A stretch of DNA of 28,310 bases, taken from positions 1 through 28,310 of the IMG/VR virus record IMGVR_UViG_3300043567_000392. One strand, written 5' to 3'. Of this stretch, positions 1 to 28,310 are shown one piece after another. Numbering within the stretch: position 1 is the first letter of the stretch; every line of letters begins with the position of its first letter. Origin of the DNA: a virus. The notes beneath the pieces were generated by a model. That model worked only from the letters and a program-made list of their open reading frames with translations. It was not told where the DNA came from and ran no database searches. The position numbers and the translations under genes were made by a program.

Positions 1-332
1 CCGTCATTCAAGATAACAGTATCATTTAAACGGAATGGGTGAGAAGCTAATGCGAATATATTTCCAGAACGAGTAATTCCAGTACCAACTGGTCTTAAAC
101 GACCTTCTTCAGACCATTTGATCAAGTCAGACTGGATAGCCATTTCTTGACCCATTTTTTCTAAGAAACCTTTTAATGATTGGTTTCCGTAACGAGCAAA
201 TTCTTTCTCGTATAACTCAGGTAAATTCTGAGTAGTAAAGTCGAAATCAGCAGCCTCTAAATAGTTAGAGTTTAAGATTTCTTTTGTAGCTGTAGGAGTT
301 AATTTAACTCCAGGATTTGCATTTAATGCCAT
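1..332 (-). CDS. Probable major capsid protein, N-terminal 110 residues (runs off the left edge)
   Basis: The reverse-strand reading frame opens at an ATG at 332 with MALNANPGVKLTPTATKE and continues without a stop to position 1, giving about 110 residues. Seen motifs include QSDLIKWSEEGRLRPVGTG, a segment I associate with capsid proteins of Bacteroidota and marine phages. The family call comes mainly from position: TerL, portal and an acidic scaffold-like protein lie directly upstream in the classical head-gene order, and only 21 bases separate this start from the scaffold-like gene. The leader is a run of T/A bases with no Shine-Dalgarno sequence, as is usual in Bacteroidota. It is probably co-transcribed with the scaffold-like gene from the promoter at 1406. 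The fold and the C-terminus cannot be judged because the gene is cut by the window edge. Confidence 0.7.
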   Translation of the reverse strand, partial: MALNANPGVKLTPTATKEILNSNYLEAADFDFTTQNLPELYEKEFARYGNQSLKGFLEKMGQEMAIQSDLIKWSEEGRLRPVGTGITRSGNIFALASHPFRLNDTVILND

Positions 333-353
333 TTTTTTTGTTTTTTAAAAATT

Positions 354-1376
354 TTATACTAATTTAAATTTCATACCAGAAGGTAAACTTTCTGGAGTTT
401 TTCGCATTCCCATATCTATATTCTTACTATTCTTAACCTCATCCTCTATTGCTTTAGCCTTAGCTGTTTCATAAACATTAGATAAGATTGATTCGTAGTT
501 CATAGCTACATACAATGCTTTGTGATAACCTTCAGAGTCTTTAATAAACCCATTTTCATCTAGGAACTTTCCTAAAAAATTCATCACGTTTGATTGGCTC
601 TCTTTAGTAGATTGAATATTTACAGGTTTGTGATTGATTACTTCATTACCAATTTTAAATTCAAAACCTTTGAATTCATCAGTAAATAAGTTTTCAGTCT
701 CCATTAAAAATACTTCATTCTGCTTTTGAGATAATTCCTCTTGCGTCTTAATTGAATCAACAAATTCTTTAGCGCTCTTATATTCAGCAGGAATATCAAT
801 ATCATTAGACCCTAATGGTATCGCATATTTTTCCTTTTGACTATTAAAGTATTCTAAAGCATCTGCGTGAGCCTTTTTAAAAGCACGAGTCTTTTTTCTT
901 ATATCTCTATCGTCATCCAAATCTTCGTCATAAGCATATGTGTCTAAAAACTCATCTTGAATATCTTCATTATCGAATTCAGGATTCATTTCCTTCATAT
1001 ATCTCTTAACGACATCTTGTTCGTCTAACTGAGAAAAATCTCTTTGGTATTCTAGAAAGTCAGAGTAACCTCTTCCTGTGTCCTCTTTAAACTCAAGATA
1101 CTTCTTAACATCTTCTGGTAATTCTTTGCTTTCGCTTTTTGGAGTTACCTTAGATAATAATTCTTCCTTAGTCTTAAGATATTCTAAAACATCATCATCA
1201 CTATTAAATGTAAGAACATTTTGATCCTCGTTAACTTCTTCAGATACATCTTCGTTTGTAGTTGTAACTGAATCTGTAATTTGATCGTTAACTTCTGTTA
1301 CTTGTTCATTCTCAATGATTGCATCATTATTTTGAACAGCAGAGTCATTAGACCCCTCTAATTTCATTTTGAACAT
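354..1376 (-). CDS. Putative scaffolding protein (acidic, between portal and capsid genes)
   Basis: The 340-residue protein starts MFKMKLEGSNDS. The first 70 residues are rich in Asn, Asp, Glu, Val and Thr and look disordered. The middle (about 95-185) is highly charged and probably helical, with acid clusters such as DEDLDDDRD. The C-terminus ends in a short basic tail (MRKTPESLPSGMKFKLV). Scaffolding proteins are typically acidic and helical, with a basic C-terminal capsid-binding tail, and are encoded just before the capsid gene; this gene has both the composition and the place. There is no serine-protease signature to suggest a prohead protease. A TAATTTTG -7 word on this strand lies 30 bases upstream of the start, so the gene and the capsid gene can be expressed apart from portal and TerL. 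Function is inferred from context. Confidence 0.6.
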   Translation of the reverse strand: MFKMKLEGSNDSAVQNNDAIIENEQVTEVNDQITDSVTTTNEDVSEEVNEDQNVLTFNSDDDVLEYLKTKEELLSKVTPKSESKELPEDVKKYLEFKEDTGRGYSDFLEYQRDFSQLDEQDVVKRYMKEMNPEFDNEDIQDEFLDTYAYDEDLDDDRDIRKKTRAFKKAHADALEYFNSQKEKYAIPLGSNDIDIPAEYKSAKEFVDSIKTQEELSQKQNEVFLMETENLFTDEFKGFEFKIGNEVINHKPVNIQSTKESQSNVMNFLGKFLDENGFIKDSEGYHKALYVAMNYESILSNVYETAKAKAIEDEVKNSKNIDMGMRKTPESLPSGMKFKLV

Positions 1377-1405
1377 ATTGTATTTGATTTAATTAAATTT
1401 TCCTG

Positions 1406-1413
1406 CAAAATTA
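1406..1413 (-). promoter_or_regulatory. Predicted -7 promoter element for scaffold/capsid genes
   Basis: The minus strand reads TAATTTTG, a match to the Bacteroidota -7 consensus TAnnTTTG, followed by C as at the other sites in this window. It lies 30 bases upstream of the scaffold-like start and just beyond the portal stop. No good -33 TTTG is present at the usual distance. Confidence 0.5.
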
Positions 1414-1431
1414 CGAAATAATAGGTTTTAT

Positions 1432-3873
1432 TTATCGTGGTTCAAATTCTGATAAAGAAAATCCATCTAAACTATCCTCGTTACTTTCGAATGACATAGC
1501 TGGTAAATCTTTCTTACGCTGCTCTATCATCTTTGATTGTTGTGTTGCTTGTAGCTTTGTTCTATCGTCTTTTCTATCCTCCTTCATTTGCTCCTTACTA
1601 TTCATACCCTCAACTTCAATTCCTTTCAGTTGCATTTGGTATTCAAACTCTTTCTGCATCAACATTAACTTCATATCTACCTCGACCTTCATTTTCTCTA
1701 TCTCTGCACTAACTCTAGCTTGTTCAACCATAGCTTTACTTTGACCCTCTAACTGAATTAACTGAGCTTTGCTTTCTGATGCTGCTTGAGCTGATTGCAC
1801 ATTTCCTTGTGTTTGAGCTTGTATCTCTTGCATTTTTTGCTCTTGTCTCTCCTTCATTCTTTTCTCTTTCTTAATTGAAAGATACTTAGTGGCCATAGAT
1901 AAATTCTTAATACCAAGAATTGCATACTTATCTTCTACTCCAAGATTACCTTGTTGTATTTCAAATGTAATATCACCTTCTAGTTTAGCTCTCTCTTCTT
2001 CATCTGGAGTTAACTCAATATTTATTGCAAAGTCGTGTAAGTATATGTCTTGTATTTTTTCTAACGCAGTTACATTGTTTGATGAAATCTTATTGATAAG
2101 ATCTTTCTTCATTTCAGAGAACTGTAAAACGTCTGAAATTCTTATTGTAATACATTTAGCAAGTTCTCTAGTAATAAACATACTTCCTGTTAATATGTGT
2201 CTTGTTGCCACATTTGAAGAGTATGCTGCCATTTTTTGAATACCAACTAAACTATTTTTATCAGGATTACTAGCATCAATAGCTTGGTTTATTCCAGTTA
2301 CAGAAGCAATCATATCCATAGATATTTGAATTGAGTTCCATAAAGAAGATATTTTATCTTGTCCAGATGAATGTCTTATCTCCTGAATAGGCACCTTGGC
2401 ATTGTTAAATTCACCACCAACAGTTGAACTTCTACCAATAACAGAACCTGTTTGAAAATACATATTCATAGCATCTTCAACCGTATAGGCATTACCTCCA
2501 CCAAGTTTAATACCAGCTAACCCATCAATATCAATAAATTGTCCATCAGGAACAACCCTTTGTTTTACTTGTTGTAGTTTTAACCAAGACATTTGAATGT
2601 CATCTGCAAATGGAATCATTCTATTAACAGTTGAATCAATATATCCTTTATACATTTTAGGTGCAATACCTATATAGTTTGGTTGTACTTTATTTAGATT
2701 AGAATTCTCCTTAACCATATTTTTAGAAACTTCCCACTTCAATAAAATATTTGTACCTAATACTAAGATACCTTCAAACCAAATTTCTTCTACCTTGGTT
2801 AATTTTTCAAAATCAGCATCACCTGTTCCTTTGTATACAAAATCATTTTCTTTTGCAATAACCTTAATACCACCTTTTGAGTTCTTTTTCTTTTTCCAAA
2901 CTTTCTCTCTAGATGTTTTATAGTTAAAATAAAGAAGTCCTAATTTACCATCTAATACATCTTGTGATTGTCCATTAAGATTTAATTCGTAATAGTTGTT
3001 CCAAGATGATGATATGCTTTGTAATCTTTGTTTTTGTTCGTTACTTAATTCTGGAAATTCTTTATATACTTCAGATAAATTTGTATTTTTATATTCTCCA
3101 TAATAGAAACAATCTTGAAAGTATGGATCTTCAGTGTAAGACCATATAAGGTTTGCTGGGTCAACATACTCAACTTTAATCCCGTCTCCAGGAACAAATC
3201 TATGTTTACCAAAACCAGCTCCTACCTCAATTATATCTTTCTCAATTCTTCTTCTAGTGACTTCGTTATAGTTGTTTTCATTAAACACAGTCTCTACAGC
3301 TACTTCAACAGCTTGTTCGATAGGTGGTTTAAATTCAAACTCCATTTTAATATCTATCTCGTTTTCAGATTCTGGTATTTGGTCAATAGGAACAGAAGCT
3401 AAGTCGAATCCAGTTTGTTTTTTTGCCTCTAATATAAAATCTTTGGCAATCATATCAGTTTGAAGAGCTTTTCTCTTTTTTGATTTTTCTTCTACAGATG
3501 TAGGGTCAACAGCAATAGCGTTTATAGAGAACTCTCTTTGAGCCATACCATTTGCTAGAATATCTACATACTTAGGAATAACAGGAACAACTTTCCAGTC
3601 AAGATTAAGGAATGACATATCTCCATTTACAGCAAAGTATTCTTTATACTTAGCTACGCTTTGAAGACCATTGGCATACATTCTTCTTTTATGAAACTCA
3701 TCTCTTTGTTGATAATACTTACAAGTAGAGCCTTCTCTCTTAAACCATTCGTATTGAATAGCCTCTGCTACTTGGGTTCCAAAATCTGTACCTTTTTGAA
3801 CCTCAAATGGTACGTTTTGACTTGGGAAACTTCTGTAAGTAATGGAAATACCTTCCGTTTTCTTTTTTATCAT
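1432..3873 (-). CDS. Portal protein
   Basis: This 813-residue protein would form the dodecameric ring through which DNA enters and leaves the capsid and on which TerL docks. The N-terminal half holds long segments typical of large portal proteins in Bacteroidota phages, including WKVVPVIPKYVDILANGMAQ near residues 95-115 and a central stretch with KIPKYVD-like and SLWNSIQISMDMIASVTGINQ-type helices (about residues 510-530), which I read as the wing/stem region. From about residue 675 to 790 the protein is a Gln/Lys/Glu-rich coiled coil (KERQEQKMQEIQAQTQ and onward), matching the helical barrel of long portals. The stop lies 55 bases upstream of the scaffold-like start, and the gene follows TerL by 5 bases, so translation is probably coupled. 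At over 800 residues it is at the long end for portals, similar to those of crAss-like and related podoviruses; I cannot assign the phage to a family from this alone. Confidence 0.85.
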   Translation of the reverse strand: MIKKKTEGISITYRSFPSQNVPFEVQKGTDFGTQVAEAIQYEWFKREGSTCKYYQQRDEFHKRRMYANGLQSVAKYKEYFAVNGDMSFLNLDWKVVPVIPKYVDILANGMAQREFSINAIAVDPTSVEEKSKKRKALQTDMIAKDFILEAKKQTGFDLASVPIDQIPESENEIDIKMEFEFKPPIEQAVEVAVETVFNENNYNEVTRRRIEKDIIEVGAGFGKHRFVPGDGIKVEYVDPANLIWSYTEDPYFQDCFYYGEYKNTNLSEVYKEFPELSNEQKQRLQSISSSWNNYYELNLNGQSQDVLDGKLGLLYFNYKTSREKVWKKKKNSKGGIKVIAKENDFVYKGTGDADFEKLTKVEEIWFEGILVLGTNILLKWEVSKNMVKENSNLNKVQPNYIGIAPKMYKGYIDSTVNRMIPFADDIQMSWLKLQQVKQRVVPDGQFIDIDGLAGIKLGGGNAYTVEDAMNMYFQTGSVIGRSSTVGGEFNNAKVPIQEIRHSSGQDKISSLWNSIQISMDMIASVTGINQAIDASNPDKNSLVGIQKMAAYSSNVATRHILTGSMFITRELAKCITIRISDVLQFSEMKKDLINKISSNNVTALEKIQDIYLHDFAINIELTPDEEERAKLEGDITFEIQQGNLGVEDKYAILGIKNLSMATKYLSIKKEKRMKERQEQKMQEIQAQTQGNVQSAQAASESKAQLIQLEGQSKAMVEQARVSAEIEKMKVEVDMKLMLMQKEFEYQMQLKGIEVEGMNSKEQMKEDRKDDRTKLQATQQSKMIEQRKKDLPAMSFESNEDSLDGFSLSEFEPR

Positions 3874-3878
3874 TTTAT

Positions 3879-6509
3879 TTATCTATTATAAGTCTTCAAA
3901 TTTATAACTATATCCTCAGCAACTCTTTGAGTTGGAGTATACATCTTTCTGTTTACAGCCATAATGGCTAGTCCAGAACTAATAGAGGCGTCAAATTTCG
4001 TTCTATTATTTATATCAAATTTCATCCAGTCTTTCAATGTATCGTTGAATAGTATGTTTTGAGGGATATCTCCATCTTCACTAATTATTCCGACATACTT
4101 CTCTATGTATGATTCAATAGCTGTTGCGTGCATTTGCTTAACATCTTCAGATGAGTTAGGCATACCGCCTAGTTCTTTCTCTGTTGGCGATAATCTATTC
4201 TCAGGCTTATCAAATCTAGTTATACTAAACCCTCTATACCCTCTATTCTTAAAGTGATATAAAAGTCTTGGTTTATTATTCTCTGCCAGTATAGGCATAC
4301 CATAAAATACACAAGCCATTAATACATCTTCAAAAAATATCTCTGCGGTCTTTGGTCTTGCTACATACTCTAAAAAGAATGTATTGTTTGGTGCATTTGA
4401 AAAACTAAGTCCTGTGAGTCCGTGTAAAGCACCCTTAGACGCTCTATTTGTATCCTCATCATAAGAACCATCTTTTCTAACACCCTCTACAGTTCCTGAT
4501 ATATCATATGTATCACAACCAAAGGATCCTATATCTCCATTCAAAGGGTGTTTTGAAATCCCTCCGAAGTTATTCTTCATCTCAAATTTGTTCCTCATCT
4601 CCTCTGGAGGAATCCAAGAAACCTTAAACCTACCCTTTTCATTTGGGTGCCACTCAACTATAGTATCTCTAATTCCATCTTTCCAATGGAAATTACCAGT
4701 TACTATTTTATTATCCGCATCGTGGTCTTCGTTAACCTTAATCTGTTCTAATATCTTCTCAATATTGAATGTTGACTGAAGAAGTTCATCTCTGAACGCT
4801 TCATCTATTGTCATTGGAAATGCTCTTAACTCTTCGTTGTAAGCAATATCGCTCTCTTTTCTTTTGCTACTTCTCTTTGCCTCTAAGAACTGAATACTAC
4901 CTACTGTCTTCTTGTCTCCGTGAACATTAATAAAATGATCTCCTTTTTCAACAAGCTCGTGACACACTCCGTATCTATCAGTAAACTCCTCCATATTCTT
5001 ATGAGCTGGCAAGAAGTAACAATATAAACCAGAAGGAGTTCTTCCAGTTATTGTATTCCTTTTACTTACTTTAGAGGATTTATATAATTTAAAAAATTCT
5101 TCACCTCCTTTATTCATAGCATTTACTGTCGATCCAATAAATGCCTTACCAACTACCTTACCACCTGTATCAAACGTAGGTGACACTTGGCCCCAGTGTT
5201 TCTCGTAGTTAGCTGGCCTTGTCCATTTAGATGCCTCATCACCTAAGTATCTATACATTCTTTGTCCGTCATAAGATGAATCTTTTGTTGGCTGATAATC
5301 TATAAATGTATTTAAGTAGTCATCTGTATTTGTATCTTTATTCTTTTTAAAACTTTTACTTCTATCTGTTGGTTTTGCAAACTCTAAGAAGTTCTTACTA
5401 TCCTCAGAACCCTTAACAACAGGCTTAAAGAAGAATGGTAAATTTAAATACCCGTATCTTAATTTTGAAAATGCCATCTTAGCATCTTCGTCTGATTTAG
5501 ATGTCATACCTATCCTTGCATTGGCAGTTGAAGTCGCATCATTTAATAACTGACATATAATCTGGTATGTAAAACCTGTACGTCTTGATTTAACGAATAA
5601 CTCACCTAAACATCTTGGATCTACAATACAAGCCTCTGTAAGATAAAACATATCTCTTTGAGCTGTTCTAAAATCCATATATGTACCTGTATCTTCCATC
5701 TTAACCCAGTTAAGTGCGAAGTAATGTGTTCCAGTTAGATATTCGGCCTTACCATTATTCATAAACCAAATACCCTCTCTTCTTCTTCTAAATTCCTCTA
5801 TTATGTATTCAGTGTATGATTCCGCATTATCTTGAGATAAACCCTTTGGAGGTTCTTGTCTTCTCCAGTACTGATCCTCTTTCTTTTCATTCCAAAATAA
5901 TATATCCTTTCTGTATGGAACTTTTGGTAGTGTAATAGTTAAGTCACCGACTTTCATTAAATCACCCTTAGTTCCTTTTGGATCTATCATTACTGAATCA
6001 TTATCTGAGTCGTACCATTCTTTATAGTAATTTTTTTTAGGTAAGAATTCACCAGTAGCAAATTTCTCAGGATAACCTCTCTTAAATTCATTTTCCTTTA
6101 AATTAATCTTATCTGCATCTATCTGCATTCTAAGTTCAATTAAAGATGAATCAATCTCTACAATCGCTTGATGTATTGATGGTTTAACCGATATAGCCAA
6201 ATGGTGTTTTGATGGATCTAAATCATCATAGTCTATCTTTGCTCTAAGAGCCTCTCTAAGTACGTTTAAGGCAATATCTCCAGCCTTAACTAGCCTTACT
6301 ACATATTTCTTAAATTTATCCTCAGATGGGGCGTTTGTGCTATTCTGCCACCTAAGAAGTAATTCCTTTCCGTACTTAAATGAATCAACCTTAGCTTTTA
6401 CGATTGTCTTTACCTTGTCTGGCTCAATCAAAGACATATCCGTGCCATACTCTAATCCTTCGATTACAGTTTCTACAGCAACTTCTATATCTCTACTTAG
6501 TCCAATCAT
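3879..6509 (-). CDS. Terminase large subunit (TerL), DNA-packaging ATPase and nuclease
   Basis: The 876-residue protein has both TerL domains. The ATPase contains a P-loop-like segment VKSRRTGFTY at 306-315, a Walker B strand ending in Asp-Glu at 424-425 (MYRYLGDEAS), and a coupling motif FIGSTV near 457-462. The RNase H-like nuclease domain shows Asp666 (GSFGCDTYD), Glu743 (MPILAEN) and Asp840 (RTKFDAS), the expected three acidic metal ligands. The P-loop is unusual: Phe313 stands where GKT/GKS has lysine, and a lysine lies five residues earlier at 307, so this protein may use a relocated P-loop lysine. A roughly 290-residue N-terminal extension precedes the ATPase, making the protein longer than most TerL (about 420-750 residues). 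Its start overlaps the stop of the GroES-like gene (ATGA-type, 4 bases), and portal follows after 5 bases. Confidence 0.93.
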   Translation of the reverse strand: MIGLSRDIEVAVETVIEGLEYGTDMSLIEPDKVKTIVKAKVDSFKYGKELLLRWQNSTNAPSEDKFKKYVVRLVKAGDIALNVLREALRAKIDYDDLDPSKHHLAISVKPSIHQAIVEIDSSLIELRMQIDADKINLKENEFKRGYPEKFATGEFLPKKNYYKEWYDSDNDSVMIDPKGTKGDLMKVGDLTITLPKVPYRKDILFWNEKKEDQYWRRQEPPKGLSQDNAESYTEYIIEEFRRRREGIWFMNNGKAEYLTGTHYFALNWVKMEDTGTYMDFRTAQRDMFYLTEACIVDPRCLGELFVKSRRTGFTYQIICQLLNDATSTANARIGMTSKSDEDAKMAFSKLRYGYLNLPFFFKPVVKGSEDSKNFLEFAKPTDRSKSFKKNKDTNTDDYLNTFIDYQPTKDSSYDGQRMYRYLGDEASKWTRPANYEKHWGQVSPTFDTGGKVVGKAFIGSTVNAMNKGGEEFFKLYKSSKVSKRNTITGRTPSGLYCYFLPAHKNMEEFTDRYGVCHELVEKGDHFINVHGDKKTVGSIQFLEAKRSSKRKESDIAYNEELRAFPMTIDEAFRDELLQSTFNIEKILEQIKVNEDHDADNKIVTGNFHWKDGIRDTIVEWHPNEKGRFKVSWIPPEEMRNKFEMKNNFGGISKHPLNGDIGSFGCDTYDISGTVEGVRKDGSYDEDTNRASKGALHGLTGLSFSNAPNNTFFLEYVARPKTAEIFFEDVLMACVFYGMPILAENNKPRLLYHFKNRGYRGFSITRFDKPENRLSPTEKELGGMPNSSEDVKQMHATAIESYIEKYVGIISEDGDIPQNILFNDTLKDWMKFDINNRTKFDASISSGLAIMAVNRKMYTPTQRVAEDIVINLKTYNR

Positions 6510-7048
6510 AAGTGCAATATAATTCTATTTTGATTAATCATATATAACTTCTCGTCAAATATGTTAAACTCATACTCTGAGTCTTTTTTAACACCAACTT
6601 TATCTCCTTGATTAAGTGATGTCATATCTCTATTCTTGTATTTAAGAATACATATTTGTTCATTCTCTTTATACCCCTCATACTTGTCTTCAATGTATGT
6701 TGGTTCTATAAAACAAAATGGAGGTAGTGCAATTTTATTTCCATCACACTTTATAACCATATATGCTAATTCTTTCTCTACATAGAATAAATCATCTTCA
6801 ATATGATACTTACTCTCTAGAGGAAATCCTTGGTTGTTGTATTGTATTCTAAATGTGTTGTGATGCACAATTATCAAATCACCAACCTCTACATCTCCTT
6901 CATAGCTAATAGGAGTAGATACAACCTCTGCAATTCTTTGCGTAAAGTTGTGGTCTTCAACGGATATGTTTAATACCAATCCATTAGAATTGTTTGAGTA
7001 CCTTTCGCTATTGAAAGGCCTCACTATGAAATAATGTGGACTTCTCAT
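6506..7048 (-). CDS. GroES-fold-like protein beside the terminase (function unproven)
   Basis: The 180-residue protein begins with MRSPHYFIVRPFNSERYSNN and GLVLNISVED, then VEVGDLIIVHHNTFR, and ends EFNIFDEKLYMINQNRIIL. This order (an xVxP start, a GLxL strand, a VxxGDxV strand, and a final strand before a terminal hydrophobic pair) follows the pattern of the GroES beta-barrel, where the equivalents are MxVxPLxD, GLxLP, VKVGDxV and YLIxxEDDILAV. An insertion of roughly 90 residues separates the halves. I have seen similar proteins with GDxIIVHHNxFR next to TerL in other aquatic phages, where they are called hypothetical or co-chaperonin-like. It could partner the GroEL encoded at 19100, or be a structural protein that reuses the barrel. 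It overlaps TerL by 4 bases and follows a 74-residue protein by 4 bases. Confidence 0.5.
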   Translation of the reverse strand: MRSPHYFIVRPFNSERYSNNSNGLVLNISVEDHNFTQRIAEVVSTPISYEGDVEVGDLIIVHHNTFRIQYNNQGFPLESKYHIEDDLFYVEKELAYMVIKCDGNKIALPPFCFIEPTYIEDKYEGYKENEQICILKYKNRDMTSLNQGDKVGVKKDSEYEFNIFDEKLYMINQNRIILHL

Positions 7049-7052
7049 AAGA

Positions 7053-7277
7053 TTATAATTGCGTATAGTATTCTATATGAATTACGTTGCTTATATTGAA
7101 TGATTTCCATATAGCTTTTACATCGCTATCTATTTCCTTTACATAGATGTCAAAGAACATTCCTTCTTTTATTATGTCTGAAATAACTCCAGAACCCCCG
7201 AATACATTACTATCAACCTGGTAATGCATTATATTATTATTATCCATTTTAACGGATATTTTTCTTACTAAACTCAT
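7053..7277 (-). CDS. Small protein of unknown function, first gene of the packaging operon
   Basis: Seventy-four residues (MSLVRKISVKMDNNN to HIEYYTQL), alternating short predicted strands with no recognisable motif, signal peptide or membrane segment. It is the first gene after the TATCTTTG promoter word at 7304 and lies 4 bases before the GroES-like gene, so it belongs to the packaging transcription unit. I do not recognise it. A small terminase subunit would fit the position, but there is no visible helix-turn-helix and the predicted beta content argues against it. Confidence 0.7.
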   Translation of the reverse strand: MSLVRKISVKMDNNNIMHYQVDSNVFGGSGVISDIIKEGMFFDIYVKEIDSDVKAIWKSFNISNVIHIEYYTQL

Positions 7278-7303
7278 ATTAAATTAAATTAAAAAAATAT
7301 ATG

Positions 7304-7311
7304 CAAAGATA
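7304..7311 (-). promoter_or_regulatory. Predicted -7 promoter element for the packaging operon
   Basis: The minus strand reads GTATCTTTGC, an exact match to TAnnTTTG and the same ten bases found upstream of the lysis/fibre operon and the collagen-like gene. It sits 27 bases upstream of the start at 7277. No clear -33 box was seen. Confidence 0.6.
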
Positions 7312-7312
7312 C

Positions 7313-7861
7313 TTAAAATATAGGAATACCTACTCCTAGCGAAATATAAGGCTTTGTATTTTGAATATCATATCCAACTCCACCCTTAAGTAAAAACTTA
7401 TTTTTTATATTCCAATCAACACCAATATTTATTTGTTTGTTTGTATTGTACGAAGGAGATAAGAATAATCTACTATTATCCCTATACTTTGTAGTAGTCC
7501 TCTCTATTATTGAGTCCTGGCATTCTATTGTAGCGCAGAAGTCTAAAAGTTCACCAGTTGTTGTTATATGTGCAATACCAGAAGATCTTTTTCCTTTTAT
7601 TGGCTGAGTATATATTCTAGCCTCTATAGAAGTAGTATCTGCTTTCTCCAAGTACACAATAGATGTATCTGTTTTTCTAACATACACTTTCTTGTATTTT
7701 GTCACAATACCACCTTTTATTTTTAACGTATCAGTTACCTTTAAAACCTTTGTAACTACCTTAACCTTATCAGGTCTTTTGCTACCCTCACAAAATTGCA
7801 ATAGGGCTGCACAAAGTACAAACCCTATTACTAATGATCTTATATTACCTTTAGTTACCAT
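7313..7861 (-). CDS. Membrane-anchored or exported protein with a C-terminal beta-rich domain (possible spanin)
   Basis: 182 residues. After a basic start (MVTKGNIRS) comes one hydrophobic segment, LVIGFVLCAALLQFCEG, at about residues 10-26, which may be a signal anchor or a poor lipobox ending at the cysteine. A charged, Lys/Thr-rich linker follows, then a C-terminal third of short Gly/Tyr/Phe strands (GVGYDIQNTKPYISLGVGIPIF) that looks like outer-membrane-type or beta-sandwich sequence. Proteins with this layout are common in Bacteroidota phages and have been suggested to act as spanins bridging inner and outer membrane. That role is inference, and the gene sits 10 kb from the holin/endolysin genes. 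Its start overlaps the stop of the upstream fibre gene by 7 bases. Confidence 0.55.
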   Translation of the reverse strand: MVTKGNIRSLVIGFVLCAALLQFCEGSKRPDKVKVVTKVLKVTDTLKIKGGIVTKYKKVYVRKTDTSIVYLEKADTTSIEARIYTQPIKGKRSSGIAHITTTGELLDFCATIECQDSIIERTTTKYRDNSRLFLSPSYNTNKQINIGVDWNIKNKFLLKGGVGYDIQNTKPYISLGVGIPIF

Positions 7862-9063
7862 TTATGAATATACTTAGATAATGTTCCAGACATATTTCCG
7901 TGAAATTTTTCACCTCCAGTTAGTAATATACAATCTGGTTTTAGTGTGATATCTACAGCTGTAACTCTTTGACCAACTACTTCACTCCAATAATCTGATA
8001 ATGGAAAGCTAAATGTTAAATTTGCTCCAGATATTGCTACATCAGAAAAATTTATTGGGTATACATTTGATTTACCATCTTCATATAAGAAGTAAACAGT
8101 ACCATAAGTTCCACTACTTATTAATGAAGATATATTATCATTGAATTGAATTCTAACTGAATTAGTTATGTTTGATACAGGATTAAAATCAAAGACACCT
8201 CCGCCTTGATACATTGTAGTATTTGTCAATGAATTTCTAAGCATTGTATTTATTACATAAGCAGGAGTAGGTATTACTGCGTTAACAGTATATACTCCAG
8301 CCACATCTGTAACGGTTACATTATTTCCAGCATTTACATCTTGAACAGGAACTGATGGAATATTTGATAAATAAGCGACAGTACCAGTTGAGTTTTGGAA
8401 CGTAGCAACATAATTTCCAGTTAATGTAGATGGTTTAGCAATTTGAAATTGACGGGAGGGAACAACAGAATCTATTAAAGATAAAGTATCTTGTCCTATA
8501 TACCCATAATTTACATCTGCATTACTATAGAAATTAAATCTATTCTTGTCTCCTGTAATATAAACATATCCATTACCTGATGGGGTATTTGGGTTATACA
8601 TATACAAGCTGCCTAATTTAGCATTTTGAATAGATATATTACCTTCTGTTAAAACTGAATCTAAATCTTGAAGATTTGCATTTATTGTTGCAGTTGTATC
8701 TACCTCTGTAAAGTCTGAGCTCACAGTCTGAGTTCTTCCAACACCATAAGTATCATTATTCTTTCTAAAGATAAATGTTTTACCATTTAGTATTAAGAAT
8801 ATGATTTCATATCTCAACACTACTATTGGAGTAACAGAACTATTAAAATAAGACTGTGGAGTTGTGTATAAAATATTATTACTAACAATAGTTGTAATCT
8901 TTAAGTTACCTCCAGTTTGAGGCTCCAACCCAGACAATAAATATTGTCTAAGGTCAGATACCTGAAAGTTCTTTGTTTCGTTGCTGTTGTCAGCATCACT
9001 ACCAATAACCACATCTTTATCAGATATGATATTATCAATGGTATATGTTTTTATTTTAGCCAT
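7855..9063 (-). CDS. Tail fibre or virion surface protein
   Basis: 402 residues. The first 35 residues (MAKIKTYTIDNIISDKD, VIGSDADNSNETKNF) match the start of the 239-residue protein at 17081-17800, which has ISTYNLDEKVSGGDKWIGSDSD then TKNFT. I read this as a shared attachment module joining different fibres to the same virion site. The rest is Asn/Ser/Thr/Val-rich with short strands, as in phage shaft and tip regions, including a DVNAGNNVTVTDVAGVYTVN segment around residue 245. The C-terminus ends HGNMSGTLSKYIHKW. There is no lyase, glycosidase or protease motif. It overlaps the coiled-coil gene upstream by 8 bases and the anchored protein downstream by 7, so all three are one transcription unit from the promoter at 9340 and any read-through. 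Confidence 0.65.
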   Translation of the reverse strand: MAKIKTYTIDNIISDKDVVIGSDADNSNETKNFQVSDLRQYLLSGLEPQTGGNLKITTIVSNNILYTTPQSYFNSSVTPIVVLRYEIIFLILNGKTFIFRKNNDTYGVGRTQTVSSDFTEVDTTATINANLQDLDSVLTEGNISIQNAKLGSLYMYNPNTPSGNGYVYITGDKNRFNFYSNADVNYGYIGQDTLSLIDSVVPSRQFQIAKPSTLTGNYVATFQNSTGTVAYLSNIPSVPVQDVNAGNNVTVTDVAGVYTVNAVIPTPAYVINTMLRNSLTNTTMYQGGGVFDFNPVSNITNSVRIQFNDNISSLISSGTYGTVYFLYEDGKSNVYPINFSDVAISGANLTFSFPLSDYWSEVVGQRVTAVDITLKPDCILLTGGEKFHGNMSGTLSKYIHKW

Positions 9064-9310
9064 TAGTTTCTTCTTGTTCTTCTTTCTTGGTTACTTCTCC
9101 AGTAGCAAGATTAATTTCGCAGTCACCATATTTATCGGATAACTCGACACGAACATCGTTTAATTGTTTGTTAAACTCATAAACACCAGCAATAATTTCT
9201 GATTTTAAAAGTTCAATTCTACCTAGTTCAAATTGTCTTGCGTCAATTTCTTTCTTGATACTAACTACTTTTTCTAATTCTTCTTGAGTTAATTTAATTT
9301 GATTTTCCAT
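9056..9310 (-). CDS. Small coiled-coil protein, virion-associated family
   Basis: 84 residues. Residues 5-60 carry regular hydrophobic spacing (LTQEELEKVVSIKKEIDARQ and onward) typical of a dimeric or trimeric coiled coil. The segment ends DKYGDCEINLATGEV, closely resembling the DKYGxGxINxxTGEF ending of a small protein found near fibre genes in many marine myoviruses and podoviruses. Its exact role there is unknown; a fibre connector or chaperone is plausible. It is first after the promoter word at 9340. Confidence 0.6.
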   Translation of the reverse strand: MENQIKLTQEELEKVVSIKKEIDARQFELGRIELLKSEIIAGVYEFNKQLNDVRVELSDKYGDCEINLATGEVTKKEEQEETNG

Positions 9311-9339
9311 TTTAATTGGTTTTAATTAATATTTAATTG

Positions 9340-9347
9340 CAAATATA
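9340..9347 (-). promoter_or_regulatory. Predicted -7 promoter element inside the fibre module
   Basis: The minus strand reads TATATTTGC, matching TAnnTTTG, 30 bases upstream of the coiled-coil gene start and in a 66-base A/T-rich gap between genes. This would let the coiled-coil, fibre and anchored proteins be made separately from the large fibre. Confidence 0.5.
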
Positions 9348-9376
9348 GTGTTTTTTATTTATTATTAATTTATTTT

Positions 9377-9808
9377 TTAACAGTTGTATATCGTTAATAT
9401 TTCGCCATTATCAGCCCTTGATAATTCCATAATTGTTTTAGCTGGGCCATATTGAGTTTCATAAAATCCATAAAGCCCCGCAGTTAAAGGGGTTGTGCCA
9501 GCAGAATCTGTATAAACAGTATCACCAATACCTGGTGAAACCATTGGACCTGTGTGCCAAGCTGGAATTTCGCAAGAAGTAGAGCAAAGGCCATTCGGAT
9601 TCCCAGAATACACATTTGTAATAAAGAATTGCGTTAATGTAGGACCGCCACCTCCGCCTCCAGCATCATATCCGTAGAATTCGCTCATAGTATCGGGTGT
9701 TCCAAATCCAGCAAAATCAGACATACCTCTAAGCGAGTATGGAGTACTTGACCCCAACTCGCCTGCTATATTACTAAAGCTTATTTGTCCGCTACTTTGT
9801 AAGGCCAT
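9377..9808 (-). CDS. Adhesin-like tail tip protein with glycine-rich linker and cysteine-rich head
   Basis: 143 residues. The N-terminus (MALQSSGQISFSNIAGELG) and the segment MSDFAGFGTPDTMSEFYGYD match a module widespread in Bacteroidota and cyanobacterial phage fibres, in which MALQSSGxISxxxI is followed by a PxxMSEFYGY turn. After a run of seven residues DAGGGGGG comes a compact C-terminal domain with four cysteines (CSTSC near residues 93-97, plus the terminal Cys) and aromatic residues, likely a small disulfide- or ligand-bound receptor-binding head. The start lies 1 base from the stop of the upstream gene, so translation is coupled. Host receptor binding is inferred. Confidence 0.6.
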   Translation of the reverse strand: MALQSSGQISFSNIAGELGSSTPYSLRGMSDFAGFGTPDTMSEFYGYDAGGGGGGPTLTQFFITNVYSGNPNGLCSTSCEIPAWHTGPMVSPGIGDTVYTDSAGTTPLTAGLYGFYETQYGPAKTIMELSRADNGEILTIYNC

Positions 9809-9809
9809 A

Positions 9810-10193
9810 TTATTCTTCTACAACTGGAGCTACTGGTTCAACAACCTCTGGAGCTATTGGCTCAACAACTTCTGCTGGAGCCCAAGGCAATCCTGGTTCT
9901 TTAACTAGTTTAGCGTCAATTTGTTTTTGAATTTGAGCATCAACGTGTGCTTCATAATCACCAACAACAACTCCTTGAATCCAACCTAAAATGATTTCCT
10001 CTGTTAATTCAGCATAAGGAACAAAACTTTCTGGATTAATTGTTGATTTAGCGAAAGGAGTAGCACCTGTAAATGTTCCCTCATTTCCATTTTCGTCTGT
10101 TCCGATTTTTTGCCAATAAGTTTGAACAATAGCATCGGTTGCATTTTCTGTGTCTGTAGTCTTAACTCCTGTTACTTTCCAAGTATAAGTCAT
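9810..10193 (-). CDS. Small virion-associated protein of the YTWKV family, proline/valine-rich tail
   Basis: 127 residues. The core (YTWKVTGVKTTDTENATDAIVQ, then YWQKIGTDENGNEGTF, PYAELTEEIILGWI and VVVGDYEAHVDAQIQKQID) matches a small protein seen next to fibre genes in T4-like cyanophages and other aquatic phages, where it is a hypothetical or structural protein. Residues 105-127 are an EVVEPIAPEVVEPVAPVVEE-like Pro/Val/Glu tail, probably unfolded. It lies 12 bases after the 1817-residue fibre and 1 base before the adhesin-like gene. An assembly factor for the fibre or a baseplate-proximal part are both possible. Confidence 0.55.
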   Translation of the reverse strand: MTYTWKVTGVKTTDTENATDAIVQTYWQKIGTDENGNEGTFTGATPFAKSTINPESFVPYAELTEEIILGWIQGVVVGDYEAHVDAQIQKQIDAKLVKEPGLPWAPAEVVEPIAPEVVEPVAPVVEE

Positions 10194-10205
10194 AATCTAA
10201 TTTGT

Positions 10206-13200
10206 TTATTTATTTATTAATTTGTTTACTAATTCTTTTAGCTCTTCTATTTGTTTTTGTTGTTCTTTTATCGCTTCAATTAATAGTGGTGTTAATTTAC
10301 CATAATCAAGAGTTTTATATCCTTGTCCTATTGGAGCGTCTCTTATTAACTCAGGTAAAACAGCCTCAACTTCTTGTGCTGATACACCAACCTCTAATCT
10401 TTTCTTATATCCTAGCTCTTGTGCTACCTCATTTGGTTCATAATAAAAACCGTTCAAAGATAATACTTTTTCTAGTGCATTTTCTATATTACCTTTTTTA
10501 TCCTTAAGCCTTTCATCAGAGTAATAAGCAACAATGTCACCAGCACATCTTATAGAATCACCAGTTGATGAACCATCAAAATAATATGATGAATTATTTC
10601 CATCGTAATATACAGGTGAATACATTGCTGTGGCTGACTGGACATAATTTGATGCATAAACATAACCCGTAGCTTCAGCGGTATTTAGTTTACTCGTACC
10701 AGCTGGGTCTAAATAGTATGCGGTGTTAGCGGTATCATAAAATATAGGGGCTCTAAGGCTTGTTTGCGACTGCGCTATATTCTCAAAATAAACGTTACCA
10801 TTTGGATTTAACTCCATATTAGTATATCTAGTTCCGCTAGTGTTTGCCGTCAAGAAATACCAAGTCCCATTAGAAAGCATTCTCATATAGGCTTGCCCAA
10901 AACTTGTATTTGGTCTGCTAAAGCCATAAGCGCCTACCCCATCATTATATACATTGTATCCAAATCCAGCCCCATCCCAAGTTATGCCTGGTTCCGAGCA
11001 CCATGCTCTTAGTGTAACAATCCCAGTGCCAGCTCCATTATTTGCTGCTGGAAGTTCATTTTGTATATAAGAATTACTATGCCCCCCGGAGTTTGTTATA
11101 GAAGCCCTAGTTACAACACTACCAAGATTAGATGTTCCATTGGGGTCTAGATAATAATATGTATTATTTGAATCGTAGAAAATAGGCGCTCTAAAATCAA
11201 CAGCTGCTGTAATGTTTCTAGAAGTATTAATGCTTAATGCTTCAACAGTATTATACGCGATTCTAAGTGAATCTGATGCTCCGCTGTCTACTAAAAAGTT
11301 CCACCTATTAATTTCATTTGATGAAAACAAGTTTAGTCCATCATCCCACGCTGAGCCTATTGCTACTATACTTGTTTTTCTTATTACAGAACCTCCTGCT
11401 GGGTCTAAATAATAAGCTGTATTGATTGAATCATAAAATATGGGTGCTCTTAAGCTGCTATCAGATTGCAAGTAACTTCTGGTAACTAATACAGTACCAT
11501 TGTGATCCATACTCATACCTGTTTTTGAACCAGTAGCAAATGAGTCAGTGGTAGCAAAAAACATTTTTGTTCCATAAGATCCAGAACTTTGCACATATAC
11601 GCCTGCTTGAGCATTTGTATTGCCCCATGTCCATATAACGCCATTCGCATAATCCGATGTGCCTCCCATTAGTGTCAGCCCATAAGATGTTAGCCCCGGC
11701 GTCGCTGCATTAAAACTATTTTGGCTATTTAATAATAACTTGTTAAAATTACTTGTAGAAGCAAAATCACCATAATAATTAGTATCATTTCTATCATAAT
11801 ATATATCCGCATACATTTGCCCATATACTTCAGCAGCACTATTAGTTGTTCTTAATATCCAACTACCTGTATTTCCTAAAAACCCTAATGAACCGCCATT
11901 GCAATGTATATATCTAGTTTCTCCCTGATCATTATCCACAAAATCAATTTGAGGCACATTCTGTTGTATTGTTAATCTATCAAATACTGCTCTATAAATA
12001 TTAGATGTTCCGTTAAGATCTAAATAGTATCCTGTATTGCCTGAGTCATAGAATATAGGTGCTCTAAATGAACCTGACGCTGTGCTATCTGTTCCTGAAA
12101 TCAATAATGCTCTATCATTTCCTGTTACAAATGTAAATGTTCCTCCAGAATTCCCACTTGATTGAAATGTTATATTTGCTGGTGCTGACACAGGAGTTGG
12201 CGCTCCATTCGTATCATATCCAGCTCTAATCCATAAAGATTGAGTTCCTGTCGGTGAAACAAGTTCAATTCCTGATGTAGAAGATTGTTGTACTTTAAAA
12301 TTACCTGAAACATAAGACGAGCCATTTGGATCTAAATAATATCCTGTGTTATCCGAATCATAGAATATAGGCGCTCTAAAATCTCCTGAAGCTGACATAG
12401 TAGATAAACCACTATGTAAAACAGACCACCATGGTGTACTCCAAGTCCCAGAATATCCAGAACGCCACACTAAATTTGTACTTCCTCCATGACCTGCAGC
12501 TATTTGCCACATTGTATCTGATGCTGCTAAATGAAGTATTGGAGCATAAGAAGGGTTTCCTCCATTACCATTTTCATTTCTAATGACTCTTGAATATCCA
12601 CTACTAATATTACTTGAATTGTTTCCTAAAAAAGTGGTATAAAATCCAGCTGAATTACCTGTAGTATCTCCTGTAGTAGCAATATTCCAAGTTCCTGAAG
12701 CTCCCGCACCTGTTAAAGAAGGGGCATAAGAACCAACACTATTAGTATCAATAACTCTGTATGCTCCCTCATTTTGATAAAAGAATCCATCAGCATAAGG
12801 ATGTATCTGTCCTCCTGAGTAAGCTAAGCCAAACTCTCCACCATCTGGAGAAGTGGCTCCTCTAAGTCTTGTAGAAGAAGCTAAAGAAGCTGGTTTCCAA
12901 CTTCCTTCTAAAGGCCAAGCATAGTTAGTAAAATTAACAGAATCTAAAACAGTAGCTTCATTGCCACCATATGTATTTTTACCAACATATAATGTTCCGC
13001 TTTCCCATTTAACTTGCCAGCCATACGATGCATTATGCAACCCTGATATATTTGAATTAGGCCCAATCATTAATATAACTTGACCATTGTTTAATCCAGC
13101 AAATTCTATACCATTGTAACCATTTCTAGACCCACTTATTCTCCAGGCTCCGTAACTACCATTGTTTGGTGATATGTGAGCTGAGTTAACAGACGAATAA

Positions 13201-15659
13201 AAACCGTGATCTCCAGTTAGAAGGGTCCAAGTTCTAAATGTATTATATGTGCCAGATGTTCCTGTGTCTATTGAAGATAAAACTGATGTGCCAGCTGCAT
13301 CTAAATAATAACTAGTATTATTAGAGTCATAAAAAATAGGAGCATATACACCTCCATAAACTGTTGTGTTTTGTGAGGCATCTATTTGCATAGCCAAAGC
13401 AGATGTTGACCCTGAGTAGAATTTAAACGACCCCTTACCGCTTGTGTTTCCTTGTGATTTAAACAACATATCATAATCAGCTCCAACTAAAAGCCTAGCA
13501 TCATAGTTTGATGCTCCACCATATAATATTAATTTATCTCCTGCACCTGCTCCATTTATTGTCGTATTTATAGCACTATATCTACTAGAATCTCCAAATG
13601 AAATTGCTTGGTATTGTCTTGATGTACTTGCAAAATCTCCATAATAGTTTGTGTCATTTGAATCATAGAATATAGGAGCCCTAAAATCACCACTTGTTAT
13701 ATAACTTCCTGTACCTCCTGTTTTATTTGTTAAAGAATCAAAAGAAACTGATATATTTGAAGTTGTAACAACAGGAGCATTAGCCCAATATAATATACCG
13801 TCAGTTCTCATTTCTAAAAACTTTCCAACATTACCGCTAATATGAAACGCAATACCTGTTGTTGTAGCACTGTATGACTCGGTCCATATAGCCGCTGTTG
13901 TGTAATCATTGTCTGCTTGCGCTTTCCTAGACTTTATTGTATTATCCGCTATTACTAAACTTAAGCTACTTGTTCCGTTTGGGTTTACATAATATGCGGT
14001 ATTATCTAAGTCATAAAATATAGGAGCACGCATATCCGCTGTTCCGTATGCTCTAAGTAAATAAGCGGTGTCAGTCCCGTAATAATATGTACTTTGGTTA
14101 TTTAAGTACATATTAGAATTTACACCTTTACGAATATCCCAAGCAGCCCAATCCCCATTTAAAAAGCCATAGCTACCAGCATCTCCATATAATTGAAATC
14201 TAAATGCCCCAGAACTGCTTTGTCCTAAGATACCCATTTCAGAAGAGTTTGCTGCAGTTTTTATTAATATATTACTGGAATTTCCGCTACCGTAATAGTG
14301 ACCCGCAATATAAGTACTAGCTAAATTTGAAGTACTAGCTGGATCAGTATAATAAGCTGTATTGTTAGAATCGTAGAATATCGGTGCTCTAAAGTCAGAT
14401 GAAGCATAAGCTGTTCCATTTATTTCAAGCTTTTGACTTGGACTATCAGTACCAATACCAACATTACCATTACCTTGAATAGTCATTAAAATGTCTGTCT
14501 TTGGAGCTGATGCATTAAATAAGTTTCTAAAACGCATTTTACCATTTGTTCCATCAAAAAAACTTTCAATTCTTGAAAAAGTTGTAGGTGAGGCAGCTGA
14601 ATTAAAAACTGCATCTATACAGTGTGATTCCCCTGAAATCCAACCACCAATACCTCCTATCATTATATCACGATACGCTGTGGCAGTATTTGTACCAGAG
14701 TTTACCAATAGACTTCCTTCAACTTGTAATTTCTGAGCAGGACTTACTGTTCCAATTCCTACGTTTGTACCATTATCATAAATTAAACTATTACCTAATG
14801 TAGTAGTTCCTGTAAATTTAGAAACATAGTTTGTTGTACCACTTGCATTAGCCTTTGAATTAAATGTAGTCCAATCTGCTGAACTTAACGCTCCTCTATT
14901 AACAGCTGATGCTGTAGGCAAATTGAATGTATGTGTATCTGTAGCAGATGATATATTAAAATCCGTACCTGCTGTTCCAGGAGCAAAATATTGCACTTGT
15001 TTGGTTAAACCGTTTAATGCGGTTAATCCCGTAGAGAATGTTGTAATCACTTCGCTCAGATGGCCATTTTGGGTATGCATTGTAATAGTTCTACCCGAGT
15101 GAGTTACATATACTCTAACCGCTAATCTATCCGTAACCAGTAATGTAGTTGCGGGAACCGCTAAAGGTGTAAAATAAGCATCAATAGCTGTGCCGTTAGT
15201 AATACCTTCAGGTGCTGCTGAACTACTAGCTATTAAAGTAAAGACACCACCAGAAGAATATTTATATAATTCAACATAGAAAGATGGAGAACCACCGCTT
15301 GAACTTGCATTAAAATAAATTTCAAAGTTCCAATTTCCCGCTGGTATATTAAGTTGATTTGGTGAGGCTACATCTGTTAAGAATGAAGCTATATATCCAT
15401 TTGCATTGATAGAAAAATCAGCAGCTGTACCAGTATTAGCTACTGGGCTCATTTGATAATAACCACCAACACTTGACACTGTTCCTCCATTAAAGTAGAA
15501 TACTTGACTAGATCCACCTCCACCTGGCGTTTGAGGAGGAGTAATCCATTCCGTTTTAGTTCCTGTAGAAGATAGCACTTGACCAGCAGTACCTGTAAAC
15601 CCGAATGAGTCTATAAGTCCAGCTTGTGTTTCTATATCACTTTTAAATTTTTGAGACAT
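10206..15659 (-). CDS. Giant tail fibre with repeated YD-NT-YY-DP motifs and C-terminal S74 intramolecular chaperone
   Basis: 1817 residues. The N-terminus (MSQKFKSDIETQAGLIDSFG, then TGTAGQVLSSTG) is a fibre attachment/coiled module. Residues about 40-200 form a beta-rich domain, followed by NVGIGTVSPAQKLQVEG-type trimeric shaft repeats near 295 and 395. From about residue 420 to 1700 there are eleven copies of a motif of the form RAPIFYDSNNTAYYLDPAGTS, spaced from about 80 to 320 residues, separated by variable Gly/Ser/Asn-rich domains. The last 110 residues are a peptidase S74 chaperone: YSDERLKDKKGNIENAL, then GVSAQEVEAVLPEL, LDYGKLTPLLIEAIKEQQKQ and a terminal coiled coil. The Ser and Lys of SDERLK are the expected catalytic pair, so the chaperone should trimerise the fibre and cut itself off. 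It probably recognises the host surface. Confidence 0.9.
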   Translation of the reverse strand: MSQKFKSDIETQAGLIDSFGFTGTAGQVLSSTGTKTEWITPPQTPGGGGSSQVFYFNGGTVSSVGGYYQMSPVANTGTAADFSINANGYIASFLTDVASPNQLNIPAGNWNFEIYFNASSSGGSPSFYVELYKYSSGGVFTLIASSSAAPEGITNGTAIDAYFTPLAVPATTLLVTDRLAVRVYVTHSGRTITMHTQNGHLSEVITTFSTGLTALNGLTKQVQYFAPGTAGTDFNISSATDTHTFNLPTASAVNRGALSSADWTTFNSKANASGTTNYVSKFTGTTTLGNSLIYDNGTNVGIGTVSPAQKLQVEGSLLVNSGTNTATAYRDIMIGGIGGWISGESHCIDAVFNSAASPTTFSRIESFFDGTNGKMRFRNLFNASAPKTDILMTIQGNGNVGIGTDSPSQKLEINGTAYASSDFRAPIFYDSNNTAYYTDPASTSNLASTYIAGHYYGSGNSSNILIKTAANSSEMGILGQSSSGAFRFQLYGDAGSYGFLNGDWAAWDIRKGVNSNMYLNNQSTYYYGTDTAYLLRAYGTADMRAPIFYDLDNTAYYVNPNGTSSLSLVIADNTIKSRKAQADNDYTTAAIWTESYSATTTGIAFHISGNVGKFLEMRTDGILYWANAPVVTTSNISVSFDSLTNKTGGTGSYITSGDFRAPIFYDSNDTNYYGDFASTSRQYQAISFGDSSRYSAINTTINGAGAGDKLILYGGASNYDARLLVGADYDMLFKSQGNTSGKGSFKFYSGSTSALAMQIDASQNTTVYGGVYAPIFYDSNNTSYYLDAAGTSVLSSIDTGTSGTYNTFRTWTLLTGDHGFYSSVNSAHISPNNGSYGAWRISGSRNGYNGIEFAGLNNGQVILMIGPNSNISGLHNASYGWQVKWESGTLYVGKNTYGGNEATVLDSVNFTNYAWPLEGSWKPASLASSTRLRGATSPDGGEFGLAYSGGQIHPYADGFFYQNEGAYRVIDTNSVGSYAPSLTGAGASGTWNIATTGDTTGNSAGFYTTFLGNNSSNISSGYSRVIRNENGNGGNPSYAPILHLAASDTMWQIAAGHGGSTNLVWRSGYSGTWSTPWWSVLHSGLSTMSASGDFRAPIFYDSDNTGYYLDPNGSSYVSGNFKVQQSSTSGIELVSPTGTQSLWIRAGYDTNGAPTPVSAPANITFQSSGNSGGTFTFVTGNDRALLISGTDSTASGSFRAPIFYDSGNTGYYLDLNGTSNIYRAVFDRLTIQQNVPQIDFVDNDQGETRYIHCNGGSLGFLGNTGSWILRTTNSAAEVYGQMYADIYYDRNDTNYYGDFASTSNFNKLLLNSQNSFNAATPGLTSYGLTLMGGTSDYANGVIWTWGNTNAQAGVYVQSSGSYGTKMFFATTDSFATGSKTGMSMDHNGTVLVTRSYLQSDSSLRAPIFYDSINTAYYLDPAGGSVIRKTSIVAIGSAWDDGLNLFSSNEINRWNFLVDSGASDSLRIAYNTVEALSINTSRNITAAVDFRAPIFYDSNNTYYYLDPNGTSNLGSVVTRASITNSGGHSNSYIQNELPAANNGAGTGIVTLRAWCSEPGITWDGAGFGYNVYNDGVGAYGFSRPNTSFGQAYMRMLSNGTWYFLTANTSGTRYTNMELNPNGNVYFENIAQSQTSLRAPIFYDTANTAYYLDPAGTSKLNTAEATGYVYASNYVQSATAMYSPVYYDGNNSSYYFDGSSTGDSIRCAGDIVAYYSDERLKDKKGNIENALEKVLSLNGFYYEPNEVAQELGYKKRLEVGVSAQEVEAVLPELIRDAPIGQGYKTLDYGKLTPLLIEAIKEQQKQIEELKELVNKLINK
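10556..14397 (-). repeat. Eleven dispersed in-frame copies of an approximately 65-70 bp fibre repeat
   Basis: Approximate copies at 10556-10625, 10688-10758, 11131-11199, 11389-11455, 11751-11818, 12003-12072, 12318-12383, 13284-13349, 13620-13688, 13968-14037 and 14330-14397. Each encodes a variant of RAPIFYDsxNTxYYxDPxGTS. Copies at 11751 and 13620 form a subtype ending YYGDFASTS, and the copy nearest the C-terminus (10556) is the most diverged (SPVYYDGNNSSYYFD). DNA identity between some copies is high enough to promote recombination and domain shuffling. Confidence 0.85.
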
Positions 15660-15676
15660 ATTGAATTATGTTTTTT

Positions 15677-17077
15677 TTATCCAATTTTTGTAATCAATAC
15701 TCTAATCGGATTTACTGGAGTACTTCCAAATGTTACTGTAACTACTGTTGATGATGTTCTTACAACATCCGCATACACGGTTTCTTTTGTGATAGTATCG
15801 TATAATTGAACTATTACATCTTCACCCAACGTGTGGGTTACTGGACCAGATGCTGACAAATCAAATTTATGAGTAAATGATGCAAAAGTAGGTATTGTAA
15901 TTGTTTTTGTATTTATATCAGTAACGTGACCTTCAGCTGAAGTTGTTACAACATCTACAGCAGTAAATGTTCCTCCAAATGCAGGAGATGCAGTAGTAGT
16001 AGTATTTGTTCTTGATACAGCTGCGTGGTTAATTGTTACTGAACTATTCCCAGATTGGTTTGCAGTAAAACTACCACCACCTGACATAACAGTACCAGCT
16101 GTAACACTTAATGTTCCATTACCAATATCACTTGTTAGTGCTAATGTTCCTGTTGCGTCAGGAAGTGTAACTGTTCTATCGCCTGTTAATGTTCCAGCTA
16201 ATAATGTAAGTTCATTTCCATCAGCAGCATTACCTTCGAAGATAACACCATTAGATGTTGATACGGTCTCTACATTGTTTGTAGTAGTTGTTCCGACAAC
16301 TGTTAAGTTACCAGCGATTACAACATCGTTTGGTAAACCAATAGTAATACTTCCTGCTGCGTGACTTACTTCAATTTCGCTTGCAGTTCCTAATACTTGT
16401 ACAGTGTCTGTTGTTCCAGATGATGGAACTAGATTAATCTGACTCCCACCTAATACTGAAGTATTACTTAAATCATAAGTCGTATTAGTATCTGTTGAAG
16501 ATATTGTAATAGTGTCAGTAGTTGCATTAGTCGTAATTGTAACATTCGATCCAGCCTCTAAAGTTAATGTATCGTTATTTGAATCTGCTATAACAGTTGA
16601 TTGTCCTGATACTGCAAAATTCTTAAATATGTTTTGTGATGAACCTAGGTCAGTATTTGAAATTGTAACAGATCCTGTAGATGCACTTACACTGATACCT
16701 GTTCCTGCTGTAACAGATGTAACCGCTGTAGTTAAATATCCTAATCCAGTTACGAAATCATATATTTGGTCTCCAGTGGCTAAAGCAGAACCTCCATTCG
16801 CAACAGCAGCAGTAACAATAGATAATGATGGAGTTGTACTTCCATTAGATACCGTTAATTGTCCAGTTGTTGCAGAACTAACACTTGTAACGGTACCGCC
16901 AGTAGATTGAACTAAAGACACCCAAGTTGTACCATTGTGGTACTTTAAGATGTTATCACTACTATCTAAATAGATTTGACCTTTAGCAGCTGTTGGAGCT
17001 GTTGAGGTAATGTGCATCTTAGCATTAAGTAATTGATAATCCTTAAGGTCTATGCTGTTTAAAAAAGGTATTGCCAT
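15677..17077 (-). CDS. Tail fibre / virion structural protein, trimeric-shaft type
   Basis: 466 residues. The start (MAIPFLNSIDLKDYQLLNAK) and GQIYLDSSDNILKYHNGTTW at about 33-52 form a module that is very common at the N-terminus of fibres in Bacteroidota and marine phages. The middle is low-complexity Thr/Val/Ser/Gly sequence with repeating strands (TGTISVSASTGSVTIS-like, TITTNATTDTITISS-like, DRTVTLPDATGTLAL), as expected for a beta-helical or triple-spiral shaft. The last 60 residues (GPVTHTLGEDVIVQLYDTIT to RVLITKIG) are a compact beta domain shared with many fibres. No enzymatic motif was found. It lies 17 bases upstream of the giant fibre and 3 bases after the 239-residue protein, and probably forms part of the same fibre assembly. 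Confidence 0.7.
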   Translation of the reverse strand: MAIPFLNSIDLKDYQLLNAKMHITSTAPTAAKGQIYLDSSDNILKYHNGTTWVSLVQSTGGTVTSVSSATTGQLTVSNGSTTPSLSIVTAAVANGGSALATGDQIYDFVTGLGYLTTAVTSVTAGTGISVSASTGSVTISNTDLGSSQNIFKNFAVSGQSTVIADSNNDTLTLEAGSNVTITTNATTDTITISSTDTNTTYDLSNTSVLGGSQINLVPSSGTTDTVQVLGTASEIEVSHAAGSITIGLPNDVVIAGNLTVVGTTTTNNVETVSTSNGVIFEGNAADGNELTLLAGTLTGDRTVTLPDATGTLALTSDIGNGTLSVTAGTVMSGGGSFTANQSGNSSVTINHAAVSRTNTTTTASPAFGGTFTAVDVVTTSAEGHVTDINTKTITIPTFASFTHKFDLSASGPVTHTLGEDVIVQLYDTITKETVYADVVRTSSTVVTVTFGSTPVNPIRVLITKIG

Positions 17078-17080
17078 AAT

Positions 17081-17800
17081 TTAGTTTATTATTGCTTTGC
17101 CAGTTTCATCACCAGCAAATGTTATTGTTAAATTGTTTTGATTTATATGCGTTACATCAGCTATACCTATATGTCCAGAAGGGAGCATAACAGATGCAGA
17201 TGGGTACTTATTTAAATTATGCTGAACAGTCCATTGAGACGATGGTATTGTTTGATTATGAATATAGTTCTTGTCGTTAGAATCTACTACGTCAAAATCT
17301 ATTACAGATAATAAATACTCTTTATCTTCAAGAAGACTACCATTACCTTGTAAGAACGTAATATTAAACTCTAAGAAATCTGTTTCATCAATATCTTGCT
17401 GTACTACATTTAACATATATAGTCCATACTCATTTATAGATGAACCCCTATGTATTAATATCTTTGAGTTATTTATAGATTGTAAGAAATTAGCAACATA
17501 TATGTTACCCTGTGTTTTCTTACTAACCAACATTAATTGTATACTTGAAAATAGGACAGATGCGCCTACTTCATTCTTAAATGAAAAAGTTCCAAATTCT
17601 CTATCCTCTAATGGCTCAAGTGTTTGGTACCAAAAGCGTAATGAATTAGAGGAATTAACCGACTCACTAGAGTTAAAGAATTCAGCTAACGTAAGGGGTG
17701 TAAAGTTTTTGGTTCTATTGTAAAAATCAGAATCACTACCAATCCACTTATCTCCTCCGCTTACTTTTTCATCTAAATTATATGTACTAATTCTTGCCAT
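17081..17800 (-). CDS. Virion fibre/baseplate protein sharing its N-terminal module with the protein at 7855
   Basis: 239 residues. The N-terminal 35 residues (MARISTYNLDEKVSGGDKW, IGSDSDFYNRTKNFT) match the 402-residue protein at 7855-9063. The central part (about 50-175) is beta-rich and not recognised. The C-terminal 60 residues, beginning IPSSQWTVQHNLNKYPSASV and ending NQNNLTITFAGDETGKAIIN, match a small beta domain repeated in many phage tail proteins (pattern WxVxHNLxKxPSxxV then NNLTITF). The protein therefore looks like a short fibre or a connector built of two widely reused modules. It lies in the operon between a small basic protein and the 466-residue fibre. Confidence 0.6.
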   Translation of the reverse strand: MARISTYNLDEKVSGGDKWIGSDSDFYNRTKNFTPLTLAEFFNSSESVNSSNSLRFWYQTLEPLEDREFGTFSFKNEVGASVLFSSIQLMLVSKKTQGNIYVANFLQSINNSKILIHRGSSINEYGLYMLNVVQQDIDETDFLEFNITFLQGNGSLLEDKEYLLSVIDFDVVDSNDKNYIHNQTIPSSQWTVQHNLNKYPSASVMLPSGHIGIADVTHINQNNLTITFAGDETGKAIIN

Positions 17801-17802
17801 AA

Positions 17803-17934
17803 TTATTTACCTTGACCTCTATATAATTTCTTGTAATTCTTACTATCTTTTATTTTAGAGGTTTTGCTTTTAGCGTGAACTCCTGGTCTTTTAATATGTT
17901 TTACTTCTAACTTAGCTCCTTCTTGTTTTTTCAT
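17803..17934 (-). CDS. 43-residue basic protein of a small phage family (VHAKSKTSKxxxSKNYKKxYRGQG)
   Basis: The ATG at 17934 opens a 43-residue frame ending in TAA at 17803: MKKQEGAKLEVKHIKRPG, then VHAKSKTSKIKDSKNYKK and LYRGQGK. About one third of the residues are Lys or Arg. I recognise the GVHAKxKxSKxKxSKNYxKxYxGQGK pattern as a recurrent small protein in phages of Bacteroidota and other aquatic hosts, function unknown; a nucleic-acid or virion-DNA partner would fit the charge. It is embedded between the fibre gene (2 bases away) and the endolysin (2 bases away), which supports it being real despite its length. Confidence 0.7.
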   Translation of the reverse strand: MKKQEGAKLEVKHIKRPGVHAKSKTSKIKDSKNYKKLYRGQGK

Positions 17935-17936
17935 AA

Positions 17937-18401
17937 TTATTCTTTTATTTCGAAGTGCATCCAATCAAAATTCTTCTCTCTTCCTAATGATATAAATCCG
18001 TATTTGTAGAATATATCAATCATATCTTTATATTCAGGTCTTGCAAATCTAGCTGTCTTAGACGTCTCCTTTAATTTGTTTCTTCCTGGGTCTAGATCTA
18101 TAGCTACTCCCCAAGAATGCGTACTCCAATCGTTTCCGCCCCTCATCTTTCTAAAGTTAAAGCACCCTCCAAAAATATCTATTCCAAGCTCAACTATCTT
18201 TTTATATCCGTAAACCCTCATAAGTTCATTAAATACAGATAAAAAATTATCTGCAACTAATTTATGGCACCTCATCTTATGAACCTGAGTATCTAAATCC
18301 CAAGCTAACTTCATAGGATAAGGAAGATTTATTGTTACAAGATATCCTTCACCTGTAACATTTGGTTTTCCATATTTAGCTATCAGAGCCTTTGTTGTCA
18401 T
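17937..18401 (-). CDS. Endolysin: M15-family zinc peptidase (D-Ala-D-Ala carboxypeptidase type)
   Basis: 154 residues. The M15/VanY signature is intact: STHSWGVAID with His95 and Asp102 as zinc ligands, and FDWMHF with His149 as the third ligand and Asp146 as the likely general base. The protein would cut peptide cross-links or stem peptides in peptidoglycan. There is no signal peptide or membrane segment, so release should depend on a holin, and the next two genes upstream encode small membrane proteins. Its start lies inside the end of the upstream gene (26-base overlap), suggesting coupled translation. An alternative role as a virion-borne peptidase is less likely given this cassette. Confidence 0.85.
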   Translation of the reverse strand: MTTKALIAKYGKPNVTGEGYLVTINLPYPMKLAWDLDTQVHKMRCHKLVADNFLSVFNELMRVYGYKKIVELGIDIFGGCFNFRKMRGGNDWSTHSWGVAIDLDPGRNKLKETSKTARFARPEYKDMIDIFYKYGFISLGREKNFDWMHFEIKE

Positions 18402-18552
18402 TTTTATTCTTTATTAATTCAATGGTCTTCATAACCGTATAGATTATAGATGCGAATAAAAGAATTATCTTTAGTGCATTTTCTACATTAGTAAAGCTAA
18501 TAGCCATAACTACTGTATTTAATGTATATAATTTCAAATCGTTAATTGACAT
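18376..18552 (-). CDS. Small membrane protein in the lysis cassette (58 residues)
   Basis: The ATG at 18552 opens MSINDLKLYTLNTVVMAISF and the frame ends with TAA at 18376 (tail NKNDNKGSDS). Residues about 13-42 contain hydrophobic stretches (TVVMAISF, then LKIILLFASIIYTV), giving one long or two short membrane segments, followed by a charged tail. It overlaps the endolysin start by 26 bases and the holin-like gene end by 11, so all three are translationally linked. It may be a second holin, an antiholin or an inner-membrane spanin; the sequence does not decide among these. Confidence 0.65.
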   Translation of the reverse strand: MSINDLKLYTLNTVVMAISFTNVENALKIILLFASIIYTVMKTIELIKNKNDNKGSDS

Positions 18553-18742
18553 TTTTAGTTTTCATTAAACGTTCTACAATATTTGTAACTCCCTCAATAG
18601 TTATATAAGAAGTTCCAATAATAACCCAATCAGTAGAAGTAATAACCCCTGAGAATAAACCTGCGGAAGCTACAACAAACACTGTTAATTTTCTACTAAC
18701 CCACTTATTTAAGTAAAGGTCTATTTTTTCGTTTCTACTCAT
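18542..18742 (-). CDS. Holin-like small membrane protein
   Basis: 66 residues: a charged start (MSRNEKIDLYLNKWVSRK), a hydrophobic segment TVFVVASAGLFSGVI at about 20-34, a short turn (TSTDW), a second moderately hydrophobic segment (VIIGTSYITIEGVTNIV) and a basic end. The SRKxxVxVVAxxxxxxxxxxSxxWVIIxxxYI layout resembles holins found beside endolysins in many phages. It is encoded two genes ahead of the M15 endolysin. Function is assigned from topology and position. Confidence 0.65.
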   Translation of the reverse strand: MSRNEKIDLYLNKWVSRKLTVFVVASAGLFSGVITSTDWVIIGTSYITIEGVTNIVERLMKTKNVN

Positions 18743-18769
18743 TATGAATATATATTTTTTTAAAAGAAA

Positions 18770-19030
18770 TTACCATAATTTGGTACAAGCTAAATGTCTA
18801 GGTGTTCCAGGTTTAGCTGTATCGCAGTTGTGTCTTGCGTGAAAATTTTTCTTTCTTTTCGGATCTTTATGTTTTGTAAAATCTGAATAACCTTTAGCGC
18901 CTGCGTGAACTAAAGTTTCCTTTCCATTAACACAATACTTCTTCATTATTTTTTTACCTGGTCTAGTCGATTTTCTAACCTCACCACACTTCATACTAGC
19001 TTTTACTGAACCTGCCATAGATAAAATCAT
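18770..19030 (-). CDS. Small basic cysteine/histidine protein with a C-terminal FHARHNC motif
   Basis: Starting at the ATG at 19030 (MILSMAGSVKAS) the protein has 86 residues; ATG at 19018 is an alternative. An upstream TTG start is unlikely because it would lie inside the promoter word. The sequence is rich in Lys/Arg and has four cysteines and several histidines. The C-terminal half, with HAGAKGYSDF, KRKKNFHARHNCD and PGTPRHLACTKLW, belongs to a pattern (KxFRARHxC about 15 residues before a final C-x2-W-type end) widespread in cyanophages and large aquatic viruses with unknown function; a metal-binding fold is plausible. It is the first gene of the leftward lysis and fibre operon. Confidence 0.65.
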   Translation of the reverse strand: MILSMAGSVKASMKCGEVRKSTRPGKKIMKKYCVNGKETLVHAGAKGYSDFTKHKDPKRKKNFHARHNCDTAKPGTPRHLACTKLW

Positions 19031-19041
19031 TTTAATAAATC

Positions 19042-19077
19042 TTTGCAAAGATACGAAATAAAAAAAGTGTATATTTG
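19042..19077 (+). promoter_or_regulatory. Rightward promoter for groEL-groES
   Basis: A TTTG at 19042-19045 and TATATTTG at 19070-19077 match the Bacteroidota -33 and -7 elements; the 24-base spacing is longer than the usual 17-23. The -7 word lies 22 bases before the groEL ATG at 19100. The -33 element overlaps the leftward -7 word because CTTTGCAAAG at 19041-19050 is palindromic. Confidence 0.6.
19046..19053 (-). promoter_or_regulatory. Leftward promoter for the lysis and fibre operon
   Basis: The minus strand reads CGTATCTTTGC, an exact TAnnTTTG match identical over ten bases to sites at 7304 and 24468. A transcript starting a few bases downstream would reach the ATG at 19030 with a leader of roughly 10 bases. 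Nothing interrupts the operon clearly before 9376. Confidence 0.6.
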
Positions 19078-19099
19078 CATTATAAAAAATATAAATTTT

Positions 19100-20677
19100 A
19101 TGATAATTAAAGAAGTTAAATTTAATGAAAAGGCAAAAGAACCCTTGATTAAAGGGATATCTACTATTTGCGATGCTGTATCCTCAACTATGGGATATAG
19201 AGGTAGAACTGTGCTTATAGAGAGTCCAGGAGGACTTCCTATAGTTACAAAAGATGGTGTATCTGTAGCTGATTCCATTTTCTTAGAAGATGCTACCGAA
19301 AGTCTTGGTTGTGAGTTTGTGAAACAAGCTTGTAGAAAAACAGTTAATGAGGCTGGTGACGGAACAACTGGAACTGCTGTACTTACAAAATCAATTATTG
19401 ATAATAGTCAGAAATACCTAAAGAGTGGAGAATCTGCTATTGATTTAAAGAATGGTATTGAAAGTGGAGTTAAAGAGGTTGTTGAGTATATTAAAGAGAC
19501 ATCTAAAGAGGTTGATGATTCATACCTATTTGATGTAGCTAGAATATCAGCAAATAATGACTCTGAACTTGGAGAGATAATTGCAAATGCATTTATATCT
19601 GCTGGTAAGAATGGAGTTGTATCATATGAACAGTCTGATAATTCGGATACATATGTTGACTTTATTGACGGTATGCCAATTGCTAGAGGTTATGAGTTTG
19701 AAGGTTTTGTAAATAAACCCGAGAACAGAACTATTGAGTTTAATGGAAATCCATTGATCCTATTATCAAATAGAAGATTTCAAAATATTAGAGAGCTATT
19801 GCCTGTAGTAGAATACTGCCACAAAGTAAATAAAGAGTTGTTAATTATCTCTGAAATGGAGTTTGAGGTTATGAAGGTATTGTACGCCAACAAGAAGAAT
19901 GGCCTTAAGGTTGCAACAATTATTCCACCTAGTATTGGTGAGAAGAGGAGAGATTATTTAACCGATATTTCTTTAGCTACTGGAGGTTTGATTATAGACC
20001 TTGATACCTCTACAAATATCGATGGGTATGATATGGATGAGTTACTAGGTAAGTGTAGTAGACTTATTGTAACTAAAGACGATACTGTTCTATTCTTTAA
20101 TGAGAAACCTAATGCAGACAAAGTTCAATCAAAGATTGAAGAGTTAAACAAAGTAATAAAGAATTCTAACAACAATCTTGAGAAGGATTATCTTAAGGAT
20201 CGCATCTCTAAGCTTGCTTGTGGTGTTTCTGTGATTAAGGTTGGAGGAACAACAGAGGTTGAGATTAAGGAGAAGATTGATAGGGTTGATGACGCAATTA
20301 ACGCTGTTAAGAGTGCAATCTCTGAAGGTGTGGTTGTAGGAGGAGGATTAGCACTATATAACGCCTCTCTAAAGCTAGTTCCTACATCAAAAGGATATAA
20401 GTGCTTACTTGAGTCAATTCAAGCTCCTATGCGTACTATATTGAATAATGCAGGTGTATCTTTAAGTGATATTGAGGGAGATTTATTAACACACAAAGAT
20501 AATTACGGATACGATGTCAAGGATTATGAAATTGCAGATATGTTTGATAAGGGTATTATAGATCCATCAAAGGTTATTAGATTATCCTTAGAGAATGCTG
20601 CGAGTGTAGCTACAACAGTTTTATTAACAAACACAACCATAACACATAAGAGAAGCAATGAAGGTAGTTCTAAGTAA
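19100..20677 (+). CDS. groEL: Phage-encoded chaperonin GroEL (Hsp60), 525 residues
   Basis: The start at 19100 (MIIKEVKFNEKAKEPLIKG) aligns with the bacterial GroEL start; a TTG 57 bases earlier only adds promoter sequence. All three chaperonin domains are present. The ATP-site aspartates fall at the same numbers as in E. coli GroEL: Asp52 (KDGVSVAD), Asp87 (EAGDGTTGTA) and Asp398 (RVDDAI). ISEGVVVGGGLAL at 407-419 is the conserved equatorial loop, and FVNKPENRT with PLILLSNRRFQNIRELLPV belong to the apical domain. Differences: Gly91 replaces the usual Thr in GDGTTTAT, and the flexible GGM tail is missing (it ends NEGSSK). The gene overlaps groES by 20 bases. It likely refolds phage capsid or fibre proteins. 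Confidence 0.97.
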   Translation: MIIKEVKFNEKAKEPLIKGISTICDAVSSTMGYRGRTVLIESPGGLPIVTKDGVSVADSIFLEDATESLGCEFVKQACRKTVNEAGDGTTGTAVLTKSIIDNSQKYLKSGESAIDLKNGIESGVKEVVEYIKETSKEVDDSYLFDVARISANNDSELGEIIANAFISAGKNGVVSYEQSDNSDTYVDFIDGMPIARGYEFEGFVNKPENRTIEFNGNPLILLSNRRFQNIRELLPVVEYCHKVNKELLIISEMEFEVMKVLYANKKNGLKVATIIPPSIGEKRRDYLTDISLATGGLIIDLDTSTNIDGYDMDELLGKCSRLIVTKDDTVLFFNEKPNADKVQSKIEELNKVIKNSNNNLEKDYLKDRISKLACGVSVIKVGGTTEVEIKEKIDRVDDAINAVKSAISEGVVVGGGLALYNASLKLVPTSKGYKCLLESIQAPMRTILNNAGVSLSDIEGDLLTHKDNYGYDVKDYEIADMFDKGIIDPSKVIRLSLENAASVATTVLLTNTTITHKRSNEGSSK

Positions 20678-20909
20678 TATTTTAGTTAAAGAGATTAAAG
20701 AGGATGTAAAGACTAGCAGTGGTCTTTACTTAGGTGATGGTCAAGATGTCAAGTTTCACAGAGGTGAAGTAATTGAGATCGGGGAGAATGTAGATAAGGT
20801 TAATGTTGGCGAGACCATTTGGTTTGACAGGCATAGAACATATCCAATCAATTATCAAGGAGTTGAATATTTAGTTATGGGATACGAGAATGTAGTAATT
20901 GTAGAGTAA
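20658..20909 (+). CDS. groES: Phage-encoded co-chaperonin GroES, 83 residues
   Basis: The protein starts MKVVLSNILVKEIKED and keeps the GroES outline: a short mobile-loop region around residues 16-30 (DVKTSSGLYLGDGQD), GEVIEIGENVDKVNVGETIW at about 36-55, and a final strand GVEYLVMGYENVVIVE. The mobile loop, which docks GroES on GroEL through a hydrophobic tripeptide, here seems to use LYL after the Ser-Ser-Gly turn, where bacterial proteins have IVL. Length is slightly below bacterial GroES (about 95). It follows groEL, the reverse of the usual bacterial groES-groEL order, and starts inside the groEL end. A bidirectional terminator follows 8 bases after its stop. Confidence 0.9.
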   Translation: MKVVLSNILVKEIKEDVKTSSGLYLGDGQDVKFHRGEVIEIGENVDKVNVGETIWFDRHRTYPINYQGVEYLVMGYENVVIVE

Positions 20910-20917
20910 AAAAAAAT

Positions 20918-20945
20918 AGAGAGGGTTTAATTGCCCTCTCTTTTT
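20918..20945. terminator. Bidirectional intrinsic terminator between convergent operons
   Basis: AGAGAGGG at 20918-20925 pairs with CCCTCTCT at 20934-20941, an 8-bp perfect stem with loop TTTAATTG. A-rich sequence precedes it (20908-20916) and T-rich sequence follows (20941-20945), so it serves groES on the plus strand and the 230-residue gene on the minus strand, whose stop codon lies in the loop. Confidence 0.88.
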
Positions 20946-21619
20946 ATTTCATCATCCAGGTATATTCCAGTACCACCATTGATTATTTCATTCCTTCTTT
21001 TGTTATACTCAATCATCAATCTAGCTATTCTTTTATCTTTGTAGCTAGTTTCGTAAGAGTTGAAGAACTTATTACTTGATGAGTACTCGCTCATCTCTTC
21101 TTGAAGTGTTAGTTTTTTATAAATACTAGCCATTCTTCTGTTTGCCTTCAAACTTAACTTATACAACCTATTTCCAGCTACTTTAATTGATGAATTACCT
21201 GGCATTTCATCTACAAGCTCCATATCTATAAACCGCTTTATTGATTTATTCTTGTGAAGCATTGCTGTGTTGTATATATCAAACTCCTTTTTTGTGAATA
21301 AAGGTTCTGAGTAAAAATACATCAGCATCTCTATTTCATCTATAGTTAGATTATACTGAACTGAAGCCCATCGTTTTACAATACCATAAAATTTCATAAA
21401 GTCAAACTCTCTGTTGGCTGTTATGATTTTTACATTCTTTTTCTTGTATGTCTTCTTTATGGTTCTTTCGCCCTTCCTCTTCATCGGTCTATACTTCTTT
21501 GCTTTCTGTATAGTTCCTTCAGAGATTGGTTTCGTTAAAAAATCTTTGATTTCAGAGAGAACTTTCTCTTCGTTTAGAGTTTTTTTATTCTCCTGTAGAA
21601 AGTCTTTAAAATCGCCCAT
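20927..21619 (-). CDS. Basic protein with a winged-helix-like centre, probable DNA-binding
   Basis: 230 residues. The first 75 residues are very basic (KAKKYRPMKRKGERTIKKTY). Residues about 80-165 have the spacing of a winged-helix domain: FYGIVKRWASVQYNLTIDEI, EMLMYFYSEPLFTKKEFDIY, NKSIKRFIDMELVDEM, then a wing-like NRLYKLSLKANR. This pattern recalls MarR-type regulators. The C-terminal part is helical and charged. The family is common in Bacteroidota phages and is usually left as hypothetical. It is the last gene of a leftward operon (promoter 22940). A transcription regulator or DNA-bound virion protein are both possible; no catalytic motif is visible. Confidence 0.6.
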   Translation of the reverse strand: MGDFKDFLQENKKTLNEEKVLSEIKDFLTKPISEGTIQKAKKYRPMKRKGERTIKKTYKKKNVKIITANREFDFMKFYGIVKRWASVQYNLTIDEIEMLMYFYSEPLFTKKEFDIYNTAMLHKNKSIKRFIDMELVDEMPGNSSIKVAGNRLYKLSLKANRRMASIYKKLTLQEEMSEYSSSNKFFNSYETSYKDKRIARLMIEYNKRRNEIINGGTGIYLDDEIKREGN

Positions 21620-21622
21620 AAA

Positions 21623-21892
21623 CTATTTCTTTGTTCCTCTAGCTCTTTTATCTCCAGGGGAATCAATTTTGCTTCCTCTATTTGTAGACGCCTTCTTCTT
21701 TACGATACCACTTTTAGTGTGGGCCATATCAAGACCATCTCCATTACCATAAGTTCCTCTATCTCGATTAACCTTATTTAGTTCGACTCTCTTCTTAACC
21801 TCTCCTGGCTTTTTGTTGTACTCCTTTTGGTAAGCATCTTTCTTTGCTTTAGCCTCTGGATTCTCTTTGTAATATTTAGCGGTTTTTTTCAT
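21623..21892 (-). CDS. Small very basic phage protein (KKTAKYYKENPEAKAKK family)
   Basis: 89 residues, about one third Lys/Arg. The start MKKTAKYYKENPEAKAKKD, the central VELNKVNRDRGTYGNGDGLD and the MAHTKSG segment match a small protein present in many marine phages and large algal viruses (YYxxNPEAxxKK, then LNxxNRxxGTYGNGDGxDxxHTK), function unknown. The high charge suggests nucleic-acid binding or packaging with DNA. It starts 17 bases inside the end of the upstream 131-residue gene and is followed 3 bases later by the winged-helix-like gene. Confidence 0.7.
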   Translation of the reverse strand: MKKTAKYYKENPEAKAKKDAYQKEYNKKPGEVKKRVELNKVNRDRGTYGNGDGLDMAHTKSGIVKKKASTNRGSKIDSPGDKRARGTKK

Positions 21893-22271
21893 ATTTCTTC
21901 ATTTCGTTTAATAATTCGTATCTTTCTCTTCTAAGTAGTTCAAACTCAGTGTATTCCATAGCGTCATCAATTCTACCATCAATAATTAAATCCTCTATAA
22001 CCTCTGAGAAGTATATTGCTTTACAGTTATCCATAGCAAAACCTTCTTCATCAAGTAGTAGATCATCTTCTTGATCACAAACTATTGATGCAATAATTGA
22101 GACTGGTATGATTCCAGAGAAGAAGTCATCTTGATTAATCAGTCTTGAGTCTTCAAATTGTTGGTATATCATATCCGACATACCCTTGTGGTCTTGATTT
22201 TCTATCATCAAATCAACTCTATCAAATAATTCTACATTTAATTGATTAAAGACTGTACCGTTGCTTTCCAT
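21876..22271 (-). CDS. Protein of unknown function, acidic
   Basis: 131 residues (MESNGTVFNQLNVELFDRVD to NEMKKYEKNR). The sequence is acidic, with helices predicted from residue 10 and a segment QEDDLLLDEEGFAMD near 67. No signal, membrane segment or enzyme motif is seen. The start overlaps the end of the HAD phosphatase gene by 34 bases, and its own end overlaps the basic-protein gene by 17, so it is part of a translationally coupled chain. I do not recognise it. Confidence 0.65.
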   Translation of the reverse strand: MESNGTVFNQLNVELFDRVDLMIENQDHKGMSDMIYQQFEDSRLINQDDFFSGIIPVSIIASIVCDQEDDLLLDEEGFAMDNCKAIYFSEVIEDLIIDGRIDDAMEYTEFELLRRERYELLNEMKKYEKNR

Positions 22272-22591
22272 TGCTTATCTGTTACGTTAATTACTTCTGT
22301 ATATGTGCTTCTACTTATTTCTCTTAGTTCTGTTTCATCATTGTCAAAGTGTATGTCTACGTTATCCATATAGTGCATTTTCTTATCACCATCTGTGTAG
22401 ACCACTTTACTTATCCCGACTTTATCTATTACTTTTATTAAGTCTTGATTAAGATACTTACTATGTCTTGTTGTTACTGCAATTACATTATACCCACTCT
22501 TAACTAATTCAATCGCTACTTCTTGAACAGATGGGAGCGATAATGTTCCATCAAAGTCAAACGATATTGTTATCTCTTTATTTTCTATCAT
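22238..22591 (-). CDS. Compact HAD-superfamily phosphatase
   Basis: 117 residues. HAD motif I is DFDGT at about residues 12-16 (nucleophile Asp12, acid Asp14). Motif II is the Thr of VTTR near 39-42, motif III the Lys of DGDKKMHY, and motif IV DIHFDND near 79-85, so all four motifs are present in a minimal protein with no cap domain. Such minimal HAD phosphatases in phages remove phosphate from nucleotides, DNA ends or small metabolites; the substrate cannot be told here. The gene is 6 bases downstream of the 108-residue gene and overlaps the next one by 34 bases. Confidence 0.8.
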   Translation of the reverse strand: MIENKEITISFDFDGTLSLPSVQEVAIELVKSGYNVIAVTTRHSKYLNQDLIKVIDKVGISKVVYTDGDKKMHYMDNVDIHFDNDETELREISRSTYTEVINVTDKQWKATVQSLIN

Positions 22592-22597
22592 ATAAAA

Positions 22598-22924
22598 TTA
22601 ATTTACGTCATTGTAATACATTTCATCATCATTCTCTTCATACACAAATGACCACTTAGAGTAGTTATAGAATTTTATATTGAATAATAAATTCATTCTA
22701 TCTAATACCACATACTCATCAATATTAACTATTCCCTTATCTATCTTACCAAACATATCGTATATATCATCTCCAATCAATACAACTATATCTGGCATAG
22801 ATTCATCTATCTCATCCTTTATTAATACCTCCCCTTTAAATTTATTCGCAAGGATTAAAGAGAATAAGAAGATGTTTGGTCTCTTAACCTCTGATATAAA
22901 TCCATTTATAAAATTCTCAATCAT
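22598..22924 (-). CDS. Protein of unknown function, first gene of the HAD operon
   Basis: 108 residues (MIENFINGFISEVKRPNIFL to ENDDEMYYNDVN), with a hydrophobic but not clearly transmembrane N-terminal region (NIFLFSLILANKF) and a strand-rich middle (IVVLIGDDIYDMFGKID). No recognised motif. It is first after the TACATTTG promoter word at 22940 and lies 6 bases before the HAD gene. Confidence 0.65.
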   Translation of the reverse strand: MIENFINGFISEVKRPNIFLFSLILANKFKGEVLIKDEIDESMPDIVVLIGDDIYDMFGKIDKGIVNIDEYVVLDRMNLLFNIKFYNYSKWSFVYEENDDEMYYNDVN

Positions 22925-22939
22925 AATTAAATCTTTTTA

Positions 22940-22947
22940 CAAATGTA
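22940..22947 (-). promoter_or_regulatory. Predicted -7 promoter element for the HAD / winged-helix operon
   Basis: The minus strand reads TACATTTG, matching TAnnTTTG, 16 bases upstream of the ATG at 22924. It begins directly after the T-tail of the upstream terminator, so a stop and a start of transcription abut. Confidence 0.5.
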
Positions 22948-22948
22948 T

Positions 22949-22978
22949 AAAAAAAGACCACACTATAAAATGTGGTCT
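22949..22978 (-). terminator. Intrinsic terminator of the collagen-like operon
   Basis: AGACCACA at 22955-22962 pairs with TGTGGTCT at 22971-22978: an 8-bp perfect stem with loop CTATAAAA. On the minus strand it is followed by a run of T residues (22954-22949). It lies 31 bases beyond the stop of the 96-residue gene. Confidence 0.88.
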
Positions 22979-23008
22979 AATTTAAAAGATTATCTTAATT
23001 TTTTTTCC

Positions 23009-23299
23009 TTAAGATACAGCAGTAATTGATTGGCTAAACCAAGTGTTTGAAGTTGCTTTTGTGTAAACTAATCCTCCACCAGTAATACTTCCACAAACAA
23101 CTCTTGCTCCGATAGGATTTGCAGCATAAGTTGAATTTAAAGTTGCTAAAGATAAAGCTGAAGTTGTAGCATTAACTACTAATCCAGATAAATCATTTAA
23201 AGAGTAGTACTCGGTTTTTGCATTGTTAATTGAATCTTTTCTTTCTGTTACATCTAGTAACGCTGAATCTACGCTTAAAAATTTAATTGTGTTTGACAT
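23009..23299 (-). CDS. Short virion-protein paralogue sharing the start of the collagen-like protein
   Basis: 96 residues. The first 40 (KFLSVDSALLDVTERKDS, then KTEYYSLNDLSGLV) match the start of the 363-residue collagen-like protein (KFLGVNPALTNLTEKKGT, KTEYFSIEDLVSAV). The rest is a Thr/Ser/Ala-rich segment ending GGGLVYTKATSNTWFSQSIT. It follows the collagen-like gene by 37 bases and is closed by the terminator at 22949. It looks like a short decoration or fibre protein using the same anchor, or a minimal relic of a duplicated gene. Confidence 0.6.
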   Translation of the reverse strand: MSNTIKFLSVDSALLDVTERKDSINNAKTEYYSLNDLSGLVVNATTSALSLATLNSTYAANPIGARVVCGSITGGGLVYTKATSNTWFSQSITAVS

Positions 23300-23336
23300 A
23301 ATTTCTTTTTTTTATTTTTATTTAGTTATTAATTTA

Positions 23337-24428
23337 TTATACAGTAGTATTTACCTCTGCGTACACTATAAATGCAATTAAATCACCTGTACCTCCAGTT
23401 ATAATGCTTGGCGATAATAAATTACCAGAAACAAGTTTTAGAGAATTTCCAGAAACAACTACTGTATTAAAACTTGAAGTTATTGATTGCATAACCGCTC
23501 CTGCTACTGAATTTTGAAATGCACCGTCTAATGCAGTTCCGATTGATGAAGAAGAAGATCCATCATCACTAAACAATCTAACTGAATTCGATATTGTATA
23601 TCCAGTTCCTGCGGATTTTCTATAAATGCTAATCGATATAGGTATTAATACTTTTCCAGTTACTGGAGCTACCAATAACTTTGTAAACCCTGCAGCATTT
23701 AAAATTTCAGCCTGAGTAATATTAACTTGAATAGCTTTTAAACCTAATGCGGGTATGTCACTAGTTAAAGCCACTGTACCATTAGAATTTGGAAAGTTTA
23801 TAGATTTAAAGCCTCCGCTTAATGAGCTTGGAAGATTTACGTTTTGAGTATTTCCAGAAATATCGCTTCTTGAAATCGTTCCTAATCCAAAAATACCGAA
23901 TGCTCCGCTTGAAGTATTGTCAAATCTATTTAAGTTAGCGTAAAATGTTTGTGTTCTTACTCCATCAGATATTACATTTCCTAAATCTACAGTTTGTTGT
24001 AGTGTTTGACTAGCCCCTTGAGGTCCTTGAGGTCCTGTTGGACCTTGAACTCCTTGAATACCTTGAGCTCCTTGAGAAGCTAACAGTGCCCAGTTTGCTG
24101 TAGCTAAGTTTGGAGATTGAGTTCCAGATGTAGCTAATATACAGAACCAAGAAGCTCCGTTATATCCCACAGCATCATTTGCAATATAAGATGTTCCTGA
24201 AACCCAAGCTCCTCTCCATTGTAATCCAGCAGGTCCAACAGGTCCTAATGGTCCTGCAGGTCCTTGAACTCCTTGAGGTCCAGCTGGACCTGGTTCTACC
24301 GCAGAAACTAAATCTTCAATAGAGAAGTACTCTGTCTTACTATCTAATGCTGTACCCTTTTTTTCTGTTAAATTAGTAAGAGCTGGGTTTACTCCTAAAA
24401 ATTTAGTTCCTGATGGAATTGTTGCCAT
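23337..24428 (-). CDS. Collagen-like virion fibre with a carbohydrate-binding-type module
   Basis: 363 residues. Order: an N-terminal anchor (MATIPSGTKFLGVNPALTNL to SIEDLVSAV, 1-44); Gly-X-Y repeats 47-68 (GPAGPQGVQGPAGPLG); an aromatic module at about 70-117 (WRGAWVSGTSYIANDAV, YNGASWFCIL, LATANWALLA) that resembles the small carbohydrate-binding modules seen in tail fibres; a second Gly-X-Y stretch at 120-138 (GVQGPTGPQGPQG); a shaft with VTLPSS/NSNGTVALTSD-type strands; and a C-terminal beta sandwich of about 140 residues. Collagen-like stretches in phages form trimeric rods, and the C-terminal domain would start the trimer. It has its own promoter (24468) and terminator (22949), apart from the other fibres. 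Surface attachment is inferred. Confidence 0.75.
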   Translation of the reverse strand: MATIPSGTKFLGVNPALTNLTEKKGTALDSKTEYFSIEDLVSAVEPGPAGPQGVQGPAGPLGPVGPAGLQWRGAWVSGTSYIANDAVGYNGASWFCILATSGTQSPNLATANWALLASQGAQGIQGVQGPTGPQGPQGASQTLQQTVDLGNVISDGVRTQTFYANLNRFDNTSSGAFGIFGLGTISRSDISGNTQNVNLPSSLSGGFKSINFPNSNGTVALTSDIPALGLKAIQVNITQAEILNAAGFTKLLVAPVTGKVLIPISISIYRKSAGTGYTISNSVRLFSDDGSSSSSIGTALDGAFQNSVAGAVMQSITSSFNTVVVSGNSLKLVSGNLLSPSIITGGTGDLIAFIVYAEVNTTV

Positions 24429-24467
24429 AGTTTATGCTTTTTAAGTTTTTTTTACATTTCGAATGTG

Positions 24468-24475
24468 CAAAGATA
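24468..24475 (-). promoter_or_regulatory. Predicted -7 promoter element for the collagen-like operon
   Basis: The minus strand reads CGTATCTTTGC, an exact match of TAnnTTTG and identical over ten bases to the sites at 19046 and 7304. It is 40 bases upstream of the ATG at 24428, immediately downstream of the stop of the 70-residue gene. Confidence 0.6.
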
Positions 24476-24480
24476 CGAAA

Positions 24481-24693
24481 TTATAAAACTACCTTTATGA
24501 AGTTTCCATTTTTATCTAACAACACATTTAACTCAAACTTTTTATCTAACGTATTTAATACTTCATTATCAAGATTGAATACCATTTGAAATATACTCAT
24601 ATCAGCAGTACCACCATTCTCTTTGTAGTATCTGTAAAACCAACCTATATCGAATTGGTTAGAGTTCCTCATTTTAATATACTCTTCCTTCAT
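24481..24693 (-). CDS. Small protein of unknown function
   Basis: 70 residues (MKEEYIKMRNSNQFDIGWFY to LDKNGNFIKVVL). Short helix and strand segments with aromatic residues (FDIGWFYRYYKEN); no recognised motif. It starts 7 bases after the two-HTH gene and is probably co-transcribed with it from 25559. Confidence 0.6.
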   Translation of the reverse strand: MKEEYIKMRNSNQFDIGWFYRYYKENGGTADMSIFQMVFNLDNEVLNTLDKKFELNVLLDKNGNFIKVVL

Positions 24694-24700
24694 TTATACT

Positions 24701-25552
24701 TTATTTATTTAGTTTACTCCAGTGCTTTGTAACTGTTGTTCTAGATACTCCAGACTTCTCTGCAACTGAATTTTTATTTATCCTATCGTTATTTAACTTC
24801 ATCTCATTAATTACATTTTGAAGTTCATTAACCTTCTCCTGTCTATTAATTTCATTCTTATTAATCATTAAGTCATAACCATCCCTTCGTATAATTCTAG
24901 ACACATACTCCTCGTAGTGTCTCTTTACGGTATTGAATGATATCTTGGTCCTATCTACAACCTCATTGATGTAGCACCTATCAATTCCACTCTTCTCCTC
25001 ATTTATTATTTTAATAGTTTCAATTATCAAATCTTTCTTACCCATACTCTTTATTTTATTTAAAAATGTTAGTGCCTCCCTTTGTTTCTTCTTTGACTTA
25101 AAGTCTGATATGTATTTATCTCTCTTTGATTGCGGTAATGAATTGTACTCCATCTCTTCCTCTTCACTCATTCTAAATAATTCACTTAGATCATACTTCC
25201 ATAGTATCTTCTTCTGTTCGTAAATCATATCTAGCATCTCTTGATTGAATTCTTCCTTGAAGCAATTCTCAGCTACAGAGTAAACATCATACTCAGATAC
25301 ATATATCCCCTTATTCATTTTAGTCTTCTTGATTATAGACAATCCCTCATCAACAACCTGTCCTAATCCAATACCATCATTCAAGTACATTAGTTTATAG
25401 AAGAATGATTCTAGTGAACGCAGTGCCGAACCTCTACTGTAGTTAATACCAACATACCTTGCATCTACACAAGTATATCCATCTGGATAATACCAAAAGA
25501 AGTTAGTCTCTATCGGGTCTTTGGTTTTATTTATTATTCTGTAGTAATTCAT
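24701..25552 (-). CDS. Probable DNA-binding protein with two C-terminal helix-turn-helix motifs
   Basis: 283 residues from the ATG at 25552 (MNYYRIINKTKDPIETNF); a TTG 9 bases earlier overlaps the promoter word and is unlikely. Residues about 1-150 are a mixed domain I do not recognise, with aromatic and Asp/Glu-rich stretches. The C-terminal half carries two HTH-like units: CYINEVVDRTKISFNTVKRH at about 206-225 and SVAEKSGVSRTTVTKHWSKL near the end, separated by a helical linker. The second looks like a recognition helix of the AraC/HxlR or plasmid-Rep sort. Its position beside the 1.2-kb gene-free region makes it a candidate regulator or replication initiator that binds there. No nuclease or ATPase motif is seen. 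Confidence 0.65.
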   Translation of the reverse strand: MNYYRIINKTKDPIETNFFWYYPDGYTCVDARYVGINYSRGSALRSLESFFYKLMYLNDGIGLGQVVDEGLSIIKKTKMNKGIYVSEYDVYSVAENCFKEEFNQEMLDMIYEQKKILWKYDLSELFRMSEEEEMEYNSLPQSKRDKYISDFKSKKKQREALTFLNKIKSMGKKDLIIETIKIINEEKSGIDRCYINEVVDRTKISFNTVKRHYEEYVSRIIRRDGYDLMINKNEINRQEKVNELQNVINEMKLNNDRINKNSVAEKSGVSRTTVTKHWSKLNK

Positions 25553-25558
25553 ATACTG

Positions 25559-25585
25559 CAAATATATAAAAAATATGTATACAAA
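25559..25585 (-). promoter_or_regulatory. Leftward promoter for the two-HTH gene
   Basis: The minus strand has TTTTG at about 25581-25585 and TATATTTGC ending at 25558, separated by about 15 bases (shorter than the usual 17-23). A start point near 25554 would make the transcript almost leaderless relative to the ATG at 25552. A TAGTTTTG word (25582-25589) may be a second overlapping -7 site. Confidence 0.5.
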
Positions 25586-25589
25586 ACTA

Positions 25590-26253
25590 CTAACCTATAT
25601 ACATTATGTGAAAAGTGTACATACCTATTCAATCCATCCTTTTATATATACGGATGTTAATGGTGTGTACAGTTTTATATATCTACACTTCAATCTCTAT
25701 ATCTCTGTGTGAGATACAACGAGATTTTCGTTTCATATTCTTTGGACTTAATTGTATTAATGGGGTTCTACCCCCACATAACGATCTACACCTCTCTTCC
25801 CAAAACCAAATTCATAAGCATACGGGGGTTACTTTCGAATTGACCCTCTCCAAACTTTTACCCTTTTACCCTGGTATTGTGTATAACCTAAACCCTTAAC
25901 CTACGTTTCACGATAGCAACCTATTAAAACTTTGTACATCGATAACCCTTTGGTATTTTTTAATTGAAGAGAGAGGCCTTTATTGGCGCGGGATACCCAC
26001 TAAAAACCTATAGAGAAAAACCAATTTAACAACGATATACAAAACACGATATATCTTTTGAGGTTACATTATACCTTTTATTAATACATAATACATTCAT
26101 ATACATATGTTTATGCACTACATTTTTATGATTATAAATACTTTTACCTCTAATGTATAGTATCTAATTTAGGGTAATTATGCAATAAATGTGCATTTCA
26201 ACGATTTTTCGTGCAGTTCATCGATTTTATTTTTATATTTAGATAACTTGTTG
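25590..26253. other. Gene-free, A/T-rich divergence region (origin or control region candidate)
   Basis: No supportable gene occurs in these 660 bases; the only sizeable frame (25615-25899, plus) has no fitting start context and no recognisable protein features. The left half (about 25740-25920) is C-rich and G-poor on the plus strand and contains short C-runs and a tandem TTTTACCC pair (25856-25871). The middle (26041-26110) is A/T-rich with three ATACAT words (26084, 26091, 26101). The right end carries the 20-bp direct repeat. It lies between a leftward and a rightward promoter, as do many phage origins and genetic switches. Function is not established. Confidence 0.45.
26191..26228 (+). 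repeat. Direct repeat with 20-bp period upstream of the rightward early promoter
   Basis: GTGCATTTCAACGATTTT (26191-26208) is followed by GTGCAGTTCATCGATTTT (26211-26228): 16 of 18 bases agree and the units start exactly 20 bp apart, so they lie on nearly the same face of the helix. The -7 word begins 25 bases after the second unit. The pattern fits a dimeric activator or repressor site at about -35 to -75, or a pair of iterons. Confidence 0.65.
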
Positions 26254-26261
26254 TAAGTTTG
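26254..26261 (+). promoter_or_regulatory. Predicted rightward early promoter, -7 element
   Basis: TAAGTTTG matches TAnnTTTG. No good -33 TTG is found 17-23 bases upstream, where the second direct repeat ends, which would fit a promoter needing an activator. It is the only clean plus-strand -7 word upstream of the small-gene run starting at 26719. Confidence 0.5.
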
Positions 26262-26267
26262 TCTTGT

Positions 26268-26718
26268 CAAAATGAAACAACGTTCTTTAATAATCTGACA
26301 CAATAACCAAAGCATACATAGACTAAATGATCAGTCAGTATGTTAAGGTAAGCACCCAAGTATTGTAAGGTAGTTGCTCACACGTTACGCATAGCAGTAT
26401 GGTAGACAAGCCGATAAGATAGCAAGTGTTAAAAAGTGTTAAAGTTCTTGCATAAGAAAAAAAGTAGTTGTTACTTTGTCAAAGAATTACAAACGAGTTC
26501 ATTGAAATATTGAGAAACAAGTTAATAGGAGTGAATCTTCCTCAAAGCGTCAAGGCGTGAGTTAGCACCCTGGAGAGGTTAACGAATAAGTTGTATTAGT
26601 ACTATCTTGCAACTTTAAATAACGAATGTACATAAAAAATTATCGGTAGGTCAAATAGTTGTTGACTATATGTGAGCGAAACACACTACCGAATCTAACA
26701 ATTTAAATTTATTTTATT
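26268..26718 (+). ncRNA. Long untranslated leader with boxA-like words and short hairpins
   Basis: About 450 bases between the predicted start of transcription and the first small gene contain no convincing coding frame. Composition changes here: more G and a purine-rich plus strand compared with the region to the left. Two words resemble rRNA-leader boxA elements: CGTTCTTTAATAATCTGACA (26281-26300), close to E. coli rrn TGCTCTTTAACA, and GTTCATTGAAATATTGAG (26497-26514), close to the GTTCTTTGACATATTG word of Bacteroidota rRNA leaders. Hairpin candidates are GCAAG/CTTGC (26422-26426 with 26447-26451) and the fold at 26643. A processive antitermination leader or a separate small RNA are the leading readings; both are inference. 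Confidence 0.4.
26643..26692 (+). ncRNA. Three-way-junction RNA fold just before the first early gene
   Basis: Three perfect helices nest in 50 bases. P1: TCGGTAG (26643-26649) with CTACCGA (26686-26692). P2: GTCAA (26650-26654) with TTGAC (26662-26666), loop ATAGTTG. P3: TGTG (26671-26674) with CACA (26682-26685), loop AGCGAAA. P1 abuts P2 and P3 with no unpaired bases; only TATA lies between P2 and P3. It ends 26 bases before the ATG at 26719, so it may be a riboregulator, processing site or the 3' end of the leader RNA. It lacks tRNA, hammerhead or known riboswitch consensus bases that I can recognise. Confidence 0.5.
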
Positions 26719-26817
26719 ATGAAAGATGATGATAAACAAGAAATTTTAGGTACAATATTAGGGATAATAATATGTTTTTCCCCTTTTATTATTAGCTATT
26801 TTACAGGATTATTTTAA
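26719..26817 (+). CDS. 32-residue predicted membrane peptide, first early gene
   Basis: ATG at 26719, TAA at 26815-26817. A short acidic/basic head (MKDDDKQE) is followed by one hydrophobic stretch (ILGTILGIIICFSPFIIS) and a YFTGLF end, so a single membrane helix is likely. It starts in TTATTATGA, the same context as the following small genes, and its stop is followed by the next gene within 29 bases. Short membrane peptides early in a phage genome may alter the host envelope, but nothing here shows its role. Confidence 0.5.
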   Translation: MKDDDKQEILGTILGIIICFSPFIISYFTGLF

Positions 26818-26846
26818 ACTTTATTTATTTTTAAACTTTATTTATT
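26815..26846 (+). repeat. Perfect 15-bp direct repeat ahead of the second early gene
   Basis: TAAACTTTATTTATT occurs at 26815-26829 and 26832-26846, 17 bp apart. The first copy contains the stop codon of the upstream peptide and the second runs into the ATG at 26847. It looks like a duplicated gene junction. Confidence 0.8.
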
Positions 26847-26972
26847 ATGAAAGCAATCGGAATTTGCAACAGAACAGAAACAGAAGTATTTCCTACTACT
26901 GTTAAAGGTTATTCAGCATATTGTCCAGAATTGGACGAGGATTTATACGATTTTGAATGGACTAAAATTTAA
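26847..26972 (+). CDS. 41-residue early protein of unknown function
   Basis: ATG at 26847, TAA at 26970-26972: MKAIGICNRTETEVFPTTVK, then GYSAYCPELDEDLYDFEWTKI. Two cysteines and an acidic C-terminal half, no membrane segment. The start is in TTATTATGA and the gene ends 5 bases before the next ATG. It is not recognised; regular spacing and start context support it being real. Confidence 0.55.
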   Translation: MKAIGICNRTETEVFPTTVKGYSAYCPELDEDLYDFEWTKI

Positions 26973-26977
26973 TTACT

Positions 26978-27091
26978 ATGAAACAAAAAATTAAGGTTAT
27001 AGCGCTACTAGTTGTGGCGCTATATATATTATCTAGAGTAGAGAAACATTGTGAAACCAAAAATAAGTATTATGTCGAGCAATATAAATAG
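26978..27091 (+). CDS. 37-residue predicted membrane peptide
   Basis: ATG at 26978, TAG at 27089-27091. A basic start (MKQKIK), one hydrophobic segment (VIALLVVALYILS) and a charged tail (RVEKHCETKNKYYVEQYK) suggest a single-pass inner-membrane peptide with the tail outside or inside. The end overlaps the next gene. Function unknown. Confidence 0.5.
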   Translation: MKQKIKVIALLVVALYILSRVEKHCETKNKYYVEQYK

Positions 27092-27305
27092 GAGACGCAT
27101 AGCCCTTATGGTATCTTGCAGTCCAACACTAGGAGACTTCATTAATAAGAAGTTAGGCGGTAAAAAATTATTCTCTTGGGAGTACATTAACGAAGATAGC
27201 GTTAAGATATTTTCTACATACAAGGACGATGAAAATTCTTACGATAGCGTAGAACAAATAAAAGAACAATTAACTAAAGAAGGAATTAAAAACTTTGAAA
27301 TATGA
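27072..27305 (+). CDS. Small early protein of unknown function
   Basis: The frame is open from a GTG at 27051; ATG codons at 27072 (MSSNINRRRIALMVSC) and 27108 (MVSCSPTLGDF) are the better starts. The latter lies 14 bases after an AGGAG at 27090-27094, one of the few Shine-Dalgarno-like words in this window. From 27072 the protein has 77 residues, ending QLTKEGIKNFEI. The last part (SVKIFSTYKDDENSYDSVEQ and so on) alternates strand and helix. No motif is recognised. Confidence 0.55.
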   Translation: MSSNINRRRIALMVSCSPTLGDFINKKLGGKKLFSWEYINEDSVKIFSTYKDDENSYDSVEQIKEQLTKEGIKNFEI

Positions 27306-27342
27306 AAGATTTTTTAATTAAACCAACTAAAAATTAAACATT

Positions 27343-27510
27343 ATGAATACTATCTATTGTGATATTTGCGACCAAGCAAGTATAGAAACGGAACAAGAAA
27401 TAACAAAAGAAACTTTTTATTGTTGCTCAATGTGTAGAGATAATAATAAAGACCGAGAAATTAAAGATAATAATTTCGAAGAAGATTATGTAATTGATTA
27501 TAATAATTAA
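27343..27510 (+). CDS. 55-residue putative zinc-ribbon protein
   Basis: ATG at 27343, TAA at 27508-27510. Cys6 and Cys9 (CDIC) and Cys27/28 with Cys31 (CCSMC) give a CxxC-x17-CxxC-type zinc ribbon, followed by an acidic tail (DNNFEEDYVIDYNN). Such small ribbons in phages can bind host RNA polymerase or nucleic acid. The start sits in AATTAAACATTATGA, exactly the 15 bases that precede the gene at 27516. No partner is identified in the sequence. Confidence 0.6.
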   Translation: MNTIYCDICDQASIETEQEITKETFYCCSMCRDNNKDREIKDNNFEEDYVIDYNN

Positions 27511-27515
27511 ACATT

Positions 27516-27857
27516 ATGAAAACACTACAAATTAACTTAGGGTTAAATAATAACCCAATGACAGCAGAACAAGTAATCAACTATTTCGCTACACTATCAG
27601 AGTATAGACTAATGGCTTATATCATCAAGGATAAAACATTTAACGGAGAGGTAGAGCCTACATTTGTGGCCTTACTGGAGTACGAATACTCTAGACAAAG
27701 CAAGGTATTAATAGATGTTGAAAATTGGTGCAGTTTCTTTACACAAGAATCAATTGCACTGGTTACCGATAAAATGGAAGTACTTGCCTTTAACGTTAAC
27801 TACAATGGAGGCGGTTATAAATTTGATAGTAACCTGTTTGAATATATAAAACTGTGA
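27516..27857 (+). CDS. Early protein of unknown function, 113 residues
   Basis: MKTLQINLGLNNNPMTAEQV is followed by INYFATLSEYRLMAYIIKDK and then FVALLEYEYSRQSKVLIDVE; the C-terminal half is mixed. The pattern (short strand, helix, Tyr-rich helix) resembles small phage proteins with no known role, and I cannot name the family. It starts 5 bases after the zinc-ribbon gene stop and shares its 15-base start context. It is followed by 37 bases of spacer. Confidence 0.65.
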   Translation: MKTLQINLGLNNNPMTAEQVINYFATLSEYRLMAYIIKDKTFNGEVEPTFVALLEYEYSRQSKVLIDVENWCSFFTQESIALVTDKMEVLAFNVNYNGGGYKFDSNLFEYIKL

Positions 27858-27894
27858 GAGTGATAGAGCGTATAACAATTAAAAAAATAATATT

Positions 27895-28146
27895 ATGAGA
27901 GCAAAACAAGTTAAAGAGTATATCGAGAATACATTAGGGCAAACGCCAAGACACAATTGCAGTGCGTTGGCAAAGGCCATAACAATATCGAGCAAAAAGT
28001 TTAATCAAAATCAATTTGATATGATGTACCTATTGCTAGAGAATTCACCAATAGATAGCTACACGCATAGTTATGGATTCCATACTGCCTATGGTAGAGA
28101 GCTTATAGAAACAATGCAAGACTATTATTATAAATTTAATAACTAA
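27895..28146 (+). CDS. Early protein of unknown function, 83 residues
   Basis: MRAKQVKEYIENTLGQTPRH, NCSALAKAITISSKKFNQNQ and an aromatic C-terminus (HTAYGRELIETMQDYYYKFNN) suggest a compact helical protein, basic at the start. The start context is TATTATGA. It is separated by 4 bases from the next gene. No recognised motif. Confidence 0.65.
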   Translation: MRAKQVKEYIENTLGQTPRHNCSALAKAITISSKKFNQNQFDMMYLLLENSPIDSYTHSYGFHTAYGRELIETMQDYYYKFNN

Positions 28147-28150
28147 TATT

Positions 28151-28310
28151 ATGAAAAGAATTTACGGAATAGAAACGGACAACATAGACGACGATTTTGA
28201 CTATGTTAATTGCTCAGACTCAGAATTTATGGATGAGGCAGAGACACAAGGTATGGTTTGGGAAGACCTAGAAGAATTTACAAACCAATTAAATAGCAGA
28301 GAGATTAGTC
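28151..28310 (+). CDS. Acidic early protein, N-terminal 53 residues (runs off the right edge)
   Basis: ATG at 28151 opens MKRIYGIETDNIDDDFDYVN, then CSDSEFMDEAETQGMVWEDL, and remains open to the window edge. The sequence is strongly acidic (about one third Asp/Glu), which recalls DNA-mimic or host-inhibitor proteins, but no homologue is recognised and the C-terminus is missing. Confidence 0.55.
   Translation, partial: MKRIYGIETDNIDDDFDYVNCSDSEFMDEAETQGMVWEDLEEFTNQLNSREIS

Follow-up and report, generated by a model that had tools for sequence, protein, structure and literature searches.

The window, by which we mean the whole 28.3-kb IMG/VR fragment analysed here, carries three chaperonin genes at two places. 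On the plus strand, groEL (19100-20677) encodes a 525-aa group I chaperonin (Cpn60) and is followed by groES (20658-20909), which encodes an 83-aa single-domain Cpn10; the pair and the structural genes lie on opposite strands. On the minus strand, at 6506-7048, is a gene for a 180-aa protein, a predicted second co-chaperonin with two tandem Cpn10 domains (Cpn20-like), which was absent from the initial annotation. It is located directly upstream of the gene for the terminase large subunit (TerL; 3879-6509, minus strand; phrog_6681, E=7e-151), which overlaps its end. Beyond the terminase are a portal protein gene (1432-3873, minus strand; phrog_6547, E=6e-128) and the first part of a gene, truncated by the end of the window, for a capsid-like structural protein of the virion (3-332, minus strand; E=2.5e-15 to phrog_13704, "virion structural protein", in the category head and packaging). 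The gene at 10206-15659 (minus strand) encodes an 1817-aa tail fibre, matched by tail-fibre PHROGs, whose C terminus is an S74 intramolecular chaperone of its own (PF13884, E=2.5e-10).

The window comes from a virus of Flavobacterium-like bacteria. Its nearest relative is Elemovirus, a group of phages that infect the Baltic Sea bacterium Flavobacterium sp. BAL314; about half of the first 25 kb of the window is alignable with it, at 82% DNA identity. Sixty-eight GenBank records of Elemovirus contain both groEL and groES, mostly annotated and in the same order as in the window, and the GroEL-GroES pair itself is thus already known. Any match to the window GroEL was found in only 254 of 50,697 phage records. 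The tail-fibre module of Elemovirus is unlike that of the window: the part of the elemoE genome matching 10206-15659 contains only short tail-fibre/YapH genes, and the module appears to have been swapped.

The groEL-groES pair

The window GroEL matches Pfam PF00118 with 182.3 bits (cut-off 34.3; E=2e-53) over residues 25-517, a full-length Cpn60 domain, and phrog_5725 with E=2e-125. The Cpn10 lid gene encoded separately beside it matches PF00166 with 43.3 bits (cut-off 21.1; E=4e-11) as well as phrog_3188. Both Pfam scores are far above the curated cut-offs and therefore not due to chance, which bears out the full group I GroEL-GroES pair described in the initial annotation. Alignment to enterobacterial GroEL also confirms that the catalytic residues D52, D87 and D398 (E. 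coli numbering) are retained, as had been claimed, and D495 is likewise retained at the aligned position. The GGM tail, correctly reported as absent, is missing from every phage member of the groEL clade examined. Another claimed peculiarity, Gly at residue 91, is indeed present in the window and, among the compared sequences, restricted to the Elemovirus-like clade, but it is not fixed within that clade: the motif is GDGTTG in the window and three relatives (L003, L005, and L165) and GDSTTC in elemoE and two others (L012 and L013), and the position is thus variable among close relatives. At full length, this phosphate-binding motif of the ATP site, normally an invariant GDGTTTAT, is GDGTTGTA in the window and GDSTTCTA in L012 (892-2448), L013 (6001-7284), and L002 (24715-26277), so that it varies inside one phage clade. 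Several apical positions with a role in substrate and GroES binding in E. coli are altered in the window GroEL (S201F, Y203G, V263Y, and V264A), and contacts with partners are therefore not guaranteed. The dN/dS ratio of groEL is about 0.05-0.11; for groEL, groES, and the double Cpn10 gene together the values range over 0.007-0.21 (with dS often saturated), indicating purifying selection.

In the window GroES, the mobile loop falls only ~1 residue short of that in Enterobacteriaceae; it reads GLYL instead of GIVL and has the hydrophobic tripeptide (SSGLYLGDG aligned with AGGIVLTGS). The part that is shortened is the roof hairpin, with ~12 residues vs. 21, ~9 being missing relative to E. coli GroES; the "short mobile loop" previously attributed to this protein is therefore a loop of about normal length. 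The roof hairpin is a variable, non-defining trait of Cpn10 proteins, and T4 gp31 is without it.

The coordinates of the two genes agree with the reversed order, groEL then groES, and the 20-nt overlap noted earlier. The overlap is 17 nt in L003, 4 nt in L012, and 1 nt in Elemovirus, where GroEL lacks a 5-residue C-terminal extension; as it differs between 1 and 20 nt among relatives, its extent is not conserved. The order groEL then Cpn10 is found in members of the window's GroEL clade, including Maribacter phage Panino with its unannotated Cpn10, and the Cpn10 gene is upstream of groEL in immuto, Callevirus, and DAC22. Since close and deeper relatives share it, groEL-then-Cpn10 is a trait of an old phage lineage, and reversed order and overlap are lineage traits rather than an oddity of the window phage. 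Existing annotations of such genes are uneven. In Panino (L016), the single-domain Cpn10 just downstream of groEL (5709-5975) is annotated as a hypothetical protein, and the protein annotated as GroES is the double-domain one. In Bacteroides phage DAC22 (L019), the adjacent Cpn10-like and groEL genes (3718-5617) are both annotated as hypothetical.

Upstream of groEL, ~22 nt before its ATG, is a promoter-like -7 box, TATATTTG (19070-19077, plus strand), of the form TAnnTTTG, the consensus of the Bacteroidota promoter -7 box. The same box is found 5' of groEL in eight relatives (L003, L005, L012, L013, L164, L165, L155, and L167) and is kept where the surrounding DNA differs. A TTG start for groEL at 19043 was considered and rejected, because the promoter-like box falls downstream of it. 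After groES is a terminator-like hairpin (20918-20941, plus strand) with a 9-bp stem, a 6-nt loop, a T tail, and a predicted -16.5 kcal/mol; it has a T-run on either strand, and similar hairpins are present in L003, L012, and L164. Given the box and the hairpin, groEL-groES is probably its own transcription unit, transcribed from a predicted Bacteroidota-type promoter.

The 180-aa protein and its distribution

The protein encoded at 6506-7048 is twice the size of GroES and matches PHROG 13932, "co-chaperonin GroES" (E=1e-15), a profile that also matches in nine of 14 control genomes. We divide it into domain 1 (residues ~1-104), with SNGLVLN as its mobile loop, and domain 2 (residues ~105-180), where the loop is lost. 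An AlphaFold model based on 27 sequences from the window and IMG/VR has a pLDDT of 84.5 and a pTM of 0.79, with low pLDDT at residues ~20-31, where the mobile loop is expected. When this model was searched against the PDB with Foldseek, the best match was chloroplast Cpn20 (7ekq_R; E=6e-5, probability 1.0) and the second was Cpn23; VIA-align placed 153 aligned residues of 1-180 on Cpn20 with Z 9.9 and rmsd 4.6, and residues 104-180 on several GroES structures with Z 9-9.8. The N half folded alone yielded GroES/Cpn10 proteins as all of its top 10 Foldseek matches, individually weak (E 0.07-0.3), and Z up to 7.4 in VIA-align. In profile comparisons against phage and bacterial Cpn10s, the C half scored 45.2 and the N half 31.0, whereas none of the 200 column shuffles made per half scored above 18.8.

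Pfam Cpn10 reaches only seven of the 27 double-domain proteins (best E=0.003), phmmer found no match of the 180-aa protein in the PDB, and its profile gave only weak GroES matches there (E ~0.5). Direct profile comparison of the N half with the C half gave no significant match (probability 1.7%), so the duplication is visible only through Cpn10. Foldseek, VIA-align, and the profiles compared with shuffles together support a protein predicted to consist of two Cpn10 domains in tandem. The mobile loop of domain 2 is deleted in the Elemovirus lineage and longer in Callevirus; as a mobile loop is not present in each domain, we do not claim membership in the plant Cpn20 family. The open-licence literature searched contained no description of a tandem Cpn10 from a phage, and annotations seen say at most "GroES" or "cpn10". 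What stands out is a three-gene phage chaperonin set with a predicted double-domain lid in the style of chloroplasts.

The double gene is present in 77 GenBank phage records, 76 of which bear the name of Flavobacterium, Cellulophaga or Maribacter. In elemoE, Callevirus (Calle_1 and phi38:1), and Panino the genes follow the order small ORF, double Cpn10, TerL, and portal, and MW202828 has one extra small ORF between the double Cpn10 and TerL. In the window the small gene encodes 74 aa (7053-7277, minus strand), and all relatives checked have a gene of about this size before the double Cpn10. A ~195-aa gene before TerL in crAss-like phages (phi14:2 and cr108_1) was considered as a further double Cpn10 and rejected, as it had no match in PHROG and profile searches.

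GroEL was present in all five distinct GenBank records with the double gene that were checked. Among 19 tandem-bearing records, 12 contain GroEL, and the identical 12 contain the single-domain Cpn10; the remaining seven, all IMG/VR fragments, have neither. The three long contigs examined among these seven (G012, G013, and G016) end near the groEL position and are therefore uninformative on whether the tandem occurs without GroEL. None of nine other GroEL-bearing phages has the double gene.

Origin of the phage GroEL

We built a maximum-likelihood tree of 32 GroELs, including seven cellular ones and a reconstructed Bacteroidota-group ancestor (9rwr). A single clade (support 98/97) unites 12 phage GroELs, that of the window among them, from loci where groES follows groEL; they belong to Elemovirus-like phages, to contigs that are MW202828-like or from soil, and to Maribacter phage Panino. 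Outside this clade, which is on a long stem, fall all seven cellular GroELs and the reconstructed ancestor; deep joins in the tree are unsure because of long branches. A scan of species genomes with the GroEL of "Acinetobacter phage MD-2021a" gave proteobacterial chromosomes only, and the tree therefore has no Bacteroidota chromosomal GroEL other than the reconstructed ancestor. The MD-2021a record (L015, CAKLQH020000021) is in the phage collection, but its groESL region lies on an ordinary contig of an Acinetobacter chromosome and is not phage DNA, with a GroEL 97% identical to that of A. haemolyticus.

The groEL-groES pair might have been acquired recently from a host and work simply as a copy of that host's chaperonin, and its strand, opposite to that of its neighbors, together with its own promoter-like box and terminator, is common in cargo genes. 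However, the best cellular matches to the window GroEL, which are on plasmids, are only ~38% identical, the phage clade has a long stem, and a pattern scan of 84,980 species genomes, limited to what the pattern can detect, found no relative. The gene order also differs from the usual cellular groES-groEL. Within the cellular GroELs sampled, the phylogeny called for in the initial annotation does not point to a recent pick-up from one host genus, and we consider recent acquisition, already disfavoured, highly improbable. The same annotation had described the pair as diverged and self-contained; the phage clade, the retained ATPase residues, the purifying selection, and the promoter-like box and terminator agree with this description, in which self-containment is only probable.

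A proposed phage chaperonin and its relation to known systems

We propose that the three genes encode a phage chaperonin with GroEL, a single Cpn10, and a fused two-Cpn10 lid, most likely for virion proteins, and estimate the probability of this reading at about two in three. The system would have three parts, namely the GroEL ring protein, the single-domain Cpn10 from the same small operon, and the fused double Cpn10 from the head-packaging operon; groEL-groES would have a Bacteroidota-type promoter to itself, and the fused lid would be expressed together with the structural genes. GroEL would bind unfolded virion proteins, ATP would drive their encapsulation, and Cpn10-type proteins would cap the ring. 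The first candidate for cargo is the capsid-like protein (phrog_13704), which in elemo has 452 aa (~51 kDa) and would plausibly fit a chaperonin cage, which holds ~60 kDa (PMC5780408). The 1817-residue fibre, also suggested earlier as cargo, is a poor candidate: at ~200 kDa it is above the cage size and it ends in its own Peptidase_S74 self-chaperone, and it is therefore an unlikely client.

The 180-aa protein may have a different role. T4 gp31 is a single domain that works with host GroEL, and gp31 (1g31) is among the structure matches of the 180-aa protein, which could similarly be dedicated to capping the host GroEL, or form an independent lid as a homo-oligomer, with the phage GroEL using only its adjoining GroES. 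This would be consistent with the location of the 180-aa gene, on another operon and strand than groEL-groES, and with the single Cpn10 and GroEL always occurring together. Nevertheless, GroEL accompanies the double gene in every tandem-bearing GenBank genome checked and the nine phages with other GroELs lack it, which suggests a partnership with this GroEL type, and we regard a gp31-like role as unlikely. It is quite unlikely, in our estimate, that the 180-aa protein is instead a virion or packaging component on a Cpn10 fold, such as a connector or terminase cofactor, leaving GroEL-GroES as the only chaperonin. In divergent phages the double gene keeps its place upstream of TerL, adjoining it or separated from it by one small gene, and domain 2 has no clear mobile loop, as might be expected of such a component; however, domain 1 retains a flexible loop with the hydrophobic tripeptide at the low-pLDDT residues, and the double gene never occurred without GroEL in the GenBank genomes checked. 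Further, the phi38:1 gene is labelled "hypothetical", and the portal and its neighbors are labelled structural by similarity to phi18:1.

Within the proposed three-part chaperonin, the number of rings and the composition of the lid may vary. In the Elemovirus clade, the inter-ring contact E461 is lost, with S, R, K or N in its place, and V464 has become D or S (V464D in the window). The phage GroEL may therefore form single rings or weak double rings, and single-ring states of other phage chaperonins have been reported (PMC5934643). On the other hand, R452 is retained in the window and ring number does not follow from residue identity alone; a phage GroEL that works as a single ring, its altered contacts reflecting loss of the double ring, is compatible with our preferred explanation and a reasonable possibility, although the odds are somewhat against it. 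By analogy to chloroplasts, where mixed lids of seven domains exist (PMC5780408), the phage GroEL of these Bacteroidota podoviruses might carry a mixed lid of three double and one single Cpn10, likewise seven domains, forming an asymmetric chamber tuned to virion proteins. In PDB 7ekq, the seven domains come from four chains, of which two are Cpn20 and the others Cpn23 and Cpn11. Such a lid in the phages is speculative and rather doubtful.

The closest known system is that of Elemovirus (vB_FspP_elemoA-F; NC_055854), which has the three chaperonin genes in common with the window, in identical order and positions, with identities of 91% for GroEL, 96% for GroES, and 86% for the 180-aa protein. 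The counterpart of the latter, gp30, is annotated as "co-chaperonin GroES", and no annotation seen mentions a double domain. Phage-encoded GroEL-like ATPases are also known as gp146 of phage EL, gp246 of OBP, and the AR9 chaperonin. Those of EL and OBP need no co-chaperonin, and that of EL is ~22% identical to GroEL (PMC7185714, PMC5934643), whereas the window GroEL is nearer to bacterial GroEL and has Cpn10 partners. T4 gp31 and other phage GroES substitutes are also phage-encoded co-chaperonins with a Cpn10 fold, probably for virion proteins; unlike gp31, the double-domain protein of the window coexists with a phage GroEL. If our proposal is true, some phages bring a whole folding machine and not merely a GroES substitute.

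The likeness to the chloroplast system lies in Cpn20/Cpn23 and Cpn11 of Chlamydomonas (7ekq), where two Cpn10 domains are likewise arranged head-to-tail in one chain, and in the occurrence of a double Cpn10 beside a single-domain Cpn10 and Cpn60 (PMC5780408). It is a likeness of predicted fold: the phage 180-aa protein is ~12% identical to chloroplast Cpn20, and its domain 2 in the Elemovirus lineage is without a mobile loop. In the literature, double-domain co-chaperonins are presented as a feature of chloroplasts (PMC5780408). If phages have a fused lid too, such lids would have arisen more than once or been exchanged, and the phage genes would offer a compact, expressible system in which to ask why a ring of seven-fold symmetry would use two-domain lids.

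Follow-up and report, generated by a model that had tools for sequence, protein, structure and literature searches.

A probable divergent control region with a putative rRNA-type boxA leader in an Elemovirus-like phage

Introduction

What does a phage keep in a gene-free stretch of some 1.2 kb at the point where its leftward and rightward transcription units part? We asked this of a 28,310-base stretch of DNA, one virus record, which we call the window. Its nearest named relatives by megablast are the Elemovirus phages of Flavobacterium sp. BAL314, the top match having about 81% identity over 40% of the query, and 68 of the 69 matching phage records are Flavobacterium phages. By this similarity, the window is a fragment of an Elemovirus relative. 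The original prediction held that the gap, with its two differently composed halves, fits either a replication origin or a regulatory switch. The reading that we favor, at a probability of roughly two in three, is that it is a divergent control region with a boxA-type antitermination leader, which is later cut off or capped. Within this reading, we infer antitermination, ribozyme cutting and binding by the HTH protein.

Results

The gap is real and non-coding, as predicted, and extends from the HTH ORF on its left to the first accepted rightward ORF at 26720 (26720..26818, plus strand), whose 32-aa product reads by eye as hydrophobic. The corresponding two units in the Elemovirus genomes (hereafter elemo) are also parted by a gap, of about 1.1 kb, which in the elemoE record lies at 18084-19186. 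The longest ORF within the window's gap has 94 aa and a GTG start at 25615; we rejected it as a coding gene, as tblastn against L003 and L012 crosses stop codons and reveals no conserved frame. Rfam searches of the gap and of the whole window returned weak matches alone, all below gathering scores. Among the contigs compared, L003 has a sequence that stops within the left half, and L020-L023 share the promoter pattern as their sole feature.

The two halves do differ in base composition, with a GC skew of -0.217 on the left (25553-26230; C 129, G 83) and +0.134 on the right (26231-26719). Each half matches its neighboring gene block, however, these having skews of -0.225 and +0.149, respectively. 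A skew extremum, proposed as a check for an origin, is present in the whole elemoE record, where the cumulative GC skew reaches its minimum at 18794, inside the homologous gap, but it is explained by gene strand. That skew tracks gene strand is seen from the elemoE groES/groEL block, which is reversed within the late region and has a skew of -0.297 amid values of about +0.2. Since skew follows gene direction in both the window phage and elemoE, it tells nothing about an origin, and we rejected it as origin evidence. The window phage likewise encodes groEL and groES (19043-20909, plus strand) opposite to the surrounding late genes, as in elemo.

Across the left half, which we aligned on the minus strand too, 366 of 536 positions are identical between the window and elemoE, and a C-rich core at 25821..25872 is conserved in six sequences. 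The C-runs that had been noted there are present, but a plus-strand G-run accompanies them (25824-25828). The tandem TTTTACCC pair likewise exists, at 25856-25871, but the exact tandem is not conserved, because five relatives read TTTTAGCCTTTTACCC or TTTTTACCTTTTTAGCC at that site.

The first leftward gene (24701..25552, minus strand) encodes a protein with a Pfam HTH_24 match of 22.1 bits against a cut-off of 21.9. Its ORF as listed spans 24701-25561 from a TTG start, and an ATG at 25552-25550 is the likelier one. The protein is 83% identical to that of L003, 75% to that of L007 and 26% to that of elemo. Flavobacterial sigma-A promoters have been described as carrying the -7 box TAnnTTTG (PMC9723704). 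One such leftward box, TATATTTG (25559..25566, minus strand), is followed by the ATG after 6 bases, and a second, TAGTTTTG, lies at 25582-25589 on the same strand. Six of eight loci have a box 4-7 bases before an ATG, the distances in L015 and L017 being +24 and +27. Because TATATTTG sits so close to the ATG, the HTH mRNA probably has almost no leader, and the left half, about 660 bases that separate the two promoter sets, would not serve as one.

An imperfect dyad found by eye, GTGTACATACC...GGTGTGTACA (25613..25677), is a candidate operator of the HTH protein. Also by eye, the dyad was seen in all three loci with the window's HTH type (window, L003 and L007, the last with one matched change) and was not seen in three others (L012, L014 and elemoE). 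The L012 gap looks mosaic in sequence, with a junction at L012:5235-5400, being elemo-like by the HTH gene and window-like beyond. In L009, the place of the window and elemo HTH genes is taken by a third, different protein of 299 aa (L009:6767-7666), and the early leader adjoining this gene is nearly identical to that of elemo; going by these sequences, the module beside the leader is swapped.

To the right, the prediction of a transcribed leader is supported by promoter boxes and by leader RNAs with compensatory changes. The -7 box of the first putative promoter, P1, is TAAGTTTG (26254..26261, plus strand), the sole exact plus-strand TAnnTTTG within 25400-26900. Upstream of it stand two 13-bp direct repeats, 20 bp apart (26193..26225); the pair recurs in L015 and L018 and was not found in L012, L016 or L017. 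The second putative promoter, P2 (26424..26478, plus strand), comprises an GTTAAAAAGTGTTAAAGTT repeat, a TTG at 26448-26450 and, with the TTG 20 bases upstream of it, a -7 box TTACTTTG at 26471-26478. This box is imperfect in that the consensus A is missing, which we count against our best explanation. GTTAAAAAGTGTTAAAGTT precedes both elemo boxes, once with an extra A.

Leader 1 RNA (26266..26430, plus strand) consists of a start region, a hairpin (26306-26349) and an 80-nt domain (26351-26430), and is common to the window, elemoE, L013 and L014. Between the window and elemoE, the domain is identical at 73 of 80 positions; six of the seven differing columns make up three compensatory pair swaps and the seventh lies in the apical loop. 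Over the 35 counted pairs all 140 of 140 cells pair, in a structure derived from the same four sequences, in effect two groups. Both bases have changed in six pairs, whereas shuffles average 1.4 such pairs (0 of 500 shuffles as high), and slid structures are 29-45% paired. These counts leave out 12 of the 47 RNAalifold pairs (helices at columns 11-30 and 41-192), one of which has a double change and a break. The modeled fold of hairpin and 80-nt domain is supported by its compensatory changes. Folding energies of the leader stretches were not unusual (z -0.11, -0.27 and -0.20), and this, like the small number of sequence groups behind the covariation, we count against our best explanation.

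Leader 2 is predicted to open with a 16-nt motif, GTTCATTGAAATATTG (26497..26512, plus strand), which stands 18 nt after the imperfect P2 box, the box that would set the transcript's start. Allowing up to one mismatch, this is the one match in the window, where 0.01 are expected. The early leader of L012 (also L011) carries GTTCCTTGAAATATTG and that of L016 GTTCATTGACATATTG; at up to three substitutions, no match was found in the early leaders of elemo, L007, L009, L015, L017, L018 or L019. When the pairs L008/L010, L007/L013, L009/L014 and L011/L012 are each counted once, the motif is found in 3 of 10 distinct early leaders (window, L012 and L016) and is not general to this related group, a recount that weighs against the boxA-leader reading. 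Leader 2 of the window had no match in two exact scans of viral contigs. In elemo, L013, L014 and L017, leader 2 RNA has a separate predicted fold, in which 7 of 38 pairs show double changes and 5 of 38 are broken in one sequence.

We then turned to where else the motif occurs. A scan of genomes with the pattern GTTCWTTGAMATATTGA(N)AA hit at least 117 stretches, and 80 of the 119 matches among those listed fall in rRNA operons, 73 at the 16S-23S spacer and seven before 16S. All rRNA-labelled records carry titles that we take to be those of Bacteroidota. For the spacer matches listed, a 23S start was found in 71 of 73, 73-254 nt on; the matches listed before 16S lie 89-190 nt ahead of it. Both of the listed Flavobacterium tibetense matches, GTTCATTGACATATTGAGAA, lie 132 nt before 23S. 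The other 39 of the 119 listed are near no rRNA landmark, which we also count against our best explanation. In E. coli, boxA is described as occurring both downstream of rrn P2 and ahead of 23S, and as necessary and sufficient to recruit antitermination factors (PMC10250234). Because of its position in rRNA operons, we read the Bacteroidota motif, by analogy, as a putative boxA.

In viral contigs, taken irrespective of host, the motif matched at least 119 stretches, and of the 120 matches among those listed (one of which, L172, is the L012 contig itself) 70 are non-coding, that is, outside ATG-started ORFs of at least 60 aa on either strand, compared with 21.6% of bases (p 2.7e-18). The reversed motif, scanned likewise as a control (at least 120 stretches), gave 5 non-coding among 120 listed matches (Fisher p 1e-21), on a non-coding background that differs from that of the motif set, at 8.3% versus 21.6% of bases. 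This control weighs in favor of the boxA-leader reading. Of the 70 listed non-coding matches, counting every one, 48 are followed by an ORF on the same strand and 14 by one on the opposite strand, and eight have no next ORF. Sixteen of the 70 have a TAnnTTTG box at most 60 nt upstream and 0 have one on the mirror side, and in 10 a word resembling a tRNA T-arm lies no more than 80 nt upstream; for the box and the T-arm-like word, the reversed-motif control gave 0 of 5. The motif follows T-arm-like words closely in, for example, L193, L195 and L184, which suggests that phage tRNA operons use the rRNA-type motif too. L017, for its part, has a tmRNA gene in a viral contig (L017:13210-13572; Rfam E 6.4e-37), with a tRNA just before it. 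L145, a contig with no known relation to this phage, carries a promoter box, followed by the motif and two hammerhead-like sequences, in an early-looking leader and spacer at 4200-5100; the first hammerhead-like sequence is at 4461 (model E 0.12) and the second at 5018-5074 (Rfam E 0.18).

A type III hammerhead stands immediately ahead of the first early gene in 7 of the 10 distinct leaders (elemo, L013, L014, L012, L015, L017 and L018), L012 being the sole leader of the 10 with both motif and hammerhead. The class rests on the core, three helices and covariation over seven distinct sequences: 12 of 17 pairs show double changes, and 98.3% of 119 cells are paired, against a shuffled mean of 73.8% and 33-43% in slid structures. 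The 16 further pair types were not above shuffles (155 of 500 as high). By Rfam, the L012 hammerhead is the sole one above the gathering score (49.6 versus 48.5 bits, E 6.3e-8); that of L008 falls below (36.3 bits, E 1.3e-4), that of L015 is weakly matched, as type I, and those of L007, L009, L013, L014, L017, L018 and the 47-kb L001 are missed. Searched at E 10 with a model built from the seven hammerheads, the window, L016, L019-L023 and L148 gave no match. A loose hammerhead pattern also matches elsewhere, for instance at three places in the window, and these matches were left uncounted. A second hammerhead-like sequence lies between early genes at L010:7419, L013:7418, L014:7412, L001:32576 and L015:5707, that is, downstream in elemo, L013, L014 and L015, with an Rfam E of 0.6 for L008; the corresponding spacer of the window lacks one. 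The second sequence gives a hint that the early mRNA is cut at more than one place.

At the place of its relatives' hammerheads, the window has the terminal hairpin of leader 2 (26643..26692, plus strand). Only 1 of 200 shuffles of 26630-26700 is as stable. We rejected this hairpin as a hammerhead: it has no CUGANGA core and no stem II, and with model R1 and filters off, 26643-26692 was not among the 12 matches. It does keep GUC, a stem, GAAAC and an outer helix, ordered much as in a hammerhead, a layout that was defined after seeing the window hairpin and is reached by 12 of 3000 shuffles. The hairpin may be a decayed hammerhead or unrelated to one.

Discussion

We propose that this region of an Elemovirus-like phage is a divergent control region. 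A leftward promoter beside the HTH gene would give a nearly leaderless mRNA, with the upstream dyad probably serving for autoregulation of the gene. In the other direction, the early operon would start from two tandem promoters read by the host polymerase, each transcript opening with a leader RNA: leader 1 is predicted to fold into the hairpin and 80-nt domain, and leader 2 would open with the motif that Bacteroidota keep before 23S and 16S rRNA genes. Leader 2 RNA would recruit the host NusB-S10 antitermination complex, and polymerase could then pass Rho-dependent and other terminators along the early operon. In most relatives examined, the type III hammerhead at the leader's end, next to the first gene, presumably cuts there, which would leave an mRNA with a 5'-hydroxyl that starts with a hairpin; in the window phage, a plain hairpin takes the hammerhead's place.

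Of the two functions first suggested for the gap, the regulatory one has gained from the boxes, the dyad seen by eye with the window's HTH type and the compensatory leader changes, and the origin has gained no positive support. The original prediction had overlooked the rRNA-type motif and had not covered the hammerheads, which lie in relatives that it did not include. That the left half or the whole gap is nonetheless a replication origin, with the core at 25821-25872 as initiator or unwinding site, we hold to be very doubtful: the elemoE skew extremum does fall at the gap, and the core is conserved, non-coding and without any other explanation, but skew tracks gene strand, the tandem TTTTACCC is not conserved, and no initiator gene was found close to the gap, the annotated replication initiation gene of elemoE being about 9 kb off and the window ending before it. 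If the HTH protein chose between the two directions, as in an immunity-type genetic switch, this would account for the location of its gene at the divergence point, for a dyad that, by eye, goes with HTH type and for the direct repeats upstream of P1. Such a switch is nevertheless a rather unlikely alternative, given few loci and a leftward unit that contains structural and terminase genes, and for this latter reason is more like late-gene or early/late control.

Two further explanations concern the leaders themselves. They could be stand-alone regulatory RNAs, acting for example on host RNA or protein, with the hammerhead or hairpin forming the 3' end. The leader 1 domain is indeed more conserved (73/80) than groEL DNA (1302 of 1561 positions identical between the window and elemoE) or the left half, and leader modules vary between phages, but this explanation, which we judge improbable, leaves the rRNA-type motif of leader 2 unaccounted for. 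The match to boxA could instead be coincidental or mark something else, such as RNA processing or a protein site on DNA. The seven leaders without the motif and the listed genome matches away from rRNA genes favor this, as does the fact that binding of antitermination factors to the motif is our inference; set against it are the 0.01 matches expected in the window and the scarcity of non-coding matches to the reversed motif among those listed, and we think it unlikely. A control region with a boxA-type leader stays the most likely reading.

More broadly, and in a tentative extension to which we give slightly less than even odds, many Bacteroidota phages may place a host rRNA-type boxA in operon leaders (and behind some tRNA genes); the Nus factors of the host would then keep polymerase going with no need of an antiterminator protein from the phage. 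The Elemovirus-like leader would then be a modular cassette that also holds a folded RNA domain and may end in a hammerhead severing leader from mRNA, a self-processing imitation of the rRNA operon leader. If so, this would be a general early-transcription strategy in Bacteroidota phages, analogous to lambda nut and borrowed from host rRNA operons, and phage hammerheads would gain a function open to testing, namely removal of an antitermination leader from the early mRNA. Among titles and abstract openings, with subscription journals thinly covered, no paper was recognizable that dealt with boxA in phages of Bacteroidota or with early-leader hammerheads in these phages.

Several known systems bear comparison with this locus. 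The relatives' hammerheads share core, three helices and NUH site with the type III hammerhead (RF00008). Hammerheads have been reported in phage intergenic regions (PMC3088659); what sets those of the relatives apart is their place, closing an early leader and directly adjoining the first gene, and the window is without one. With the boxA leaders of rRNA operons (NusA, NusB, S10, NusG, SuhB) the window has in common the 16-nt motif found before Bacteroidota 23S and 16S, at the same two places as are described for E. coli boxA (PMC10250234). It differs from them in that the operon is an early phage operon, the signal is a predicted one, and no boxB or boxC was identified. A boxA-type signal in the leader of a phage's early operon also recalls lambda nut. 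Lambda nut sites work through boxA, boxB and the N protein, whereas the window motif is of the rRNA type. HK022 put RNA, finally, is a structured leader RNA that needs no phage protein, and leader 1, likened to it by description, might likewise be a structured leader RNA that works without one.
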